Shown here piece after piece: positions 1 to 64,000 of a stretch of DNA of 64,000 nucleotides. This stretch comes from Treponema sp. (lineage in GTDB: Bacteria > Spirochaetota > Spirochaetia > Treponematales > Treponemataceae): contig JAEESN010000002.1 of the NCBI GenBank assembly GCA_016286365.1, positions 124,001 through 188,000 of the forward strand, given 5' to 3'. The notes under the pieces are model-generated. The model did no database searches, was not told where the DNA came from, and saw only the letters and a program-made list of their open reading frames with translations. The position numbers and the translations under genes were made by a program. Within the stretch, counting starts at the first letter, position 1, and every line of letters begins with the position of its first letter.

Positions 1-108
1 ATTGCTCTTGTTGCAGGTGTTGTTGCAGCATTCTTTGGGGCCGGGCTTTTACCTGTTGCAAGCATCTGTTGTGTTGTAGTTTTTATTGCAGAATTGTTTA
101 TAAAATAA
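1..108 (+). CDS. C-terminal end of a membrane protein (partial)
   Basis: The first 35 codons of the window read without interruption to a TAA at 106-108. The peptide is strongly hydrophobic, rich in Ala, Val, Ile and Cys, and has a Gly-Ala-Gly turn between two hydrophobic stretches, as in the last two membrane helices of an integral membrane protein. It ends in Phe-Ile-Lys. The gene starts outside the window, so the family cannot be fixed; a small permease or transporter subunit is the simplest reading. The S41 peptidase gene starts 15 bp downstream on the same strand, so the two may be co-transcribed. Confidence 0.6.
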   Translation: MALVAGVVAAFFGAGLLPVASICCVVVFIAELFIK

Positions 109-123
109 TCAGGGAATAGAAGT

Positions 124-1431
124 ATGAACAGAAAAAGACTTATTGTAATTCTTTCCGGAGTTCTTGTTTTTGTAACAGCTCTGGTTATTTCTTTTATGTG
201 TTATGTAAATGGTGTTTTTGGGGATGGCGGAAACGGTAATCCTGTTGTTGATATTCAAGAAATGCGTCCCTTAACAGAGATTTTATCTAAGGACCAGGTG
301 ATTGAAGACCGCGATAAACTGATAGAATATATTGAATCCGTTCATCCATATTTTGATTTAGAAGAAGATAAGTCTGAGTATGTCGAAGAAAAACTAAAAT
401 TCATGGCTTACTGCAGTAAAGAAATGACCGTTCAGCAGTTTTTTATGGCGTGTGCCAGTTTTGTAAATTTTTTTAAAGATGGCCACACAAGGATGATGTG
501 GAATCAGACGGTTTTCTTTTCTGCCGATTTTGATTATTCAGATAATAAATTATTTTATGGCGAAGAAAAAAGTCCTGTAAAAAAAATTGATGGAATTCCT
601 GTGGAAGAAATTTTTAATATGATTATAAATCTTCTTCCAATAGAAAACGAAATGACCCAGAAGCTTTATTTTGAAGAGTATTCAAAAAATCTGGAAATTT
701 TAAAGCTTTGCAGTTCTAATATTCCGGCAAATTATCTTACGGTTAGCCTGGAAAACGGACAGGAATTCAAAATCACAAAGATAAAGAATAATAATGCAGG
801 CTATGACAGAACAACGGTTTATGAAAAAGGCGATGTTGTAGTTGTTGATTTTAACCTTTGCCAGGATGATGAAATTTTTCAAAAAGCGTGTAAGGATTTA
901 GAAGAACGTATAAAAAAAGGATTTAAAAAGGTAATCATCGATATACGCGGAAATCCGGGTGGAAACTCTAATACCTGCGATAAATTACTCGAGATTCTTG
1001 GGATGAGGCCGCCGGAGTATTCTGTTTATGTAAGATATTCTCAAAAGGCTAAGCTTCAGAACGGATATAAAAAAGGTTCCGGAAATTATCACTACAAGGG
1101 TTCGGCAAAAAAAGCAAAACAGAATCCTGATATTCAGCTTTGTGTTTTAACTGATTGTCATACCTTTAGCTCGGCTACAATGCTTGCAGTTTATGTTCGC
1201 GACGGTAAACTTGGAAAAATAGTCGGGGAGCCTAGTGCAAATAATCCTTGTTCTTATGGTGATATAATTTATTACAGCCTTCCTAATTCAAAAATAAGCG
1301 GAACAATTTCGCACAAGCAGTTTATAAGGCCAGATGATTCTCTTAAAAAAGAACGCATGCTTGTTCCAGATGAACAGATAAAACCTGAATACGCTTTAGA
1401 CAGGGCATTATACATTCTTGGAAGTAATTAA
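124..1431 (+). CDS. S41-family (C-terminal-processing-like) peptidase, membrane anchored
   Basis: This 435-residue protein has a basic N-terminus and one hydrophobic segment (about residues 5-27) that should anchor or export it, placing the enzyme outside the inner membrane. The second half has S41 peptidase hallmarks: a strand leading into DIRGNPGG (residues 273-280) and a Thr-Phe-Ser-Ser-Ala-Thr segment near residues 347-352, where the family carries its catalytic Ser. I see no PDZ domain before the catalytic part, unlike classical CtpA, so it is closer to the tricorn-like or retinol-binding-protein-like S41 proteins. The substrate is unknown. A weak GGGA lies 8 nt before the ATG. The HAD gene follows after 9 bp and is probably co-transcribed. 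Confidence 0.8.
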   Translation: MNRKRLIVILSGVLVFVTALVISFMCYVNGVFGDGGNGNPVVDIQEMRPLTEILSKDQVIEDRDKLIEYIESVHPYFDLEEDKSEYVEEKLKFMAYCSKEMTVQQFFMACASFVNFFKDGHTRMMWNQTVFFSADFDYSDNKLFYGEEKSPVKKIDGIPVEEIFNMIINLLPIENEMTQKLYFEEYSKNLEILKLCSSNIPANYLTVSLENGQEFKITKIKNNNAGYDRTTVYEKGDVVVVDFNLCQDDEIFQKACKDLEERIKKGFKKVIIDIRGNPGGNSNTCDKLLEILGMRPPEYSVYVRYSQKAKLQNGYKKGSGNYHYKGSAKKAKQNPDIQLCVLTDCHTFSSATMLAVYVRDGKLGKIVGEPSANNPCSYGDIIYYSLPNSKISGTISHKQFIRPDDSLKKERMLVPDEQIKPEYALDRALYILGSN

Positions 1432-1440
1432 AGGGGAAAT

Positions 1441-2079
1441 ATGATTTTTGACAGCTTGATTTTAGACGTAGACGGAACAATCTGGAATACTACAGAGGTG
1501 GTAGCAAGGGCCTGGAACAGACAGATAAAAAAATATTTTCCGGAAGTTAAACCCGTCAATGCAGAAGTTTTAAAAACTCAGTTTGGAAAACCCATGAACA
1601 TAATTGCAGATAATCTTTTTCCATCTTTGACAGAAGAAGAAAAAGACCGCCTTATGGAATATTGCTGTAAAGCCGAGCAGGAAGAAATAGAAAATAATAA
1701 AGAAAACATAACTTTTCCGAACGTGTGCGAGACGATAATCAGTCTTAGTAAAAAAATCCCGATTTTTATTGTGAGTAACTGCCAGATCGGTTATATAGAA
1801 CTTGTGATGAAGAAAAACGGCATTGAAAAATATATTACTGATTATGAATGCTTTGGAAAAACAAGATTAAACAAGGACGAAAATATCTCTTTAGTTATAA
1901 AAAGAAATAACCTTCAGAAACCGGCCTATGTAGGAGATACCCAGGGTGATTATGAAGCCTGTAAAAAAGCGGGCGTTCCATTTATCTGGGCATCCTACGG
2001 TTTTGGTAAGCCGGATGACGAAGGTTATTTTGCAAAGATAGACGATTTTTCCAAGCTCGTTAGCTTAATCAAAGCTTAA
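1441..2079 (+). CDS. HAD-superfamily hydrolase, phosphoglycolate phosphatase-like
   Basis: This 212-residue cytoplasmic protein shows the haloacid dehalogenase motifs in order: motif I DVDGT with Asp9 and Asp11, motif II Ser in IVSNC, a conserved Lys region around GKTRLNK, and the acidic motif IV GDTQGDYEAC followed by a Gly-rich tail. The helical insertion between motifs I and II is the size of a C1 cap, as in Gph/PgmB-type phosphatases. The substrate is likely a small phosphorylated metabolite and cannot be read from sequence. AAAGGGG lies just before the ATG. The gene ends 6 bp from the convergent GH43 gene. Confidence 0.85.
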   Translation: MIFDSLILDVDGTIWNTTEVVARAWNRQIKKYFPEVKPVNAEVLKTQFGKPMNIIADNLFPSLTEEEKDRLMEYCCKAEQEEIENNKENITFPNVCETIISLSKKIPIFIVSNCQIGYIELVMKKNGIEKYITDYECFGKTRLNKDENISLVIKRNNLQKPAYVGDTQGDYEACKKAGVPFIWASYGFGKPDDEGYFAKIDDFSKLVSLIKA

Positions 2080-2085
2080 AAAAGT

Positions 2086-3534
2086 TTAATCGAAGGTGAA
2101 GGAATCAAATTCGGCGATAACGTCTTTTGAATCAGAAATAAATTCAAAATAAACGGCTCTTTTTCCGATTACTCCCGATGTAATTTCTGCTTTTGCAAGG
2201 TTCTGTCCTTTTTTTACCAGAACAGAGCCGATTATTTTTCCCTTATAATCATCTATGCGGACATTTACAGTAAGGTCTTCTTTTGCAGAAAGATTTAATG
2301 TTACTGTGGCTGGACTTTTTGTTCCAAACTGAAGGTAACGGAAGCCTGCTGTAATTCCGCTTGTGATGTCTACGATTGGTGCAGAAATAGAATCTTTTTT
2401 GTCGTAAACCGCTTTGATGTAAGCACCTCCTGCTCCACCGTTAGGACCGCCTTTTTTACCGCCAAAAAGATGGCATGCGTAACCTGCAGAGATTATCTTT
2501 CTTGCATCAAGGCCGTTTATGTGTGCACCCTGCGAAGTCATTTCTACAGGCTCTGACGAGACTGGTTCACCATCTTTGTATGTAATCTTTCCTATAAAGA
2601 GGCGGCCGTTTTTATCCATTGCAACATCAACAGGTTCGAGCATTGCCTGGCGTGAAAATTCATCTGTTCCGGTCTGGCGGTGATAGAATACGTACCACTG
2701 TCCTTCTACATTGATTATACTTCCGTGGTTATTTCCCCAGCGGTAACTCATAGATTTAGTTCCGTCTGCGTTTGGAAGGAGTTCTCCGCCATTTAAACTG
2801 ATGTCGCCTCCGGCTTTATAGCCTTCCAGAGGTTTGTCGCTGTATTTGTAAGAAAGAAATCCGTTACAGTCTTCGTATACTCCAAGCTGTGGCTGTTTTG
2901 TGTAATATCTTTTTGAATAGATGTACACATATTTTCCAAGGACTTTACGAGGAGAAGACGCTTCGAAGAATGCATCCTCAGGATCTTCCATATTGTCTTT
3001 TGGTGACCATGGTGCAATCGTGTGTTTGATTATGTTTTCTTTGATTGTTTCTTTTTTTAAGGTAACCATGTCGTCGTTTAATTCGGCACAGTACTGCTTG
3101 CAGAATCCCCAGTAAACATAAACACGTCCGTCATCGTCGACCAAAACGCCCGGGTCAAATCCGATTTCTGTTTTTACAGGATTTTTAAACGGTCCTGCAG
3201 GATTTTTACTTGTTGCGACAACAATGCACGAACCTTTTTTTTCTGCAGCGAACATGTAAAATGTATCTCCCTTCTGGACAACGTCCGGGGCATATAAAAC
3301 AGAACCATCAGTAGATTCATAACATACACCGTGGCATTTCCAGTCGGTTAAATCTTCTACAGGGGCGCTCCACACAACCTGATCTGTTCCGCAGTATTCA
3401 GTTTTTAATGTGTCGTGTGACCCGTAAACATATACGCGTTTTTTTCCCTTGTATTTGAATACGCGTGGTTCTCCGTCCGGAACATGTTCCCAAAGCGGCA
3501 TATAAGGATTAGCACCTTGTATATAATCTTTCAT
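2086..3534 (-). CDS. Glycoside hydrolase family 43 (beta-xylosidase / arabinofuranosidase type)
   Basis: The 482-residue protein begins with the GH43 signature: an early segment ending PDGEPRV, whose Asp20 fits the catalytic base. A second Asp follows in DPGVLVDDDG (the pKa-modulating position) and a Glu in FFEASSPR fits the general acid. After the five-bladed propeller, the C-terminal ~130 residues look like a beta-sandwich, carbohydrate-binding-like module. No signal peptide is present, so it probably acts in the cytoplasm on imported xylo- or arabino-oligosaccharides. I chose the ATG at 3534 over the in-frame ATG at 3546, because GGAG then lies 7 nt upstream and nothing resembling a ribosome site precedes the earlier codon. 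Whether xylosidase or arabinofuranosidase is not decidable here. Confidence 0.88.
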   Translation of the reverse strand: MKDYIQGANPYMPLWEHVPDGEPRVFKYKGKKRVYVYGSHDTLKTEYCGTDQVVWSAPVEDLTDWKCHGVCYESTDGSVLYAPDVVQKGDTFYMFAAEKKGSCIVVATSKNPAGPFKNPVKTEIGFDPGVLVDDDGRVYVYWGFCKQYCAELNDDMVTLKKETIKENIIKHTIAPWSPKDNMEDPEDAFFEASSPRKVLGKYVYIYSKRYYTKQPQLGVYEDCNGFLSYKYSDKPLEGYKAGGDISLNGGELLPNADGTKSMSYRWGNNHGSIINVEGQWYVFYHRQTGTDEFSRQAMLEPVDVAMDKNGRLFIGKITYKDGEPVSSEPVEMTSQGAHINGLDARKIISAGYACHLFGGKKGGPNGGAGGAYIKAVYDKKDSISAPIVDITSGITAGFRYLQFGTKSPATVTLNLSAKEDLTVNVRIDDYKGKIIGSVLVKKGQNLAKAEITSGVIGKRAVYFEFISDSKDVIAEFDSFTFD

Positions 3535-3576
3535 TTGTGACTCCATATAAGTTGGAATTAATTGGACAAAAATGCC

Positions 3577-3634
3577 TGATAAGTTATTGTACCATAGACG
3601 GCTTGCCCGTATGTCGGCTACGAATAACTTATCA
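3577..3634 (-). promoter_or_regulatory. Long inverted repeat in the GH43 leader
   Basis: TGATAAGTTATT (3577-3588) and AATAACTTATCA (3623-3634) are perfect 12-bp inverted repeats around a 34-nt centre that can fold a smaller hairpin (CATA-ga-CGG against CCG-TATG). The structure lies between the putative GH43 promoter and its start codon, so it would form in the 5' leader RNA. No U-tract follows, so it is not a plain terminator. It could also be a DNA operator. Confidence 0.55.
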
Positions 3635-3654
3635 TTATTTTATCTGTATCTATC

Positions 3655-3684
3655 ATAATACAATCAGGCTGCCAGGAATGTCAG
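3655..3684 (-). promoter_or_regulatory. Putative promoter of the GH43 gene
   Basis: On the minus strand CTGACA (3679-3684) and TATTAT (3655-3660) are separated by 18 bp. The predicted leader of about 110 nt would contain the long inverted repeat. No LacI-type palindrome is seen at this promoter. Confidence 0.4.
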
Positions 3685-3741
3685 AAAATCATAAAAAAAT
3701 ATAACAAATCTATAATATAAGTAAAAAATATTATGGATTAA

Positions 3742-3782
3742 TTGAAAAAAAGGGTTATACTTAATATGTTAAACGTTTAACA
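3742..3782 (+). promoter_or_regulatory. Esterase promoter with overlapping LacI-type operator
   Basis: TTGAAA (3742-3747), a 17-bp spacer and TATGTT (3765-3770) form a plausible promoter. Overlapping the -10 box is the perfect 16-bp palindrome TGTTAAACGTTTAACA (3767-3782), with the central CG typical of LacI/GalR-family operators. Its position would block RNA polymerase, so repression relieved by a sugar is likely. A 14/16 match lies at the GH51 promoter. The rest of the 3535-3851 gap holds the GH43 leader and promoter and AT-rich sequence. Confidence 0.65.
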
Positions 3783-3851
3783 ACACAAAAAGTTTCTTCA
3801 TCATCATTATCAAAAGTATAAAAAATCAAAGAAAGACAGTAAGAGGATTTT

Positions 3852-5498
3852 ATGGAAAACTTACCGGAATTCAGAGAGTTCAAAGGAGAAACACTCTGGT
3901 CTTATACTTTTAATACTTTTGAAGCAACAGTTTATGTTCCAAAGGCGCAAAGCACACTTTTATCTGATATTTTAAATTATGGATTTATTTCGCCATATCT
4001 TCTTGTTTTTGCAGAAAAAAAGATGAGCGATAACGAAATGGTAAGTTTTGCTGCAGAAAAAGGTTTTACAAAAATAGCCGGCGACTTTGCTTCGAGCGTT
4101 GTGTTTATAAATCCTGTAACATCGGACTGGAAAACAGCTTCGAAAGATATTTTTTCCGAAATCATCACAAATTCTAAAATTCATGAACTTTATATAAACG
4201 GCTGTGTAAAAAACTATAATCGCTTTGTAAATAAAATAGATGGATATTATATCCGCGGGGCAATCTTTAGAACTTTTGTTTATGGAAAAAACGAAGCGGC
4301 GGATTATATTGCCAGAAACTGTCTTGTTCATTTTGAAGGCGATGGCCTTTGGGGAAAATCAGATATTGCACCTGTTACATGCGTTTTAGAAAATCTTAGT
4401 GTTGTGCCAGAAATCCAGGCAGATGATATTCCTCTCATTTCTTATTCCAATTCCGAAGAGATCAATAAAGTAATCGCAGAAAAATGTAAGTATGCGCTTA
4501 TTAAAGATAAGGCAGATATCCCTTCTGATTATTATTCATTTGCACAGAAATTCAGAAGGATGACAGGTCTGCTTAACATAGACGAAAATCTTTATGAAGA
4601 CGGCCTTATCCGTGAACCTCATTTTGCAGAAGTCACAACATCACCGGATAATTTTGGAAAAGACAAAGGAACTAAAACTCATAAAATAGGATATTTTGCT
4701 TTTTATAACAAAGGGATTTTTGATAAGGGTAAAGTTCCTCTTGTGCTGGGCTTTCACGGTGGCGGCGACAGCTGTTTTTTCTTTAGCATAATGGCGGGAT
4801 GGGCAAGAATATGTCACAGGCATGATTTTCTTTTAGTCACAGTAGAAAATCATCTTGATTCAACAGCCACAGAAATGCAGGAATTGATAGAAATTCTTAA
4901 AAAACAATACCCGATAGACGAAAGCCGCATTTATGCAACAGGATTTTCGATGGGCGGAATAAAAACCTGGGATTTAATTCAGGAATATCCTTTGAGTATA
5001 GCAGCAGCCGCTCCAATGGATGCAACAGTGGACATTGGCGAAAATGTTTATTTTAGGAAAATAGAAAAAGAAGTGAATACGACAGAGCCGGTTCCGATTT
5101 TTTATGCCGGAGGAGAAATCACACCGTTACCGGAGCTTCCTTTCCAGGAGCAGAAGTGTTTAAACAGAATGGCTTACGCCCTTAAATTAAACGGAGCAAC
5201 CGCCGAATACAACGTAAAGCTCGAAGACAAGGACAACTGGAAGAATAAAATCTGGGGAATTGATGGAGATATCACTTATAAATCTTATGATAAATCTCGT
5301 GATGCAACTTTAACAATGCAGCTTTTTAAAAACCGTGATGGAAAAATTTATAATATTTTTGGAAGTATAAGCGGACAGGGACATGACTGCCGTGAACACA
5401 CCTGTGAACATGCATGGAGATTTATGAGCAGCTTTAGACGTGATGAAAACGGAAAAATTCAGGGTGGAGAAAATATCGAAAGCGAAATTTGTAAATAA
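3852..5498 (+). CDS. Alpha/beta-hydrolase esterase, CE1/feruloyl-acetyl-xylan-esterase-like
   Basis: The 548-residue protein has an N-terminal region of about 270 residues with no recognisable catalytic motif and a C-terminal alpha/beta-hydrolase domain. That domain contains the oxyanion-hole segment LGFHGGG, the nucleophile elbow GFSMGG (Ser366) and a late GHDCREHTCEHAW segment that offers the catalytic His. The arrangement matches LpqC/PHB-depolymerase-type and CE1 esterases, which remove feruloyl or acetyl groups from xylan. No signal peptide is seen. GAGGA precedes the ATG. The operator over its promoter and the many xylan genes nearby support a role in plant polysaccharide use; the actual ester substrate is inference. 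Confidence 0.75.
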   Translation: MENLPEFREFKGETLWSYTFNTFEATVYVPKAQSTLLSDILNYGFISPYLLVFAEKKMSDNEMVSFAAEKGFTKIAGDFASSVVFINPVTSDWKTASKDIFSEIITNSKIHELYINGCVKNYNRFVNKIDGYYIRGAIFRTFVYGKNEAADYIARNCLVHFEGDGLWGKSDIAPVTCVLENLSVVPEIQADDIPLISYSNSEEINKVIAEKCKYALIKDKADIPSDYYSFAQKFRRMTGLLNIDENLYEDGLIREPHFAEVTTSPDNFGKDKGTKTHKIGYFAFYNKGIFDKGKVPLVLGFHGGGDSCFFFSIMAGWARICHRHDFLLVTVENHLDSTATEMQELIEILKKQYPIDESRIYATGFSMGGIKTWDLIQEYPLSIAAAAPMDATVDIGENVYFRKIEKEVNTTEPVPIFYAGGEITPLPELPFQEQKCLNRMAYALKLNGATAEYNVKLEDKDNWKNKIWGIDGDITYKSYDKSRDATLTMQLFKNRDGKIYNIFGSISGQGHDCREHTCEHAWRFMSSFRRDENGKIQGGENIESEICK

Positions 5499-5520
5499 TC
5501 GATAATAGGTTATAATTATT

Positions 5521-6873
5521 ATGATGGATGAAGCAAAGAAAAATCAGCTTAGCAGGGAAGTTTTAAAGAAAACTAAAACCGGTTTATGGACCATAGAAAT
5601 GAAAGCTGATTCTCACCCCAGGATGTCCGGCGATGAGGTAATGGAACATTATCTTGGGCTTAAGGGAAAAAAATATACTCCGGAAGAATTTTATGATTTA
5701 TGGTATGCGAGTATAGATAAGTCTTATCATCCGGTTTTGGAAAAAGCAATCAACAAGATGAAGAAGGGAAAGCTTGTTGAACTTTTATACGTAAGTCACA
5801 CTTCTAAAAAAGAACCAAAAAATATCCGTGTAACAGGTAGACTCGACAAGAATTATACTCAGGGTATAAGAATAGAAGGAATCTATCAGAATGTTACGGA
5901 TTTAGTTCAGCTTCAGAAAAAAGTTGAGTTTAAAGAAGAAGAATTAGTAAGGGCAAAAAATAATATCGTCACTTATACAGGAATAATGCATGCGCTCTGC
6001 CACGATTACGAAAGCGTATATTATGTAAATATAGAAAACTTCAAATATAAGGAATATATAGGCAGTACGAATTTTGCAACGTTTAAACTTCAGCACGAGG
6101 GAGATGATTTTTTTGAAGATTCTATCGAAAATATTCCTAAAGTAGTTTATGTAAGCGACAGGGCAAAGGTTATAGAGTTTATGAAGAAAGAAACAATCCT
6201 GCCCGATTTAAAAGCCGGAAAAAATCTTTCTATCCGTTACAGGGTAGTGCTGAATAAACAGCCTATATTTTTTCAGATGAATGTTGTTCCGGCCCTCGAA
6301 AGAGATTTGAATCATTATATTTTTGCGATTCAGAATATAACAAGCCAGGTAGATAAGGAAAAAGAATATACAGAAAAGCTTAGAACTGCGGCAGAAATGG
6401 CCAATACCGATGGGCTTACCGGTGTAAAAAATCGTCTTGCATACGAAAAGGCAGAAGAAATCATGAATTCAGAAATTTCCGGCGGAGTTATGAATCCATT
6501 TTCTATCTGTGTATTCGATGTAAATAATTTAAAGAAGATGAACGACAAGCATGGGCACGAAGCGGGAGATCAGCTTTTGTGCGAAGCAAGTAAAATCATT
6601 TGTTCGTTCTTTAGTCACAGTCCGGTATACAGGATAGGTGGTGATGAATTTGCCGTAATCCTTATAGGGGCTGATTACTTTGACAGAAAAGCAATTCTTT
6701 CTGCTTTAAGAAAAAAGAGCGTAATCAATAATAAAAAAGCAGATGCAGTAGTAGTTGCAAGCGGCCTTGCTGATTATGATTTTAATAAGGATAAGCTTTT
6801 AAAAGATGTTTTTGCCCGCGCAGATAAAGATATGTATCAGAATAAAAAGAAATTAAAAGAAAGCGCAAAATAG
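5521..6873 (+). CDS. Diguanylate cyclase with N-terminal PAS-like sensor
   Basis: The 450-residue soluble protein has an N-terminal PAS-like region (about 1-135) ending in a GIYQNVTD segment, a coiled stretch, a second sensor-like region (about 150-275) and a C-terminal GGDEF domain (about 290-450). The active-site loop reads RIGGDEF with all signature residues, so it should make cyclic di-GMP from two GTP. No RxxD inhibitory site sits five residues before it. There is no Shine-Dalgarno sequence: TATAAT (5511-5516) is followed after 4 nt by ATGATG, so a leaderless message starting at the second ATG (5524) is likely. It stands between the esterase and the ABC operon. Confidence 0.85.
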   Translation: MMDEAKKNQLSREVLKKTKTGLWTIEMKADSHPRMSGDEVMEHYLGLKGKKYTPEEFYDLWYASIDKSYHPVLEKAINKMKKGKLVELLYVSHTSKKEPKNIRVTGRLDKNYTQGIRIEGIYQNVTDLVQLQKKVEFKEEELVRAKNNIVTYTGIMHALCHDYESVYYVNIENFKYKEYIGSTNFATFKLQHEGDDFFEDSIENIPKVVYVSDRAKVIEFMKKETILPDLKAGKNLSIRYRVVLNKQPIFFQMNVVPALERDLNHYIFAIQNITSQVDKEKEYTEKLRTAAEMANTDGLTGVKNRLAYEKAEEIMNSEISGGVMNPFSICVFDVNNLKKMNDKHGHEAGDQLLCEASKIICSFFSHSPVYRIGGDEFAVILIGADYFDRKAILSALRKKSVINNKKADAVVVASGLADYDFNKDKLLKDVFARADKDMYQNKKKLKESAK

Positions 6874-6888
6874 TGTATTATTTTAATC

Positions 6889-7560
6889 ATGATAGAAATT
6901 CAGAAAGTTTGTAAATCTTATGGAAAAAAAGAAGTATTGAAAGATTTTTCCATTAAAACCGAAAGCGGAAAGATAATCGGAATACTCGGACAAAACGGAT
7001 GTGGAAAATCAACTCTTTTATCTGTTCTGGCAGGAATTGTACCGTGTAAAGGCGGAAGTTTTTTATATAAATCTGTAAATCTTTTAAAAGACAAAAACGC
7101 TTCAAGAAAAATTATAGCCTATGTGCCGCAGGAATTATCATTAATAGAAGAACTTTCTGCCCGGGATAATCTTAATTTCTGGTATAAAAAAGATGAATTG
7201 GAAAAGTCTCTTTCATCAGGATTTTTAAAAAGCCTTGGAATAAATGAATTTTTAGACGTGCCTGTAAAAAAAATGTCGGGCGGGATGAAAAAAAGACTTT
7301 CGCTTGGCTGTGCAATCTACAATAATCCAGAAATTCTCTTGCTCGATGAACCAACCGCATCCCTTGATTTATTCTGTAAAGAAACAATTTATAAATATTT
7401 AAAAGAATTTACCGGGACAGGGGGGACAGCCCTCATTGCAACTCACGAAATTCAGGAAATTGAACTTTGCGATACCTGTTTTATCATTAAAGACGGGGCT
7501 TCGGTTGAATATAAAAAAGGTCGCAATGCTAAATCCATCTTAAAAGAAATCTGGGGATAA
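6889..7560 (+). CDS. ABC transporter ATP-binding protein
   Basis: This 223-residue protein is a compact ABC ATPase: Walker A GQNGCGKST, signature KKMSGGMKKRLS, Walker B ILLLDEPTASLD and a switch His in ATHEIQE. The subfamily is that of ABC-2 type exporters. It is followed by two permease genes, the first starting 2 bp after its stop, so the three form one exporter. A -10-like TATTAT (6876-6881) lies 7 nt before the ATG and no ribosome site is present, suggesting a leaderless first gene of the operon 6889-11625. The exported compound is unknown. Confidence 0.9.
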   Translation: MIEIQKVCKSYGKKEVLKDFSIKTESGKIIGILGQNGCGKSTLLSVLAGIVPCKGGSFLYKSVNLLKDKNASRKIIAYVPQELSLIEELSARDNLNFWYKKDELEKSLSSGFLKSLGINEFLDVPVKKMSGGMKKRLSLGCAIYNNPEILLLDEPTASLDLFCKETIYKYLKEFTGTGGTALIATHEIQEIELCDTCFIIKDGASVEYKKGRNAKSILKEIWG

Positions 7561-7562
7561 GC

Positions 7563-8873
7563 GTGTTTTCGTATTTTATACTTAATCTTAAAAGAATTAA
7601 AAAGATTTTCAAAAATGCAGTTTTAATTTCCCTCTGTTTTTGTTTTGTCATTATCACGGCGGGCTATCATATAATCAAAAAATCAAATCTGGCAGAAAAT
7701 AAAATCAGGTTTTCGGTCGGGGTAACCGGCTCTAAGAACAATAATCTTTTAAAGCTCGGAATGGTTTTTCTTAAAAACATGGATGATACACGCTATGTTC
7801 TTGATATCCGTGAATACCGTTCAGAAGAGGATGCAAAAAAAGCGCTCGAAAAAGATGAAATTTCTGCTTACGCTGTGATTCCTTCTGATTTTGTTGATTC
7901 ACTTTATTATCTTCAGAATGATTCTATTATTCAGTATTACGTAAAATCCGGGCTAAAAGGTATTTCTGGTGTTGTGATGGACGAAGTTGCTTCTCTTGCT
8001 TCCAGCGTGATTTTGTATACCGAAGGCGGCCTTTTTACGCTGATGGAATATATGGATAAAAACCATGTTTCTTACAGGATGCAGAATTCACATATCGCAG
8101 GTATTTTCGAAAACTACATTAAGCTTTTGATACGCCGTGGAAATATTTCCGAAGTTAAAGTGGCCGGTGGAAGACAGGGGATCTCGCTCTATGCATCCTT
8201 TCTTATTTCGCTGCTCCTTTTGTACATTCTTTTGCTTTCGTTCGTGAGCAATGGGTTTTATGCCGGGCCTGCGGATGGATTTTTTGTATTGCTGGCGCGG
8301 CGGGGGGCAGGCCCGGCAAAACAGGTTGCATCCGAGCTGTCCGCTGTTTTTCTCTTGAATCTGGCGCTCTATTTTATTTTTTCCCTTTTTCTTTTGTTCT
8401 TTTTTATAACAGGTATTTTTGACTTTCCGGAATTCGGCAATAATCCGGCCGCAGGTTTTTTTCTGTTTTCCATAAAAATGATTTTATGTGTTCTTCTGTT
8501 TACGGGCCTTCAGACCTTTGTTTACGAAGCAGTAAAAAATCCGGCATTAAAAATAATCATACTTTTTTTAGTCATATTCAGTTTTTCTTTTGTTTCGGGC
8601 TATTTTTATCCGGGCTCATTTTTACCTGGGGGAATAAGGCGTTTTGGAGAGGTTCTTCCAACGGGGACAGCCCTCTCGTATGCAGAAAATATTCTGGCGG
8701 GTGGGAAAGAAATGTACACCGCAGAAAGCATGCAGGCCGCAGAAGCAATGTCCCGCGTGGAAGCAATTACAGCTGCAATCCCCGGTGTTTTTATAATCAT
8801 CTATTTTCTTTTATTTACAGGCGGTGCAATCTTTTTAAGGCATCTTAAGATAAAAAAGGGAGCCGCTTCATGA
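7563..8873 (+). CDS. ABC-2 type transporter permease
   Basis: The 436-residue protein starts at GTG 2 bp after the ATPase gene. It has one N-terminal membrane segment, a large extracytoplasmic domain of about 170 residues and then five or six membrane segments in the C-terminal half. This is the ABC-2 permease topology of the YhgE/DrrB-like class. A short GC-rich patch at about 8250-8330 codes for the loop between two helices and stands out from the AT-rich surroundings. It should pair with the next permease as a heterodimer. Confidence 0.82.
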   Translation: MFSYFILNLKRIKKIFKNAVLISLCFCFVIITAGYHIIKKSNLAENKIRFSVGVTGSKNNNLLKLGMVFLKNMDDTRYVLDIREYRSEEDAKKALEKDEISAYAVIPSDFVDSLYYLQNDSIIQYYVKSGLKGISGVVMDEVASLASSVILYTEGGLFTLMEYMDKNHVSYRMQNSHIAGIFENYIKLLIRRGNISEVKVAGGRQGISLYASFLISLLLLYILLLSFVSNGFYAGPADGFFVLLARRGAGPAKQVASELSAVFLLNLALYFIFSLFLLFFFITGIFDFPEFGNNPAAGFFLFSIKMILCVLLFTGLQTFVYEAVKNPALKIIILFLVIFSFSFVSGYFYPGSFLPGGIRRFGEVLPTGTALSYAENILAGGKEMYTAESMQAAEAMSRVEAITAAIPGVFIIIYFLLFTGGAIFLRHLKIKKGAAS

Positions 8874-10039
8874 AAAAGTATTTTTATCTTATAAAACGAT
8901 TTTTAATGCAGCCCTGTTTTTATAGCATGATTTTAATCATCTTTTTAATCTGCATTGGCCTCAAAAATTTTAAAACTGATTCTGGTCAGCTTTTTACAAT
9001 CGGTCTTGTGCTCGAAGAAGCCTCAGATAATACTGCAGAAAAATTTTATCAAAAACTTCTTACCGAAAAATCAAACTTTAAATATGCAGCTTATAATCAT
9101 ATCGAAGAGGCAGAAAAAGCACTTTATACCGGCGAAATCAACGAAATCTGGGTTATTCCTGGAAATCTTCACGACGAATTAATCGCACTTTGTAAAAAGG
9201 AAGACATAAAAAACAAAATTCAGGTCATTGTTCCAGAAGAAAGTGTGAGCCATAAGCTTTTAAAAGAAGTCATGTTTTCTAAACTGATGGAATTCGTAGC
9301 TCCTGTTTTATGTGAGCTTTATATAAACAATAATTTTCCTAACTCAAAAGAAGATTTTTTGAGCCAAAGAGATTTTGAAGCTTTTTATAAGAGGAATGTC
9401 CCCGTTGTAAAACTTTTTGAACAGGTTGGACTCGAAGAAGACGCAGGGATTTTGACCAAAGATAAAATATCACCTTTTAAAAACGAAGGACTAATCTTTT
9501 TGCCACTTAGAGGAATCCTTTCTGTCTGGCTTTTGGTTTGTGTCTTTGCAATTGCAGTTTATTACATCATCGACCAGGAAAAGGGGCTTTTTATCTGGTG
9601 GCATGTTAGATTTAAAACTCTTAGAACCATGTCTTATTTTTTCTTTTTGAGCCTTATTCCTTTAGTGCTTGTACTTCTGGCTGTATATTTTTGTGGAATC
9701 GGGACAAATTTTTTGCGCGAAATCCTGTCACTTTTACTTTACGAAGCGGCTTTAATCGTATTTGTGAATATTTTGTGCACTGTTTTTTCTTCGCTTAAAT
9801 CTTTTGGAATTGTTCTTTGTCTTACAGTTTTTATGTCCATCATTTTTACGCCGGTATTTATAGAATTAAAACATACAAAAATCATTTCTTCGCTTCTTCC
9901 GGGCTTTTATTATCTTAAAGGAATGAACAGCTTTCGATATCTTTTATACGAAGTTTTATACATCATCATTGGAGCAGCTCTCTGGCTCTTCCTTGAATTT
10001 TTAAAAAACACTGATTATAGACATAAAACCCTTGAATAG
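8870..10039 (+). CDS. ABC-2 type transporter permease, second subunit
   Basis: This 389-residue protein begins in an ATGA overlap with the preceding permease gene, so translation is probably coupled. It repeats that protein's plan: one N-terminal membrane helix, an extracytoplasmic domain rich in Glu and Lys (about residues 35-205), then five or six helices to the C-terminus. Together with the ATPase it forms a heteromeric ABC-2 exporter. No substrate-specific motif is visible. Confidence 0.82.
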   Translation: MKKYFYLIKRFLMQPCFYSMILIIFLICIGLKNFKTDSGQLFTIGLVLEEASDNTAEKFYQKLLTEKSNFKYAAYNHIEEAEKALYTGEINEIWVIPGNLHDELIALCKKEDIKNKIQVIVPEESVSHKLLKEVMFSKLMEFVAPVLCELYINNNFPNSKEDFLSQRDFEAFYKRNVPVVKLFEQVGLEEDAGILTKDKISPFKNEGLIFLPLRGILSVWLLVCVFAIAVYYIIDQEKGLFIWWHVRFKTLRTMSYFFFLSLIPLVLVLLAVYFCGIGTNFLREILSLLLYEAALIVFVNILCTVFSSLKSFGIVLCLTVFMSIIFTPVFIELKHTKIISSLLPGFYYLKGMNSFRYLLYEVLYIIIGAALWLFLEFLKNTDYRHKTLE

Positions 10040-10074
10040 TTATGATGAAACATCAAAAAAAAAGGGAGACGAAA

Positions 10075-11625
10075 ATGAAAAATTCCAAAAAAATTTTTGC
10101 CATTGCAGGTTCAGTTCTTGCAGTTGGCATTATTGCCGCATTAATCATCATTTTTGCAGCAAGAGGTTCTGTTTCTTTTTCTAAAGAACAGATTGATAAG
10201 AGCACACCACAGTCATATCTTAATGGTGTAATTAAATACAACCTGAACGAAGGTTTTAAAGATTTTTCGGGTGGCTTAGATGTTTTAAAGAATTTTGATA
10301 TTTCAGATTTTGGATCTAAGACTCAGATGAAAGTAATTCCTTCTGATCTTTTCTACTCTGTAATCAATCCTCTGGCAGGTGTAGATTTAAGCTGCATCAA
10401 ATCTTTAACTTTGGATTTTAATGTAAACAGGAAAAAGACTGATTTAGGAATGTATTATAAACTTGGTGCAAATGATGTAGATATCGTAAGTGCTGATATT
10501 CGTTTTAAATCAAGTTCAAACAGACTTTATCTAAACGTTCCTGAAGTTCTTACAAAACCAATGGTTATGAAAGATAAATCTCTTTCCATTGCAAAAATGG
10601 GCGATGTTTATGGTATTTATGACAGCCTTTTTGAATTCTTAAAAAAGGATTTTGGAAAATATACAAAAAATATTTATAAGTATGTTGATATCATCTTTAA
10701 TTCAGAAAGCAAAGTTCAGCTTGGAAAAGATTTGAACGGTCAGGCTTGTTTTATCGGACAGATTGATGAAGCAACTTTGGAAAAATTCCTTGTAGTATTT
10801 CTTGAAGATGTAAAAAAAGATAAGGATATTAAAAAGCTTGTTAAGGACTTTTCAAAAACTCTAGCCGATTGGGATGGAACAAGTTTTTCTGAAGATGATT
10901 TTGAAAGCGGTATAGACGAAGCAATTACTTCAATTAAACAGAAAATAGAAACACTTTCCGGCGAAAATGAAATCACTCTTGCTTACGAAATCTCTATCGA
11001 CGAAAACGACATCATCAATTCAAACAGATTAACTGCAAATGATTACGTTACTGTTTTCTCTTCTAACATAGTTAATGGAAATAAAAACACATTTGATCTT
11101 GAATTTACTATTCCAGACGAAGGAAGCCTGGCTGTAAAAGGCGAAGGAATAACAGAAAACAATCTTCACAACGGAAAATATGTTCTTTATTTCCAGGATG
11201 ATGCAGACGATGTACCTGTAGATGTTTTCTCTGTTGTTTTTGAAAACTTTGACCTTGCTGAATATAAAAAAGGCGGAGCAAATGGAAGTTTTTCTATAAC
11301 AGATTTTAATCCTGAACTGGATGATATCTTTGATTATTTTTCTGATATGAAAATTGTTTTTGACTACAACGATTATTCTGAAACTGGAATAGCAGGTGTT
11401 AATGTTCTTATTGCAGATCAGGATTTTGTTAAGCTTGAAATTAAATCAGTTCTTGGAAAATCTGAATCAATTAATGTGTCAGAAAAAGATGCACTCGTTT
11501 GCGATATTGAAGAAATTTCAAACGTTATAATGACTAATGTTGACTATATGAATCTGCCAATAATTTCAAATCTTACAAATGCAGGTTGTATAGATCTTAT
11601 TACTCAGTTGGGTGCCGAATTCTAA
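10075..11625 (+). CDS. Membrane-anchored protein of the ABC exporter operon, unknown function
   Basis: I do not recognise a family. The start is placed at ATG 10075 rather than 10042 because AGGGAG lies 7 nt upstream of the later codon, giving 516 residues. The N-terminus (KNSKKIFAIAG followed by a ~20-residue hydrophobic stretch) is a signal anchor. The remainder is hydrophilic, rich in Asp, Ser, Lys and Phe, and has alternating polar/hydrophobic beta-type sequence, suggesting a large extracytoplasmic domain. It follows the two permeases by 35 bp and is most likely in their operon, so it may be a cargo-binding or accessory factor of the exporter. Confidence 0.7.
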   Translation: MKNSKKIFAIAGSVLAVGIIAALIIIFAARGSVSFSKEQIDKSTPQSYLNGVIKYNLNEGFKDFSGGLDVLKNFDISDFGSKTQMKVIPSDLFYSVINPLAGVDLSCIKSLTLDFNVNRKKTDLGMYYKLGANDVDIVSADIRFKSSSNRLYLNVPEVLTKPMVMKDKSLSIAKMGDVYGIYDSLFEFLKKDFGKYTKNIYKYVDIIFNSESKVQLGKDLNGQACFIGQIDEATLEKFLVVFLEDVKKDKDIKKLVKDFSKTLADWDGTSFSEDDFESGIDEAITSIKQKIETLSGENEITLAYEISIDENDIINSNRLTANDYVTVFSSNIVNGNKNTFDLEFTIPDEGSLAVKGEGITENNLHNGKYVLYFQDDADDVPVDVFSVVFENFDLAEYKKGGANGSFSITDFNPELDDIFDYFSDMKIVFDYNDYSETGIAGVNVLIADQDFVKLEIKSVLGKSESINVSEKDALVCDIEEISNVIMTNVDYMNLPIISNLTNAGCIDLITQLGAEF

Positions 11626-11642
11626 AATAAAACGGTAACGAT

Positions 11643-11691
11643 GAAAATGGTAATGGTGCTTATTGAATGATGAGCACTGTTACTGATTTTC
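11643..11691. terminator. Hairpin between convergent genes (probable bidirectional terminator)
   Basis: GTAATGGTGCT (11650-11660) can pair with AGCACTGTTAC (11673-11683) through two G-U pairs. The stem is extended by GAAAAT (11643-11648) against ATTTTC (11686-11691). It sits at the junction of two convergent genes and includes the GH51 stop codon. The U-tract is short. Confidence 0.45.
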
Positions 11692-13744
11692 CGCTTACTT
11701 TAATTTCACCAGAGAGAGTTTTATTCTGATTAAGTACTACAGCTTCTTCGGGAGCGCGCTTCTGACAAATCTCCAGGTTAGAAAGCTTTGAATTCTTAAG
11801 AACCTTATTTCCTTCTTTTAAATCTACAGCGTCTGTCGGTACAACTTTTTTAGCTTTTCCAGATAAAGCCTGCATTGTAACAATTTTTGCCTTTGCAGAA
11901 AGTGGTTTTTTGTCTGTACTCAAAAGTTCAATATTCTGTTCTTCTTTCGAGCCGTTAACAATCTTAATGATTTTCTGTGTTCCGTTTTTAACAGCCGAAA
12001 TATAAATTCCTGATTTTCTGAGTGTTTTTTCCTGACCGTTTAATTCAAGTGCAGCTGTACCAGAATAATCAGAGAAGAGCTTCTGGATGTAATAGCTTGG
12101 TGTTAAAACAACCTTTTCTGTATCAAACCAGATAAGATCTGGAGTCCACTGTGAATGTCCTATTCTGTTAAAGAGTGGTGCATAAGAAGCAAATTCTACA
12201 AGGTCGCCGTTTCTTTCCATACCGGTCATCATTGCAGCTTCGGCTACAGCGCCTTCTACAGAGTTAGAAAGGTTTACATCGTGGCTTGCGTATTCTCCTG
12301 CAAAAACCTTTATGTCGCGAGGGTATTTGTCGTATAAAGCAACGTTTTCGTAGAGCCATTCCGGGGCAACATAGTAGTGTTCGTCTACGGCATAAGTAAA
12401 GTTTTTATTTGTCTTGATGTTTTTACGGTAGAAGTTCCATGCCGAAGTGTGTAAAGGATGATTTATAAATGGACCTGCCGTACCAAGGCATTTGATTTTT
12501 GGATATTTTTTATGGATTGCCTTTTCAAAAGCGATGTAACGTGGAGCAAGGTCTACGGCACCGCTTTCCCACTGTTCATTTCCGATTGCAAGAAGCTCAA
12601 GGTTGAATGGTTTTGGATGTCCCATCTGGGCACGGAGCTTTCCCCATTTAGAAGTAACAGGTCCGTTTGCAAATTCGATTAAATCAAGGGCGTCCTGTAC
12701 ATATTTTTCAAACTCTTCTGAGTTTACAGGAACAGTCTCGTAAGAACGGAACTGGCATGCAACACCAATGTTTAATACTGGAAGAGGTTTACATACGCGT
12801 TGTTTAGAAGATAAAAGCTCGCACAGGAGGAAGTATTCATAAAAACCGATTCCGTAGCTCTGCATATAATGGCAGTCAGGCATTTCGTACTGTCCGATTG
12901 TATTTCCACCCTGTACGGCCCAGAGACAGGTGTTTATTTTTCTGTCTTTTAATTCACCAACGGTGTTTTTCCACTGGTAACGGCGCATCAAACTTGTACC
13001 TTCTACAATACATCCGCCCGGAAAGCGTAGGAAAGCCGGGTGTAAATCTTTTAAAGCATTGAATAAATCTTTTCGGAATACACCTTTTACTGCATCTTGG
13101 GGGATTAAAGAAATAAGATCAAACTCAACAGTTCCCGGTTTAGAAAGCGAAAGCTCGAATAAAGCATTCTGAACGTCTTTTTTTGCTTCAAGAACGCCTT
13201 CGTAATAATGCCAGTCCATTGTGTCGCAGGTAACTTTGATTGTATCCATCCATTCTTTAGGACGTTTTACCGCATTTTTAAAAGTGATTTCTGTCTTTGC
13301 AAAAACGCTTCCTTTTTTTACCACAGAAGCAATAATCGTTCCTTTAGGGTAATCAACTTCGCGGGCATAAAAAGAAAGCTTGTACTTCATTCCTTTTTTA
13401 AGGAAGAGGCCGTCGTATGCCTTGTTTGTAAATCCTTCTCCTGCCTTTTTTGCAGTGAATCTTAAATAATGGGGATTATTTTCCGAAACAGGCTGATTAA
13501 AAGAAATCTGGAGGTTTTCCGGATGGCCCGAGTTTGAAGACCAGGCATAGAGATTATCTTCCTGTAAAACATAGTTGTGATTTTCTCCACAGCTTTTTAC
13601 AGCTTCGAATGAACGGTTTTCTATTAATTCTGCATAAAGACCGCCGTCTGCCGCAAAGTTTATGTCTTCGAAGAAAAGACCTGTCATGTCTGGAGTGATT
13701 TTTTTAGAAATTCTATCCGAAATGATGAGTTTATTTGTGGCCAT
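11660..13744 (-). CDS. Alpha-L-arabinofuranosidase, glycoside hydrolase family 51
   Basis: The 694-residue protein follows the GH51 plan: an N-terminal beta-domain, a TIM barrel with RFPGGC early in the barrel, the acid/base Glu390 in AIGNEQW and the nucleophile Glu484 in FAGEYASH, then a C-terminal beta-sandwich. It should release terminal arabinofuranose from arabinoxylan or arabino-oligosaccharides with retention of configuration. There is no signal peptide, so it probably acts in the cytoplasm. AGAGG lies upstream of the ATG, and a LacI-type operator lies directly between this site and the -10 box. It is slightly longer than typical bacterial GH51 enzymes (about 500 residues), nearer to the long form. 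Confidence 0.92.
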   Translation of the reverse strand: MATNKLIISDRISKKITPDMTGLFFEDINFAADGGLYAELIENRSFEAVKSCGENHNYVLQEDNLYAWSSNSGHPENLQISFNQPVSENNPHYLRFTAKKAGEGFTNKAYDGLFLKKGMKYKLSFYAREVDYPKGTIIASVVKKGSVFAKTEITFKNAVKRPKEWMDTIKVTCDTMDWHYYEGVLEAKKDVQNALFELSLSKPGTVEFDLISLIPQDAVKGVFRKDLFNALKDLHPAFLRFPGGCIVEGTSLMRRYQWKNTVGELKDRKINTCLWAVQGGNTIGQYEMPDCHYMQSYGIGFYEYFLLCELLSSKQRVCKPLPVLNIGVACQFRSYETVPVNSEEFEKYVQDALDLIEFANGPVTSKWGKLRAQMGHPKPFNLELLAIGNEQWESGAVDLAPRYIAFEKAIHKKYPKIKCLGTAGPFINHPLHTSAWNFYRKNIKTNKNFTYAVDEHYYVAPEWLYENVALYDKYPRDIKVFAGEYASHDVNLSNSVEGAVAEAAMMTGMERNGDLVEFASYAPLFNRIGHSQWTPDLIWFDTEKVVLTPSYYIQKLFSDYSGTAALELNGQEKTLRKSGIYISAVKNGTQKIIKIVNGSKEEQNIELLSTDKKPLSAKAKIVTMQALSGKAKKVVPTDAVDLKEGNKVLKNSKLSNLEICQKRAPEEAVVLNQNKTLSGEIKVSGKSVTVLIIQ

Positions 13745-13755
13745 TTTTAACCTCT

Positions 13756-13779
13756 TGTTAAACGATTAACTAAATTATA
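13756..13779 (-). promoter_or_regulatory. GH51 promoter -10 box and LacI-type operator
   Basis: On the minus strand TATAAT (13774-13779) is followed immediately by the operator. On the plus strand 13756-13771 reads TGTTAAACGATTAACT, which matches the perfect palindrome at 3767-3782 at 14 of 16 positions. TTTATA 17 bp upstream is a weak -35. The site would be occupied at the transcription start and adjoins the ribosome-binding site. Confidence 0.6.
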
Positions 13780-13795
13780 ATGCAGTTTGGGATAA

Positions 13796-14698
13796 TTATA
13801 AACCGGAAAATTCCGTATCTTTGCAGTGTTCGGAGTAAATAAAGTTTACAATGGCCATTGTGATGATGATTATATATCCTATAAGACTCAAATAGTCCGG
13901 GAACTGACCAAAGAACATAAAGCCAAAGAGCGTAGAGAATAAAACCTGTGAATAATCGTAAATGGAAATTTTATTCGCCGGTGCATGATAGTATGCTGCC
14001 GTAACAGAAAACTGTCCGCCTGCGGCACAAGCACCTGCACAAATGAGCATCCCGGTCTGATACAAGGTCATAGGATTAAAGCTTACAATCATATACGGGA
14101 CGGAAAGAAGCATGGAAAAAGCCGAAAAAAACAGAATGATTATTTTTCCGTTACAGTGAAGGTAACTGAGCTTTCTTACGCTTGCATAGGCAAGACCCGC
14201 TCCAACTCCACCCATAAAAGCTGCTAAAGTCGGAAGCATCTGTGTAAAATTAAAAGAAGGTTTTACAATCAGGATGGAACCCGAAAAGGCAATTATGATG
14301 CAGATGAGAGGAAGAGGTTTTATTTTTTCTTTTAAGATGATGTAGCTGAAAAGAATCGTAAAGAATGGTGCCATCTTATTTAAGATTGCCGCATCGGAAA
14401 GAAGGATTCTGTCTATGGCGTAAAAGTTTCCGAATACACCGACGGAACCCGCAATTGCCCTTAAAATAAGAAAGAGCATGGAACCCTTTGGAATTGTTAC
14501 CGCTTCTTTTCCGTTTTTTCTGTAGTCGCGGATGGTTCCCGTTAGTGCAATTATAAATGCAACGGCATTACGGAAAAATGCTTTCTGAATAAAATGAATG
14601 TCGCCGGCTAGCTTTACGAAAACAGCCATGAGTGCAAAAAAGAAGGCAGAGGAAATTAAGAAAAAAATTCCTTTTTTTGTATCCGACGTCTCTATCAT
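13796..14698 (-). CDS. EamA/DMT-superfamily transporter
   Basis: This 300-residue protein is almost wholly hydrophobic, with about ten membrane helices in two repeats of five, the EamA (RhaT/YdcZ-like) drug/metabolite transporter architecture. A conserved Pro-containing segment (ILKEKIKPLP) lies near the end of the first repeat. It starts directly where nudC ends and is the last gene of the MATE-nudC-eamA operon. The substrate is not predictable; exporters of amino acids or small metabolites are common in this family. Confidence 0.85.
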   Translation of the reverse strand: MIETSDTKKGIFFLISSAFFFALMAVFVKLAGDIHFIQKAFFRNAVAFIIALTGTIRDYRKNGKEAVTIPKGSMLFLILRAIAGSVGVFGNFYAIDRILLSDAAILNKMAPFFTILFSYIILKEKIKPLPLICIIIAFSGSILIVKPSFNFTQMLPTLAAFMGGVGAGLAYASVRKLSYLHCNGKIIILFFSAFSMLLSVPYMIVSFNPMTLYQTGMLICAGACAAGGQFSVTAAYYHAPANKISIYDYSQVLFSTLFGFMFFGQFPDYLSLIGYIIIITMAIVNFIYSEHCKDTEFSGL

Positions 14699-15442
14699 CT
14701 AAATCTCGTTATGAATTAATTTATAGGCTATTGAACCAGGCTTTGGACTTGCAGGACAGTTATTCGGGTCAAACCATTTTGCTTCTGCAATCTCTTCTTT
14801 CTGGAGTACAAGGTCACCGCTTTCGTATTCGCACGAAAAACCGAGCATCAGCTGATCCGGGAACGGCCATGCCTGACTTCCACGATATTTTATATTTTTT
14901 ATCTTTAATCCGGTCTCTTCAAAAACTTCCCGACGCACAGCGTGTTCTGCGGATTCACCGGCTTCTATAAATCCCGCTATACAGGCAAATGTATCCTGAT
15001 TACGGTATGTGTGGCGTGCTAAAAGAATTTTATCATCCTTCTGGATAAGTACGATAACACATGGTTCGATTTTGGGGAAAATAATTTTTTTGCAGGAAGT
15101 ACATTCAAGAGCAGTTAATGTGTTGTGATCTTTTAAAGGCTTTCCGCATGAGCCGCAGAATTTATTTGATTCGTGCCAGTTTAAAAGACTTTTTGCCCTG
15201 GAAGCAAGAATGTTTTCTTCGTCTTCGTGACAGGCAAAATATTGTCGCAGCTGGATTGTTTTAAGACCTTTTGGAAGGTTATTCAGGGAAGAAAGTCCCA
15301 GAGCCTGATAATCAAACTGTTTTTCTTTAAAAAGTCCTTTTATGGAATTTTCTGCCTTCAGCTTTTCTAAATCTGCTAGCTCAGGTAGAGAATCATCATC
15401 TTTAAGAATTATTTCTTTTTCATAAAAGATATAATTTTTCAT
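14699..15442 (-). CDS. nudC: NADH pyrophosphatase / RNA-decapping Nudix hydrolase NudC
   Basis: The 247-residue protein has an N-terminal domain, a four-Cys zinc ribbon (CGSCGKPL and CTSCKK, about residues 96-118) and a C-terminal Nudix domain with the box G-x5-E-x7-RE-x2-EE-x-G (starting GFIEAGESAEHA). After it comes SQAWPFPDQLM, the variant of the SQPWPFP motif that identifies NudC. The enzyme hydrolyses NAD(H) to NMN(H) and AMP and removes NAD caps from RNA. It lies 2 bp downstream of the MATE gene and abuts the EamA gene. Confidence 0.93.
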   Translation of the reverse strand: MKNYIFYEKEIILKDDDSLPELADLEKLKAENSIKGLFKEKQFDYQALGLSSLNNLPKGLKTIQLRQYFACHEDEENILASRAKSLLNWHESNKFCGSCGKPLKDHNTLTALECTSCKKIIFPKIEPCVIVLIQKDDKILLARHTYRNQDTFACIAGFIEAGESAEHAVRREVFEETGLKIKNIKYRGSQAWPFPDQLMLGFSCEYESGDLVLQKEEIAEAKWFDPNNCPASPKPGSIAYKLIHNEI

Positions 15443-15444
15443 TT

Positions 15445-16815
15445 TTAAGTTTCGCTGACCTTCTTTTTTAGAAGTGCACGTTTCATAAATTTATAACGAA
15501 TCCATGCAGTAGCGCCGCTTAAAAACCATACAATTCCTACAGACCACCAGATTCCCCAGTAACCTATGGATTCTATGCGCGTAAGGATAAATGGTACAGT
15601 AAAGCGACCTATTACCTCTATTATACCATTTAAAAGTGCGAAAAAGGAATCCCCAATACCAGATAAAATTCCGCGGACAACGTAAATAAGACCAAGGAAG
15701 ATATAAAAATAACTGGAAATTCGTAATGCTGCAGCCCCGTCTATTTTTACAATAGGATTATCAACGAAGATAAAGCTTTTTCCAAAGAGCTGGATAACCG
15801 GAATCATGATAAGAGTAAAGATTGTCATAATCCAGAGGCAGCGGTGGTAGCCTTTTATAATTCTGTCGTATTTTTTTGCACCGTAGTTCTGTCCCGCAAA
15901 GGTAGAAAGGGCAGCAGCTATAGTCTGGTAAGGCTGATGGATAACCTGTTCCAGCTTGCTTGTTGCTCCAAAGGTTGCAACCGCTGTAGAACCGTATCCG
16001 TTTACGACAGTCTGAAGAGCCATACAGGAAACAGCAATCATCGAAAACTGGAGCGAAAGCGGGAATCCGAGCTTAAGACATTTTTTAATCATATATGGAT
16101 TAACGCGGAAGTCTGATTTTGAAAACTTAAAATATGGATTTGCCTTAAGCGCATAAATAAAGCACAAAAAACCAGAAACAAACTGCGAGATGATTGTTGC
16201 AATTCCAGCCCCTACAACTCCCATATTAAAAACCAGGATAAAAATAAGATCCAGGATGATGTTTAAGATTGTTGCAAAAACCAGGAAGAAGAGCGGAGAT
16301 TTTGAATCCCCAAGGGCGCGGAGTATGGAAGAAATATAGTTATAAAGCGAGATAAAAATAATACCCACACTGTTGATTCTTAAATAGGTGGTTGCAGTGG
16401 CACGGATGTTTTTAGGAGTATCCAGAAGTTCAAGGAAAGGGCCTGCGAAAATAAAAGAAATAAGACCAATGAGAAGTGGCATTACAAACATTATATATCC
16501 AACGTTTATAATACAGTTTTTGATTTTCTTTTCGTCATTTTCGCCGAAGAATTGCGAAGTGATTATTCCTCCGCCAGAACCAAAGCCGTTACAGAGTGCA
16601 AAAAAGAAAAATGTGATGGAAGCGGTTGCGTTAATTGCCGCAAAAGGATCGCTTCCAAGGTATTCACCTACGATTACTGCATCTGCAAGGTTATAGGCCT
16701 GCTGGAAGATGTTTCCGATGAGCATAGGTATAGAGAAAATTAAAATGAGTTTGAGGGGATTTCCCTCTGTCATATTTAAAGTCTGATCTTTAAATGCAAA
16801 TTTAAATTTACTCAT
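15445..16815 (-). CDS. MATE-family efflux transporter
   Basis: The 456-residue protein has about twelve membrane helices in two homologous halves and opens with LKLILIFSIPMLIGNIFQQ, the usual MATE start with Pro in the first helix. Motifs such as GxYLG and ALGDSKSP fit the prokaryotic MATE/NorM-like group. These pumps export cationic drugs or metabolites using Na+ or H+. It is the first gene of the operon with nudC and eamA. The 16816-16939 gap upstream holds an AT-rich promoter region and the terminator of the neighbouring operon. Confidence 0.9.
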   Translation of the reverse strand: MSKFKFAFKDQTLNMTEGNPLKLILIFSIPMLIGNIFQQAYNLADAVIVGEYLGSDPFAAINATASITFFFFALCNGFGSGGGIITSQFFGENDEKKIKNCIINVGYIMFVMPLLIGLISFIFAGPFLELLDTPKNIRATATTYLRINSVGIIFISLYNYISSILRALGDSKSPLFFLVFATILNIILDLIFILVFNMGVVGAGIATIISQFVSGFLCFIYALKANPYFKFSKSDFRVNPYMIKKCLKLGFPLSLQFSMIAVSCMALQTVVNGYGSTAVATFGATSKLEQVIHQPYQTIAAALSTFAGQNYGAKKYDRIIKGYHRCLWIMTIFTLIMIPVIQLFGKSFIFVDNPIVKIDGAAALRISSYFYIFLGLIYVVRGILSGIGDSFFALLNGIIEVIGRFTVPFILTRIESIGYWGIWWSVGIVWFLSGATAWIRYKFMKRALLKKKVSET

Positions 16816-16879
16816 ATTTAATCACAGTTTATAGATTTTTGATTTTTATAAATATACAAATTCAATTTAATAATTGTAT

Positions 16880-16900
16880 AAAAAAATCAGCGGGAGGCTG
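16880..16900 (-). terminator. Weak Rho-independent terminator after the CmpB-like gene
   Basis: On the minus strand CAGC-CTCCC-GCTG is followed by A and seven T. The stem is only four base pairs, but the U-tract is good and it lies at the end of the four-gene operon that starts at 21926. Confidence 0.45.
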
Positions 16901-16939
16901 CAAAAACGGAGAAAAATAAGGGATTTTACCTGCAAAAGC

Positions 16940-17668
16940 TTACTTTTTAAAGCGGTCGATGTATTTTCTAAAGACTTCTGTTAAAGAATCCTTGTCGGTC
17001 TTAAAAGAAAAGAGGAAGTGTATTTTCTGCTTCTGTTCTTCGTTGATTTTTCTAATCTGCTGCTTTAAGTTTTCAAGGATGATAATCATCTGGTTTTCTT
17101 TTGCGAGCTTCTTTAATTTAGAAACAAGGTTGAAAGAATAGATAACATCGATTGTCATAATTCCGTAGAAAAATCCTATTACAAAAGAAAAGGCGATGTG
17201 ATTTGTAAACCAGAAAACCCAGGAAATAATACGCGGGTTTATAAAAAAGTAGTATAGAGCACTCAAGACAATCCAGTAAAAAGAGAACTGTGGACAGATA
17301 ATTCCCTTGATGTTACCAAAGCAGTCTGAATAATCCCAGAGCTTAATCTTCATTCCTTTTATAAAAATTAATCCTGCAATAAATTCTATAAAAGTGATGC
17401 AGATTGACATCACTATAAAAAGAGAAATCTGTTTTACAATCGGATTTTCAATGAACCATAAGTCAATTTTAGAAAGAAGATATAAAATTGTGAGAGAAAA
17501 GCCGTAAAGAGGAAGACAGGGACCTACTAAAAAGCCCGGGTTAATCCATTTTCTGTCGGGATTATTTTTTGAAAGAAAGCGACGGAAAAAAAGCTCTAAG
17601 ACCCAGCCGAAAAAGCTTCCTACAGAGAATAAAAATAAAATGACCAAAAAAAGCTGCATGAACATCAT
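16940..17668 (-). CDS. CmpB-family (putative ABC-transporter type IV) membrane protein
   Basis: The 242-residue protein has five or six membrane helices. Early on it reads FFGWVLELFFRRF and then GFLVGPCLPLYGF, the pattern of the CmpB/'ABC-transporter type IV' membrane family. The C-terminal 60 residues are charged and probably cytoplasmic. The biochemical role of the family is not established. It begins 9 bp after the transglutaminase-like gene and is the last gene of the operon. Confidence 0.75.
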   Translation of the reverse strand: MMFMQLFLVILFLFSVGSFFGWVLELFFRRFLSKNNPDRKWINPGFLVGPCLPLYGFSLTILYLLSKIDLWFIENPIVKQISLFIVMSICITFIEFIAGLIFIKGMKIKLWDYSDCFGNIKGIICPQFSFYWIVLSALYYFFINPRIISWVFWFTNHIAFSFVIGFFYGIMTIDVIYSFNLVSKLKKLAKENQMIIILENLKQQIRKINEEQKQKIHFLFSFKTDKDSLTEVFRKYIDRFKK

Positions 17669-17677
17669 ATTTTAAAG

Positions 17678-19849
17678 TTACTGAAAACTTCTTAGAAAGT
17701 AAACAAAATAAAGCTTTGGTTTTTCGTTTTTCAAAAGAGTAAGGAGTGTGCGGGTTGATTTTCTGCTTTCGACAATCATTTTTTCGGTGATTTTTTTCTC
17801 TGAGTATAAAAGATATTCGTAACTTTTTATAAAGAGGAAACAGTCGCCCGGATTTTCGATTGATTCTGTTGCACGCCCGGCAAATTCTGTGAGCGTTTCG
17901 TCTGTTTTTATGTCAAAACCAATAAAATGCAGGATTTTAAGGTTTCGTTTACAGATGATTCGAAGTTTTTCTTCTGCCGCTGCTTTTTTATATTTATGAT
18001 GCAGGACTAAAAGAGTGAGCGGAATAATCAAAACAATAGATAAAATGATTATAAAAAGAGAGCCACCGATAATCACCCAGTAAAGGTTATTGCTTTTTGT
18101 TTCGGGCTTTGAATAAGGAACATAATCTTCTTCGGGTAAAGCTTCTGGAAGCGGATATGGATAATATTCTTCGGGTAATTCAAAAGATGTTGTTGGATTT
18201 TCGTCAAAAAGAGTCCAGCTGGAGCCTGAGCCAAATCCTCCGAAAGGTTCAAAAGGAATCCAGCCAATGTTATCAAGATAGGCTTCGGGCCAGATGTGAA
18301 TCATATTTGATTTTACGGTTATACTTCTCTGGTCTTTTATAGGAACAACAAATCCCTGAACAAGGCGAACAGGAATTCCCTGCGAACGAGCGAGCATTTT
18401 AAAAAGAACTGCCGGGTGGTATCCTGTTTTTTCTACCGGTGTATTCCAGAGACAGGCTTCTAAGAGTTTTAATTTATCGTAGGTGCGTTTTCTATCTAAG
18501 AGAAATTGTCCTTTTTCGAGCGAAAGATTGTATTCACTAAGTTCTTCCGAAATCATTTTGATTATGCGCTCGGGAACTTCTTCTGTCTGTGTGTAGTTTT
18601 TATAAATTGCTTCGCGGTGTTCAAGGAATTTTTCAAAGGAGTATTCGGGGTCATATTCAAGATGATAGGTCAGGCGGAGTTTTTCCCACAGTTCCGGTGT
18701 TGTCTGATATTCACGGCAGGCAAATTTACGGAATTCGGGATGTCTTGAGTTCAGCATAAAGTATTCAACCTGGTAATGAGTGTCGTACCCCATTTTTTTA
18801 TCAAAGAGAATCTGTCCGCCTGTTCCTTCTATCTTTGTTTTTCCGTCCAGGAGTTTTACAGAAAGTGTTTTTAATGGAGAAAAAACGTATCCTGTTTTAT
18901 ACATTTTAAATTTTAGTTCAAGAATAACGGATTTTAAAATATCCTGAGGATGACCTTCCCTGTATTGAATTGCTGCAGAAAGAGTTTCCAAAACATCAAG
19001 GCCCACAGCTTCTTTATGAAATTCTTTAGAAGGCGAATCATAAATTTTTCCATCCAGATAGATGATTTTTTCGCCGTTGTATCCGTTTTTTAATTCCATT
19101 ATATCTGCAGGCTCAATGTTAGAATAATTATTTATTTCGTCTATGTTTTTCAGATTTAAAAGATCGTCTTCAAAATCGTCGCGTGTATTATAAAAGAGCA
19201 TCTGGGTAACTTTTGAACCACCCGATCTAAAATAGGTCACAATTTTTCTTACAAAATTCCAGCTGTAAGGGTCGTCCGGAGATTTGATGATGAGCGCCAT
19301 AAGAAGACCTGCCAGAAGGAATGGCGAAATATAAACAAGGTGTTTTTTGTGGTCGGTATATCCTTCTTTTTTCCAGTGGAGTTGTGTTTCTTCTGCAAGG
19401 ATGATTGTACACTGAAAGAACATAAGCGCAATGCCAGAAGCGTTTACTAAAAGGTTCAGCGAAAGCATGGTGATAAGATATGCGATTAAGCCGATGGCGG
19501 TAAGAATCCTGAAGAAACGGAAGCGGATCATCAGAAGGCCAAGACCGAATGCAAAGAGCGACAAAAGCGAAATCCAGATGTACTTGAGGTTCGAAAGGAT
19601 AAAATCGGGATTTCCATTCGGGAACAGGCTGAATAAAAAGCGTCCGACAAGCAAAACAAGGATTACAACGCAGGAAACTTTAAAAGCGGTGTTTCCTTTT
19701 TTAAAAACGATGAGGCACGAGGGAATAAAAACCGACAGGATGAAGGTGGCGAAGGTTGGAGAAGAAAGCTCTATGCCGGTGCATTCAAAGGTCATAAAAG
19801 CGATTGAGAGAGGAAGAGTGTAGAGGAGGAGGTAGAGGGTGTCGATCAT
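17678..19849 (-). CDS. Transglutaminase-like membrane protein (TgpA-like), catalytic Cys missing
   Basis: The 723-residue protein has about six N-terminal membrane helices, a long periplasmic region with a transglutaminase-core fold, another helix (about residues 595-615) and a cytoplasmic tail, the TgpA plan. The core keeps the GIPVRLVQGF strand, His518 in HIWPEAY and GWIPFEP, where the usual third residue Asp is Glu. Where active members have Cys it reads Gly476-Tyr-His-Pro, with no Cys within several residues, so it is probably not a protease or transglutaminase. It overlaps the DUF58 gene by 4 bp in the classical MoxR-DUF58-transglutaminase operon, which supports the family call. Confidence 0.82.
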   Translation of the reverse strand: MIDTLYLLLYTLPLSIAFMTFECTGIELSSPTFATFILSVFIPSCLIVFKKGNTAFKVSCVVILVLLVGRFLFSLFPNGNPDFILSNLKYIWISLLSLFAFGLGLLMIRFRFFRILTAIGLIAYLITMLSLNLLVNASGIALMFFQCTIILAEETQLHWKKEGYTDHKKHLVYISPFLLAGLLMALIIKSPDDPYSWNFVRKIVTYFRSGGSKVTQMLFYNTRDDFEDDLLNLKNIDEINNYSNIEPADIMELKNGYNGEKIIYLDGKIYDSPSKEFHKEAVGLDVLETLSAAIQYREGHPQDILKSVILELKFKMYKTGYVFSPLKTLSVKLLDGKTKIEGTGGQILFDKKMGYDTHYQVEYFMLNSRHPEFRKFACREYQTTPELWEKLRLTYHLEYDPEYSFEKFLEHREAIYKNYTQTEEVPERIIKMISEELSEYNLSLEKGQFLLDRKRTYDKLKLLEACLWNTPVEKTGYHPAVLFKMLARSQGIPVRLVQGFVVPIKDQRSITVKSNMIHIWPEAYLDNIGWIPFEPFGGFGSGSSWTLFDENPTTSFELPEEYYPYPLPEALPEEDYVPYSKPETKSNNLYWVIIGGSLFIIILSIVLIIPLTLLVLHHKYKKAAAEEKLRIICKRNLKILHFIGFDIKTDETLTEFAGRATESIENPGDCFLFIKSYEYLLYSEKKITEKMIVESRKSTRTLLTLLKNEKPKLYFVYFLRSFQ

Positions 19850-21006
19850 AACTCTTCCTCCAGTTTTGCCTCGCTCGTAAGAACAGAGATATCTACCTGG
19901 GATTGCGGAATCTGTGTGTAGCCTTCTTCTGAATCGCAGACGATGTATGCCTTTGTTGCAATGTTATATTTGTTTAATTTTTCCATGAGGATCTGACTGT
20001 GCACGGTCCACTGTGGAAGAATAAAGATTACGAGTTTTGAATTAAAAAGCTCTGGATTTTCGCCAAGAGCGATAAGTGTGTTTTCATTTTTAAAATCCGG
20101 AGAAAACTGCATTATGGAAAGGTCATCATAAAAAGCCTGGAAGGTGGTTGAATCCTGTATAAAATGTGAATGAAGAGTATCCTGCATGTAAAAAGCGTTT
20201 ACCGGTGTATTTTTTTTGAGGCAGAAATTTGTAAGGCAGAGAGCAATTTCCAGAAGTTTATTTTCGAGCGGGATGAATATTTTATTATCCATATAATCCC
20301 TCTGACTTCCGAGTATTATGCTCACAGATTTTTGTGTGTCGCCGGTCAAAGTTCTTACCATGAGCTTCTGATTTTTTGCTGAAAGCTTCCAGTTGATTAA
20401 TTTTGTGCTGTCTCCTTCCTGGTATTCTCGGCTTATTACATCGGGAAAGTCTGAGCTGCTTTGCGAAGTTGATTTTGCAAGCTTAGAGATGGAAAGTGTT
20501 TTTAAATTATCCAGGTCGTAAAGCTTTGGACGGATATTTACTTTAAGAGTCTCCGGATTTTTACAGGTAAAACAGAAAAGATGAAAGAGGTCGCGTACTT
20601 CCAAAAGCTTAAATCCTACTTCGTAAATGCCGCGGTACTTACATATGAGGTTTGTTTTTTTTGTGATACCCGAATCAGGAAAAATTTCGAATTCTTTTGT
20701 GTCGTCAATGTCGTTTACTGTAGAAAAAGTTGTAAAAAATTTTACTCGCAGGCTAGGAAAAGCAAAAAAAGTTTCGTTCTGCAGGCTAAAGTGAAAAGGA
20801 ATGGGTTCGTTGCTTGTAAAATATTTTCCTTCGAGCGTCTGATGAATTCTGTATTTTGTAACTACAGCAATTATGTTGATTATAGAAACAACCGGAACCA
20901 ATGTAACGGCGAAAAAAAATCCATAAGTTACGGGGCCGCCAGAAATACTGATTCCTACAAGGGCGAGAATCCAGAGCGCAAGGACAATTAATCTGTTTTT
21001 TCTCAT
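19846..21006 (-). CDS. DUF58 domain protein
   Basis: The 386-residue protein has two N-terminal membrane helices, then a beta-rich region, then the DUF58 signature REYQEGDSTKLINWKLSAK, followed by a VWA-like Rossmann part. DUF58 proteins are the partners of MoxR ATPases and are thought to act in envelope protein complex assembly. It overlaps the MoxR gene by 4 bp and the transglutaminase-like gene by 4 bp, so all are translationally coupled. Confidence 0.88.
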   Translation of the reverse strand: MRKNRLIVLALWILALVGISISGGPVTYGFFFAVTLVPVVSIINIIAVVTKYRIHQTLEGKYFTSNEPIPFHFSLQNETFFAFPSLRVKFFTTFSTVNDIDDTKEFEIFPDSGITKKTNLICKYRGIYEVGFKLLEVRDLFHLFCFTCKNPETLKVNIRPKLYDLDNLKTLSISKLAKSTSQSSSDFPDVISREYQEGDSTKLINWKLSAKNQKLMVRTLTGDTQKSVSIILGSQRDYMDNKIFIPLENKLLEIALCLTNFCLKKNTPVNAFYMQDTLHSHFIQDSTTFQAFYDDLSIMQFSPDFKNENTLIALGENPELFNSKLVIFILPQWTVHSQILMEKLNKYNIATKAYIVCDSEEGYTQIPQSQVDISVLTSEAKLEEEL

Positions 21007-21926
21007 TTATCGGTTGGTACGTCTGCTTTACCAATGAGCCAGGTTAAAAGCTCATCCACATTTTCCCTCGAGATTTTTGCTTCGGAAGAAAGGATTACCC
21101 TGTGATGAAGAACATAAACAGCAACTTCCTTAATATCGTCCGGTTTTACAAAATCCCTTCCATTGATGTATGCGAGTGCCTGCGAAGCCCTTATAAGATT
21201 TAAAAGTGCACGAGGGCTTGCTCCAAGGCTGATTTTTTCTTCGGTTCTTGTAAGGTCGATTATGCTTCTTGCGTATGCAATCAGTTCTTTGGAAATATGA
21301 ATTTTTTCTACGTCTTTTTTTGCCTTGATTATGTCTTTTGTGGTGCAGACAGGTTTTATTTCTTCAAGGCTGTTTCCTTTTGTAAAATTTTCTGCCATTT
21401 TGATTTCGCTTTCTTCGTTCGGATAGCCTATAGAAAGCTTCATCATAAAACGGTCGAGCTGTGCTTCGGGCAGAGGGTAAGTTCCCATAAACTCAATCGG
21501 GTTCTGGGTTGCGATTACCATAAAAGGATCCGGGAGTGTATAGATTTTTCCATCAATTGTTGTCTGGCCTTCTGCCATTGCTTCGAGGAGTGCCGACTGA
21601 GTTTTTGGAGAAGTACGGTTTATTTCGTCTGCAAGGATGAGCTGGTTCGAGATAATTCCCGGTTTATATTCAAATTCCTGTTTTTTTGAGTTGTAAATAT
21701 TCATTCCAAGAATGTCGCCCGGAAGTGTGTCTGGAGTAAACTGAATTCGTCCGAAGCTTGAATCAATCGATTTTGCAAGGGCTTTTGCGAGTGTTGTTTT
21801 TCCAACGCCCGGAACATCTTCTAAAAGAACGTGTCCGCCAGATAAAAGACAGACAAGAACATTTTTAACGATTTCTTCTTTACCGATCAAAACCTGATTA
21901 ATCTGATTTGCTAATTCTTTTATCAT
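21003..21926 (-). CDS. MoxR-family AAA+ ATPase
   Basis: I start this gene at ATG 21926 (307 residues) because GGAG lies 5 nt upstream; the GTG at 21932 overlaps that site. Walker A is GVGKTTLAK, Walker B is LADEINR, followed by sensor 1 ATQNP and an arginine-finger region, all as in MoxR. These chaperone-like ATPases activate or assemble partner complexes carrying VWA or DUF58 domains. It is the first gene of the MoxR-DUF58-transglutaminase-CmpB operon; TATAAT lies about 40 nt upstream. Confidence 0.92.
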   Translation of the reverse strand: MIKELANQINQVLIGKEEIVKNVLVCLLSGGHVLLEDVPGVGKTTLAKALAKSIDSSFGRIQFTPDTLPGDILGMNIYNSKKQEFEYKPGIISNQLILADEINRTSPKTQSALLEAMAEGQTTIDGKIYTLPDPFMVIATQNPIEFMGTYPLPEAQLDRFMMKLSIGYPNEESEIKMAENFTKGNSLEEIKPVCTTKDIIKAKKDVEKIHISKELIAYARSIIDLTRTEEKISLGASPRALLNLIRASQALAYINGRDFVKPDDIKEVAVYVLHHRVILSSEAKISRENVDELLTWLIGKADVPTDK

Positions 21927-21971
21927 AGACACTCCAGAATGATTTAAGAATGATTTATATAAAATATTATA

Positions 21972-23321
21972 CTATACCAGAGCGTGTTTTTTCCACCTTT
22001 TACTCTTCCATCTAAAGAACATAACGATTCCGCGTGTAGTTTCGTCCGTTCCGATGCAGAGGTAGAAAGCTGCAAGTCCAAATCCGAGTTTTAAACCAAA
22101 AATCCAGCTTCCTAAAACCATTATGCCCCACATCGAAAAGATTCCGTAGAAAACCGGGAATTTGATGTCGCCGGCTCCTTTTAATGCACCCACGTATACA
22201 AGGTTCAGGGTACGTCCAATTTCGATGTAAATACAGCAGGTGAATAAGGTACGCATGAAAGAGCGGAGTTCCGGGATATTCGGGAAGAAACCGATAATCG
22301 GATTTTTGAATATGTTTACAAGAAGAACAAGAGAGGTTGAGCAGGCGGTTGCAATCAGCTGATATTTAATAACCTTTTTGTATGCAATATCTGTCTGCCT
22401 TGAACCAACGTAATATCCCGTCTTAATCTGGGTTGCATTACCGATTGAAACTGCAATTGCGAATACAAAGCGCATGATTGTCTGGGTGTAGTTCTGGGCT
22501 GTGATGGCATTTGTTCCAAGTTTTGTAATCATCTTCATGATGAGGATCTGACTGATGTTGTAGGAAAGACTTTCTCCGGCAGTCGGGATACCTACAGACA
22601 AAACTTTTTTATAGCTTTCGAGTGGTACCTTAGAAATTCCTTTAAATGTAAACTGAACATCCCTGTGGCGTTTTATAAAGTATATAAAGAGGAAGAAAGA
22701 AACAATCATCGAAATGCCCGAAGACCATGCAACACCGCTTACACCTGTTACAGGAAGTCCGAACCATCCGTAGATAGAGATTGCATTTCCAAAAACATTG
22801 ACTAAGTTTGCAACAATCGAAGTAATCATGGCTTCTTTTGTGTAGCCGTAAGTTCTTAAAATGGAAGCCTGTAAAAGACTAAAGCCGTTGAAGAAGCAGC
22901 AGATTCCGCCAAAGATTACAAAATATTTTATTGCCGAAGAGCGAACTTCGGGTTCAAGGTCGTAAAGGCTTAAGATAGGAGCTGTTCCAAAGATTACAGC
23001 TACGGTAATCACGGCAGAAACAATGAGCATCATCACAGCGCCGGCCTGGGCTATGTGGTTTAATTCATCTTTAGATTTTTGTGCACCAATGTACTGCGAA
23101 AGAACGATGGAGCAGCCGGTAGCTATAACAGAGAATATAAGATTTAAAAAGAAAACGTATTGGGAGGTGACTGCAACACCGGCTGCGGCACTGTTGCTGT
23201 AATTACTGAGCATGAGCGTATCGACAGCAGAGACAAGAACCCTGAAAATCTGTTCCATTGCAAGAGGAAATGTAAGCTGGAACATTGGGAGGGCGCCACG
23301 ATTTTTCTTATTTATATCCAT
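21972..23321 (-). CDS. MATE-family efflux transporter
   Basis: The 449-residue protein has twelve predicted membrane helices and the MATE pattern (LTFPLAMEQIFRVLVSAVDT at the start, QYIGAQK after helix 3, AWSSGISM in the first half). It is diverged from the other MATE pump in this window and is not part of that operon. TATAGT lies 8 nt before the ATG with no ribosome site, so its message may be leaderless. It is divergently oriented from the GH120 gene; its substrate is unknown. Confidence 0.9.
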   Translation of the reverse strand: MDINKKNRGALPMFQLTFPLAMEQIFRVLVSAVDTLMLSNYSNSAAAGVAVTSQYVFFLNLIFSVIATGCSIVLSQYIGAQKSKDELNHIAQAGAVMMLIVSAVITVAVIFGTAPILSLYDLEPEVRSSAIKYFVIFGGICCFFNGFSLLQASILRTYGYTKEAMITSIVANLVNVFGNAISIYGWFGLPVTGVSGVAWSSGISMIVSFFLFIYFIKRHRDVQFTFKGISKVPLESYKKVLSVGIPTAGESLSYNISQILIMKMITKLGTNAITAQNYTQTIMRFVFAIAVSIGNATQIKTGYYVGSRQTDIAYKKVIKYQLIATACSTSLVLLVNIFKNPIIGFFPNIPELRSFMRTLFTCCIYIEIGRTLNLVYVGALKGAGDIKFPVFYGIFSMWGIMVLGSWIFGLKLGFGLAAFYLCIGTDETTRGIVMFFRWKSKRWKKHALV

Positions 23322-23596
23322 AAGTGTATACTATAATTTTGACGCTTTTGTAAATTGCAAATTTCTATATAAAATTTGTATTTTATTTATAAGGCCTTTA
23401 TAACGCATTTTTCAAGACTTTTCGGGGCAACCGGCAGTACATATCAGTTTTTGCCGGAATCCGGGGGGGTGAAAATCAGTTTTATCCGCAGCCTGATTAA
23501 TAATCATTCAATTTTAATAGATTTTAAGTATATTTTTTTTATGATTGTATGATAGATTAGTATTAAGGGTTTTATCGATTATTTTCTGGAGGACTT
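23322..23596. other. Intergenic region between the MATE and GH120 genes
   Basis: This 275-bp divergent region is AT-rich. It contains a CCGGCA...TGCCGG inverted repeat at about 23429-23460, a run of seven G just after it and the ribosome-binding site GGAGG of the GH120 gene. I found no copy of the LacI-type operator and no convincing -35/-10 pair. Confidence 0.5.
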
Positions 23597-25627
23597 ATGA
23601 AATATTATGTAAATGCAGCTGCGACATCAGTTGGAGACGGTTCAAAAGCAAAACCTTTTAAAAAAATTCAGTCAGCAGCAAAAATTGCAATGCCGGGGGA
23701 CGAAGTAATTGTTGCACCCGGAATCTATCGTGAGTGGGTAAATCCTGTAAATGGCGGAACAGACAAAAAACGTATTACTTACCGTTCAGAAACACCGTTT
23801 GGTGCTCATATTACCGGAGCAGAACTCGTAAAAAAATGGACACATGTTTCGGGCGATGTATATACAGCACGCGTTTCGAACAAGGTATTCGGAAAATATA
23901 ATCCTTTTACAACTTTAGTAAGCGGAGACTGGTTCATTGCTTATATGACAGCTCATACAGGCGATGTTTTCTTAAACGGAAAGTCGATGTACGAGGTTCA
24001 AAAGAAGATAGAAGTTCAGGCACCGGAAGTTTATATTCCATCCTGGGACCAGGAATTCACAAAATATGTCTGGTATACAGAACAGGATAAAAAAACCGAC
24101 GAAACAGTTTTCTTTGCAAACTTTCAGGGAAAAGATCCTAACGAAGAAATTGTAGAAATATCTGTTCGAAGGGCATGTTTCTATCCGGAAGCAGAAGGAA
24201 AAGGATACATCACTTTAAGCGGATTCAGAATTTCTAAGGCTGCTACACAGTGGGCTCCTCCAACTGCATATCAGGAAGGAATGGTTGGTCCGCACTGGTC
24301 TAAGGGTTGGATCATCGAAGACTGCGAAGTTTTTGAATCAAAATGTTCGGGAATCTCTCTTGGAAAATACTGCCAGCCAAATAACGACAACAAATGGCTC
24401 AAATGGAAATTTAAAGACGGAACTCAGACCGAAAGAGACTGTATCTGCCAGGCACAGGTAGAAGGATGGACAAAAGAAAACATCGGTTCGCACATAATCC
24501 GCCGCTGTAACATCCACGACTGCGGACAGACCGGAATTGTAGGACATCTTGGCGGTGTATTCTCCATCATCGAAGATAACCACATCCACCACATCAATAA
24601 TAAACAGAATCTTGCCGGAGCAGAAATCGGTGGAATTAAAATGCATGCCGCAATCGACTGTATTTTCCGCAGGAATCACATCCACAACTGTACACGCGGA
24701 ATGTGGCTCGACTGGCAGGCTCAGGGAACACGCGTAACACAGAATTTTTTCCACGACAACGTACTTCCAAAAGAATATAATCAGAATAAGGAAAGTGCTA
24801 TGGGTTGTGCAGAAGACCTCTTTATAGAAGTTTCTCATGGACCAACACTCCTCGATAACAATATCTTCCTGTCCGATAAGGCAATCAAGCTTGCAACTCA
24901 GGGTGTAGCTGTGGTTCATAATATTATTGCAGGCGGGATTTGTGCAGTTGGAAAGGGTGTAAACAATGGTGCTCCCCACAAAGCATGTCCGCGCTTTACA
25001 CCATATCATATTCCGCATAGAACAGAAGTTGCAGGATTTATGACAATTCTCCACGGCGACTGTAAATTCTACAATAATATCTTTATTCAGCAGAAAATCC
25101 GTCCGTTCTTAAAAGCCGAAATGATTAAGTGCGAAAAAGATAAAAATGACTGGGACGACGGAAACATCATCGCAGGAACATTTAAATACGACAGCTATCC
25201 TACTTACAAAGAATGGGAAAAACTGTTCGAAGGTTACTGCGGAATGGGTTCTCAGACAACCGACAGATATTATACAGAGCTCCCGGTATGGGCCGAAGGA
25301 AATGTTTACTTTAATGGCGCAAAACCTATGAAAAAAGAAAAGGATGCCATTATCTGTAAGGGCGATAAGGTAACAATCGGTTATGAAGAAAAGGATGGAA
25401 AGATTTTCTTAAAAACAAATCTTTATGAATTCCTTCCAAGAAAGAGATGCAAGCTCATGCACACAGATGATATCATGATGGCATTTGAGCCTGAAGAAAA
25501 ATATGAGAACCCGGACGGAACACCTATTACCTTCGACACCGACTTTATTGGTGTAAAGAGAACAAGCGCTCCAATCGCGGGTCCTTTTGCAGACGGATTT
25601 GAAATTACAAAACCGTTGTTTAATTAA
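23597..25627 (+). CDS. Glycoside hydrolase family 120 beta-xylosidase (right-handed beta-helix)
   Basis: The 676-residue protein opens with MKYYVNAAATSVGDGSKAKP, then PGDEVIVAPGIYREWV, as in GH120 beta-xylosidases such as Thermoanaerobacterium XylC. A beta-helix rich in Asn, His and Gly follows. The nucleophile fits Asp372 in MWLDWQAQGTR and the acid/base Glu411 in EDLFIEVSHGP. Relative to my memory of XylC, the gap between the two catalytic residues carries an insertion of roughly 16 residues. It should release xylose from xylo-oligosaccharides in the cytoplasm, since no signal peptide is present. GGAGG precedes the ATG. Its stop overlaps that of the convergent xylanase gene. A pectate-lyase-like helix protein is the alternative. 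Confidence 0.85.
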   Translation: MKYYVNAAATSVGDGSKAKPFKKIQSAAKIAMPGDEVIVAPGIYREWVNPVNGGTDKKRITYRSETPFGAHITGAELVKKWTHVSGDVYTARVSNKVFGKYNPFTTLVSGDWFIAYMTAHTGDVFLNGKSMYEVQKKIEVQAPEVYIPSWDQEFTKYVWYTEQDKKTDETVFFANFQGKDPNEEIVEISVRRACFYPEAEGKGYITLSGFRISKAATQWAPPTAYQEGMVGPHWSKGWIIEDCEVFESKCSGISLGKYCQPNNDNKWLKWKFKDGTQTERDCICQAQVEGWTKENIGSHIIRRCNIHDCGQTGIVGHLGGVFSIIEDNHIHHINNKQNLAGAEIGGIKMHAAIDCIFRRNHIHNCTRGMWLDWQAQGTRVTQNFFHDNVLPKEYNQNKESAMGCAEDLFIEVSHGPTLLDNNIFLSDKAIKLATQGVAVVHNIIAGGICAVGKGVNNGAPHKACPRFTPYHIPHRTEVAGFMTILHGDCKFYNNIFIQQKIRPFLKAEMIKCEKDKNDWDDGNIIAGTFKYDSYPTYKEWEKLFEGYCGMGSQTTDRYYTELPVWAEGNVYFNGAKPMKKEKDAIICKGDKVTIGYEEKDGKIFLKTNLYEFLPRKRCKLMHTDDIMMAFEPEEKYENPDGTPITFDTDFIGVKRTSAPIAGPFADGFEITKPLFN

Positions 25628-26865
25628 TTTTTTAATGTGTTGTAAACTTCGATATACGACTGTTTGATGTTATAAAATTCACCATACAGACCGCAGAATG
25701 GACCATTCATTTTGTAGTCGTAAGAAGTTTTAGACATACCAGGATGATCAGAAACACCCCAGACTGTTATTGCCTTAAATGGTGAGCTTTCCGGGGTGTT
25801 TATTTTTTTGAGCATTTCAAAAAGTTCCCCGTAGAATTTAGCATGACGTTCCATTGTAGCTTCATCATCATTGTAGTTTCTTACTGCAACTTCTGTAAGC
25901 TGAACTTCAACACCAAGTTCCCCATATTTATTTATGGCGGTTTTAATCAGGTTTATATCGTTAGGATTCATACAACCGCCCTGACTTCCATAACCACCGA
26001 TGTATCCCTGCATACCAACTCCGTCGCAGAGCCAGTCTTTTTTGTTCAGATATTCCACCAGCTTGATTATGTTGTCGCGTTTTGCAGGCTGGAAAGTGTT
26101 GTAGTCGTTGTAATAAAGTTTGATATCTGGATTAACCTTGTTTACAGCTTCGCGCGCATATTGGAAAGCAAGCTTTACATAGTCTTCGCCCAGAATTTCG
26201 GCAAAAAGATTTGATTTACCGTCTCTTGTCTTTCTGCAGTTAAAGGCGTTTCCTTCAAAAGCATCCTGTGCAGAGTCAGCAACTGCTTCGTTTACAACAT
26301 CCCAACAGTAAACAACACCTGGGAATTTTGTCTCAAAGTGAGTTACAACTTCTGTGATGTAATAGCGGAGTCTTTCTTTCATTGTTTTTGCATCAACAAA
26401 ATCAGCTCCGTTATTAAAGCCTTCGCGGAAGAACCAGTCGGGCATATAAGCATCCCATACAAGAGCATGACCGCGTACACCAATTCCAAGTTCCTGTGCC
26501 TTTGCCGCAATCGCATCAGCCTGTGAATAATCCATAGTAAGAACTTTGTTTTCGATCGACGGGAACTGTTTTGCAAGCGAATAAGCTTTAAATTCGTTTG
26601 TAGCTGTGATTGTGTTAAAATCATCAGAAATTAATTTTAAATAAGCCTGAGAGCTTGAACTGCTATAAGAAATACAAACTCCAAACTTAAAACCGTATTT
26701 TTCGGTAAGATCGCAGAGACGTTCTGTTTTTTCAGGAATGCTCAGGATTTCCGGTTTTTTTATCTCTTTTTTATCCTCGGTTTTTTTCTCTTTATTACAG
26801 CCAGCTAAAGAGAGCGAGAGAATCGAAAGAGAAATAAGTATTGTTTTTATTAATACTTTTTTCAT
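25624..26865 (-). CDS. Lipoprotein endo-1,4-beta-xylanase, glycoside hydrolase family 10
   Basis: The 413-residue protein has a lipoprotein signal (basic start, hydrophobic core, lipobox SLAGC) and a Lys/Glu-rich linker, so it is probably attached to the cell surface or periplasmic membrane. The catalytic domain shows GH10 hallmarks: RGHALVWD, acid/base Glu193 in WDVVNEAVAD and nucleophile Glu325 in VQLTEVAVR. It cuts internal beta-1,4 bonds of xylan and would feed the cytoplasmic GH120, GH43 and GH51 enzymes. An extended -10 box (TGATATAAT, 26897-26905, minus) lies upstream. Confidence 0.94.
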   Translation of the reverse strand: MKKVLIKTILISLSILSLSLAGCNKEKKTEDKKEIKKPEILSIPEKTERLCDLTEKYGFKFGVCISYSSSSSQAYLKLISDDFNTITATNEFKAYSLAKQFPSIENKVLTMDYSQADAIAAKAQELGIGVRGHALVWDAYMPDWFFREGFNNGADFVDAKTMKERLRYYITEVVTHFETKFPGVVYCWDVVNEAVADSAQDAFEGNAFNCRKTRDGKSNLFAEILGEDYVKLAFQYAREAVNKVNPDIKLYYNDYNTFQPAKRDNIIKLVEYLNKKDWLCDGVGMQGYIGGYGSQGGCMNPNDINLIKTAINKYGELGVEVQLTEVAVRNYNDDEATMERHAKFYGELFEMLKKINTPESSPFKAITVWGVSDHPGMSKTSYDYKMNGPFCGLYGEFYNIKQSYIEVYNTLKN

Positions 26866-26896
26866 TTTGTCCTCTTGGTAAATAAAAATATTATTT

Positions 26897-26905
26897 ATTA
26901 TATCA
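26897..26905 (-). promoter_or_regulatory. Extended -10 promoter of the xylanase gene
   Basis: The minus strand reads TGATATAAT, a TGN-TATAAT extended -10 box, about 31 nt before the start codon. An AGAGG ribosome site follows. No good -35 is seen, which is acceptable for an extended -10 promoter. Confidence 0.55.
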
Positions 26906-26956
26906 TATTCTGCAGGGTTTCTCGAAAAATAATTTGAATTATGATATATTTTTTTT

Positions 26957-27448
26957 ATGGCAGACGAAGCAATAAACGAGAAAAAGTTTTACGAAAACGG
27001 ATTACATTTTGAATGTCAGAGGTGTTCATTCTGCTGCGGGCATTCACCGGGATACGTTTATCTTTCAAAAAGAGATTTAATCGCTTTATGCAATTTTTAT
27101 AAGATGAAAATCCGCGATTTTGTAGAAAAATACTGCCGCTGGGCTGATTATTATTATGGAGAAGTTGTCCTCGCTCTCTTAGAAAAAAAGAATTATGACT
27201 GCATCCTCTGGGAAAACGGATGTTCTGCTTACGAAGCCCGCCCGATTCAGTGTTCAACTTATCCTTTCTGGTCGTGGATGATTAAAGATAAAAAAACATG
27301 GGATGAATGTGCATTGGAATGTCCCGGAATGAACAAAGGGAAGCTCTGGCCGTTCGAAGAAATAGAAAAAAATAAACTTGCATACGTTTCAAACAAGCCT
27401 CTTAAAAAAGAAGAAGTTCTAAAAATGATGAAAGAAGAAGAGGATTAA
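26957..27448 (+). CDS. YkgJ-family cysteine cluster protein
   Basis: The 163-residue cytoplasmic protein has the PF03692-type Cys cluster: CQRCSFCCGH near residue 18, then CSAYEARPIQCSTYPFW and CALECPG later. These cysteines are thought to bind zinc or an Fe-S centre; the family's function is unsettled. No Shine-Dalgarno is visible. An extended -10-like TGATATATT (26942-26950) ends 6 nt before the ATG, so the transcript is probably leaderless. It is divergent from the xylanase gene and converges on the GGDEF sensor gene with a 9-bp gap. Confidence 0.85.
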   Translation: MADEAINEKKFYENGLHFECQRCSFCCGHSPGYVYLSKRDLIALCNFYKMKIRDFVEKYCRWADYYYGEVVLALLEKKNYDCILWENGCSAYEARPIQCSTYPFWSWMIKDKKTWDECALECPGMNKGKLWPFEEIEKNKLAYVSNKPLKKEEVLKMMKEEED

Positions 27449-27457
27449 AAATGATGA

Positions 27458-29377
27458 TTAAGTGCGCTGTGCGTGTTTAATGCGTTTTTCTTCGTAGAGC
27501 TTCTGGTCGGCCTGTTTTAAGAGCTTTGTAAGATCCGAATTTTCTGCCGAAAAAGGAACAAATCCAAGACTGATAGAAACTGTAAACGGAAGTTTATTTT
27601 CTTTAGAAAACTGTTCATTAAGTGTATTAATCTTACTTCGCACAATTTCGCTGTTTTCAAGAGTCATACCGTTTGCAACAATGGCAAATTCATCACCACT
27701 CAAACGACCGAATACATCTGACTGACGGAATGCAGCCTTAAAAACCTGCGCCTGAGTTTTAATTGCAAGGTCGCCCATTTCGTGGCCGTAAGTATCGTTA
27801 ATAATTTTAAGATTATCAAGGTCGCCAAAGCACACAATTCCAGTATTTTTTACGCTGAGCGAAAAGTTGATTAATTTTTGTCCATGCTCATAGAAACCGC
27901 GTCTGTTTAAAAGGGTTGTAAGTTCATCTGTTTTAGACTGAATATCCAGAGAAGAGTTATTTTCCAGAAGTTTTTCGTTTGCTTCTTCCAGGAAGTGCTG
28001 GATTTTCATTGTCTTTGTGTATTCATAATTCTGGATGATGGTTGTATCAAGCAGTTTTAAAGTGATGCTGTTTGCCGCAAAGTTTGGAGTACGGATTTTA
28101 CAGCACAGATATCCATATTGTAAATCTATGAGGTAGAGTGGCTGGAACATATAAACGCCGGCCGGAATTATATTTTTAGGGAAAAGCTGCTTCTTTGGTT
28201 TTACAACTAATCCGTTTTCGTAGTATTCAGAAACATTTCTGTCCGGATCAACATAGAATAAAAGTTTTGCATGGTCCGGGATTGTAAAATCATCTTCGCG
28301 GAGATTTGGAAGAGGATAATCAAGGAAGCAGCAGTAAACAGAATCATAACCCGAGCAGTCCATAAGGTTTACAAACGATTCGATGAATTCTTTTGTAGAA
28401 ATATTTCCGCGGATTAAATCCTGCATTGTGTCGATTCTTGTGAGGTCGTTGTAGTATTCCGGCTGAAGGGTTTTGCTCGAAAGGAACTGTTCGCTCAAGT
28501 CTATATCGGAGTTTGTAGAATGGCGGTAGATTACCTTAAGAGGAGTTTCAACCTGCTGCGAAACCTTTTTGCCTTTTAAGATATCGTGCATCATCTTTGC
28601 AGCAATTTCTCCCTGACCTTTAATCATCTGGTCTACGGTCGAAAGCGAAGGAGTAGTAAGACATGAATGCGATGTATTATCAAAACCAAAAACCATTACG
28701 TCTTCCGGAATCCTAAGTCCAAGTTCTTTAAGGGCATCCATAACACCAACAGCCATCATATCGTTTGCACAGATAATTGCATCAAAGTGTACGTCGTTTT
28801 TAGTAGGACAATCTCTAATTATAAAATCGTGGCCTGTCTGTGTTGTAAAATATGCGTGGAAGACATTTTTTTCGTTGTATGTAAGCCCGTGTTTCTTTAA
28901 GGCTTTTTTGTATGCTTCAAAGCGGTCAAGAGATTCAAGGGAGCCGGTTGGATTTCCAGACATAAAACCAATGTTCTTTCTGCCGTGTTCATTCTTAAGG
29001 TAACCGACAATCTCATCATAAATATTATTCGGATTAGAGAGCGTATAATAAGAACCAGGAATCTTTAAATCAAGACCGATGGAAACTATTTTTTTATTTT
29101 TAAATTTTCTGAAAACCTGACGGATTTCGTCTATGGTCATTATAAAATTATATGTATTCGAAACGATGATAATTCCGTCAATGTCGTCTGAAACAGCATA
29201 TTCAGCGCCGGCCCAGAATTGATATTCAGAAATACCGTACTGATAGTGAGGACTTCGGGTTTGAGTTATAAAAATGGTGACATCTTTTTTGTCTTTAAAA
29301 TATTCATAAATGCCCGACACAACTGTGGTAGCGTATTCAGAGGACATGCTATGAACAAATACTGCTATTTTTTTCAA
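27458..29377 (-). CDS. LacI-type ligand-binding domain fused to GGDEF (diguanylate cyclase), no HTH
   Basis: The 639-residue protein begins directly with LKKIAVFVHS, the first strand of a LacI/RbsB-type periplasmic-binding fold (to about residue 290, with LGLRIPEDVMVFGFDN typical of LacI regulators). A middle region (about 310-470) and a coiled stretch lead to a C-terminal GGDEF domain with SGDEF and an RxxD product-inhibition site (RQSD) five residues before it. Start choice: TTG at 29377 has AAGGAG 6 nt upstream; the ATG at 29470 would add 31 unrelated Cys/Tyr-rich residues and has no ribosome site. No helix-turn-helix precedes the sugar-binding part and no signal peptide is seen, so it should sense a cytoplasmic ligand and control cyclic di-GMP. 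Confidence 0.85.
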   Translation of the reverse strand: MKKIAVFVHSMSSEYATTVVSGIYEYFKDKKDVTIFITQTRSPHYQYGISEYQFWAGAEYAVSDDIDGIIIVSNTYNFIMTIDEIRQVFRKFKNKKIVSIGLDLKIPGSYYTLSNPNNIYDEIVGYLKNEHGRKNIGFMSGNPTGSLESLDRFEAYKKALKKHGLTYNEKNVFHAYFTTQTGHDFIIRDCPTKNDVHFDAIICANDMMAVGVMDALKELGLRIPEDVMVFGFDNTSHSCLTTPSLSTVDQMIKGQGEIAAKMMHDILKGKKVSQQVETPLKVIYRHSTNSDIDLSEQFLSSKTLQPEYYNDLTRIDTMQDLIRGNISTKEFIESFVNLMDCSGYDSVYCCFLDYPLPNLREDDFTIPDHAKLLFYVDPDRNVSEYYENGLVVKPKKQLFPKNIIPAGVYMFQPLYLIDLQYGYLCCKIRTPNFAANSITLKLLDTTIIQNYEYTKTMKIQHFLEEANEKLLENNSSLDIQSKTDELTTLLNRRGFYEHGQKLINFSLSVKNTGIVCFGDLDNLKIINDTYGHEMGDLAIKTQAQVFKAAFRQSDVFGRLSGDEFAIVANGMTLENSEIVRSKINTLNEQFSKENKLPFTVSISLGFVPFSAENSDLTKLLKQADQKLYEEKRIKHAQRT

Positions 29378-29524
29378 ACGCAGACTCCTTTTATCCTGTT
29401 CCAAAACCTTGTTATACAAAGAAAAGCATGCATAACACTTAATTTTAACACAGTAGAAAACTTTTAACAAATAAAATATACTTGTTTTGTAAAATTTTAA
29501 TTAATACCAAAAAAGAGGATATAA

Positions 29525-30385
29525 ATGAAAAAGATTATCAGTGGAAAGGTACGCGAAGTATACGATTTGGAAGATGGAAGAATGGTAATTGTTACAACAG
29601 ACAGAATTTCTGCTTTTGATGTAATTTTACCAACTATGGTTACAGACAAGGGAAAGGTTTTGAACGCTCTTGCTAATTTCTGGTTTAATTATACTTCCGA
29701 CATCGTAAATAATCATATGATTTCTACAGATTTAAAGGATATGCCGGCAGATTTCCAGAAGCCTGAATACGAAGGACGCACAATCCTCGTTAAAAAACTT
29801 AAGATGCTTCCTTACGAAATCATCGTACGCGGATACATGTTCGGTTCTATGTTCGAAGCTTATAAAAAAGACAAGACATTCCTTGGTCAGACATTCAACC
29901 GCGACTATCAGCAGGCAGAAAAGCTTGAAGAACCTATGGTAACACCTTCTACAAAAGCAGAAGAAGGTCACGACATCAACGTAACACTTCAGTTCATGAA
30001 GGATGATCTTGAAAAGAAATATCCTGGCAAAAATCTTGGAGAAAAAATTGAAAAAACTGCTCTTGCAATCTACAAAAAATGCTATGAGCACGCTTATAAA
30101 AATGGAATCATCATTGCAGATACAAAATTTGAATTTGGCCTGGATGAAAACGGCGAATTAACACTCGGCGACGAAGTTCTTACACCGGATTCAAGCCGCT
30201 TCTGGGATCTTTCTAAATATAAGATTGGAGAAAGTCCTGCATCTTACGACAAACAGTTCTTACGCGACTGGCTCAAAAACAATAATCTTGCAGGAGATCC
30301 AAATATTAAGGAAGTTCCTGCAGACGTAATTGCTACAACATCTGCAATTTATAAAGAATGTGAACAGAAAATCTGTCATAACTAA
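29525..30385 (+). CDS. purC: Phosphoribosylaminoimidazole-succinocarboxamide synthase
   Basis: The 286-residue protein matches SAICAR synthase throughout: SGKVREVYDL at the start (phosphate binding), TTDRISAFDVILP, then the KLKMLPYEIIVRGY strand and GxxLPDSS-like TPDSSRFWD near the end. It joins CAIR and aspartate in de novo purine synthesis using ATP. GAGGA lies upstream of the ATG. The 147-bp gap from the divergent sensor gene is AT-rich and shows no purine riboswitch. glmS follows after 53 bp. Confidence 0.96.
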   Translation: MKKIISGKVREVYDLEDGRMVIVTTDRISAFDVILPTMVTDKGKVLNALANFWFNYTSDIVNNHMISTDLKDMPADFQKPEYEGRTILVKKLKMLPYEIIVRGYMFGSMFEAYKKDKTFLGQTFNRDYQQAEKLEEPMVTPSTKAEEGHDINVTLQFMKDDLEKKYPGKNLGEKIEKTALAIYKKCYEHAYKNGIIIADTKFEFGLDENGELTLGDEVLTPDSSRFWDLSKYKIGESPASYDKQFLRDWLKNNNLAGDPNIKEVPADVIATTSAIYKECEQKICHN

Positions 30386-30438
30386 AAATAAAATTCAGGG
30401 AATCTGAATCTGGGAATCTTTTTGGGGAAGGCTGTTTT

Positions 30439-32280
30439 ATGTGTGGAATAGTTGGTTATGTAGGAGAAAAAGAAGCAACTCCGGTTTTAATTAATACTTT
30501 AAAAAAACTTGAATATCGAGGATACGATAGTGCCGGAATTGCAGTTTTATCTGATGAAAATATTGTTGTTCAGAAGGCCAAAGGTGCTTTAAAATTTCTT
30601 GAAGAACAGGTTTCTAAAGAATTTATTCGTGGAAGCATAGGAATTGGTCATACAAGATGGGCAACACACGGAGAACCAAGCGACATAAATGCTCATCCAC
30701 ATACAAATGTAAGCGGTTCCATTGCAGTAGTTCATAACGGAATTATCGAAAACTATGCAAAATTAAAAGAAAAGCTCCAGGCTCAGGGAATTGTATTCCG
30801 CAGTCAGACAGATACAGAAGTAATTGCACATCTTGTAAATTTTTATTACGAAGAAACCGGTGATATTTTTAAGGCCGTTCAGAAAACTTTGACTAAGCTC
30901 GAAGGAAGTTATGCCCTTGGAGTTTTATGTAAGGATTATCCGGACAGAATTGTTGCCGCAAGAAAAGACAGCCCGTTAATCGTTGGCCTTGGAGAAGGCG
31001 AAAACTTTATTGCCAGCGATGTTCCTGCCGTTCTGGAATACACACGCGAAGTATACTTCCTTGAACAGAAAGAAATGGCTGTTTTATACAATGACCACGT
31101 AGATTTATATACAGAAGATGGCGAAAAAGTAATCAGAAAGCCGTTCCACGTAGACTGGGATTTATCTTCTGCAGAAAAAAATGGTTATGCACACTTTATG
31201 CTCAAAGAAATTTACGAGCAGCCAAAAGCATTAACAGATACACTTCGTCCACGTCTTGTTGTAAATGGTAAAAAACCAGTAGATATTAAATTCGACGAAA
31301 TGGATTTTACCGAAGATTTTAAAAATGCCGACAGAGTTGTAATTACAGCCTGCGGAACAGCATACCATGCGGGTGTTGCAGCAAGATATATCTTCGAAAA
31401 GCTTGCCAGAGTTCCTGTTGTTGTAGATACAGCCAGTGAATTCCGTTACAGAGACCCTATCCTTACAAATAAAGATGTATTTATTGTAATAAGCCAGTCG
31501 GGGGAAACCGCCGATACGCTTGCTGCTTTAAGACTTGCCAAGGAGGCGGGTTCCAGAATTATTGCCATTACGAACTGTGTAGGTTCTACAGTCAGCCGCG
31601 AAGCACATAAAGTGATTTACACCTGGGCCGGTCCCGAAATCGCTGTTGCATCTACAAAAGCATATACAACTCAGCTCATGTGTCTTTATCTTCTTGCTTT
31701 AAAGATGGCAGAAATCAAGCAGGCAGTTACAAAATCAGAATACGAAAAGCTTTTGGAAGAACTTTCGACAATTCCTGAAAAATCTGAGCAGGTATTAAAA
31801 GATCAGAGTTCAATTCAGAAATTTGCATCGCTCAATTTTAATAAAAACAAGGTATTCTACATTGGACGACTTATAGACAGCGCATCCAGCCTTGAAAGTG
31901 CATTAAAATTAAAGGAGGTAAGTTACATGCATTCCGAAGCTTTTGCAGCCGGAGAATTAAAGCATGGACCAATCGCCTTAATCGACACAGATACACTTGT
32001 AGTTGCCCTTGCGACCCAGCGTGAATTATACGAAAAAATCAACAGCAATATTGTAGAGGTAAAGACAAGAGGTGCTTCGACTTTGGTAATCAGTCAGGGA
32101 AATACAGAGATTTTTAAAGACAGCGCAGATACTGTAATCACTATTCCCGAAACAGAAGATATTTTTGCTTCTATATTATCAATTATTCCGGCACAGCTTT
32201 TTGCATATTACTGTTCTGTATTAAAAGGCAATAATCCGGATCAGCCAAGAAACCTTGCAAAATCAGTTACTGTAGAGTAG
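30439..32280 (+). CDS. glmS: Glutamine--fructose-6-phosphate aminotransferase (isomerizing)
   Basis: The 613-residue protein begins MCGIVGYVG, so Cys2 is the N-terminal nucleophile of the glutaminase domain (about 1-225, with HTRWATHG and HNGIIENY). Two SIS domains follow (about 290-430 and 460-595) and the C-terminus ends LAKSVTVE as in GlmS. It makes glucosamine-6-phosphate for peptidoglycan and other envelope sugars. GGGGAAGG lies before the ATG. The 53-bp upstream gap is too short for a glmS ribozyme. A nucleoside/base deaminase gene follows after 11 bp. Confidence 0.97.
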   Translation: MCGIVGYVGEKEATPVLINTLKKLEYRGYDSAGIAVLSDENIVVQKAKGALKFLEEQVSKEFIRGSIGIGHTRWATHGEPSDINAHPHTNVSGSIAVVHNGIIENYAKLKEKLQAQGIVFRSQTDTEVIAHLVNFYYEETGDIFKAVQKTLTKLEGSYALGVLCKDYPDRIVAARKDSPLIVGLGEGENFIASDVPAVLEYTREVYFLEQKEMAVLYNDHVDLYTEDGEKVIRKPFHVDWDLSSAEKNGYAHFMLKEIYEQPKALTDTLRPRLVVNGKKPVDIKFDEMDFTEDFKNADRVVITACGTAYHAGVAARYIFEKLARVPVVVDTASEFRYRDPILTNKDVFIVISQSGETADTLAALRLAKEAGSRIIAITNCVGSTVSREAHKVIYTWAGPEIAVASTKAYTTQLMCLYLLALKMAEIKQAVTKSEYEKLLEELSTIPEKSEQVLKDQSSIQKFASLNFNKNKVFYIGRLIDSASSLESALKLKEVSYMHSEAFAAGELKHGPIALIDTDTLVVALATQRELYEKINSNIVEVKTRGASTLVISQGNTEIFKDSADTVITIPETEDIFASILSIIPAQLFAYYCSVLKGNNPDQPRNLAKSVTVE

Positions 32281-32291
32281 GAGCTTTTAAG

Positions 32292-32777
32292 ATGATTCAG
32301 CCGGCAGATTATAAGGCAGAAAATGAATATATGCAGATGGCGATTGAAGAAGCCCGCGAAGGAATTTACAATCAGCATGGTGGACCTTTTGGAAGTGTGA
32401 TTGTAAAGGACGGAAAGGTTATAGGGAAGGGTCATAACTGCGTTTTAAAGGATAAGGATTCAACCTGTCATGGGGAAATTGCGGCAATCAGAAATGCGGA
32501 AAAAAATATCGACAGTTATGATTTATCCGGTGCTGTTTTATATACAACCGGCGAACCCTGCTCCATGTGTCTTGCAGCCTGTGTGTGGGCAAATATCGAA
32601 AAAGTTTATTATGGCTGCGATATCAAAGATAATTCTCTTATAGGATTTCGCGACAGTGCCCTTGATAAACTTTTTGGCGGACGAATTGCCTTTAATGATT
32701 TTCTTGTTCAGATTGACCGCGAAGCCTGTCTTAAACTTTTTGATGAATATAACGCCCTCGATAAAACTATATATTAA
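32292..32777 (+). CDS. Cytidine/deoxycytidylate-type deaminase, guanine deaminase-like
   Basis: The 161-residue protein has the zinc-deaminase motifs CHGE (His and the catalytic Glu) and EPCSMC (two zinc Cys), with GGPFGSVIVKDG upstream. Length and overall sequence resemble Bacillus GuaD-type guanine deaminases more than tRNA adenosine deaminase TadA, which lacks the long C-terminal extension seen here. It would convert guanine to xanthine. AGGAG lies before the ATG, and it is probably co-transcribed with glmS. Confidence 0.82.
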   Translation: MIQPADYKAENEYMQMAIEEAREGIYNQHGGPFGSVIVKDGKVIGKGHNCVLKDKDSTCHGEIAAIRNAEKNIDSYDLSGAVLYTTGEPCSMCLAACVWANIEKVYYGCDIKDNSLIGFRDSALDKLFGGRIAFNDFLVQIDREACLKLFDEYNALDKTIY

Positions 32778-32798
32778 TGTTTAAAAATCCATATAGTG

Positions 32799-32807
32799 TG
32801 ATATAAT
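32799..32807 (+). promoter_or_regulatory. Extended -10 promoter immediately before a GGDEF gene
   Basis: TGATATAAT ends 7 nt before the ATG of the next gene, so transcription would start at or next to the start codon. No ribosome-binding site is present, which predicts a leaderless mRNA. Confidence 0.6.
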
Positions 32808-32814
32808 TATAAAA

Positions 32815-34476
32815 ATGGATTTATCCGAATCACTGTTTAAGAAAAATATCAGGGATGCGAATATTTTTGCTTCAAAAATGATGATTGTTCTTGTCATCAT
32901 TTCGTTCGTTTGTACTATTTTTTACGGCTCTAATTTTTCTGCAAACCAGACTGATGCATCCGTTAGAACAATGCTTCTCATCCTGGCCCTTATCCCCGAA
33001 ACGATTGTTTTGCTTGTGGGAATTTTTGTTATGTCTAAAAAGGGCGAAGGAAAATTAATTCCATATGTCATTGCATTCTGTCTTATTCTTCTTGCAGTTT
33101 TCGGTTCTTTAAGCCTTAGGGAAATCATCTGGCCACTTTTTATTTTTTGTGTGGCATATTCCATCCGTTACTGTAATCACAAATTTACAATCACTCTTGG
33201 AATAATCTGTATGGTTATAATCGTTGCAGAGACCCTTTTACTGATTCCTTTCGGATTTGCTACAGGTTATTTAAATATGAATCTGGTGGAACTCGCCGAA
33301 GATGCAAATCTCCCTGTAAAAGCTGAATATTATGGTCTTTTTAATGCAGTAACTCAGTATGGAAAGATAAATGAAGGACTACTTTACGAAGAGGCAATCA
33401 TAGATATAATTGCGCCGCTTGGTATTTTTGGTTTTATTACGGTTGTTTTTGGATATGTTGCAAAATATAACGAAAGAAAGGTAAAAACTCAGATAAACGA
33501 TCTTGAAAGCATTTATGAATTTCAAAAGATTACCGAAGAAGCAGGAATAGAACTCTGGAGTATTCAGACTCCTAATGATAATGATCCGCAGATGCACGTA
33601 AGCGAAAAACTTCTTTCATTTTTGATGATAGAAGAGCTTGAAGATTTTACTGAGCGTGATATTTATAAATACTGGTTTTCACATATCAAAGGCTCTTCAG
33701 TTTCTTCTGTTTTAAACTTTTTCGAAGAGATGCAGACTAAAGGAAAATCCGAAATCACTTATGTGTGGTGCCATCCTCAACGTGGAGAAGTTTTTGTACG
33801 ATGGGGCGGTTATTCAGAAAAAAACGGCAACAACGGATATATTTTCCGCGGCTATCACCTTGATGTAAACGACACGGTAACTTCGGATATCAAACAGAAA
33901 CAGATGCTCCGCGATGCCCTGGAAGAAGCAAAAAAGCAGAAAAAGATGTTCGAGGAAGCCCTTGAAAAATATAAAAAAGCCGATAACGACCGCCGAACAG
34001 ACTTTTTGACCGGACTCAGAAACCGACAGGATATGTTTGAACTTTTACAGGATGCCTTAAATGGTGTTGTAAAAAATATCACAAGCATGTTCATGATGGA
34101 TATTGATAATTTTAAGATGCTCAACGACACCTACGGACACGGAACCGGCGATGAATGCCTTAAAAAAATCGGTGCCGCCCTGCTCAAATATGGAAAAAAG
34201 AATAATATGTATTTCTTCCGCTACGGTGGCGAAGAGATGCTTGGAATAAGCTTTAAAAATAAAAAAACGCCTGCCACAATTGCAGATGACCTTGTAAATC
34301 TTGTCCGCGACCTTAAAATCAAACGAACCGACGTCCCAACCGGCTGCGTCACAATCAGCGTAGGCTACACCTCCGACAACCGCCGCTACGAAAAAATGAT
34401 CGACAAAGCCGACACCGCCATGTACTCCGCCAAAAAACTCGGCAAAAACAGAGCGGTGTGCTTTGAGGAGTTATGA
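32815..34476 (+). CDS. Membrane diguanylate cyclase with PAS-like domain
   Basis: The 553-residue protein has an N-terminal membrane domain of about six helices (residues 20-220), a PAS-like region (about 235-355), a coiled coil rich in Lys, Glu and Gln (about 360-385) and a C-terminal GGDEF domain. The active-site loop reads RYGGEEM; the usual final Phe is Met, a mild change that need not abolish activity. Asp and Asn of the MMDIDNFKMLND segment are present. It should sense a membrane or external cue and make cyclic di-GMP. The last ~30 codons turn GC-rich compared with the rest of the gene. It abuts arfB. Confidence 0.86.
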   Translation: MDLSESLFKKNIRDANIFASKMMIVLVIISFVCTIFYGSNFSANQTDASVRTMLLILALIPETIVLLVGIFVMSKKGEGKLIPYVIAFCLILLAVFGSLSLREIIWPLFIFCVAYSIRYCNHKFTITLGIICMVIIVAETLLLIPFGFATGYLNMNLVELAEDANLPVKAEYYGLFNAVTQYGKINEGLLYEEAIIDIIAPLGIFGFITVVFGYVAKYNERKVKTQINDLESIYEFQKITEEAGIELWSIQTPNDNDPQMHVSEKLLSFLMIEELEDFTERDIYKYWFSHIKGSSVSSVLNFFEEMQTKGKSEITYVWCHPQRGEVFVRWGGYSEKNGNNGYIFRGYHLDVNDTVTSDIKQKQMLRDALEEAKKQKKMFEEALEKYKKADNDRRTDFLTGLRNRQDMFELLQDALNGVVKNITSMFMMDIDNFKMLNDTYGHGTGDECLKKIGAALLKYGKKNNMYFFRYGGEEMLGISFKNKKTPATIADDLVNLVRDLKIKRTDVPTGCVTISVGYTSDNRRYEKMIDKADTAMYSAKKLGKNRAVCFEEL

Positions 34477-34479
34477 TGG

Positions 34480-34929
34480 GTGGTGGAAGTTCAAAGGCTT
34501 GAAAGAGCTTATAAAGGAATGAACCGGGCGAAACTTCATGAATCTATAATCAATAATTCTCAAATGACTTTTGCCCGCAGTGGAGGTAACGGCGGTCAGA
34601 ATGTAAATAAGGTGAATACCAAAGTTCATCTGGTTATTCCTGTTACTTCTCTTGGTGGACTTAGTGATGTTGAAGTTATTCGGCTTCGTTCTAAGCTGGC
34701 GGGTATTATTAATAAAGAGGACTGTCTTTTTCTTGATGTTGATGATGAACGATATCAGGAACGTAACCGAGAAATTGCACTATCCCGGCTGGAAAACAGA
34801 ATTGTTCAGGCTCTGGTTATTCCTAAAAAGCGAATCAAAACAAAGCCAACGCGTGCCAGCAAAGAACGAAAATTAAAGTTGAAAAGAATCCGAAGTGAAA
34901 TAAAGAAAAATCGCGGGAAGATTATATAA
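34480..34929 (+). CDS. arfB: Peptidyl-tRNA hydrolase ArfB (GGQ ribosome-rescue factor)
   Basis: The 149-residue protein carries the class-I release-factor catalytic segment RSGGNGGQNVNKVNTK and ends in a basic tail (KTKPTRASKERKLKLKRIRS...), the form of ArfB/YaeJ. It lacks the codon-recognition domains of RF1/RF2. ArfB rescues ribosomes stalled on non-stop messages by entering the empty mRNA channel with its basic tail. GAGGAG lies 9 nt before the GTG at 34480, which follows the GGDEF stop by 3 bp. It ends 14 bp from the convergent first gene of the island side. Confidence 0.88.
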   Translation: MVEVQRLERAYKGMNRAKLHESIINNSQMTFARSGGNGGQNVNKVNTKVHLVIPVTSLGGLSDVEVIRLRSKLAGIINKEDCLFLDVDDERYQERNREIALSRLENRIVQALVIPKKRIKTKPTRASKERKLKLKRIRSEIKKNRGKII

Positions 34930-34943
34930 AATAACGAGACAAA

Positions 34944-35696
34944 TTATTCTGTTTCAAAATATTCATTGATAGCTTTTGACAATTCAATTTTAGTCTGAGC
35001 TCGAATTTGTTTGTGTTGGACATTCCGTTCCCATTTGCGGTAGCGGCTTGTTTTCCAGCCTTCATAATGCCAGAGTTCACATTCTCTTTTGTAATTGAGC
35101 CAATTATCAAGTTTTTTCTTCTCTGATAAAGCTTGGCCATCAGGAATATAGAGACGATTCCAAAAGAGTTTTTCTTCATATTCACGGACATAAGTTCTTG
35201 GGATATCAGGATGATAGATGTAAACAGGATTACCGTGTTTGTCATATTCCTTAAATCCCTGAACAAAATATTTTTTTGCTGATTCACTCATTTTTACAAA
35301 ATCTTTTTCACAAATATCCAGAAGTTTAAGATGTCCTTTCTTAAAGACTTTGTTCTGGAAATATTCGCTTTCAAATTCATCCTTTTCATAGCAATCCCAA
35401 TAAAAAAGATTATTTCTGAATTCGCATCGATAGCTTTTTAAATTGCACAATCTGAATGGCTTATCAGAAAAACGAAACCAAGAAGTAGCGGCTGCAATTG
35501 CCTCTGCAAGACCATCATCTCGATTTTTCAATGAATCTACTGGAATAAGCTTGATTCTATATCCAATAAGCATTCTGGGAATTTCAATATAATTATCTTC
35601 ATCATCCTTGCGATTGGATAATTCGTTCCTTTTTTTATCGATAGCGAGCAGATGTTTATAATAGGCCAGCTGTTCTTTACTTTTTGTAGGACGCAT
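34944..35696 (-). CDS. Uncharacterised protein at the island edge
   Basis: I do not recognise this family. The open frame extends to 35972, but the upstream part is antisense to a macro-domain remnant and crosses a terminator hairpin, so I place the start at ATG 35696 (250 residues); ATG 35768 is the alternative. The protein is rich in Lys, Tyr, Trp, Glu and Asn, with no membrane segment. It has several aromatic clusters such as FYWDCYEKDEF and WHYEGWKTSRYRKW, which look like a real protein rather than noise. It is the last gene on the minus-strand side of the defence island. Confidence 0.5.
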   Translation of the reverse strand: MRPTKSKEQLAYYKHLLAIDKKRNELSNRKDDEDNYIEIPRMLIGYRIKLIPVDSLKNRDDGLAEAIAAATSWFRFSDKPFRLCNLKSYRCEFRNNLFYWDCYEKDEFESEYFQNKVFKKGHLKLLDICEKDFVKMSESAKKYFVQGFKEYDKHGNPVYIYHPDIPRTYVREYEEKLFWNRLYIPDGQALSEKKKLDNWLNYKRECELWHYEGWKTSRYRKWERNVQHKQIRAQTKIELSKAINEYFETE

Positions 35697-35751
35697 ATAT
35701 AAAGGGTAGCACTGATTTGGATGAAAATCTGTAAACTTGTAGTTTAAAATG

Positions 35752-35844
35752 TGATATAATAAAATCATCAGGCTGTAGCTTACCTGAGCGCTACAATTTG
35801 TTGATGAATAATTGTTAAAAAAATAGTCCATTGGACTTTTTTTT
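35752..35844 (+). ncRNA. Candidate small RNA or attenuated leader with its own promoter and terminator
   Basis: TGATATAAT (35752-35760) is an extended -10 box. Starting about 7 nt later, a transcript would contain a TGTAGC...GCTACA hairpin (about 35774-35795) and end at AGTCC-ATT-GGACT followed by eight T (35825-35844), a length of about 75-80 nt. No open reading frame explains it. It precedes the broken macro-domain gene, so it could be that gene's former leader with a terminator rather than a free RNA. Confidence 0.4.
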
Positions 35845-35846
35845 AA
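35815..35846. terminator. Compact terminator hairpin, active-looking in both directions
   Basis: AGTCC (35825-35829), loop ATT, GGACT (35833-35837), with an A-run before (35817-35823) and a T-run after (35837-35844). Either strand gives a stem followed by U residues. On the minus strand it separates the hsdM side from the gene starting at 35696. Confidence 0.6.
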
Positions 35847-35889
35847 TAATTTACAATTATATAAGGATTCAAGTCCGATCAGCTCCAAT

Positions 35890-36289
35890 ATGGGAAAAAT
35901 CAAAATTATCAAAGGTGACATCACAAGACTGCGCTGCGATGCAATCGTTAATGCTGCAAATTCTTCCGTCACGCTTTGTTATTCGCACAGTTGGACCGAT
36001 TTATTGCCGGTATAGTGCGGCCGAGACCGAAACGCTTTTGACTGCGTGCTATGAAAACTCCCTGAAGCTTGCCCGTGTGAAGGAGCTTAAGACTGTGGCC
36101 TTTCCTCTGATTTCTGTGGGTGTGTATGGGTATCCGCAGAGAGAGGCAATTAGGGTGGCAATTGAGATAATGAAACTGCATCAGGATGATTTTGATGAGA
36201 TTACGCTGGTGCTGTTTGGGGAACGGGAGTTTGGATTTGCGGGAGAGAATTATCCGGAATTTATTTCAACTCCTTCTTCAACTCGTTAA
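35890..36289 (+). pseudogene. Macro-domain (ADP-ribose-binding) protein, broken by internal deletion
   Basis: From ATG 35890 the frame reads MGKIKIIKGDITRLRCDAIV then NAANSS, the exact start of a macro domain, but soon ends at a TAG. The C-terminal half resumes in another frame from about 35963: LPSRFVIRTVGPIY then AFPLISVGVYGYP and TLVLFG, again macro-domain sequence. Comparison with the family shows that the stretch between NAANSS and the VIHTVGP strand is missing, roughly 45 residues including the Gly-rich ADP-ribose loop, and that the junction shifts frame. The product cannot be functional. Macro proteins remove ADP-ribose or O-acetyl-ADP-ribose. The 3' end overlaps the end of hsdM on the other strand. 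Confidence 0.85.
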
Positions 36290-37688
36290 TCAACTCATCA
36301 CTTTTCTTAAAAGACGAGCTAAGCATATCCAGCAGTTCCGAAGTTGTATGAGTAACTTCCTCTTCCTTTACAAATGGATTCTTAATATCCAGATTCCAGC
36401 CACTTTCTGCAATCTTTTCTACAGGGACCCGCCAGGCCTGTTCACCTTCTGAACGATTATTCCACCACGCAAGAAGTGACGCAAATTCACTCTTTTGAAT
36501 TGGCTTTGTTTTTGAATAAGATTTCTGACCTTCTGGAAGCTTGTGTTCCCAGTACCAGATTTCTTTAGTAGGCTCGCCTTTTGTAAAGAACAGGAGATTT
36601 GTAGCAACCGAAGCATAAGGCTGGAAAACAGAGTTAGGCAAACGCACAATTGTATGCACATTACACTGAGTCAAAAACTCTTCGCGGATTCTCTGTTTTA
36701 CTCCATCACCAGTTAAAGAGCCATCAGGCAAAACAATTGCAGCACGGCCGCCATCACGCAAGTATCGGATCATCAAAAGCAAAAACAAATCGGCACTTTC
36801 TGTGGTTCTGAATGCAGCAGGATAATTAGTTTCCACACCATCCGAAACACTGGCGCCAAAAGGCGGATTAGCAAGAATAACATCAACACGTTCTTTTGCG
36901 CCGATGCTTGTATACTCGCGGTTAAGGCTGTCCATGTTCATAACATTTGGAACTTCAATATCATGCAGAATAAGGTTTGTAACACAAAGCATAAAAGGAA
37001 GCGGTTTAAGCTCCTGTCCGCGAATCGTTTCTTCAAGAACCTTCAAATCTTCAACAGAATGAACATCCTGCTTTCTGATATTTTCAATAGCACTCGTCAA
37101 AAAGCCACCGGTACCACAAGCCGGGTCCAGCACCTTTTCACCAAGACGAGGATTAATAATCTCGGTCATAATCTCTGTAACAGCGCGCGGAGTATAAAAC
37201 TCTCCGTAGTTACCGGCACTCTGCAAGTCACGCAAAAGCCCTTCGTAAATATCGCCGAACATGTGACGGTCTTCGCTGGCATTAAAATCAATTTCATTAA
37301 GTTTGTTCACAACCTGGCGGATAATAGTTCCGTTTTTCATGTAGTTGTTAGTACCCGCAAAAATATCGCGAATCAAAACAGCCCGCTTATTGCCGGTAGA
37401 AACATCAAGATTCTGTAAGCCGGGAAAAAGCTTATTATCAACAAAATCCTTAAGCGCGTCTCCGGTCATACCTTCACTGTCAGCCGCCCAGTTTCTCCAC
37501 TGCAGTTCACCCGGAATCACAGAAACATAATCATCACTGATAAGCTCCATTTCGGCTTCCTTATCATCAATAATTTTAAGCGTAATCATCCAGCCCAACT
37601 GCTCTATTCTCTGCGCGTCACCAGAAACGCCCTGATCCTTTCGCATGATATTCTGCAATGTTTTTACAATTCCACCAATGTTTGGCAT
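36261..37688 (-). CDS. hsdM: Type I restriction-modification DNA methyltransferase subunit
   Basis: The 475-residue protein has the HsdM N-terminal helical domain (about 1-130) and an N6-adenine methyltransferase domain with motif I LDPACGTGG (187-195) and motif IV NPPF (274-277). With HsdS it methylates adenine in a bipartite target; with HsdR it completes the restriction complex. The cognate hsdS lies about 5.4 kb away beyond other defence genes, an unusual separation. The start at 37688 lies 22 bp after the RhuM stop, and AGGAG precedes the ATG. The C-terminus is helical, as expected for HsdS contact. Confidence 0.95.
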   Translation of the reverse strand: MPNIGGIVKTLQNIMRKDQGVSGDAQRIEQLGWMITLKIIDDKEAEMELISDDYVSVIPGELQWRNWAADSEGMTGDALKDFVDNKLFPGLQNLDVSTGNKRAVLIRDIFAGTNNYMKNGTIIRQVVNKLNEIDFNASEDRHMFGDIYEGLLRDLQSAGNYGEFYTPRAVTEIMTEIINPRLGEKVLDPACGTGGFLTSAIENIRKQDVHSVEDLKVLEETIRGQELKPLPFMLCVTNLILHDIEVPNVMNMDSLNREYTSIGAKERVDVILANPPFGASVSDGVETNYPAAFRTTESADLFLLLMIRYLRDGGRAAIVLPDGSLTGDGVKQRIREEFLTQCNVHTIVRLPNSVFQPYASVATNLLFFTKGEPTKEIWYWEHKLPEGQKSYSKTKPIQKSEFASLLAWWNNRSEGEQAWRVPVEKIAESGWNLDIKNPFVKEEEVTHTTSELLDMLSSSFKKSDELINELKKELK

Positions 37689-37710
37689 TTGCTTTGCTCC
37701 TGTTACTTTC

Positions 37711-38721
37711 TTATTTCTTTTCCAGCTTCTTTATCATTTTATCAAAATCAGAATCTATCTTCTGAGTCTTATTAAAAACTTCATATTCACTAAAGGCTTT
37801 TTCATCAGCTTTGTTTCTTGAAATCCTTCCATTTCCTTCAAGAATATCGTACTTTCGGAATTCAAGAAATTCGTTAACACTTGCCGCAAACTGTTCCATA
37901 TTAAAAGGAATCTCGCGTTCAATCAAATCTTCAATATAATCAAAATAACCGCTCACAGCTCTTTCCAGCTGACGGATTTGCTTTTCAGAAAGATAGTTTT
38001 TTGCAATATTCACATCAGATTTCAGAATGCGGCCATCAGGAGAATTTTTCCATGTAGTTAAACCCATGTGCTCTTTTTTATGGTCAGCCTTGTCGTAAAC
38101 AATTTCGGCTGCGGTCTGGCCTGTAATAGCAAAATGAAACTTATTCTGAACAGTGGCATAAAACTGTTTTGTAATTTCAGAATTTTTATCATAATCAATG
38201 GAACATTCTGCAAAAATATCTGTAATCTGCTGCCAAATTCTGCGTTCGCTTGCACGGATTGAGCGGACACGTTCCAAAAGTTCACGGAAATAATCTTTTC
38301 CAAAAACATTTTCGCCCTGCTTAAGCCGTTCATCATCCATCACAAAGCCCTTTTTGATGTATTCCTTTAATACATTTGTAGCCCAGATACGGAACTTTGT
38401 AGCTTTTGCAGAATTCACTCTATAACCTACAGAGATAATGGCATCGAGATTGTAAAAGGTCACATTTCTTTTTACAGACCGTGTGCCTTCTTTTTGAACT
38501 GTTTCCAAAATGGAAATAGTTGAGGCTTCATCCAATTCCCCACATTCATATATATTTTTAAGATGTTTTGAAACCGCAGGAACATTAACATCAAAAAGTT
38601 CTGCCATAGAATTTTGCGTAAGCCAGATAGATTCATCTTTAAGGAGCGCATTAACTTTTACATCTTCTTCATCTGCTTTATAGAGAATGTATGATATTTG
38701 TTTTACAAGTTCGTTTGGCAT
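37711..38721 (-). CDS. RhuM-family protein associated with type I restriction systems
   Basis: The 336-residue protein has the RhuM N-terminus: an ESIWLTQNSMAELFDV segment like a helix-turn-helix, VSKHLKNIYECGEL, then VTFYNLDAIISVGYRVNS and ATKFRIWA. This family, first named a Salmonella virulence protein, is very often found inside type I restriction loci, as here beside hsdM. Its molecular role is not established; DNA binding is plausible. The C-terminal part (about 150-336) holds a Fic/DOC-like alpha-helical region in related proteins, but I cannot point to an intact HPFxDGN motif. AGGAG lies before the ATG. Confidence 0.85.
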   Translation of the reverse strand: MPNELVKQISYILYKADEEDVKVNALLKDESIWLTQNSMAELFDVNVPAVSKHLKNIYECGELDEASTISILETVQKEGTRSVKRNVTFYNLDAIISVGYRVNSAKATKFRIWATNVLKEYIKKGFVMDDERLKQGENVFGKDYFRELLERVRSIRASERRIWQQITDIFAECSIDYDKNSEITKQFYATVQNKFHFAITGQTAAEIVYDKADHKKEHMGLTTWKNSPDGRILKSDVNIAKNYLSEKQIRQLERAVSGYFDYIEDLIEREIPFNMEQFAASVNEFLEFRKYDILEGNGRISRNKADEKAFSEYEVFNKTQKIDSDFDKMIKKLEKK

Positions 38722-38744
38722 TTGTTCTGCTCCTTTTTTATTAT

Positions 38745-38885
38745 AGTAGGAGGAGGGGAAAGCCTCGCTTGAAACTTCGCACTTTTGTGCTCATTGCGAA
38801 TACCCCTCGCCGCGAGTTTTCGTAGAAAACTCGGTAAGTTCGCCTTTGGCGAACGACCTCCCCCTTTCTGCGGGGACACCCCGCA
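38745..38885. repeat. Hairpin-rich intergenic island between the rhuM and LPO_1073-like genes
   Basis: Four short perfect hairpins follow one another in the 178-bp gap: GCAC-TTTT-GTGC (38779-38790, nested in TTCGCA...TGCGAA), GAGTTTTC-GTA-GAAAACTC (38814-38832), GTTCGCC-TTT-GGCGAAC (38838-38854) and GCGGGG-ACA-CCCCGC (about 38870-38884). The stretch is far more GC-rich than its neighbours and codes for nothing. It resembles an interspersed repeat or a structured RNA. Confidence 0.55.
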
Positions 38886-38899
38886 ATGCCCCGAAGTTT

Positions 38900-40003
38900 T
38901 TATTTTAATGGCGGAATTGAAGATTCCAATCTTTGTGCATTAGCATGAGCTATCACTTGACCAACAGCTGTTATACTAAAATTATGCTTTATAGATTTCC
39001 ACCAATTATTTAATTTTGAAAGATTATTGAAACTCAGAAACTTTTTTTCAAAATTTTTATTTGCAAATTCTTTATTTACAGAAGAATTATCATACATTTT
39101 CCATATTTGATGAAATATTGCAATTTGTTCTGCTGTTGGAATCATTTTATTTTGTTGTGGAGAAAATGGGGCTAATACCCACATAAGATTATCAACATCA
39201 TTTTCATTCAATGCTGGTAATCTAACATAATCATCATTTAGTTCATTTGGTTGCAAAAAAGAAATTGGCAAACCATTTGATGAAAGTAATGTCATGGCTT
39301 TTTGATAATTTTCAGAATCTTTTTTTATTCCTGTATATGCATCAACAGAAAAATATTTTGCATATTTTGGAATTATATCTGTATTTGTAAATACAGGACT
39401 AATTCGTATCGCTCCCAGAATTTCTAAATTGTCTACCCATTCATACCCTGTTGGTAAAGCATCATATATAAGCTTTTCAAATAACCCTTCTAATATTTGC
39501 AGACCATTTTCCAATTGTTTATCTTTGGGAAATAAAGACATTGCCCCATGTATTACTGTTAATCCACATAGTGCATCATCATCTATTTGATCAATAATTT
39601 CTATAGCTTTCCCGATACTTGTTTTAACTTTTCTTTCATTCTTATTTTTTACATGATGAATTAAAAGCTCTGATAGTAAATCATAATCACTATCCCTATC
39701 AGTACAAGCCGCTGTCCTGTGAGCTTTGCTGATAAGATATTGAAAAGCTGGATCAGAAAAAGACTCTAAAGCACCATCAATTTTTTTCATTTTTGGAATA
39801 AGAGAGTCTTCAAATTTAGAAACTCTTTCATTTGCTATTTGTAATGCTTCAGAGGAAAACTCTTTACGAATTAAATCAAATTTTTCGTCACAAATTTCCC
39901 TTGCTCTTTTTTCATCTATTCCATTTATAATAGTCAAATTTTGTATCTGGGTTTGTTGAGAATTAGCGCCTGCTTTTTGATTTTGCTTTATTTCACTACT
40001 CAT
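38900..40003 (-). CDS. LPO_1073/Vpar_1526-like protein of a candidate defence operon
   Basis: The 367-residue soluble protein starts with a Gln/Asn-rich segment (QNQKAGANSQQTQIQN), then a helical region with ANERVSKFED and ISKAHRTAACTDRDSDYDLL. It resembles the LPO_1073/Vpar_1526 protein family, of unknown function; this match is from memory and moderate in strength. The N-terminal Q-T-Q-I segment is like the Q-x-Q-I-G segments of the preceding small membrane protein, suggesting that the two proteins self-assemble through them. It starts directly at the end of the 86-residue gene and is the last member of the operon 42960-38900. Base composition is very AT-rich. Confidence 0.6.
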   Translation of the reverse strand: MSSEIKQNQKAGANSQQTQIQNLTIINGIDEKRAREICDEKFDLIRKEFSSEALQIANERVSKFEDSLIPKMKKIDGALESFSDPAFQYLISKAHRTAACTDRDSDYDLLSELLIHHVKNKNERKVKTSIGKAIEIIDQIDDDALCGLTVIHGAMSLFPKDKQLENGLQILEGLFEKLIYDALPTGYEWVDNLEILGAIRISPVFTNTDIIPKYAKYFSVDAYTGIKKDSENYQKAMTLLSSNGLPISFLQPNELNDDYVRLPALNENDVDNLMWVLAPFSPQQNKMIPTAEQIAIFHQIWKMYDNSSVNKEFANKNFEKKFLSFNNLSKLNNWWKSIKHNFSITAVGQVIAHANAQRLESSIPPLK

Positions 40004-40264
40004 TTAATTCTCTCCAATCTGTATTTGCTCAGCATTGTTTCTTGCTCTTTGTTTTTGGGTTATTGTATTTTTAACATTATCAGAATTGTATTTTGTACCA
40101 ATTTGACTTTGTTTAGAAGCATCTTTAGCATTTTGAATCTGCTTGATTTTTGATTTGTGAATTCCAAACTTATAACCTGTAATTCCACCTATGATTAAAC
40201 CACCTAATCCTGTTATAATTGCAGTTCCAATACCACTAAAAATCCATTCATAATTATTTGCCAT
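40004..40264 (-). CDS. Small membrane protein with Q-x-Q-I-G repeats
   Basis: The 86-residue protein has one Gly-rich membrane helix near the N-terminus (about residues 8-30, IGTAIITGLGGLIIGGITG), then a basic hinge (HKSKIKQ) and a hydrophilic tail. The tail holds two similar motifs: DASKQSQIG and NNAEQIQIG. The next protein begins with the similar ANSQQTQIQ. It could place partner proteins at the membrane. It lies 3 bp from the DUF4062-like gene and abuts the LPO_1073-like gene, so it is certainly part of the operon. No family is recognised. Confidence 0.6.
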   Translation of the reverse strand: MANNYEWIFSGIGTAIITGLGGLIIGGITGYKFGIHKSKIKQIQNAKDASKQSQIGTKYNSDNVKNTITQKQRARNNAEQIQIGEN

Positions 40265-40267
40265 ATC

Positions 40268-41077
40268 TTATTTCTCCTCGTATTCATCAATTTGATCGCA
40301 AACTCTATATCCTGATGCAGTTAAATCAAATAAATTCCTTTTATAGTTTGTAGCTTTTATAAAGCCTCTATCTTCCAAGGAATCAATAGCTTCTTCGATT
40401 TCCGCCAATTGTCGTTGGTCTCTAATTAAATAACCTCCAAAAGTTGTGCCACCCATCATTTTTACAAATTGTAATTGATTTTTTTCTTTCATAATTTTCA
40501 AAACTTCAATCTCCCTTTCCGAAAATTGGACTTTTGTTTGTACCGGTTGATTCTGTATAATTATTTCTGCTAATTCTAATTCGTTAGCAATTAATTGAAT
40601 ATCATCATTCAATAAATTCTTATACTCGTCTACTGATGAAAAACTTTTATAAAATGTGCTTCCCTGAATAGATTTCTTATAATCTTGAAGCTTTTGATAT
40701 TGTTCTGAATTAAATTTATCTGGAGAAACTTGCTTATTGCTAAAATATATTATGGCTTTTTTCCCTTGTTGAATATGCTTTGTTATTTCTTCAACAGAAC
40801 CACTTGAGTATTCTGTTGTTGGAGTTCCTAGTTTTGTCCAGAAAATTGCGATTATTAAATCTGCTTGTTCCAATAATTGATGATTCAAACTTTCTTGTGG
40901 ATGAGTTCCTGAATCAGCATGAGCATTTATATCATAACCTAAAACAGAGAAAACAATGTTATGAAATCGAGAGTTTAATTCATTCCATCGATAAAGGATA
41001 TCTTTTGCAATCTCTCTTTCTTCTGAAATATCAGAAGGTGAAACAATCATTACGTTATAACAATTTGCTTGAAACAT
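40268..41077 (-). CDS. DUF4062-like (TIR-related fold) protein with winged-helix C-terminus
   Basis: The 269-residue protein starts with a DUF4062-type segment, NVMIVSPSDISEERE, followed by ADLIIAIFWTKLGTP and SGSVEEI, an alpha/beta arrangement like TIR-family domains with Glu in the position where TIR NADases have their catalytic Glu. The C-terminal ~80 residues (SEREIEVLKIMKE onward) look like a winged helix. DUF4062 domains occur in bacterial immune and NLR-like proteins. A sensor-effector role in phage defence is therefore possible, but NAD-cleaving activity is only inference. It sits 3 bp from genes on both sides. Confidence 0.65.
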   Translation of the reverse strand: MFQANCYNVMIVSPSDISEEREIAKDILYRWNELNSRFHNIVFSVLGYDINAHADSGTHPQESLNHQLLEQADLIIAIFWTKLGTPTTEYSSGSVEEITKHIQQGKKAIIYFSNKQVSPDKFNSEQYQKLQDYKKSIQGSTFYKSFSSVDEYKNLLNDDIQLIANELELAEIIIQNQPVQTKVQFSEREIEVLKIMKEKNQLQFVKMMGGTTFGGYLIRDQRQLAEIEEAIDSLEDRGFIKATNYKRNLFDLTASGYRVCDQIDEYEEK

Positions 41078-41080
41078 TTT

Positions 41081-42232
41081 CTATTCCTTATGTGTCTTCA
41101 AAACAAGCGGAGAAAAATCATCTTTTTCTTCTTCATCAAAAAAGCCTTTTTTTAATGCAAATAACTTTTCAAGTTCAGCTTTTTCCATAGATAATCCAAG
41201 AGTAGAGAACTCTTCCAATAATTCTTGCTTTGTAAAAACATCATTTTCAATCAATAGTTCTAATGCATCTTTCATTAATCTTGGATATGGAATTTCCAGA
41301 ATATTATCCAACGGTTCTGAAGTTCTCATTCCTTTTGCACTCATGGTTCTTATCATATACTGATATTGATTCATAGAAATGATACCTAATTCGCATGCTC
41401 TATGAATCATGGCACCAATAGAAACTCTCCATTTCTTTTTTAATTCTGTGTAATGAGAAATCTCTGTAGGAAAAAATCTAACATCCTTTATAAAAGATTC
41501 TTTTGGTAAAAGAAACGCTGCTGCAAACTCATTAGCTTCCTTTTCTTTTTGTTTAAATTCTTCTCTAGAACAATCTTCTAAGTCTTCATTCCACGTATGA
41601 AGAAGTATGTGTCCCAACTCATGAGCTAAATCAAAGTTTATTCTCGTAGCAGATTCTTTATTATTTGAATATGCGATAAAAAAATGTTTTTCTCCGTTTA
41701 ATCTAAAAAACTGGCTGAAAGCATCTATATCTGGAGTATTTGTTTCAAATGTTGTAACAATAATACCTTTTGCTTCTAACAATTTTATTACATTCTGTAT
41801 GGGTTTATCTCCAAGTTTCCAATAAGAACGAATATATTGAGCTGCTTCTTCAGGCGAATCATAAGTTTCAATATCTGTTGGTAAATCCAATTCAGGAAAA
41901 TTAACATATTCACTTATTACGGAAAATAATTTTGCAAATAATTGAACCTTTGTTTTTTGTTCTGTTCTATATTTCTTTGGTGTTTTCATCAGAGAACGAA
42001 AATAAGAAGAACCTATTTCCATTGTTATAGAATCATTTTGAAAGAAAAAATCAACTGGGAAATTCAATACTTGCGACAAAGATACCAATTTGTCAAATTG
42101 AGGAGTGATTTTATCCATTTCATATTGAGATTCTGCTTGTGGAGATATTTCAAGCCTTTTTGCTAGCTCATCAACTGTAAGTCCATTATATAAGCGAGCA
42201 AATTTTACTCTGGAACCATTAAACTTATTCAT
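41081..42232 (-). CDS. XRE-family HTH regulator fused to ImmA/IrrE metallopeptidase
   Basis: The 383-residue protein has an N-terminal XRE helix-turn-helix (about residues 5-65, with RVKFARLYNGLTVDELAKRL) and a central ImmA/IrrE peptidase domain with the zinc motif H204-E-L-G-H208, followed by NEFAAAFLLP. Such proteins cut and inactivate repressors or sense damage and control toxins or mobile elements. It lies 8 bp downstream of the DUF5986-like gene and 3 bp upstream of the DUF4062-like gene, so it probably regulates this operon. A second, separate ImmA protein occurs 3 kb away. Confidence 0.9.
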   Translation of the reverse strand: MNKFNGSRVKFARLYNGLTVDELAKRLEISPQAESQYEMDKITPQFDKLVSLSQVLNFPVDFFFQNDSITMEIGSSYFRSLMKTPKKYRTEQKTKVQLFAKLFSVISEYVNFPELDLPTDIETYDSPEEAAQYIRSYWKLGDKPIQNVIKLLEAKGIIVTTFETNTPDIDAFSQFFRLNGEKHFFIAYSNNKESATRINFDLAHELGHILLHTWNEDLEDCSREEFKQKEKEANEFAAAFLLPKESFIKDVRFFPTEISHYTELKKKWRVSIGAMIHRACELGIISMNQYQYMIRTMSAKGMRTSEPLDNILEIPYPRLMKDALELLIENDVFTKQELLEEFSTLGLSMEKAELEKLFALKKGFFDEEEKDDFSPLVLKTHKE

Positions 42233-42240
42233 ATTAAATC

Positions 42241-42960
42241 CTATGCTTGTTTATTAAGAAGAATTTCTTGAGATTTTAATGAAACTGATTCTTTTTCTCC
42301 CTTACGTTTTTCTGCTTTCTTTGTAATCTTCAATGCTGGCATTTTGATTTCATCTTCACTCATTTGTGCAACTGAATTATCGAAATTTGGAATAATATAA
42401 TCCATCAATTTTTCAGACCTCAATTCATTTAACATTGTATCTAATGTTTTTAAACACATATCTACAACACTCTTTTCATAAGTTGTAAATGTTAAAATCT
42501 TATAAGTTATTTTTGAAAAATCTATTGAATTAGAAAATAAATTGCACATTCTTTTTAAGCGATTTGCCAGTTCAGAATTACTGTCATTAAGATCAAAAAG
42601 AGGATTCATAGCAAATCCAAGTTCAGAATTAAGTTCTTTTAAGGCTTGAATATATAGGGGTGCATTTTTTTCAGGATTTGAACAAATTGTTTCATATCTC
42701 TTTGAATTCATTAAGGAATAAAGAGTCATATCATTCTTGTTCAAAATTAACAAGAAACTCCAACATCCAGCTTTTACAATTTTCACTTCGATGTTTTCTT
42801 CGGTTAATCTTTCTAGTATATTGGAATTTATTAAATCCCATTTCAAGGAATACTTTGAATTATTAGTATGTAATGACCTCTGTGATGTGATAGATTCATA
42901 ATCTTCGTTAATAGCTTCTGATATTGATGAATAAATTGTTTGATAAAAACTTGATTTCAT
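42241..42960 (-). CDS. DUF5986-like protein paired with the XRE-ImmA regulator
   Basis: The 239-residue soluble protein has WDLINSNI, then GCWSFLLILNKNDMTLYSLMNSKRYE, a pattern I associate with DUF5986, a family commonly found directly before XRE-ImmA genes in toxin-antitoxin-like pairs. I judge this from memory and with moderate certainty. It has no membrane helices. AAGGAGG lies upstream, with a long 12-nt spacing to the ATG at 42960. It is the first gene of the five-gene operon. Confidence 0.55.
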   Translation of the reverse strand: MKSSFYQTIYSSISEAINEDYESITSQRSLHTNNSKYSLKWDLINSNILERLTEENIEVKIVKAGCWSFLLILNKNDMTLYSLMNSKRYETICSNPEKNAPLYIQALKELNSELGFAMNPLFDLNDSNSELANRLKRMCNLFSNSIDFSKITYKILTFTTYEKSVVDMCLKTLDTMLNELRSEKLMDYIIPNFDNSVAQMSEDEIKMPALKITKKAEKRKGEKESVSLKSQEILLNKQA

Positions 42961-42997
42961 AAAGTTCTGTTACCTCCTTGTATGCTTTATATATAGT

Positions 42998-43025
42998 ATT
43001 TTACAATATTTTTAAAATATATCAA
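42998..43025 (-). promoter_or_regulatory. Putative promoter of the five-gene candidate defence operon
   Basis: On the minus strand TTGATA (43020-43025) and TAAAAT (42998-43003) are 16 bp apart, and a strong AAGGAGG follows before the start codon at 42960. The region is extremely AT-rich, so chance matches are possible. Confidence 0.4.
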
Positions 43026-43050
43026 GTGAATTTACAAAATTTTATGATTT

Positions 43051-44364
43051 TTATACTAAAAAAGTATCTTTTAACAGGCTTTGCATAAGCTGTTTTGTCA
43101 ATTTTTCACGCTCTGTGATTTGTTTTCTTAAATTAGACATTGATTGTAAGTGTTTTTCAACTTGTTTTACTATTTCTTTTTGTTCTGCAAGTGGTGGAAA
43201 TGGAATTGTGGCATTTATTATCTTTTCAAGTGTTACTCGAGTAATTGCAACTCCATACATCTGATTTCGAGTTTGTTCATAAAAACTTGGGCTTTCCATT
43301 GCAAGTTTTAAATACTTATTATCAAATCCAGTCTTTAAAAGAGCAACACTAGACAGTAAACTAAATGGCTCTTTTATCTGGTTAATACAGACTATACCTG
43401 TTGTTGCTCCATCCTTTATATATAATAAATCTCCGTATTCAACATTACATCTTGAATATATTTCATCATGTATTCCTTTTGTAACATATGTAATATCTGA
43501 TAGTTCAACTCCAGTAGATTTTATATTCTTAGCAGTAACATACATATAATCACCAACAGGTGTATTTATTGGAGAGTGATGAGTACCATCAGTTATTTTT
43601 TTACAAATCTCTCCCAACCTTACCCATTTCCATCCCTTTGGAATTTCAAAGGGTTTTTCTTCATCTGTAATTGGGGATAATTCTTTTTGTATCTTTTCGT
43701 TGTTTCGTTCTTTCTGAATCTGTTCAAACAATGCTTCTGCATCGTAGTCGGGATTGCCTTTTTGGACTGGATTCTGTTTGCGCCAGTCGGTGGTAAGTTT
43801 TCCTTCTATGGCGTCCTGTAGAATGTTTTGGCGAAGTTGTTTTATGTAGTTTTTTTGTGATTCAATTTCAACAGAAAGCTGTTCTGTTTTTTGTAATTGT
43901 AAAGAAATTTTTTTGACTATTTCTTGTTGAGTCTGTAAATCTGGTATTGAAATCTCTAATGGCAGCAGATGTTTTGGTTTTATTTCTGTTTTGATTCCAC
44001 CCTTTACTTGCTTTTGTAGAGCAGCGATAAAGGCAGGGCTTTTTACAAAATATTTGAAATAATCTAAATCAACTTTTGAACTATCAAATGTATAAGAAGA
44101 ATAATGAATTGTAGCGCACACTGGTTCATTACCTTGGTAAACGGCAACTGCACCTTTTGCAACATTGATTCCTGAAATAACCAAATCTCCTGGATGCACA
44201 ATAATCATATCAGTTTTTGTAGGTTTATCTGAGATATGAATTGTTCCAGAGAAATCTATTTTATCGAGACGCTTGTATTTTGAAATCTTTGGATCATCAG
44301 GCTTATATCGACCTTCTCGTTCTGTGAGAAAATCACCAATTTTTACTTTTTTCCATTCGCTCAT
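43051..44364 (-). CDS. hsdS: Type I restriction-modification specificity subunit
   Basis: The 437-residue protein has two target-recognition domains, each followed by a conserved helical repeat: QQEIVKKISLQLQKTEQL...KQLRQNILQDAIEGKL in the centre and EQKEIVKQVEKHLQSMSNL...KQLMQSLLKD at the end. This is the full HsdS layout, so it should recognise a bipartite DNA site. I start it at ATG 44364 (MSEWKKVKIGD), because the upstream ATG at 44376 lies inside the -10 hexamer of its own promoter. It is about 5.4 kb from hsdM and 2.1 kb from hsdR. No partial hsdS copies for recombination are seen nearby. Confidence 0.92.
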   Translation of the reverse strand: MSEWKKVKIGDFLTEREGRYKPDDPKISKYKRLDKIDFSGTIHISDKPTKTDMIIVHPGDLVISGINVAKGAVAVYQGNEPVCATIHYSSYTFDSSKVDLDYFKYFVKSPAFIAALQKQVKGGIKTEIKPKHLLPLEISIPDLQTQQEIVKKISLQLQKTEQLSVEIESQKNYIKQLRQNILQDAIEGKLTTDWRKQNPVQKGNPDYDAEALFEQIQKERNNEKIQKELSPITDEEKPFEIPKGWKWVRLGEICKKITDGTHHSPINTPVGDYMYVTAKNIKSTGVELSDITYVTKGIHDEIYSRCNVEYGDLLYIKDGATTGIVCINQIKEPFSLLSSVALLKTGFDNKYLKLAMESPSFYEQTRNQMYGVAITRVTLEKIINATIPFPPLAEQKEIVKQVEKHLQSMSNLRKQITEREKLTKQLMQSLLKDTFLV

Positions 44365-44374
44365 TATTAAACCC

Positions 44375-44383
44375 ATTATATCA
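44375..44383 (-). promoter_or_regulatory. Extended -10 promoter of hsdS
   Basis: The minus strand reads TGATATAAT, ending 10 nt before the ATG at 44364; a start 7 nt downstream leaves a leader of only a few bases. The rest of the 155-bp gap to the PIN gene (44384-44531) is AT-rich with no further feature that I can support. Confidence 0.55.
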
Positions 44384-44531
44384 TATTAAAGTGTTAAAAT
44401 ACGACCTCTCTAATAGGAATTTGATACAAATCATTCTGAAGTTAGAAAATATAGCTTCAAAGCATAAATAATTAACCTGCTATTACTTAAAAGTGGATTT
44501 ATACGCAATTTTAGGTAATGAAAAAATACTC

Positions 44532-45179
44532 CTATTTCTTTTCTTTTGGCTCTTCCGGAGGTTCTCCCATAAACTCTGCTAGTGTATTCGGAATTACTCC
44601 TTGTTTGATTTTAGGTGCGCAAAATTCTTTATATAACGATTTTAGGGCTTTCTTTTTATTTTTATTTGGATTTGTTTTATATGCAATTCCTAAAATTGAT
44701 TCAAATCCAACAATTTTAACATTTTTTAAATCTTCAAGTTCATTACACACATAACATGCGCCTAAATCTTTTGAAGAAAAGTATGGTATTCCATAATAAG
44801 AGGCATATGCAAGAGAATGAACTTCTCCCTGATTTTTATTTGGGTTAAAAGGGTTTTTCATTAAATCATGATCATGAATTTTATTAAAGATTCTCATGAA
44901 TTCAGGATCTGAATCCATTAAATCATCATCATCTACGATTTTAATTGAAGTTCCGATAAATTTATTGATTACCTTCTTTGTTTCTGAATCTAATTCATTA
45001 TAAACAACTCTATGAAGAAGAATTGTTTCAAAATAAGAAAAAATATCATCCATCCAATTTGTCTTCATATTATTAAGAGAATAAACTGGATTTATTTGGC
45101 GTTTTTCTATTCCAACCATGAATACACAAGTATCAATTATAATTGGACAGTCTTTTCTTATTTCTTCAAATGTATTCAT
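44532..45179 (-). CDS. PIN-domain-like ribonuclease of an XRE/ImmA/PIN triad
   Basis: The 215-residue protein shows the four acidic positions of PIN nucleases: Asp16 in IIIDTCVFM, Glu62 in VVYNELD, Glu119 in NQGEVHSLAYA and Asp138 in FSSKD. PIN toxins cut tRNA, rRNA or mRNA. At 215 residues it is longer than VapC toxins (about 130), with an insertion between the first two motifs and a charged C-terminal tail (PPEEPKEKK). It overlaps the ImmA gene by 4 bp and is the third gene of a coupled triad, in which XRE and ImmA presumably keep it silent. Confidence 0.75.
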   Translation of the reverse strand: MNTFEEIRKDCPIIIDTCVFMVGIEKRQINPVYSLNNMKTNWMDDIFSYFETILLHRVVYNELDSETKKVINKFIGTSIKIVDDDDLMDSDPEFMRIFNKIHDHDLMKNPFNPNKNQGEVHSLAYASYYGIPYFSSKDLGACYVCNELEDLKNVKIVGFESILGIAYKTNPNKNKKKALKSLYKEFCAPKIKQGVIPNTLAEFMGEPPEEPKEKK

Positions 45180-46042
45180 AAATTTGTCAGTCCATCCTTA
45201 ATTTGAGATTCTGACAAATTGAATTTTGTAATAATCTTATCTACCGTTGTATCATCAAGTTGACCCTTGTTGTAAAGATATGGAACTAAATTATATAACT
45301 GTTCATTTATATATTTATTCTCCGTAGAATGTAATTCCGCAATAAAAGGAATTTCTTTCGAAATATCTGAAAGAATACTTTTAACATCATTATAATGATA
45401 TATTAAAAAATCCGTAGTTAGAAAGTGCTCTTCCCTTAGCCTATATAAGACAGCTTTTAGTGGCAACGCATATTTTACAACAAGCTTAAAGCAAAAAACA
45501 ATTTGTTTATGTAAGGGAAGATCATCAAATTTTTCCTGGAATTTTTCATAACTTTCTAATTCAGATTTTAATGCTTCTTCTGGAAGCAGAAATTCTGCAG
45601 CAAATCTATTTGCTTTTATTTCCTCTTTACTATTTGTGTCGAATGAACAAACAAAAGAATTTCTTGTAGTGCCATTAAAACTAAATTGATAATGATAGTA
45701 TTCATGGGCTGCAGCAAATATTTGATTTATAAGAGGTTTACTACTATTTATAACAATATATTTTCTAATTGAATTTTTTGAATACTTGATAATCATAGCA
45801 TCAACTTGAGACTTATTAAAATCATGAAGTTGAAAAACAATATCTTCATTTTGACTTATCAATGAAAATATATTGGTTCCGATTGGTGCTGTGAAGCCAT
45901 AAGCCCCACGTAAATCTTTTGATTGTTTTTTTATTAATTTTATTTCGGCTGAAGATAATTCTCCTTCCCCAAAAATATATTGCTTTTGAGAAAGTGTAGA
46001 AAACAAATCTTCTTTATCTGCAATTGATGCCTCTGCTTTCAT
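45176..46042 (-). CDS. ImmA/IrrE-family metallopeptidase
   Basis: The 288-residue protein contains the zinc-peptidase motif H113-E-Y-Y-H117 and the following ANRFAAEFLLPEEAL segment typical of ImmA/IrrE. The C-terminal ~100 residues are helical. It has no DNA-binding domain; that is supplied by the preceding XRE gene, which it overlaps by 4 bp. It probably cleaves that repressor on a signal, releasing the downstream PIN protein. Confidence 0.88.
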   Translation of the reverse strand: MKAEASIADKEDLFSTLSQKQYIFGEGELSSAEIKLIKKQSKDLRGAYGFTAPIGTNIFSLISQNEDIVFQLHDFNKSQVDAMIIKYSKNSIRKYIVINSSKPLINQIFAAAHEYYHYQFSFNGTTRNSFVCSFDTNSKEEIKANRFAAEFLLPEEALKSELESYEKFQEKFDDLPLHKQIVFCFKLVVKYALPLKAVLYRLREEHFLTTDFLIYHYNDVKSILSDISKEIPFIAELHSTENKYINEQLYNLVPYLYNKGQLDDTTVDKIITKFNLSESQIKDGLTNL

Positions 46043-46380
46043 TTTTTAACCCTATCATATAATGCAAATAAGTATTCTCTGATTTCAATTTTCTCAAGTA
46101 TAGCGTCAAAACTATCTTTATCAGCTTTTGCAATATTACCCATTAAATATGCAGAAGGCTTATCTTCTGTTGATTCCCAATATTCATCAGCACTTCGACC
46201 TGTGAGTTCACAAAATTTTGCAAAAACAACTTTAGAAGGTGCTCGCTTTCCTAGCTCATACATAGAAACTAAAGAGTGGTTTTCCAATTCCAATTTACCA
46301 GCAAAGTCAAGCTGAGAGAGTTTGTGGACTTTGCGGAACTCCTTCACATCAGCTGAAAATTTCTGTAAATTAAAATTCAT
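46039..46380 (-). CDS. XRE-family transcriptional regulator
   Basis: The 113-residue protein has one helix-turn-helix of the XRE/Cro type (about residues 8-65, VKEFRKVHKLSQLDFAGKL then NHSLVSMYELGKRAPS) and a short C-terminal helical tail. It is the first gene of the XRE-ImmA-PIN operon. A perfect palindrome upstream is the likely autoregulatory operator. AAGGA precedes the ATG. Confidence 0.92.
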   Translation of the reverse strand: MNFNLQKFSADVKEFRKVHKLSQLDFAGKLELENHSLVSMYELGKRAPSKVVFAKFCELTGRSADEYWESTEDKPSAYLMGNIAKADKDSFDAILEKIEIREYLFALYDRVKK

Positions 46381-46402
46381 AGTTTATCCTTCCTTTACTC
46401 AT

Positions 46403-46449
46403 ATTATAACATATATTTCGACAAAAATGTTACAAATTGTAACATTTTT
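46403..46449 (-). promoter_or_regulatory. Promoter and 27-bp palindromic operator of the XRE-ImmA-PIN operon
   Basis: TGTTATAAT (46403-46411 on the minus strand) is an extended -10 box. Upstream, 46423-46449 is a perfect 27-bp palindrome: 13-bp arms, AAAAATGTTACAA and its complement, around a central A. It covers the -35 position, so binding of the XRE protein would repress. As RNA the palindrome folds into a stem followed by U residues and may also terminate hsdR transcripts, which end 35 bp before it. Confidence 0.65.
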
Positions 46450-46483
46450 TTTTATATCCGCCAAGAGGGGCTTTTTGTTTAAT

Positions 46484-48913
46484 TTACGCTGCGCTGTAAA
46501 TCTCGGCTTCGAGTTCGCGGATTGCCTGGAGATACTGTTGTTTGCCTCCGAAGAGATTTACGATTTCTGCCGGGGTTCCAATTTCTTTGATTGGATCTAC
46601 GGTGAGAACTTTCATATCTTCTATTTCTTCGATTCCGGTCTGGGCGTATTTATCTAAAAGGGCATCTAAAACTTTTCGGGCTTTATCTCCGTATTTGGTC
46701 CAGTAGTTTCGTTTGCGGACATTTTCAGCGCGTTCTTTTCTTGTAAGGGCTGGAGCATCCCAGGCGATGTGGCAGATGAGGTCAAAAATATCCAGGTCAT
46801 TTTTGATTTCATCTTTCAGCTCTTCAAAGATAATTCCCTGATTTTCGAGTTCTTCTATAATTGCGCGCTTCTTTTCTGCATCATTCCAGGTCTGCAAGAA
46901 ATTGTCGAGTGAACGATATGAAGTGAGGATTCCTGTTTTGCAATATTCTTTTACGCTTGTTGTAATAAGACGGCCGTCTGCATCCAGATACTGTTTGCGT
47001 TCGCTTAAGATGCTTACATCTACGCCGTTTACATAAAGCTTTGGCTTTGGACCATAAGATGGAGTTTCTTCGCCAAGCTCATATCCATCAGGATCGTCAT
47101 TTCCGTATACAACTTCGGTAAACTCAACTTCTTCTCCGGTAACCGGGTCAATCTGTTCTTCGCCAGTGCCTTCGTCAATGATTTCTTCTGAAAGCTTGTC
47201 ATCCTGTTTTGATTCTTTTATGCGTACCGGTGCACCGTCAAAATCTTTATCTGCAAATTTGTCTGTTACATTGCGGAAGTCGATTATCGTAAAATACTGC
47301 TTTCCGTATTCTTCGTTGATACGAGTTCCACGGCCGATAATCTGCTTGAACTCTGTCATGGAGCCGATGTTTTCATCAAGACAAATTACCCTACAGGTCT
47401 GGGCATCTGTTCCTGTGCTCATCAATTTTGAAGTTGTAGCAATTACAGGGAATTTCTGTTCGGGATTTATAAAATCTTCAAGATATCCTTTTGCAACCGG
47501 ATCATCACCAGTAATGCGGACTATGTATTTATCTGAACGGGCCGTAATTTCTTGTGGCGCATATTTTAGAAGTGCTTGACGCATTCGTTCTGCATGTTCA
47601 ATATCTACACAGAAAACAATTGTCTTTGCCATTGGATCTGAGTTTGTAAGATATTCCATAATCTTTCTGGCAACAAGCTCTGTTCGTTCATCAATTACAA
47701 TGTTGCGGTCAAAATCTTTTGTGTTGTAAAGGCGGTCTTCTATAAGCTCGCCGTCTATATCAGTTTTGCCGCGTTCAGGACGATAGCCTTCAAGATCTAT
47801 ATTCATTCCAACGCGAAGAACTTTGTAAGGAGCTAAGAAGCCGTCATCAATTCCCTGTTTGAGAGAGTAGGTATAAATCGGCTCTCCAAAATATTCGATA
47901 TTCGAAAGTGCCTTTGTTTCTTTTGGAGTAGCAGTCATACCAATTTGAGTTGCACTCGAAAAATATGAAAGAATCTTGTGCCAGGCCTTGTCTTCATCAA
48001 CTGAACCGCGGTGACACTCATCAACAATAATCAAATCAAAGAAGTCTGGACTGAACTGTTTGTAAGCGTCAGTTTCTTCATCATAATTTGTAAGCCCCTG
48101 ATAAAGAGCAAGATATATTTCATAAGACTTGTCGATGTGCTTATGTCTGATGATGTGGCACTTATCTTTGAAGTGCTTAAAATCGCCTTTCTTTGTCTGA
48201 GTGATAAGATTATTGCGGTCTGCTAAATAAAGGATTCGCTTTTTACAGCAGGCTTTCCAAAGACGATAGATAATCTGAAATGCTGCATAAGTTTTTCCTG
48301 TTCCTGTTGCCATTACAAGAAGGATTCTGTTTTGACCACGTGCAATTGCTTCTACCGTTCTGTTGATTGCAATTCGCTGATAGTATCTTGGAGCGCGGCC
48401 TGTTGAATCAAAGTAGTAGGAACAAAGAGATGTGTCTTCTTCCTCTTTTGAAGCAAGTCCGTTGTAATGTTTATAGCAAGACCAAAGTTCATCCGGAGTT
48501 GGAAAATGTTCAAGGTCTGCATTTTCTGAAACAATGGCTTTGCCGTCAGCGCCATGTGGCCCGCAGTTTTTGCGATATTGGATTACAAATCCATCTCCAT
48601 TACTTGAAATTGCAACCGGAATATCAAGAGTTCCCGAGTATTCCAAAGCCTGCTGCATTCCGGCTCCAACTGTGTGAGTGTTGTCTTTTGCTTCTACAAC
48701 TGCAACTGGAATATTCGGTTTGTAATATATGATTATATCAGCGCGTTTTTTCTCGCCACGCTTTGTCTTTTTTCCTTTTACAAAAATACGTCCTGCAGTA
48801 AAAGTCACTTCTTCGCGAATCTGAGACTGCTTATTCCAGCCGGATTGCTCAATTGCAGGGAGAATATATTTTGTGATGATGTCGCGTTCGGATAAAGACT
48901 TCTTAGAATCCAT
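46484..48913 (-). CDS. hsdR: Type I restriction endonuclease subunit R
   Basis: The 809-residue protein has the N-terminal PD-(D/E)xK nuclease (Asp59, Glu74-Ala-Lys76 in VVEAKD), then superfamily 2 helicase motifs: Walker A MATGTGKT (201-208), DECH (298-301), and motif VI GRGTRINEEYG. The C-terminal region (about 640-809) should bind the methylase core. It translocates and cuts unmethylated phage DNA together with HsdM and HsdS. No ribosome-binding site precedes the ATG; an extended -10 lies 8 nt upstream, so a leaderless message is likely. It is the first gene of the island next to the tRNA. Confidence 0.95.
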   Translation of the reverse strand: MDSKKSLSERDIITKYILPAIEQSGWNKQSQIREEVTFTAGRIFVKGKKTKRGEKKRADIIIYYKPNIPVAVVEAKDNTHTVGAGMQQALEYSGTLDIPVAISSNGDGFVIQYRKNCGPHGADGKAIVSENADLEHFPTPDELWSCYKHYNGLASKEEEDTSLCSYYFDSTGRAPRYYQRIAINRTVEAIARGQNRILLVMATGTGKTYAAFQIIYRLWKACCKKRILYLADRNNLITQTKKGDFKHFKDKCHIIRHKHIDKSYEIYLALYQGLTNYDEETDAYKQFSPDFFDLIIVDECHRGSVDEDKAWHKILSYFSSATQIGMTATPKETKALSNIEYFGEPIYTYSLKQGIDDGFLAPYKVLRVGMNIDLEGYRPERGKTDIDGELIEDRLYNTKDFDRNIVIDERTELVARKIMEYLTNSDPMAKTIVFCVDIEHAERMRQALLKYAPQEITARSDKYIVRITGDDPVAKGYLEDFINPEQKFPVIATTSKLMSTGTDAQTCRVICLDENIGSMTEFKQIIGRGTRINEEYGKQYFTIIDFRNVTDKFADKDFDGAPVRIKESKQDDKLSEEIIDEGTGEEQIDPVTGEEVEFTEVVYGNDDPDGYELGEETPSYGPKPKLYVNGVDVSILSERKQYLDADGRLITTSVKEYCKTGILTSYRSLDNFLQTWNDAEKKRAIIEELENQGIIFEELKDEIKNDLDIFDLICHIAWDAPALTRKERAENVRKRNYWTKYGDKARKVLDALLDKYAQTGIEEIEDMKVLTVDPIKEIGTPAEIVNLFGGKQQYLQAIRELEAEIYSAA

Positions 48914-48921
48914 TATATACT

Positions 48922-48930
48922 ATTATATCA
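48922..48930 (-). promoter_or_regulatory. Extended -10 promoter of hsdR
   Basis: The minus strand reads TGATATAAT, ending 8 nt before the hsdR ATG at 48913. No ribosome-binding site is present, so transcription and translation probably start together. Confidence 0.6.
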
Positions 48931-48973
48931 CTGATTTTGTGAATAAACTATTTTATTATAGAAGGATTTAAGA

Positions 48974-49010
48974 CATAAAAAAAGACTTTCCGATTTCTCA
49001 GAAAGTCTTT
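48974..49010 (-). terminator. Rho-independent terminator
   Basis: AAAGACTTTC (48981-48990) and GAAAGTCTTT (49001-49010) form a perfect 10-bp stem; on the minus strand it is followed by a run of seven or more T. It would stop minus-strand transcription running past the structured repeats before the hsdR promoter. Confidence 0.8.
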
Positions 49011-49016
49011 GCAGTA

Positions 49017-49129
49017 TAGCGGGGGCAGGACTCGCCGTTACAGTCGCAGACGTCCTGTCGTCGATTCCTAAAAAACGCTGCGCCACTGCTCGCCTTTTTT
49101 AGGACCACTCACTCCGCTTCGAGTCCTGC
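49017..49129 (-). repeat. Structured repeat element, copy A, with tRNA-fMet 3'-end sequence
   Basis: Copy A begins with TAGCGGGGGCAGGACTCG (49017-49034), identical to the last 18 nt of the tRNA-fMet gene. GCAGGACTCG (49025-49034) pairs with CGAGTCCTGC (49120-49129), closing the element. Inside are CCTAAAAAA (49067-49075) against TTTTTTAGG (49095-49103), and GACG (49049-49052) against CGTC (49059-49062). The loop holds CTGCGCCACTGCTCGC (49078-49093), shared with copy B. No protein is encoded. Confidence 0.6.
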
Positions 49130-49187
49130 GCATCTTTCTCAGGTTATTCTTGTATTTCGAGTTTAAAACAAAGAAAGTCTTTTTAGA

Positions 49188-49349
49188 TAGCGGGGGCAGG
49201 ACTCGGGGGTTTCAGTTTCCGCCATCCTTGGCTCCAACTTCCACCCCCGGCTTCGTTCACTAACAGCGACGTCCTGTCGCTGTTCCACCAAAATTACTGC
49301 GCCACTGCTCGCAATTTTGGTGTCGTTCACTCCGCTTCGAGTCCTGCCC
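49188..49349 (-). repeat. Structured repeat element, copy B, with tRNA-fMet 3'-end sequence
   Basis: Copy B repeats the plan of copy A with different stem sequences: closing stem GGGCAGGACTCG (49194-49205) with CGAGTCCTGCCC (49338-49349), inner stems CACCAAAATT (49286-49295) with AATTTTGGTG (49313-49322), and AACAGCGAC (49262-49270) with GTCGCTGTT (49276-49284). The loop CTGCGCCACTGCTCGC (49297-49312) is identical to copy A. An extra GC-rich segment (49206-49258) is absent from copy A. Confidence 0.6.
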
Positions 49350-49364
49350 GAATGGTTGTTTAAA

Positions 49365-49399
49365 ATAAAAAAAGCGTTTCCTGTTCGAACAGAAAACGC
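49365..49399 (-). terminator. Terminator of tRNA-fMet
   Basis: GCGTTT (49374-49379) and CTGTT (49381-49385) pair with AACAG (49388-49392) and AAACGC (49394-49399) across one mismatch. On the minus strand the hairpin starts 4 nt after the tRNA and is followed by a T-run. Confidence 0.85.
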
Positions 49400-49403
49400 A
49401 TGT

Positions 49404-49476
49404 TAGCGGGGGCAGGACTCGAACCTGCGGCCTCCGGGTTATGAGCCCGACGAGCTGCCAACTGCTCTACCCCGCG
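49404..49476 (-). tRNA. Initiator tRNA-fMet (anticodon CAT)
   Basis: The minus strand folds into a complete cloverleaf of 73 nt: acceptor CGCGGGG/CCCCGCT, D-arm GAGC/GCTC, anticodon arm TCGGG-CTCATAA-CCCGG, T-arm GCAGG-TTCGAGT-CCTGC, discriminator A. The anticodon is CAT. The initiator features are present: no Watson-Crick pair at 1:72 (C against T) and three G-C pairs at the base of the anticodon stem. CCA is not encoded. Its 3' end faces the defence island. Confidence 0.96.
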
Positions 49477-49592
49477 TCGTATTTTTGGTATTATATGGAG
49501 TTATCTTAGAATTGTCAAGAAAAAAAATGGGCAAAATGGGAATTTTTTTGTGTTTTTTAATAGAGGATTGAAGATATATTTTTTTTAGAGGG

Positions 49593-49747
49593 GAGGACGG
49601 AGCAGATTATTTTAACATAAAGTAGAAAGAGTGTAGGTTAAAAGATTATTTTGTAGAAAATAATTATCAGAGAAATTATATTTTTATTCCCCAGAAGGCG
49701 GCGCAGATTATGTTATCATACAATAGAAGAAGTAAAGGTTAAAATCC
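49593..49747. repeat. Two diverged direct repeats of about 55 bp
   Basis: In the 273-bp gap between the tRNA and the prsW-like gene, about 49593-49646 and 49693-49746 align along their whole length; both contain GCAGATTAT and GGTTAAAA at the same spacing and agree at roughly three quarters of positions. The remainder of 49477-49592 is AT-rich. I can assign no function. Confidence 0.5.
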
Positions 49748-49749
49748 TT

Positions 49750-50439
49750 TTACTTTTCTTCATCCGGGGTTGTCAGGGTCTTGTATTTGATGCGGGTTTC
49801 GACGATGGCAAGGAGGATAACGGGGATCTGGAACCATTTGAGGTTGTTCTGGAAGCAGGCAAAGAAATCGTAGGCGCCGTGGAGGAGGAAGGCTGTGAGG
49901 AAGAAGCCCCAGCGGGTGCGGAGATTTTTGTCGCGGAGAGAGATGATGAACATTCCACAGATGGCTGTACATGTAAAATGGATTATATCGGCAGTAAAGA
50001 ATCTTGCGAAAATCTGTGTGTAGATGAGCTGGGCACCTTTGTTAGAAGCTTTCTGGAATAAATCCATAAAGTAAACAACGTTTTCAAAGCCGGCAAGCGA
50101 TAATCCCATGAGTCCTATAAGAAGGGTTTGCTGAAGTATACTGTAATTTTTATGTGGAACTAATGCTGCAAATCCTGATTTGAAAGTTTCTTCTATAAAC
50201 CCGTATACGATGAGGGAGCTCACAAGGTAGTAAAGGATTGGAGTTGTCATTATGTTGTGGAAGATTCGCTGGGTGTTAATAAAATACTGTATAAGCGAAA
50301 TCGGTAAAATGGCAACAAGACCGATGATTATTGCTGTTAATATGTGAAGTACTTTTATTTCGAAGCGGTAAATAATCAAAGCCGCAATGATAACTGGGAC
50401 AAAACAAAGAATAATTGGTAATATAACTTGTAAAAACAT
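49750..50439 (-). CDS. PrsW-family intramembrane metalloprotease-like protein
   Basis: The 229-residue protein is mostly membrane helices (about seven) and carries the PrsW/CPBP pattern: GFIEETFKS (the EExxK motif), GFENVVYF and HGAYDFF. In Bacillus PrsW cleaves an anti-sigma factor within the membrane. I start at ATG 50439 because TATAAT lies 6 nt upstream (leaderless), while the TTG at 50457 has no ribosome site and lies upstream of that -10 box. It is divergent from shikimate kinase. A housekeeping or stress-signalling role is likely, but the target is unknown. Confidence 0.75.
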   Translation of the reverse strand: MFLQVILPIILCFVPVIIAALIIYRFEIKVLHILTAIIIGLVAILPISLIQYFINTQRIFHNIMTTPILYYLVSSLIVYGFIEETFKSGFAALVPHKNYSILQQTLLIGLMGLSLAGFENVVYFMDLFQKASNKGAQLIYTQIFARFFTADIIHFTCTAICGMFIISLRDKNLRTRWGFFLTAFLLHGAYDFFACFQNNLKWFQIPVILLAIVETRIKYKTLTTPDEEK

Positions 50440-50497
50440 AATTAAATTATAAAGCAAAGATTCGACTTTTACAATTGCGCTTTAAGGGAGATGTGTT

Positions 50498-51070
50498 ATG
50501 ACTAAGATTATTATTTTGATGGGATGCAAGGGAAGCGGAAAATCAACTTTGGGGGCTTTGCTTTCCAAGGATTATGAATGTCCTTTTGTTGATGTTGACA
50601 GCGTAATCCAGAAGATGTACGGAAAATCTCCCCGCGAAATATATAAAGAAAAGGGTGTTTCAGGATTTATGATGGCAGAAGAAAATGCGTGTCAGAAAAT
50701 CTGTGAACTCGCAAGTGGAAAAGCAGCTGTCATCTCTACCGGGGGCGGAATCTGCGATAATTCTCCTGCTTTGACTAAACTTCAGGGGGAGGGAACTTTA
50801 GTTTTTATAAAAGTTGATCCTTCTGTTACAGTTGAACGCATTGTTGACGGGGCAAAAAAAACAGGAAGTCTTTTATCGAATCTTCCCGCTTATGTTGATG
50901 AAACTGAATTTGAAACCGAAGAGCAGGTCGTTGAATATCTTATAAAATTTTATTCTGAACGCTCCCTTCAGTATGAAAATATTGCCGATTTGACTGTAGA
51001 ATTAAAAAACGCTTCCATTCAGGACAATTTACGCGACCTGAAGAAAGCGCTCGAAGAGTATAAGAATTAA
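50498..51070 (+). CDS. aroK: Shikimate kinase
   Basis: The 190-residue protein has Walker A GCKGSGKST, the shikimate-binding FVDVDSVI region and STGGG, all in the order of AroK. It phosphorylates shikimate for chorismate and aromatic amino acid synthesis. The second Asp of the usual D-x-D is kept, and the lid region lies near residues 115-130. AGGGAG precedes the ATG. The gene converges on slyD. A gluconate-kinase-like relative is less likely given STGGG. Confidence 0.82.
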   Translation: MTKIIILMGCKGSGKSTLGALLSKDYECPFVDVDSVIQKMYGKSPREIYKEKGVSGFMMAEENACQKICELASGKAAVISTGGGICDNSPALTKLQGEGTLVFIKVDPSVTVERIVDGAKKTGSLLSNLPAYVDETEFETEEQVVEYLIKFYSERSLQYENIADLTVELKNASIQDNLRDLKKALEEYKN

Positions 51071-51081
51071 TTTTCTGATTA

Positions 51082-51666
51082 TTAATTAGGGCAGTTGCAA
51101 TCGCCCTGACCGCAGTTACCTTCGCAGTCACCACCACAATCGCTGCCGCAGTCTCCTCCACAGTTTCCGCCGCAACCACCACAGCCACCTCCGCAGCCGC
51201 TTGAACAGATTGATTCATACTGCATTTTTTCTTCTTCGGAAGGTTCGTGTACATCGGTAACTTCTACATCAAAATGTAAAACCTTTCCGGCAAGTTCGTG
51301 ATTTCCATCTATTTTAATTTCTTTATCGCCGACTTCGATTACACGTACAATTGCAACGCCACCCGGTGTCTGAACCTGAAACTGCATCCCCACCGTAATC
51401 TCCCCATCAATTTCGAAACGTTCCCTGGGGATGCTCGAAACAAGGCGACTGTCATAAACGCCATATCCGTCTGCAGGTTGTATTACAGCAGTAAATTTAT
51501 CACCAGCTGATTTTCCTTCAAGCTCGTTTTCGAGACCCGGAATCAGAAAACCGTTTCCGTGATAATATGTTAATGGTTCTGAGCCTACAGATGAATCAAT
51601 TTTATTTCCATCATCATCAGTGAGTGTGTAATGGATTGAAACAACCTTATTCTTTTCGATTTTCAT
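51082..51666 (-). CDS. slyD: SlyD-type FKBP peptidyl-prolyl isomerase with Cys-rich tail
   Basis: The 194-residue protein starts with the SlyD FKBP core (VVSIHYTLTDDDGN, then an IF-type insert around DGYGVYDSRL, then GNHELAGKVLHFDVEV). The C-terminal ~40 residues contain eleven Cys in Gly/Asp-rich repeats (CGGNCGGDC and similar) where Escherichia coli SlyD has a His-rich metal-binding tail. It should fold proline-containing proteins and bind metal ions, probably with different preference from the His type. The start codon overlaps the NifU-like stop by 1 bp, so the pair is co-transcribed. Confidence 0.9.
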   Translation of the reverse strand: MKIEKNKVVSIHYTLTDDDGNKIDSSVGSEPLTYYHGNGFLIPGLENELEGKSAGDKFTAVIQPADGYGVYDSRLVSSIPRERFEIDGEITVGMQFQVQTPGGVAIVRVIEVGDKEIKIDGNHELAGKVLHFDVEVTDVHEPSEEEKMQYESICSSGCGGGCGGCGGNCGGDCGSDCGGDCEGNCGQGDCNCPN

Positions 51667-51935
51667 TAAAAGTCAAATCCTTCGCCGTAATTAACAGCGT
51701 TATCCTGAACAACTTCTTTTATTTCCGGGCAGGCATCTTTTAAATATCGTTCAATACCCATTTTAAGTGTCATCAATGCCATTGGACAGCTTCCGCATGC
51801 GCCTGTAAGATTTAAATGAACCTTCATTTCGTCATCAATTCCAACGTATTCCATATCTCCACCATCAGCCTGTAACTGTGGTCTGAACATTTCGAGGGCT
51901 TCTTTTACGGTAGCTTCTATTTTTGCATCTGCCAT
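51666..51935 (-). CDS. NifU C-terminal-domain protein (Fe-S scaffold/carrier)
   Basis: I start this 89-residue protein at ATG 51935 because GGAGG lies 5 nt upstream; the ATG at 51947 overlaps that site. It is a single NifU C-terminal domain with LQADGGDMEYVGI and the cluster motif CGSCPMALMTL. Such stand-alone proteins carry Fe-S clusters to apoproteins. It precedes slyD, a metal-handling chaperone, and overlaps its start. Confidence 0.93.
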   Translation of the reverse strand: MADAKIEATVKEALEMFRPQLQADGGDMEYVGIDDEMKVHLNLTGACGSCPMALMTLKMGIERYLKDACPEIKEVVQDNAVNYGEGFDF

Positions 51936-52000
51936 GTTTTCCTCCATCTGATATTATAAAGATAATATAAATATTTTCTTTTGTGAATAATAAGTTCTAA

Positions 52001-54124
52001 TTAATGTAAAAATGTTTCGATTATCTGTGCAAAAGAGCGTGGTTTTCTTTCGATGTTCTGATAGTTATAAATCCATTCGTAGTAAAGTGAGCCCGAAACA
52101 AGCTTTCGTCCGTATCCGCGGGTTTCGCTGTAAGGAATTGATTCCAGGAATAAATCCTGTGGAACGTTTCCCGGCCGTGATGTGCTTACATTTGTACTCT
52201 GCTGCCATTTTCGAACACGTGTGATTCCCGAATTGTAAGAGAAAAATGCTAAAATAGTTGAATCGTTGCAGCGTGAAATCAGCTGGGTAAGATAATATGT
52301 TCCAAATTCGATGTTAGTTTCCGGGTCTGTGATGATAAAATCAGTCTTTTTAAACTTTGCGGCTATATCCTGGGCTGTCATCTGCATAAGCTGAGTTAAT
52401 CCCATTGCTCCTGCAACACTTTCGGCCATTGGATCAAAATAACTTTCGGTTCTTATAAGAGCATAAATGATAGAACTTTCTATATCATATTTTTTGGACA
52501 TTTTTTCTACGAGGTTTTCAAAATTTTCCGGATACAGAAGCTTAAGGTTATCGATTGAAAGCGGCTTGGTACAATAATCAACAGTGTAGGCTGCAACACG
52601 AAGGCTTAAAGGAAGATACTGAGAATCAGTTTTTCCGATTGATTTTAAAAATGCAGATATTTCCATTGAAGTTTCGGGCGAGATTCCTGTTTTATAAAGC
52701 TTTTTCCATTCAGGATAAACATAATCAGGGAAACCAAAAGCAATATATCCTCTTAAAAGAGTTTCGGCATCCTGATTAACTTGTGGTGGTTCGCTTCCAG
52801 GGAATTTCAAAAGAACTTCCTTCATCTGCTCATCATTATATTTTAAGCGGTATGCAGAAAGAATTTTATAATATGGATTTACGGCGTTGTTCAGCGAAGT
52901 TATAAATGCCTGTTCAATTTCTGATTTGTCTTTTACACTGATAAAATTTTCCTGGATGAGGCGTGCATAAATATAAGAGATTTTTGAAACAGTTTCTTTA
53001 GAAGCGTAATCCTTAATCTGATAGTAAAGGTTTTTAAAGCAGTCAAAATCTCCGCTTGCCAGAATCGATGGGATGAGGGATTCAAAAAGATCATCAAAAT
53101 AAGTCGGGTCGTTCCATTTTTCTGCATATTTTTTGAGTTCTTTAATCGTAGAAGAATAAGACTGATTGATTCTTGCCTGTAAAAGATACCAGAGAGCATT
53201 ATCCTTCTGCTTAGGCTGATTAGTACATTCTATTGCCGATTCATAAGAACTGATTGCCTGTGAAAAATAACTTTTCTGCTCCTTGTCGTAAAAACGTCCC
53301 GAGTAAAACCAGAAATAAAATTCGGCAGGCTTTCCCTTATAAGTTTTTGCATATTTTATAAAATTAGCCGCATTGTTGATGTTCTTGCTGCTTCCGTAAA
53401 GAAATGATTTTCCAATATCAGAAACAATCTGTTCATAAGGTTCAACATTTTCTTTTTCGAATAAATCAAAAACAGTCTTTGCTTTTTCGCAGGCTAAGGA
53501 ATAATTCTGACCGTAAACATCCATACGAAAGGCGATTAAAAACTGTTTGATTGTATATTCTTTGATATCTTCGGGAAGTTTAAAATCGTCTGTAAAAAAC
53601 TGAAGGTGTTCGGTAGAAATCGGGCGGAAGATGAACCAGTTAAAAACATCCTGCATGTAGTGCGCTGAATTCTGTGCTTTAAGTGAAAGAAGACGCAGAC
53701 GGCAGAGTTCATTATCAGCTTTCTGATAGTCGATGTTTGTTGTTAAATCTATAACCTGGGTATATTTGTAGCAGGTTGAATAATATCGGCAGACTTCGAG
53801 GATTGTTTCTTCATCATTAAATCTTGAAAGAAGCAGGTTGCAGGCTTTATCTTTTTCGGCCATTGTTCCTGATTTTAAAAGTTCTTCGCCGCTTCGTTTT
53901 GCGCAGTAATAAGTTCCTTTTTTAAGACAGTTTGTAAATTTTAAACGTGCCTGTTTTTCTTTTCCCTCCTGAAGAAAGCGAAGGCCCATAAAATAATCAG
54001 AATCTGCACCAAATTCTGCCTGGGGATTCGGTGTGTTTTCGTAAGAAGGACAGCCTGTGCAGAAAAAAACAAGCAGAATGATGATAAAGAGTCGGTTTTT
54101 ATGTGAGTTAAAATGTAATGTCAT
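52001..54124 (-). CDS. Lipoprotein soluble lytic transglycosylase (SLT)
   Basis: The 707-residue protein has a lipoprotein signal with lipobox FCTGC, a long helical TPR-like region (about 40-520) and a C-terminal SLT lysozyme-like domain with catalytic Glu560 in IRTESYF, then GAMGLTQLM and AFFSYNSG. It cuts peptidoglycan between MurNAc and GlcNAc with anhydro-ring formation. It starts 6 bp after the LysM gene, and the two probably act together on the wall. The size and layout match Slt70. Confidence 0.92.
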   Translation of the reverse strand: MTLHFNSHKNRLFIIILLVFFCTGCPSYENTPNPQAEFGADSDYFMGLRFLQEGKEKQARLKFTNCLKKGTYYCAKRSGEELLKSGTMAEKDKACNLLLSRFNDEETILEVCRYYSTCYKYTQVIDLTTNIDYQKADNELCRLRLLSLKAQNSAHYMQDVFNWFIFRPISTEHLQFFTDDFKLPEDIKEYTIKQFLIAFRMDVYGQNYSLACEKAKTVFDLFEKENVEPYEQIVSDIGKSFLYGSSKNINNAANFIKYAKTYKGKPAEFYFWFYSGRFYDKEQKSYFSQAISSYESAIECTNQPKQKDNALWYLLQARINQSYSSTIKELKKYAEKWNDPTYFDDLFESLIPSILASGDFDCFKNLYYQIKDYASKETVSKISYIYARLIQENFISVKDKSEIEQAFITSLNNAVNPYYKILSAYRLKYNDEQMKEVLLKFPGSEPPQVNQDAETLLRGYIAFGFPDYVYPEWKKLYKTGISPETSMEISAFLKSIGKTDSQYLPLSLRVAAYTVDYCTKPLSIDNLKLLYPENFENLVEKMSKKYDIESSIIYALIRTESYFDPMAESVAGAMGLTQLMQMTAQDIAAKFKKTDFIITDPETNIEFGTYYLTQLISRCNDSTILAFFSYNSGITRVRKWQQSTNVSTSRPGNVPQDLFLESIPYSETRGYGRKLVSGSLYYEWIYNYQNIERKPRSFAQIIETFLH

Positions 54125-54130
54125 AAAGTA

Positions 54131-55987
54131 TTATTCAGCCGGGATGGTGATTACTGTTCCGGAAATAATGTGATCAGGATTTCTGATTCCGTTATAGCTT
54201 GCTATTTTTTTATATTTCCATGGATTTTTATAGTAAGTATCTGCAATATCCCAGAGAGTATCTCCCCATTTGATTTTATATGAAACACCTTTGCGATTTA
54301 CTGTATTGTTTACAGGAGTTACCTTATCGCCGTCTGTGATTACGATGATTTCGTTTTCTTTTGCGGCAATTGCTTCTGAACCGGCTGATGTTTCTGTTAC
54401 GGTTACATTGCTCTTAAGTTCGTATTTTGTAGGAAGGAAAATCAAAAGCAGAATTGTAACAAGAATACAGACTGCGGCACAGCCTATGCATACAAACATA
54501 GGTATTTTGATTTTCTTCTTTGTTTCTGAATCTTCGTGTGATGCAGATTCGCCCATTTCGGTTTCTTTGTCGTAAAGCCCTGTAAAACTGAGCGCGTTTC
54601 CAGCTGCAACCGGTTCGGAAGAAGCATCGTCTGCGATTGGGTCTGCCGGAGCATCAAATATATCGTCTGCAGCAGGAATGCTTTCTGCGGCTGCAAAGTC
54701 GTCGGCAGCAGGGGTGTCTGCAATACCGAGGGAATCGTTGGCAGCGGCAAATGAGTCGTCGGCCGGGGCATCAAAAATGTTTTCTTCGGCTGCAGGGATA
54801 TCGTCTGCAGGAGCAATGTTTTCTGAAGCTGCAAAGTCGTCTGCAGGGGCAGCAAATACACTGTCGTCAGAAACTGTATCTGCAGGGGCTTCAAAAGAAT
54901 CTTCGGCAGGTGTGCTGTCTGCAGCTGCAAAGTTGTCCATTGAAGGAATGTCTGCGAGGGCGCTGTTATCTGCAAGGCCTAAAGAATCATCTGCGGCTGC
55001 AAATGAGTCGTCTGCAGGGGTATCGAATATATTTTCATCGGCGATTGTTTCTGTAGCGTCGCCTGAGTCACTTGTGTCGGTCGGAATGTCTATGTCGCCA
55101 AGATCTGCAAGGTCCGAAACTTCTTCGGAAGAAGAAATGTCGTCGGCTGCGGCAAAGTCGTCTGTGGCTGTGTCTGTTGGAGTAGCGAATGCATTGTCGT
55201 CAGAAATTGTATCTGAGGCTGCAAAATCATCTACGGCAGGCATGTCAGCGAGTCCGAGAGAATCGTCAGCAGGAGGCTCTGCCGGTATATCTGCAAGATT
55301 CATTGCATCATCTGCAGCCGGTTCTGCAGGCGCCTCGAATAAATTGTCGTCTGCGATTGTTTCGTCTGTTGTGCCGGAGTCTGTCGGAATGTCTATGTCG
55401 CCTAAGTCTGCAAGGCCTAATGAATCATCAGCGGCGGGCTCAGAAGGAATATCTTCGAGTATCATAGAGTCATCAGCTGCAGGAATATCATCTGCAACCG
55501 GGGCAGCAGGAATATCAGCCAGGACAAGAGATTCATCTGCTGGCGCTGTGAATGCATTATCATCAGCTGCTATCATGGATGGATCCTGGAAATCGTCTAC
55601 AGTGGCGAGTTTTGCTTCGGAAAGAGTGTAATCGTCGGTTGTAAGGCGTTCTTCTGCAGTTCTGTTTATTAAAGAAATCTCGGAATCGCTTTCGGCTCCG
55701 GTTTCTGGATCAATTATGTTTGCTGTTAATTCATTATTTTCATCAAGCGCAATCTGGAAAGAAAGGTCAACTTCGCCATTTGGATGCTTATTTAGATTTT
55801 CAATCTGGAGGGTATCTATATATTCTGCATCATCCATTGAGCCGGTAGCGGAACGATATAAATCTACCATTACCCTTGTCTGGTTATTGTGAGCTGTAGT
55901 TAACTGTAATTTCTTTGTCTGAGCGGAACCTTCTTCCATCACAGGAAAAAAAGTACCGTCCGCAAGTTTAATTCCGATTGTCTTCAT
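54131..55987 (-). CDS. Membrane protein with acidic Ala/Asp-rich repeats and C-terminal LysM domain
   Basis: The 618-residue protein has an N-terminal globular part (about 1-110), a long low-complexity region (about 130-460) of irregular Ala-Asp-Asp-Ser/Ile-Pro-Ala repeats, one membrane helix (about 497-519) and a LysM domain at the end (about 570-618, GDTLWDIADTYYKNPWKYKK). The N-terminus and acidic repeats should be cytoplasmic, and LysM should bind peptidoglycan outside. No ribosome site is seen; TATAAT lies 8 nt before the ATG, which predicts a leaderless message. It is the first gene of the LysM-SLT operon. Confidence 0.85.
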   Translation of the reverse strand: MKTIGIKLADGTFFPVMEEGSAQTKKLQLTTAHNNQTRVMVDLYRSATGSMDDAEYIDTLQIENLNKHPNGEVDLSFQIALDENNELTANIIDPETGAESDSEISLINRTAEERLTTDDYTLSEAKLATVDDFQDPSMIAADDNAFTAPADESLVLADIPAAPVADDIPAADDSMILEDIPSEPAADDSLGLADLGDIDIPTDSGTTDETIADDNLFEAPAEPAADDAMNLADIPAEPPADDSLGLADMPAVDDFAASDTISDDNAFATPTDTATDDFAAADDISSSEEVSDLADLGDIDIPTDTSDSGDATETIADENIFDTPADDSFAAADDSLGLADNSALADIPSMDNFAAADSTPAEDSFEAPADTVSDDSVFAAPADDFAASENIAPADDIPAAEENIFDAPADDSFAAANDSLGIADTPAADDFAAAESIPAADDIFDAPADPIADDASSEPVAAGNALSFTGLYDKETEMGESASHEDSETKKKIKIPMFVCIGCAAVCILVTILLLIFLPTKYELKSNVTVTETSAGSEAIAAKENEIIVITDGDKVTPVNNTVNRKGVSYKIKWGDTLWDIADTYYKNPWKYKKIASYNGIRNPDHIISGTVITIPAE

Positions 55988-56013
55988 AATTGTTTATTAT
56001 AATATTTTTCGGA

Positions 56014-56844
56014 TTACTGGTAAACGTATTCTGTTACAGAGACTAATTCGTTTACTGTTGTTCCGAATTTCTGTGCAATATTGTATTCAGAAATCTTTCC
56101 GATATTTCCGGTTGCATCATATTTAATAAGAACGCGTTTTATGATTTCTTTATTGTCATCATAAGTTGTAATCTGATTTAAAACTCCGTCTTTATCGAAC
56201 TTGAATACATTCAATTCTGTGAGCTTTGTAAGGCTGTCGTAAACTGTGATGGAATCGATTTTTCCATTTTTTGCATAAGCGTATGTTTCTGATTTATCGA
56301 GTGTACCGTCTGCGCAGTATGCCGAAACAACAGAAATACGTCCTGCATCATCATATTTGTTTACGGTCTTCCATATTAGAGCACCTTCTGAATCATAACC
56401 GGTTTCTTCTGTAAGTTTTCCGTCATCAGAATATGTATAGATGATTTTGCTTTTTAATGTGCCGTCTTTTCCGTATTCAGAGAAATCAACTTTTTTGTTT
56501 CCCTTATAAGTTGTTACGGCTTTCCAGATGAGGGCATTTTTTTCGTTGTAGCAGTTCTGTTCAATCAGGTTACCGGATGCATCATATTTATATGAAGTTT
56601 TTGTTAATAGAGTATCTTTTGGAGAAAGTTCAGAAACTTCTGTGATTTTTCCGGCTGCATTAACATTGCGTACAGTTTTATTGCTTACTGTTCTAAAGTA
56701 ATTACCGAATTTTGTTGTAATTGTAAAATCAGTCTGTGTATAGCTTCTTATATTTCCTGTAACAGGTACATATGTAAAAAGATCCAGACCAAAAACATTC
56801 ATAAAGAGGGCAGCAGCTGCCATAAAAGATAATAACTTCTTCAT
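56014..56844 (-). CDS. Secreted protein with YD-like tandem repeats
   Basis: The 276-residue protein has a signal peptide (LLSFMAAAALFMNVFG) and then about eight beta-hairpin repeats of about 20 residues of the form Y-x-x-x-G-x-[IL]-x-E-x-x-Y-x-x-x-G, related to RHS/YD or MORN-type repeats. GGAGG precedes the ATG. The function is unknown; such repeat proteins of spirochaetes are usually exported or surface associated. It is close to, but not overlapping, the LysM gene and may be separately transcribed. Confidence 0.75.
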   Translation of the reverse strand: MKKLLSFMAAAALFMNVFGLDLFTYVPVTGNIRSYTQTDFTITTKFGNYFRTVSNKTVRNVNAAGKITEVSELSPKDTLLTKTSYKYDASGNLIEQNCYNEKNALIWKAVTTYKGNKKVDFSEYGKDGTLKSKIIYTYSDDGKLTEETGYDSEGALIWKTVNKYDDAGRISVVSAYCADGTLDKSETYAYAKNGKIDSITVYDSLTKLTELNVFKFDKDGVLNQITTYDDNKEIIKRVLIKYDATGNIGKISEYNIAQKFGTTVNELVSVTEYVYQ

Positions 56845-56969
56845 ATTGCCTCCAGATATTTAAGACTTATTTATAGAAAGTTTTAAATAATTTTTAAAAA
56901 TCATGTATAATAATGATAACATAAAAAATCAAAAAGTATAGTTTTTTTACGAATTTTTAAGGGGTTTTT

Positions 56970-57782
56970 GTGAACGCTCAAAGCTGGAAGATTATCTGCA
57001 AATTCAGGACAGATTTTAAAGAAAAAGTGGCCGAATGGACTGATTATTGTACTCAAAATAAGATAAAACTTTCGGAATTCCAGAAAAATGCGGCTATAAA
57101 AACAAAAACTCCGGACTATAGCATTGAAACTCCAATTGTTTATAACACCGATCTTGATAAAATCACAAAAGATGATGAAATCAGGATGATTGTGATTGGC
57201 GATAATCCAGGAAAAGATGAACAGCTTTCTAAAAATCAGAAATATCTTTGCGGGCAGGCTGGAAAGCTTGCAGAAGGATTTTTTAAAAAGAACAGTGAGC
57301 TTGGGGTTGATTTTAGAAAAAACGTAATTATCTTAAATAAAACGCCCGTTCACAGCGCAAAAACTAATCAGCTTTTAATGATGATGAAGGAAGGTGGAGA
57401 AAAGGTTGAAAAATTGATTTTTGAAAGCGAGCTCTGGATGGCAGAAAAAACGGCATGGCTTCATAAGGAATTGAATAAAACTTCTTCCGGGGTGGAAAAA
57501 ACTTCCGGCGAAAATAAATCTTCTGAAAAACAAATCTCTTCCGGGGTGGAACTCTGGCTTGTGGGATATTCTGAATTAAAAAAGGGCGGATTTTTTGTTC
57601 CCTATAAAAATAGACTCAGGGAGGAATATGGAGATGACGGGGCCTGGAACAAGGTTTTTGTCTTTCAGCATTTTTCGATGAATCGCTTTATGATTGATTT
57701 AAATGAACATAAACGTGGCGGAAATCTTAAAGAAGAAATTCACTCGCTTGGAAATCTTCATAAAAAAGAGATTTTTGAATAA
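56970..57782 (+). CDS. Uracil-DNA-glycosylase-superfamily-like protein
   Basis: The 270-residue protein starts at GTG with AAGGGG upstream. IVIGDNPGKDEQLS followed by YLCGQAGKLAEGFF resembles the GEAPGxxE...GRPFVGxAG pattern of family 4/5 uracil-DNA glycosylases, and the late VFQHFSMNRF could be the C-terminal motif. The match is partial: the segment between carries an insertion rich in Ser, Lys and Glu, with a 15-bp exact repeat (57483-57497 and 57537-57551, in frame). It may be a diverged DNA repair enzyme. Certainty is moderate. Confidence 0.55.
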   Translation: MNAQSWKIICKFRTDFKEKVAEWTDYCTQNKIKLSEFQKNAAIKTKTPDYSIETPIVYNTDLDKITKDDEIRMIVIGDNPGKDEQLSKNQKYLCGQAGKLAEGFFKKNSELGVDFRKNVIILNKTPVHSAKTNQLLMMMKEGGEKVEKLIFESELWMAEKTAWLHKELNKTSSGVEKTSGENKSSEKQISSGVELWLVGYSELKKGGFFVPYKNRLREEYGDDGAWNKVFVFQHFSMNRFMIDLNEHKRGGNLKEEIHSLGNLHKKEIFE

Positions 57783-57808
57783 AAGGGGTTAAAGAGAGTT
57801 TAGGATTA

Positions 57809-57817
57809 TGATATAAT
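57809..57817 (+). promoter_or_regulatory. Extended -10 promoter of the small membrane protein
   Basis: TGATATAAT lies 33 nt before the next ATG; a GAGG ribosome site is present, so this gene is not leaderless. Confidence 0.5.
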
Positions 57818-57850
57818 CTGATTATCTTTAATTACGAGGTATTTTGACAA

Positions 57851-58258
57851 ATGGCAAACAATAAAAATCTTTTAAAACTTTACTTAATCGGAATGCTTGC
57901 AACTGTAATCGGATTCTGTTGTCCGATGTTCAAGGGTTTACTTGGATCTACACGTAACGGTTTCAGTTTTATCGATTTTAACAGTTCGGGATTTGTTTCT
58001 ATTGGAGCAATCCTGATTTTCTTTGGTGCTCTTGCCGGAGTTATTTTTTCTTTAATCAGCGTAAAGAGTCTTGGAATCATTAAATTACTTGCAGTGATTG
58101 CAACTATCGCTGGTGTTGTTGTATTAATCGTTGGATTTACAAGTAATGGTGTTTATAAGTTTATTGGTGAAGCATTGCTCAAGAATGCACTCTTTGGCTT
58201 CTATCTTGTTGTTGCAGGAATCATTCTTGCGGCTGTAGGATATGCTACAAATAAATAA
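57851..58258 (+). CDS. Small membrane protein, unknown function
   Basis: The 135-residue protein has four membrane helices with short loops and no catalytic motif. Gly and aromatic residues in the first loop (GLLGSTRNGFSFIDF) are the only notable pattern. I do not recognise a family. It is monocistronic and ends 5 bp from the convergent Rsm22-like gene. Confidence 0.7.
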   Translation: MANNKNLLKLYLIGMLATVIGFCCPMFKGLLGSTRNGFSFIDFNSSGFVSIGAILIFFGALAGVIFSLISVKSLGIIKLLAVIATIAGVVVLIVGFTSNGVYKFIGEALLKNALFGFYLVVAGIILAAVGYATNK

Positions 58259-58263
58259 TCAGT

Positions 58264-59670
58264 CTATAACTGAATAATTTTAGCACCGGATTTTTCGTCA
58301 GTTTTGAGGAGGTCCGGTGTTTTTATTTTAACTTCGAGTAAGTCGCCCGATTTTAGGTTTTCTGCTTCTTCGGGCTTAAAGCTCAAAAGAACAAGGCCAA
58401 GTTTTGAACATGCATAAAAACCTGTTTTATAAGATGGCAGGCGGAACGGGTCCGAAGTGATTCTGCATAAAAGATTTTCGTTTTCTTTGTGATTAGCTTC
58501 TTCCGGATAAGCCGAGATGAACGAAAGTGTTGCCCTCTCTTTTGGAAGCTTTGCAAGTTCAGAAAGTTTTAAAAGCTTTTGAGGAGCATCTTCTGTATTA
58601 AAGGCGAAATTACACCATTTGTTTTTGCTTCCGGTGTAGGCTTTAAAACCATTCATTGGACATTCAAAAAGATGAGGACATGGAGCAGCAGTTTCTTTCT
58701 GCGATTTAATAAAACGCTCCCGGAGGAGGGACAGAGTTCTTGCTGCTTTTGGAACACCCGGTTCTACAAGGAGGAAACGTGCATCCTTTGTAGAATAAAC
58801 ATTGAACTGGTCAAAATATTTTTTGGTCTGATATTCCGGCGGCATCTTTGCTCCCTGATCCATTTCGTTAATCATATTTGCACAGGTTATAAAAGAAGCC
58901 TTCTGTTTTAGGGCTGTTCCGAACGAACCTTTTACACGGATGATTTTCCACGGTTCTTCACCAGTCTTTGCCGCAATACTAAGGTATAAATCTTCTCCAA
59001 GTGCCATCGAATTGGAAGAAACGTCCAGACAGTACCAGGTGAGTTTTAATTTTCTTAATTCCGGGCGCGAAAGCCAGAGAGAGATTATCACAGTTAAAGG
59101 GCCCGAGCCTAAGTCCAGACAGATTTCGTCGTTTTTCGGAAAGCTTTTTTCCGGCAGGTTGGAAAAGAGTCTTGTTAGGCGAACGAGGTTCCACCATGTG
59201 TAATAGCGGACGTAGGCTGTAAGCTGGATATTTTCGTTCATGTAGCCAAGGCGGCGTTCATTCCTTGTATCCGTAAGCTGATGAGAAAGTGAGCGTATAT
59301 CCTCCGGGAGTTTTTGAAGCTGTTTTGAATTGAGCGGGCGAACACTCTGGATTATCTGGTCAAAGTTTTCGAGGATGCCAAGGCTTTCTTTTGGAAGGCC
59401 TTGAGTATTAAAAAGGGAAGAAAGTTTTTTGTACGATGCGGAAGAAGAGTTTTTACCGGTGGATGATTGTTTCTGGGCGTCATGAGTTTTTGCAGATGAA
59501 CGCGCGGTTTTCGGGGCAGCGGAAGAATTGTTCTTTCCGGCAGATTTTTTTTCTTGTGTAGAAGTTGTTTTTCCGGATGCACGAGCAGTTTCCGGAGCTG
59601 GAGATTTTTTTCCAGTGCGTTTCTTCTGAGGCTTTTCGACAAACTTTGAATAGAATTTATTTTCGCTCAT
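58264..59670 (-). CDS. Rsm22/METTL17-like methyltransferase-family protein
   Basis: The 468-residue protein has a Lys/Ser/Ala-rich disordered N-terminus (about 1-85) and a class I SAM-methyltransferase core with LDLGSGPLTVI. Its C-terminal half carries CPHLFECPM and KNKWCNF, the Cys motif of Rsm22/METTL17 proteins, which bind an Fe-S cluster and help assemble the small ribosomal subunit. It overlaps the MerR stop by 1 bp. Linkage to der, another ribosome-assembly GTPase gene, fits this role. Confidence 0.82.
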   Translation of the reverse strand: MSENKFYSKFVEKPQKKRTGKKSPAPETARASGKTTSTQEKKSAGKNNSSAAPKTARSSAKTHDAQKQSSTGKNSSSASYKKLSSLFNTQGLPKESLGILENFDQIIQSVRPLNSKQLQKLPEDIRSLSHQLTDTRNERRLGYMNENIQLTAYVRYYTWWNLVRLTRLFSNLPEKSFPKNDEICLDLGSGPLTVIISLWLSRPELRKLKLTWYCLDVSSNSMALGEDLYLSIAAKTGEEPWKIIRVKGSFGTALKQKASFITCANMINEMDQGAKMPPEYQTKKYFDQFNVYSTKDARFLLVEPGVPKAARTLSLLRERFIKSQKETAAPCPHLFECPMNGFKAYTGSKNKWCNFAFNTEDAPQKLLKLSELAKLPKERATLSFISAYPEEANHKENENLLCRITSDPFRLPSYKTGFYACSKLGLVLLSFKPEEAENLKSGDLLEVKIKTPDLLKTDEKSGAKIIQL

Positions 59671-59996
59671 TATTTTTCCTGTTTGTCCTGATTTTTTATC
59701 TCAAAAAATAATTCTGAAAGTTCCTGGCGTGCAAGTTGGAGTTCCCTGATTATCTCAGCATTTTTCTGAACGCTTTTGGCTTCTTCTAAAATCTGCTGAC
59801 CTGCACCTTCGGCTGTGAATTTTTTTTCGTTTATCAGATATTTTAAGCGGAAGATTAATTCAACTTCTTTCTGGGAATAAACACGACGGCCACTCAAATC
59901 TTTCTGCGTAGTAAAACCCGGAACAACTTCTTCCCAGTATCGCAAAACGTGAGCTTTTACACCTGTTAATTCTTCTATCTGACCAATCGTGTACAC
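59670..59996 (-). CDS. MerR-family transcriptional regulator
   Basis: The 108-residue protein has the MerR winged helix at the N-terminus: YTIGQIEELTGVKAHVLRYW, then GRRVYSQKEVELI, followed by a short coiled coil. It lacks effector-binding Cys residues. The start is GTG at 59996 with AAGGAG 5 nt upstream. The 59-bp gap to der contains an 8-bp hairpin (GTTGAAAC-AATA-GTTTCGAC) without a U-tract, so read-through from der is likely. Confidence 0.9.
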   Translation of the reverse strand: MYTIGQIEELTGVKAHVLRYWEEVVPGFTTQKDLSGRRVYSQKEVELIFRLKYLINEKKFTAEGAGQQILEEAKSVQKNAEIIRELQLARQELSELFFEIKNQDKQEK

Positions 59997-60055
59997 CCTA
60001 ACTCCTTGTGTAATGGTGGTTGAGCTGTCGAAACTATTGTTTCAACTCAATCATA

Positions 60056-61555
60056 TTATCTTTCTCTATTCTCCCATTTCTGGCGGCTGCCTTTAAGTTC
60101 AAGCTGAACCGGAATCTGATCAAAGCCCAAATCTTCCCTGATTCTGTTTTTAAGATAGGTGATGTAAGGCTCTGGAACAACTTCCGGTTTTGTTGCAAAA
60201 ATGATGAACTGAACAGGGTTTGTGCTTGCCTGAGTCATATAGCGGATTTTAAAATGTGCTGTCTTACTTGCAGGAGGCGGATAACGGTCGAGCCAGTCCT
60301 GAAGAGCTGCGTTGAGCGAAGAAGTTCCAATCTTTCTTGTAAGCTGTTCATAAAGGCTGATGGCCGTATTGAGTAAATCTTTTATACCTTTTCCTTCTAA
60401 GGCAGAAAGAGGGAGAATCGGTGCAAAGTCCATCTGGCCGAACATGATGTTCATCCATTCGCGCGCTGCTTTTACGGCCTTGTTTCCCTGTTCTTCCTTT
60501 AAGTCCCATTTATTCAAAACAAAGATGATTCCGCGACCTTTTTCGAAAGCAAGCGAACAGATTTTTTTATCCTGCTCGGCAAGACCTTCGACTGCGTCTA
60601 TCATCAAAAATACAATGTCGCATTCGTCCAGAGTTTTGATGGCGCGGTTTACAGAATAATATTCAACATCATCGTGAACCTTTGCCTTTCGCCTGATTCC
60701 AGCTGTATCAAGAACTTTAAACTGTCTTCCACCGTAAGAGAATTCACCTTCGACTACATCGCGGGTTGTTCCGGCATAATCGCAGACAATTGAGTTTTCT
60801 GTGTGAGTGAGTTTATTCGAAAGAGTTGATTTTCCGGTATTTGGTTTTCCAAGAATCGCAATTTTAATCGGGCGATCCGCAGATAAAACTTTTACCTTAG
60901 AAAAATCGCATTTTGATTCAACTAAATCTGTAAGTTCGCCGATTCTGTCTCCATGTTCTGCAGAGATTAAAATGAGGTTATCGAATCCGTACTTTGCGTA
61001 GTTCCAGGCTTCTGCTTCGTTTTTTCCGCCCTCTGTTTTGTTTACTGCGGCAATCAGTTTGTTCCAGTATGGACGCATCTTTAAGATGAATTCTTCGTCT
61101 TCGCCTGTTATGACTCCCGCTTCGAGTAAGAGGATTACAACATCAGCTTTTTCTATCATTTCGAGCGAGCGTTCAACAACGTAATCATCAAGCTCTGCTT
61201 CTTTTGTTCCGATGTCGCGTGTGAGTTTATATCCGCCTGTGTCTACAAGGTGTACCGGTTTATCATTAAAAAATGCTGTTGCTTCTACCGGGTCACGGGT
61301 TACACCAGGCTGGTCATTTGTAATGGCAATTCTTTTGTGTAAAAAGCGGTTGAATAAAGTTGATTTTCCTACATTCGGACGGCCTGCAATTACAACAACA
61401 GGAAGACCTTCGTATTCCATATCTTCCGGAGCCGCTGTTTCACCAGTAGGAGTTGAATCATCTATAAAATCCGGCATTTCTTCTTTAACGGTAGTTTTTT
61501 CTGTCTGAGATTCTTTTGGTTTTGAAAAGTCGGGTTTTGATTTCTTTTTTGCCAT
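60056..61555 (-). CDS. der: Ribosome-assembly GTPase Der (EngA)
   Basis: The 499-residue protein has two Era-type GTPase domains (GRPNVGKST near residue 58 and GKPNTGKST near 241, each followed by DTAG/DTGG and NKxD-type motifs) and a C-terminal KH-like domain. This double-domain form is unique to Der, which acts in 50S subunit maturation. A ~45-residue Lys/Glu/Pro-rich extension precedes the first domain. An extended -10 box (61565-61573, TGCTATAAT on the minus strand) lies 9 nt before the ATG with no ribosome site, predicting an almost leaderless message. Confidence 0.97.
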   Translation of the reverse strand: MAKKKSKPDFSKPKESQTEKTTVKEEMPDFIDDSTPTGETAAPEDMEYEGLPVVVIAGRPNVGKSTLFNRFLHKRIAITNDQPGVTRDPVEATAFFNDKPVHLVDTGGYKLTRDIGTKEAELDDYVVERSLEMIEKADVVILLLEAGVITGEDEEFILKMRPYWNKLIAAVNKTEGGKNEAEAWNYAKYGFDNLILISAEHGDRIGELTDLVESKCDFSKVKVLSADRPIKIAILGKPNTGKSTLSNKLTHTENSIVCDYAGTTRDVVEGEFSYGGRQFKVLDTAGIRRKAKVHDDVEYYSVNRAIKTLDECDIVFLMIDAVEGLAEQDKKICSLAFEKGRGIIFVLNKWDLKEEQGNKAVKAAREWMNIMFGQMDFAPILPLSALEGKGIKDLLNTAISLYEQLTRKIGTSSLNAALQDWLDRYPPPASKTAHFKIRYMTQASTNPVQFIIFATKPEVVPEPYITYLKNRIREDLGFDQIPVQLELKGSRQKWENRER

Positions 61556-61573
61556 GATAAAATGATTATAGCA

Positions 61574-61614
61574 TAAAAAAACCGGCCCGTATACTTAGCG
61601 CATAAGGACCGGTT
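61574..61614 (-). terminator. Terminator of the outer-membrane protein operon
   Basis: AACCGG (61580-61585) and CCGGTT (61609-61614) form the base of a hairpin, extended by CC/GG past one mismatch; on the minus strand a run of seven T follows. It directly precedes the der promoter. Confidence 0.85.
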
Positions 61615-61637
61615 CTATATTTTCCCTAAGGAAGAGA

Positions 61638-62999
61638 TTAGAATTTTCCGCCGCCCAAACTAAAATAGAATTTTAAGGCAACGCTTGGATCTTTAAATCC
61701 TGTGTTATATGTAAGATAAGGTCCAACTCCAATACTTATTTCATCAATTGGTGAATAGTATAAAATTCCACCGAGAGTTATAGATTTAAGATATGAATTA
61801 AGCATGTCTGTATCTACGCCATTTGCAGAAAGTATAGAAAGGAATGCTGGAGGGAGCTCTTCTCTTCCAATGTTAGCAAGACCAAGTAAGTTCAAAGTAA
61901 AATCATGTGAGCCAAAAAGTTTTCCGAACGAGAGGGTGAAAGCAACGTTGTGTCCCTGAGTTACGTAATCAGCAAAATAATATAAGTCAGCTGGGTTATT
62001 TACGTCAAACTTGTTTCCGTCGTAGTAGTACTGAGCCATCAAAGCAATTTCAGGATTTTTCCAGTAGTAAGAACCACCAACTGTAAACTTAAAGATGTTT
62101 GATTTATCGCCCCAGTTGTTATTTTCAGCCCATTCACGGTCGCTTCCGTATGCATAAAGAAGTTCAGAGAAGACATTAACGTTTCCGATGTTTCCGCTTG
62201 TTGTAAACATCATTTTTGGAGCATGATTGAGTTTGTAAATTCCACCAACACCAAATTCCCATGTGTTGATTACAAATTCATATTTTGCCGCAAGGGATGT
62301 GTATTTTAAGGCAGTTGAAAATTCCATGCTGCTCACTGATTCAGAATCCGGTACCACATAAAGCCATAAAACATTCTGTGTACCAGGGAAGAGAATCTGT
62401 GCCCTTAAGTTTAAGCATCCGTTTACGTCTTCGTTTGCGTTTTCCGGGTCGATTGATGAAGTATTGATTAAGTCAGAAACAGGGCTGTAAAAATATCCTG
62501 TTCCCCATTTTACAGTGTGAATACCGAATCTGAAGAATGCTACGTCGTTGATTGAAAAATCAGTAAAGAGCTCTTTTACGCTGAAGTAATCTGCGATTGT
62601 TGTTTCTACGGTTGCCGGAGAAGTAAGTTTACTCATCGCATTAGATTTGAACGGATAGTCAAAACCAAACTTTGTATAAATTCTGAGTGTCTGGCTTGGG
62701 CGGGCGTCAAAAAAGAGTGTTGCACCAAGGCGTGGAGTGAGTTTTGATTCATCAAGATAATCAGAAAAGCCTTTTCCCGATTTGTCGTAGATGATTGTAG
62801 AAGTTTCAAGTTCAGCTTTAAGCGAACCGCCGACTCTTACAGAACCGTCTTCGAATAAAATTCCTCTTGCAAGGTCGCTTTTAGCAGAAACATCATCCTG
62901 GTAGTCAACGCCGTCACCAAAGAAGAGGTCATCATCATCTGCAAATGCGGCTGTTGTGAAAAATGCTAAAGCTAAAAAAATTAAAGCAGTCTTTTTCAT
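61638..62999 (-). CDS. Outer-membrane beta-barrel protein
   Basis: The 453-residue protein has a signal peptide ending near AFADDDD, then sequence with alternating hydrophobic residues and many Tyr, Phe and Gly (for example YYFADYVTQGHNVAFTLSF), as in beta-barrels, and ends with a strand LKFYFSLGGGKF. It starts 8 bp after the LolA-like gene and is the last gene of the permease-LolA-barrel operon. It could be the outer-membrane partner of that export system. AGGAG precedes the ATG. Confidence 0.75.
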   Translation of the reverse strand: MKKTALIFLALAFFTTAAFADDDDLFFGDGVDYQDDVSAKSDLARGILFEDGSVRVGGSLKAELETSTIIYDKSGKGFSDYLDESKLTPRLGATLFFDARPSQTLRIYTKFGFDYPFKSNAMSKLTSPATVETTIADYFSVKELFTDFSINDVAFFRFGIHTVKWGTGYFYSPVSDLINTSSIDPENANEDVNGCLNLRAQILFPGTQNVLWLYVVPDSESVSSMEFSTALKYTSLAAKYEFVINTWEFGVGGIYKLNHAPKMMFTTSGNIGNVNVFSELLYAYGSDREWAENNNWGDKSNIFKFTVGGSYYWKNPEIALMAQYYYDGNKFDVNNPADLYYFADYVTQGHNVAFTLSFGKLFGSHDFTLNLLGLANIGREELPPAFLSILSANGVDTDMLNSYLKSITLGGILYYSPIDEISIGVGPYLTYNTGFKDPSVALKFYFSLGGGKF

Positions 63000-63007
63000 A
63001 CGTTCTC

Positions 63008-63772
63008 CTAGTTGATGCTGTCGAGATATGCTTTTGTAAATACTTTATTAGGAAGCTTGTCGAATGTAAGGTCAGAAACAACCTGAGTTGTCTGTTCGCC
63101 CTTGTTCAATTCGTCGCGGATAATAAGCTGTACGGCAACCCAACCAGCAGGAACCTTTGAGTATTTTGGAATAAGGATCGTACGCATGAGTCTTCCTGAG
63201 CCAGAAAAATCTTCTTCTTTTAACATACGTGGATCTTTAGTTGTGATGTAGAATGTTGTCTTTTCGTAAGAAGGAGCATTTGTTGTAGCCTGAAGAGAGA
63301 TGATATAAACATCATACTGTCCGAGCTTTCCTGTTTTGAACTCTGTTACCTTGTAGTTGTCGCGCCAGTGAGTTTCGCTTTGATTAACGTCATCAATCTT
63401 TACGTCTGAATCACCAAGAGCTTCTTTTAAAGTTGTGTGAGTCATTTTACGGCTGATTGGATCATAGGACCAGAGGTTATCACCTTCGCGAAGATATCCG
63501 TTTCCTTTATCTGCTTCCGGTGCAAGCTGTACGATTGTCATTTTTTCTTCGTCAGGGCGTTCAAAAATCTTATATTTAAGACTTTCCTTTGGTTTACCCG
63601 GTTTTTCGATGAGTAAAGAAATTGTAGCAGAATAATCACCATGATATGCAAGGTTTTTATCTGTAGCTTCAAGAATTTTAAATGCCTTATCAGTATCATC
63701 TTTGCTTACCTGAGCAAAAACACTCGCAGTACATAAAATAAGTGCTGTGAATAAAGTAATTAATTTTTTCAT
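63008..63772 (-). CDS. Outer membrane lipoprotein-sorting protein (LolA-like)
   Basis: The 254-residue protein has a signal peptide (LITLFTALILCTASVFA) and matches the 'outer membrane lipoprotein-sorting protein' family, a LolA/LolB-like half-barrel: YSATISLLIEKPGK, NLWSYDPISRKMTH and FYITTKDPRML. It should act in the periplasm carrying lipid-modified proteins or lipids. It follows a FtsX-like permease gene by 24 bp and precedes the beta-barrel gene, which together suggest a dedicated envelope transport route. AGGAGA precedes the ATG. Confidence 0.88.
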   Translation of the reverse strand: MKKLITLFTALILCTASVFAQVSKDDTDKAFKILEATDKNLAYHGDYSATISLLIEKPGKPKESLKYKIFERPDEEKMTIVQLAPEADKGNGYLREGDNLWSYDPISRKMTHTTLKEALGDSDVKIDDVNQSETHWRDNYKVTEFKTGKLGQYDVYIISLQATTNAPSYEKTTFYITTKDPRMLKEEDFSGSGRLMRTILIPKYSKVPAGWVAVQLIIRDELNKGEQTTQVVSDLTFDKLPNKVFTKAYLDSIN

Positions 63773-63796
63773 AAGTAAATCTCCTATAAGTAAGTT

Positions 63797-64000
63797 TTAT
63801 TTTACAGTCGAAAGTGCTTCGGCCGGACTCATTTTTGAAGCCTTTGATGCAACTCTTAGTACAGAAAGTCTTGTAAGTAAGATTAAAAGTGCATACTGAA
63901 GAATGATTGAGAATACAGAAACCTTGAAAGTAAAATGATTTTTGTAGAGGAAGAAAGAAAGAATTTCACTTTCAATCGTGATTTGTGAAACAGAATAACC
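63797..64000 (-). CDS. FtsX-like ABC transporter permease, C-terminal end (partial)
   Basis: The last 67 codons before the stop (TAA at 63797-63799) encode a hydrophobic helix followed by RVASKASKMSPAEALSTVK, the typical end of LolE/MacB/FtsX-family permeases. The gene continues beyond the window. With the LolA-like and barrel genes it probably forms a lipoprotein- or lipid-export operon. Confidence 0.8.
   Translation of the reverse strand, partial: GYSVSQITIESEILSFFLYKNHFTFKVSVFSIILQYALLILLTRLSVLRVASKASKMSPAEALSTVK

Follow-up and report, generated by a model that had tools for sequence, protein, structure and literature searches.

What are the two structured repeats that lie beside a tRNA-Met gene in this Treponema genome, and what does their conserved pairing serve? 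An earlier note on this DNA had described two copies, A and B, with a common closing stem, an identical 16-nt loop and inner stems that differ in sequence and yet pair in each copy. All of these were found in the window, by which we mean the whole 64,000-nucleotide stretch analysed here (G000:C29:124001-188000 of the 2.68-Mb genome). Only two exact copies of the loop, CTGCGCCACTGCTCGC, exist genome-wide, both at this locus.

The repeats downstream of tRNA-Met

Both elements lie downstream of tRNA-Met and, like the tRNA (49404-49476), read in the sense of the minus strand. The features of the locus, in the direction of the tRNA, are as follows.

49490..49518, minus strand: tRNA promoter, TTGACA-17-TATAAT (consensus scan, 12/12 matches)
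49404..49476, minus strand: tRNA-Met (CAT), whose nt 56-73 are the sequence X copied by the elements (ARAGORN, Rfam)
49365..49399, minus strand: terminator 1 after tRNA-Met, GCGTTTTCTG TTCG AACAGGAAACGC and a T run
49194..49349, minus strand: element B, complete, with 5' arm, core and 3' arm (covariance model, 138 bits)
49336..49349, minus strand: 5' arm of B, reverse complement of the tRNA-Met T-loop/T-stem/acceptor (GGGCAGGACTCGAA; 14 nt, 100%)
49286..49322, minus strand: hairpin 1 of B, with conserved loop GCGAGCAGTGGCGCAG
49262..49284, minus strand: hairpin 2 of B
49204..49249, minus strand: hairpin 3 of B, type II, with internal loops GGA/GGA and GGA/GAA
49188..49205, minus strand: 3' arm and tail of B, direct copy of tRNA-Met nt 56-73 (CGAGTCCTGCCCCCGCTA)
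49140..49186, minus strand: decayed terminator and spacer of the second unit, with half of hairpin AAAGACTTTCTTTG left (sequence)
49025..49129, minus strand: element A, internally deleted (model match 75 bits, alignment gap)
49118..49129, minus strand: 5' arm of A (GCAGGACTCGAA)
49067..49103, minus strand: hairpin 1 of A
49017..49034, minus strand: 3' arm and tail of A, direct copy of tRNA-Met nt 56-73
48981..49010, minus strand: terminator after A

Element B is complete. Copy A has lost one strand of the P1b stem and one half each of hairpins 2 and 3. Accordingly, the short inner stem GACG/CGTC that had been assigned to copy A is made of the leftovers of two hairpins. An Rfam scan found only tRNA and no other known RNA family.

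Several other features of the neighbourhood were recorded. Directly downstream of the elements, window 38900-48913 holds type I restriction-modification, ImmA/IrrE-like and other defence-type genes, among them an HsdR-like gene (46484-48913) and a specificity-like gene (43051-44376); hsdM likewise follows tRNA-Met in other species (loci L231 and L111). Just upstream of the promoter region of the tRNA are two unexplained 51-nt direct repeats (49593-49643 and 49694-49744), 78% identical and 101 bp apart. A LysM-type protein with long degenerate acidic repeats (DDSLGLADIP-like) is encoded at 54131-55987.

A family whose arms copy the host tRNA

A repeat family, as had been proposed, does exist, and it is both unusual and widespread. 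DNA searches detected related copies in the same genome and in most genomes of the genus. A covariance model built from 16 copies of several species, a kind of search that the earlier note had called for, gave 7 matches in the own genome and matched 135 of 196 genus genomes, with the pairing kept in relatives; the carriers include named Treponema, among them three T. bryantii strains, B25, XBD1002 and NK4A124. At the level of the order, 169 of 294 genomes and 53 of 83 genera had matches, and a few genomes from other classes of the phylum matched as well. The elements are gene-free and about 105-160 bp long.

The element follows tRNA genes. The own genome has 43 tRNA genes in its 2.68 Mb, and each of its 7 matches stands 33-275 nt downstream of one of them, in the same orientation (Gln, Met (2), Thr (2), Pro and Arg); no match was found in this genome outside tRNA neighbourhoods. 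When loci of the genus were fetched, 99 of 106 matches followed an intact tRNA gene, most of them at a distance of 45-80 nt or within an array; 6 of the others followed a tRNA 3' fragment and 1 was at a contig end. Among 46 matches in other families of the order (2 same-family loci included), 40 followed a tRNA, 3 a tmRNA and 1 a tRNA half. The tmRNA 3' ends of L159 (in tandem), L170 and L190 carry the element. Altogether, about 25 tRNA species and tmRNA serve as hosts: Met, Arg (GCG, TCG), Gln (TTG, CTG), Pro (TGG, CGG), Asn, Thr, Glu, Ala, Ser (TGA, CGA, GCT, GGA), Gly, Leu (TAA, CAG, TAG), Lys, Asp, Tyr, Val, Trp and His.

Moreover, the arms are specific to the tRNA. The 3' arm repeats nt 56-73 of the host tRNA exactly, from T-loop C56 to the discriminator base, and usually measures 18-19 nt; the 5' arm, 9-22 nt long, carries this region as its reverse complement. 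Both vary with the T-stem sequence of the host. Compared with all other tRNA types, the own tRNA gave the best fit to the 3' arm in 86 of 99 cases and to the 5' arm in 77 of 99. At locus L036, the inverted copy extends 6 nt beyond the tRNA into the gene flank, indicating that it was copied from DNA and not from the mature tRNA. Retrovirus-like priming by a mature tRNA on the inverted arm was therefore rejected; in addition, no TGG precedes the arm. Neither the link to tRNA and tmRNA genes, nor the tRNA-specific arms, nor the filled and empty sites described below had been part of the earlier note.

Searched phage records contained no match to the element, and a phage origin was rejected: the copy on the single viral contig that has one adjoins a tRNA-Arg of bacterial type with prophage genes next to it. 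In loci L037, L040 and L049, an end sequence, GGGTTCAGTTCA, interrupts elements and in L049 stands beside a transposase end, so that the elements are themselves targets of an insertion sequence. A DUF3800-XI RNA (RF02975) lies about 640 nt downstream of a tRNA-Gln element in a T. bryantii genome (L096:1502-1552). A literature search on such repeats in Treponema or on RtT returned nothing on the subject.

Fold of the core and the strand that may form it

In the core, the P1b stem, which has internal loops, encloses hairpins 1 and 2, and hairpin 3 comes after it. The modules vary: hairpin 1 can be replaced by GCCGACCGAATAGGGAGGAA, and hairpin 3 occurs in two types. The minus strand of element B folded with -80.3 kcal/mol (z = -9.1), and 0 of 200 shuffles were as good. 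Across 16 copies from several species the structure paired in 96.1% of cells and 32 of 49 pairs were changed on both sides, values to be read knowing that the structure was derived from the same sequences, which favours it; 0 of 500 shuffles reached them, and slid controls paired in 31-44%. In one copy the tandem G.A of P1b is replaced by two A-T pairs. The fold is thus conserved.

The earlier note had read the covariation as selection on an RNA or cruciform structure. Compensatory pairing across species supports selection on pairing, whereas the scarcity of G-U pairs points to DNA over RNA: they made up 59 of 4090 stem cells (1.4%), against 179 of 1998 (9.0%) in tRNA stems of the same loci. 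Within the internal loops, G.A/A.G mismatches were kept in 12-16 of 15-16 copies at most tested positions; where the tRNA-sense strand has these stable mismatches, the complementary strand would show C.T. With DNA energies, the sense strand folded better than its complement in 5 of 5 tests, Escherichia coli included. These results suggest that the folded tRNA-sense strand is under selection, as single-stranded DNA more than as RNA. Alternatively, suppression by hairpin-templated repair could account for the scarce G-T. In well-paired columns, 43 G-T mismatches were counted against 15 A-C, which fits selection on the sense strand and does so for RNA and single-stranded DNA alike.

The E. coli tyrT/RtT repeats, known for decades, have a similar appearance. 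These (RttR, RF00391) are 178-bp tandem units downstream of tRNA-Tyr, each closed by the pairing of a terminal copy of the tRNA 3' end (AATCCTTCCCCCACCACCA) with an inverted arm (GGGGAAGGAT) around a hairpin core; the closing stem of Rfam's RtT structure agrees with this reading. The Treponema element follows the same plan, with the 3' end of the upstream tRNA repeated at the end of the unit, an inverted arm that closes it and units standing in tandem, as they do in K-12. The two are of the same build, a statement on architecture and not on shared descent: there is no sequence relationship, and the RtT model at its gathering score matched nothing in the window or in the Treponema loci searched. 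The E. coli repeats, looked at only at tRNA-Tyr, also differ in having no terminator between the tRNA and the repeats. The tyrT repeat was present in 4680 of 5426 E. coli genomes, at 1-9 places each, and absent from the rest.

RtT has been annotated and treated as an RNA and not as a mobile element, and the Treponema element might likewise be a structured RNA that is read through from the tRNA promoter, cut out as RtT RNA is, and tunes tRNA processing or termination, its arms making the RNA fold beside the tRNA precursor or pair with it. Such an RNA would agree with the covariation, with the constant position of the element downstream and in the sense of a tRNA that has a strong promoter, and with the annotation of the tyrT repeats of the same build as the small RNA RttR (Rfam RtT matches of 133-138 bits). 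In most loci, however, a strong terminator separates the tRNA from the element. A consensus scan detected no promoter between the tRNA-Met terminator and the element, so that transcription would be possible only through read-through from the tRNA promoter. Together with the near absence of G-U pairs and with a direct copy that reaches the last tRNA base and brings a new terminator, which is more than pairing needs, these observations make such an RNA unlikely in our estimation.

Filled and empty sites and a possible mobile cassette

Loci with orthologous tRNA-Met genes were compared as filled and empty sites. L226, L237 and L239 are empty, with tRNA, terminator and flank in succession, and L095 has the same terminator and flank with one unit placed before them. 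Similarly, L231 has tRNA, terminator and hsdM, and in L111 a unit stands ahead of the same terminator and hsdM. In L248 the tRNA is followed by the leader of an island integrase, and L238 has one unit in between; the same pattern was observed between L236 (empty) and L242 (filled). For every pair, the filled site minus the empty site equalled X, terminator, spacer, reverse complement of X and core, so presence and absence are unit-sized. A site with the element thus has an intact tRNA, a displaced 3' fragment as a direct repeat and matching empty sites. Precise deletion between the 18-bp direct repeats, i.e. the copies of X, could equally give rise to empty sites. Insertion is favoured over loss where the unit interrupts a junction of tRNA and integrase that is common to most islands.

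Exchange of cores was also apparent. In G192, the cores at Arg-GCG, Arg-TCG and Gln-TTG were 90-92% identical, while the terminators and spacers were unrelated and the arms were each gene's own. Conversely, the tRNA-Met locus of the window (G000) and that of a relative, G168, aligned with near-identical tRNA, terminator 1 and spacer, whereas the core was changed hairpin by hairpin with its pairing kept. Shared cores in the one case and swapped cores in the other indicate that cores move between tRNA loci or recombine among them.

Taken together, we consider at about even odds (a probability near 0.5) that the repeats are copies of a mobile-type, non-coding DNA element whose insertion sites are the 3' ends of tRNA and tmRNA genes. 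We infer here movement rather than loss, a single-stranded DNA form and a site-specific recombinase. The unit is about 170-220 bp long and consists of X (nt 56-73 of the tRNA), followed by a terminator, a spacer, X in reverse complement and the hairpin core. If it inserted at the T-loop, the tRNA would gain a fresh 3' end and terminator, and the old ones would be displaced downstream; the tRNA would thereby stay whole, and repeated insertion or duplication would give tandem arrays. On a single tRNA-sense strand, X could anneal to its reverse complement, giving a duplex that has the tRNA-end sequence and is held by the hairpin core. In the most likely model, this folded strand would be the substrate of a putative recombinase supplied in trans and would be exchanged with the tRNA end. 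As for the arms of a new tRNA, recombination between the cores of resident copies would be enough for the cases seen.

The same observations might arise with no dedicated mobility, if tRNA ends were duplicated in tandem and old, vertically inherited elements were kept alike by direct-repeat slippage, hairpin-templated repair and gene conversion. Near-identical tandem units in G187 and G014, core identities of up to 100% between sister species at the same tRNA, and the swap between G000 and G168 with everything outside the core retained all agree with such processes. They leave unexplained, however, why the same core has host-specific arms at so many tRNA species and tmRNA in many genera, and why the element lies between the tRNA and an island integrase in L238 and L242. 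We regard this explanation as improbable.

Far less probable still is that the element is an attachment-site accessory or a by-product of tyrosine-integrase islands using the same tRNA genes. Islands of 26 kb (G100, 454-aa tyrosine integrase) and 19 kb (G213, 483-aa tyrosine integrase) do occupy such genes, splitting Met and Arg tRNAs. They enter at the anticodon loop, however, whereas the repeat of the element begins at C56, and many islands have no element. Moreover, in both G100 and G213 the element stands at the far end of the island, after the tRNA half that was displaced. It was thus present before the island and uses another crossover place, which rules it out as a part of these anticodon-loop islands. 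Crossovers in the anticodon loop and at the T-loop or T/acceptor junction are both known kinds in Islander (PMC4383910). Like the islands described there, the element targets tRNA and tmRNA genes, restores the 3' end and displaces the old one; unlike them, it has no integrase and no cargo, measures about 200 bp and contains an inverted copy of the target end and a structured core.

Candidates for the enzyme were sought among known systems. None of the element copies examined had a unit with a gene of its own. The earlier note had suggested looking for a partner transposase of the REP/RAYT type; the element resembles REP as a small extragenic hairpin repeat, but it is tied to tRNA ends and not scattered between genes, and Y1 transposase (PF01797) was not associated with it: 46 of the 135 element-bearing genomes had the family, as did 15 of the 61 others (Fisher p = 0.24). 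Such a partner was accordingly discarded.

Integron attC and CTX phage attP sites are active in a folded, single-stranded form, in which unpaired bases set the choice of strand and sequence is little constrained. Our model would liken the element, used in folded form, to these recombination sites, from which it differs in that its ends copy a tRNA. An integron integrase (TIGR02249, cut-off 265 bits) is encoded in the own genome (G000:C31:279513-280448, 401 bits) and in 67 of 294 genomes of the order, but hits over the cut-off were not associated with the element (40 of 169 genomes with it, 27 of 125 without; p = 0.78). Integron R boxes (GTTRRRY / RYYYAAC), looked for by eye, were absent from the element ends, which are tRNA sequences. 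Identity with attC was rejected on the missing association and on the confinement of the own-genome matches to tRNA neighbourhoods. In a PF00589 search, G159, a 93% complete genome bearing the element, had only two Xer-like genes, suggesting that the enzyme may be a host factor, act rarely or be of another kind.

More broadly, and with less confidence, we propose that gene-free cassettes travelling as folded single-stranded DNA, with the inverted host-tRNA end as attachment stem, are widespread, and that E. coli tyrT/RtT is a second branch of them; this possibility is at present somewhat doubtful. For annotation, the copies matter as a source of numerous partial tRNA ends and through their location at integration hot spots. 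The E. coli tyrT/RtT repeats are no longer an isolated oddity but one case of a broad architecture, which also occurs in Treponema and other spirochaetes. If the element is mobile, few tRNA-targeting elements would be smaller than this one, whose ends reproduce the target, and one core could live at many tRNA and tmRNA genes. Mobility would then raise the question of what enzyme recognises a folded strand when its stem is formed by the end of the host's own tRNA gene.
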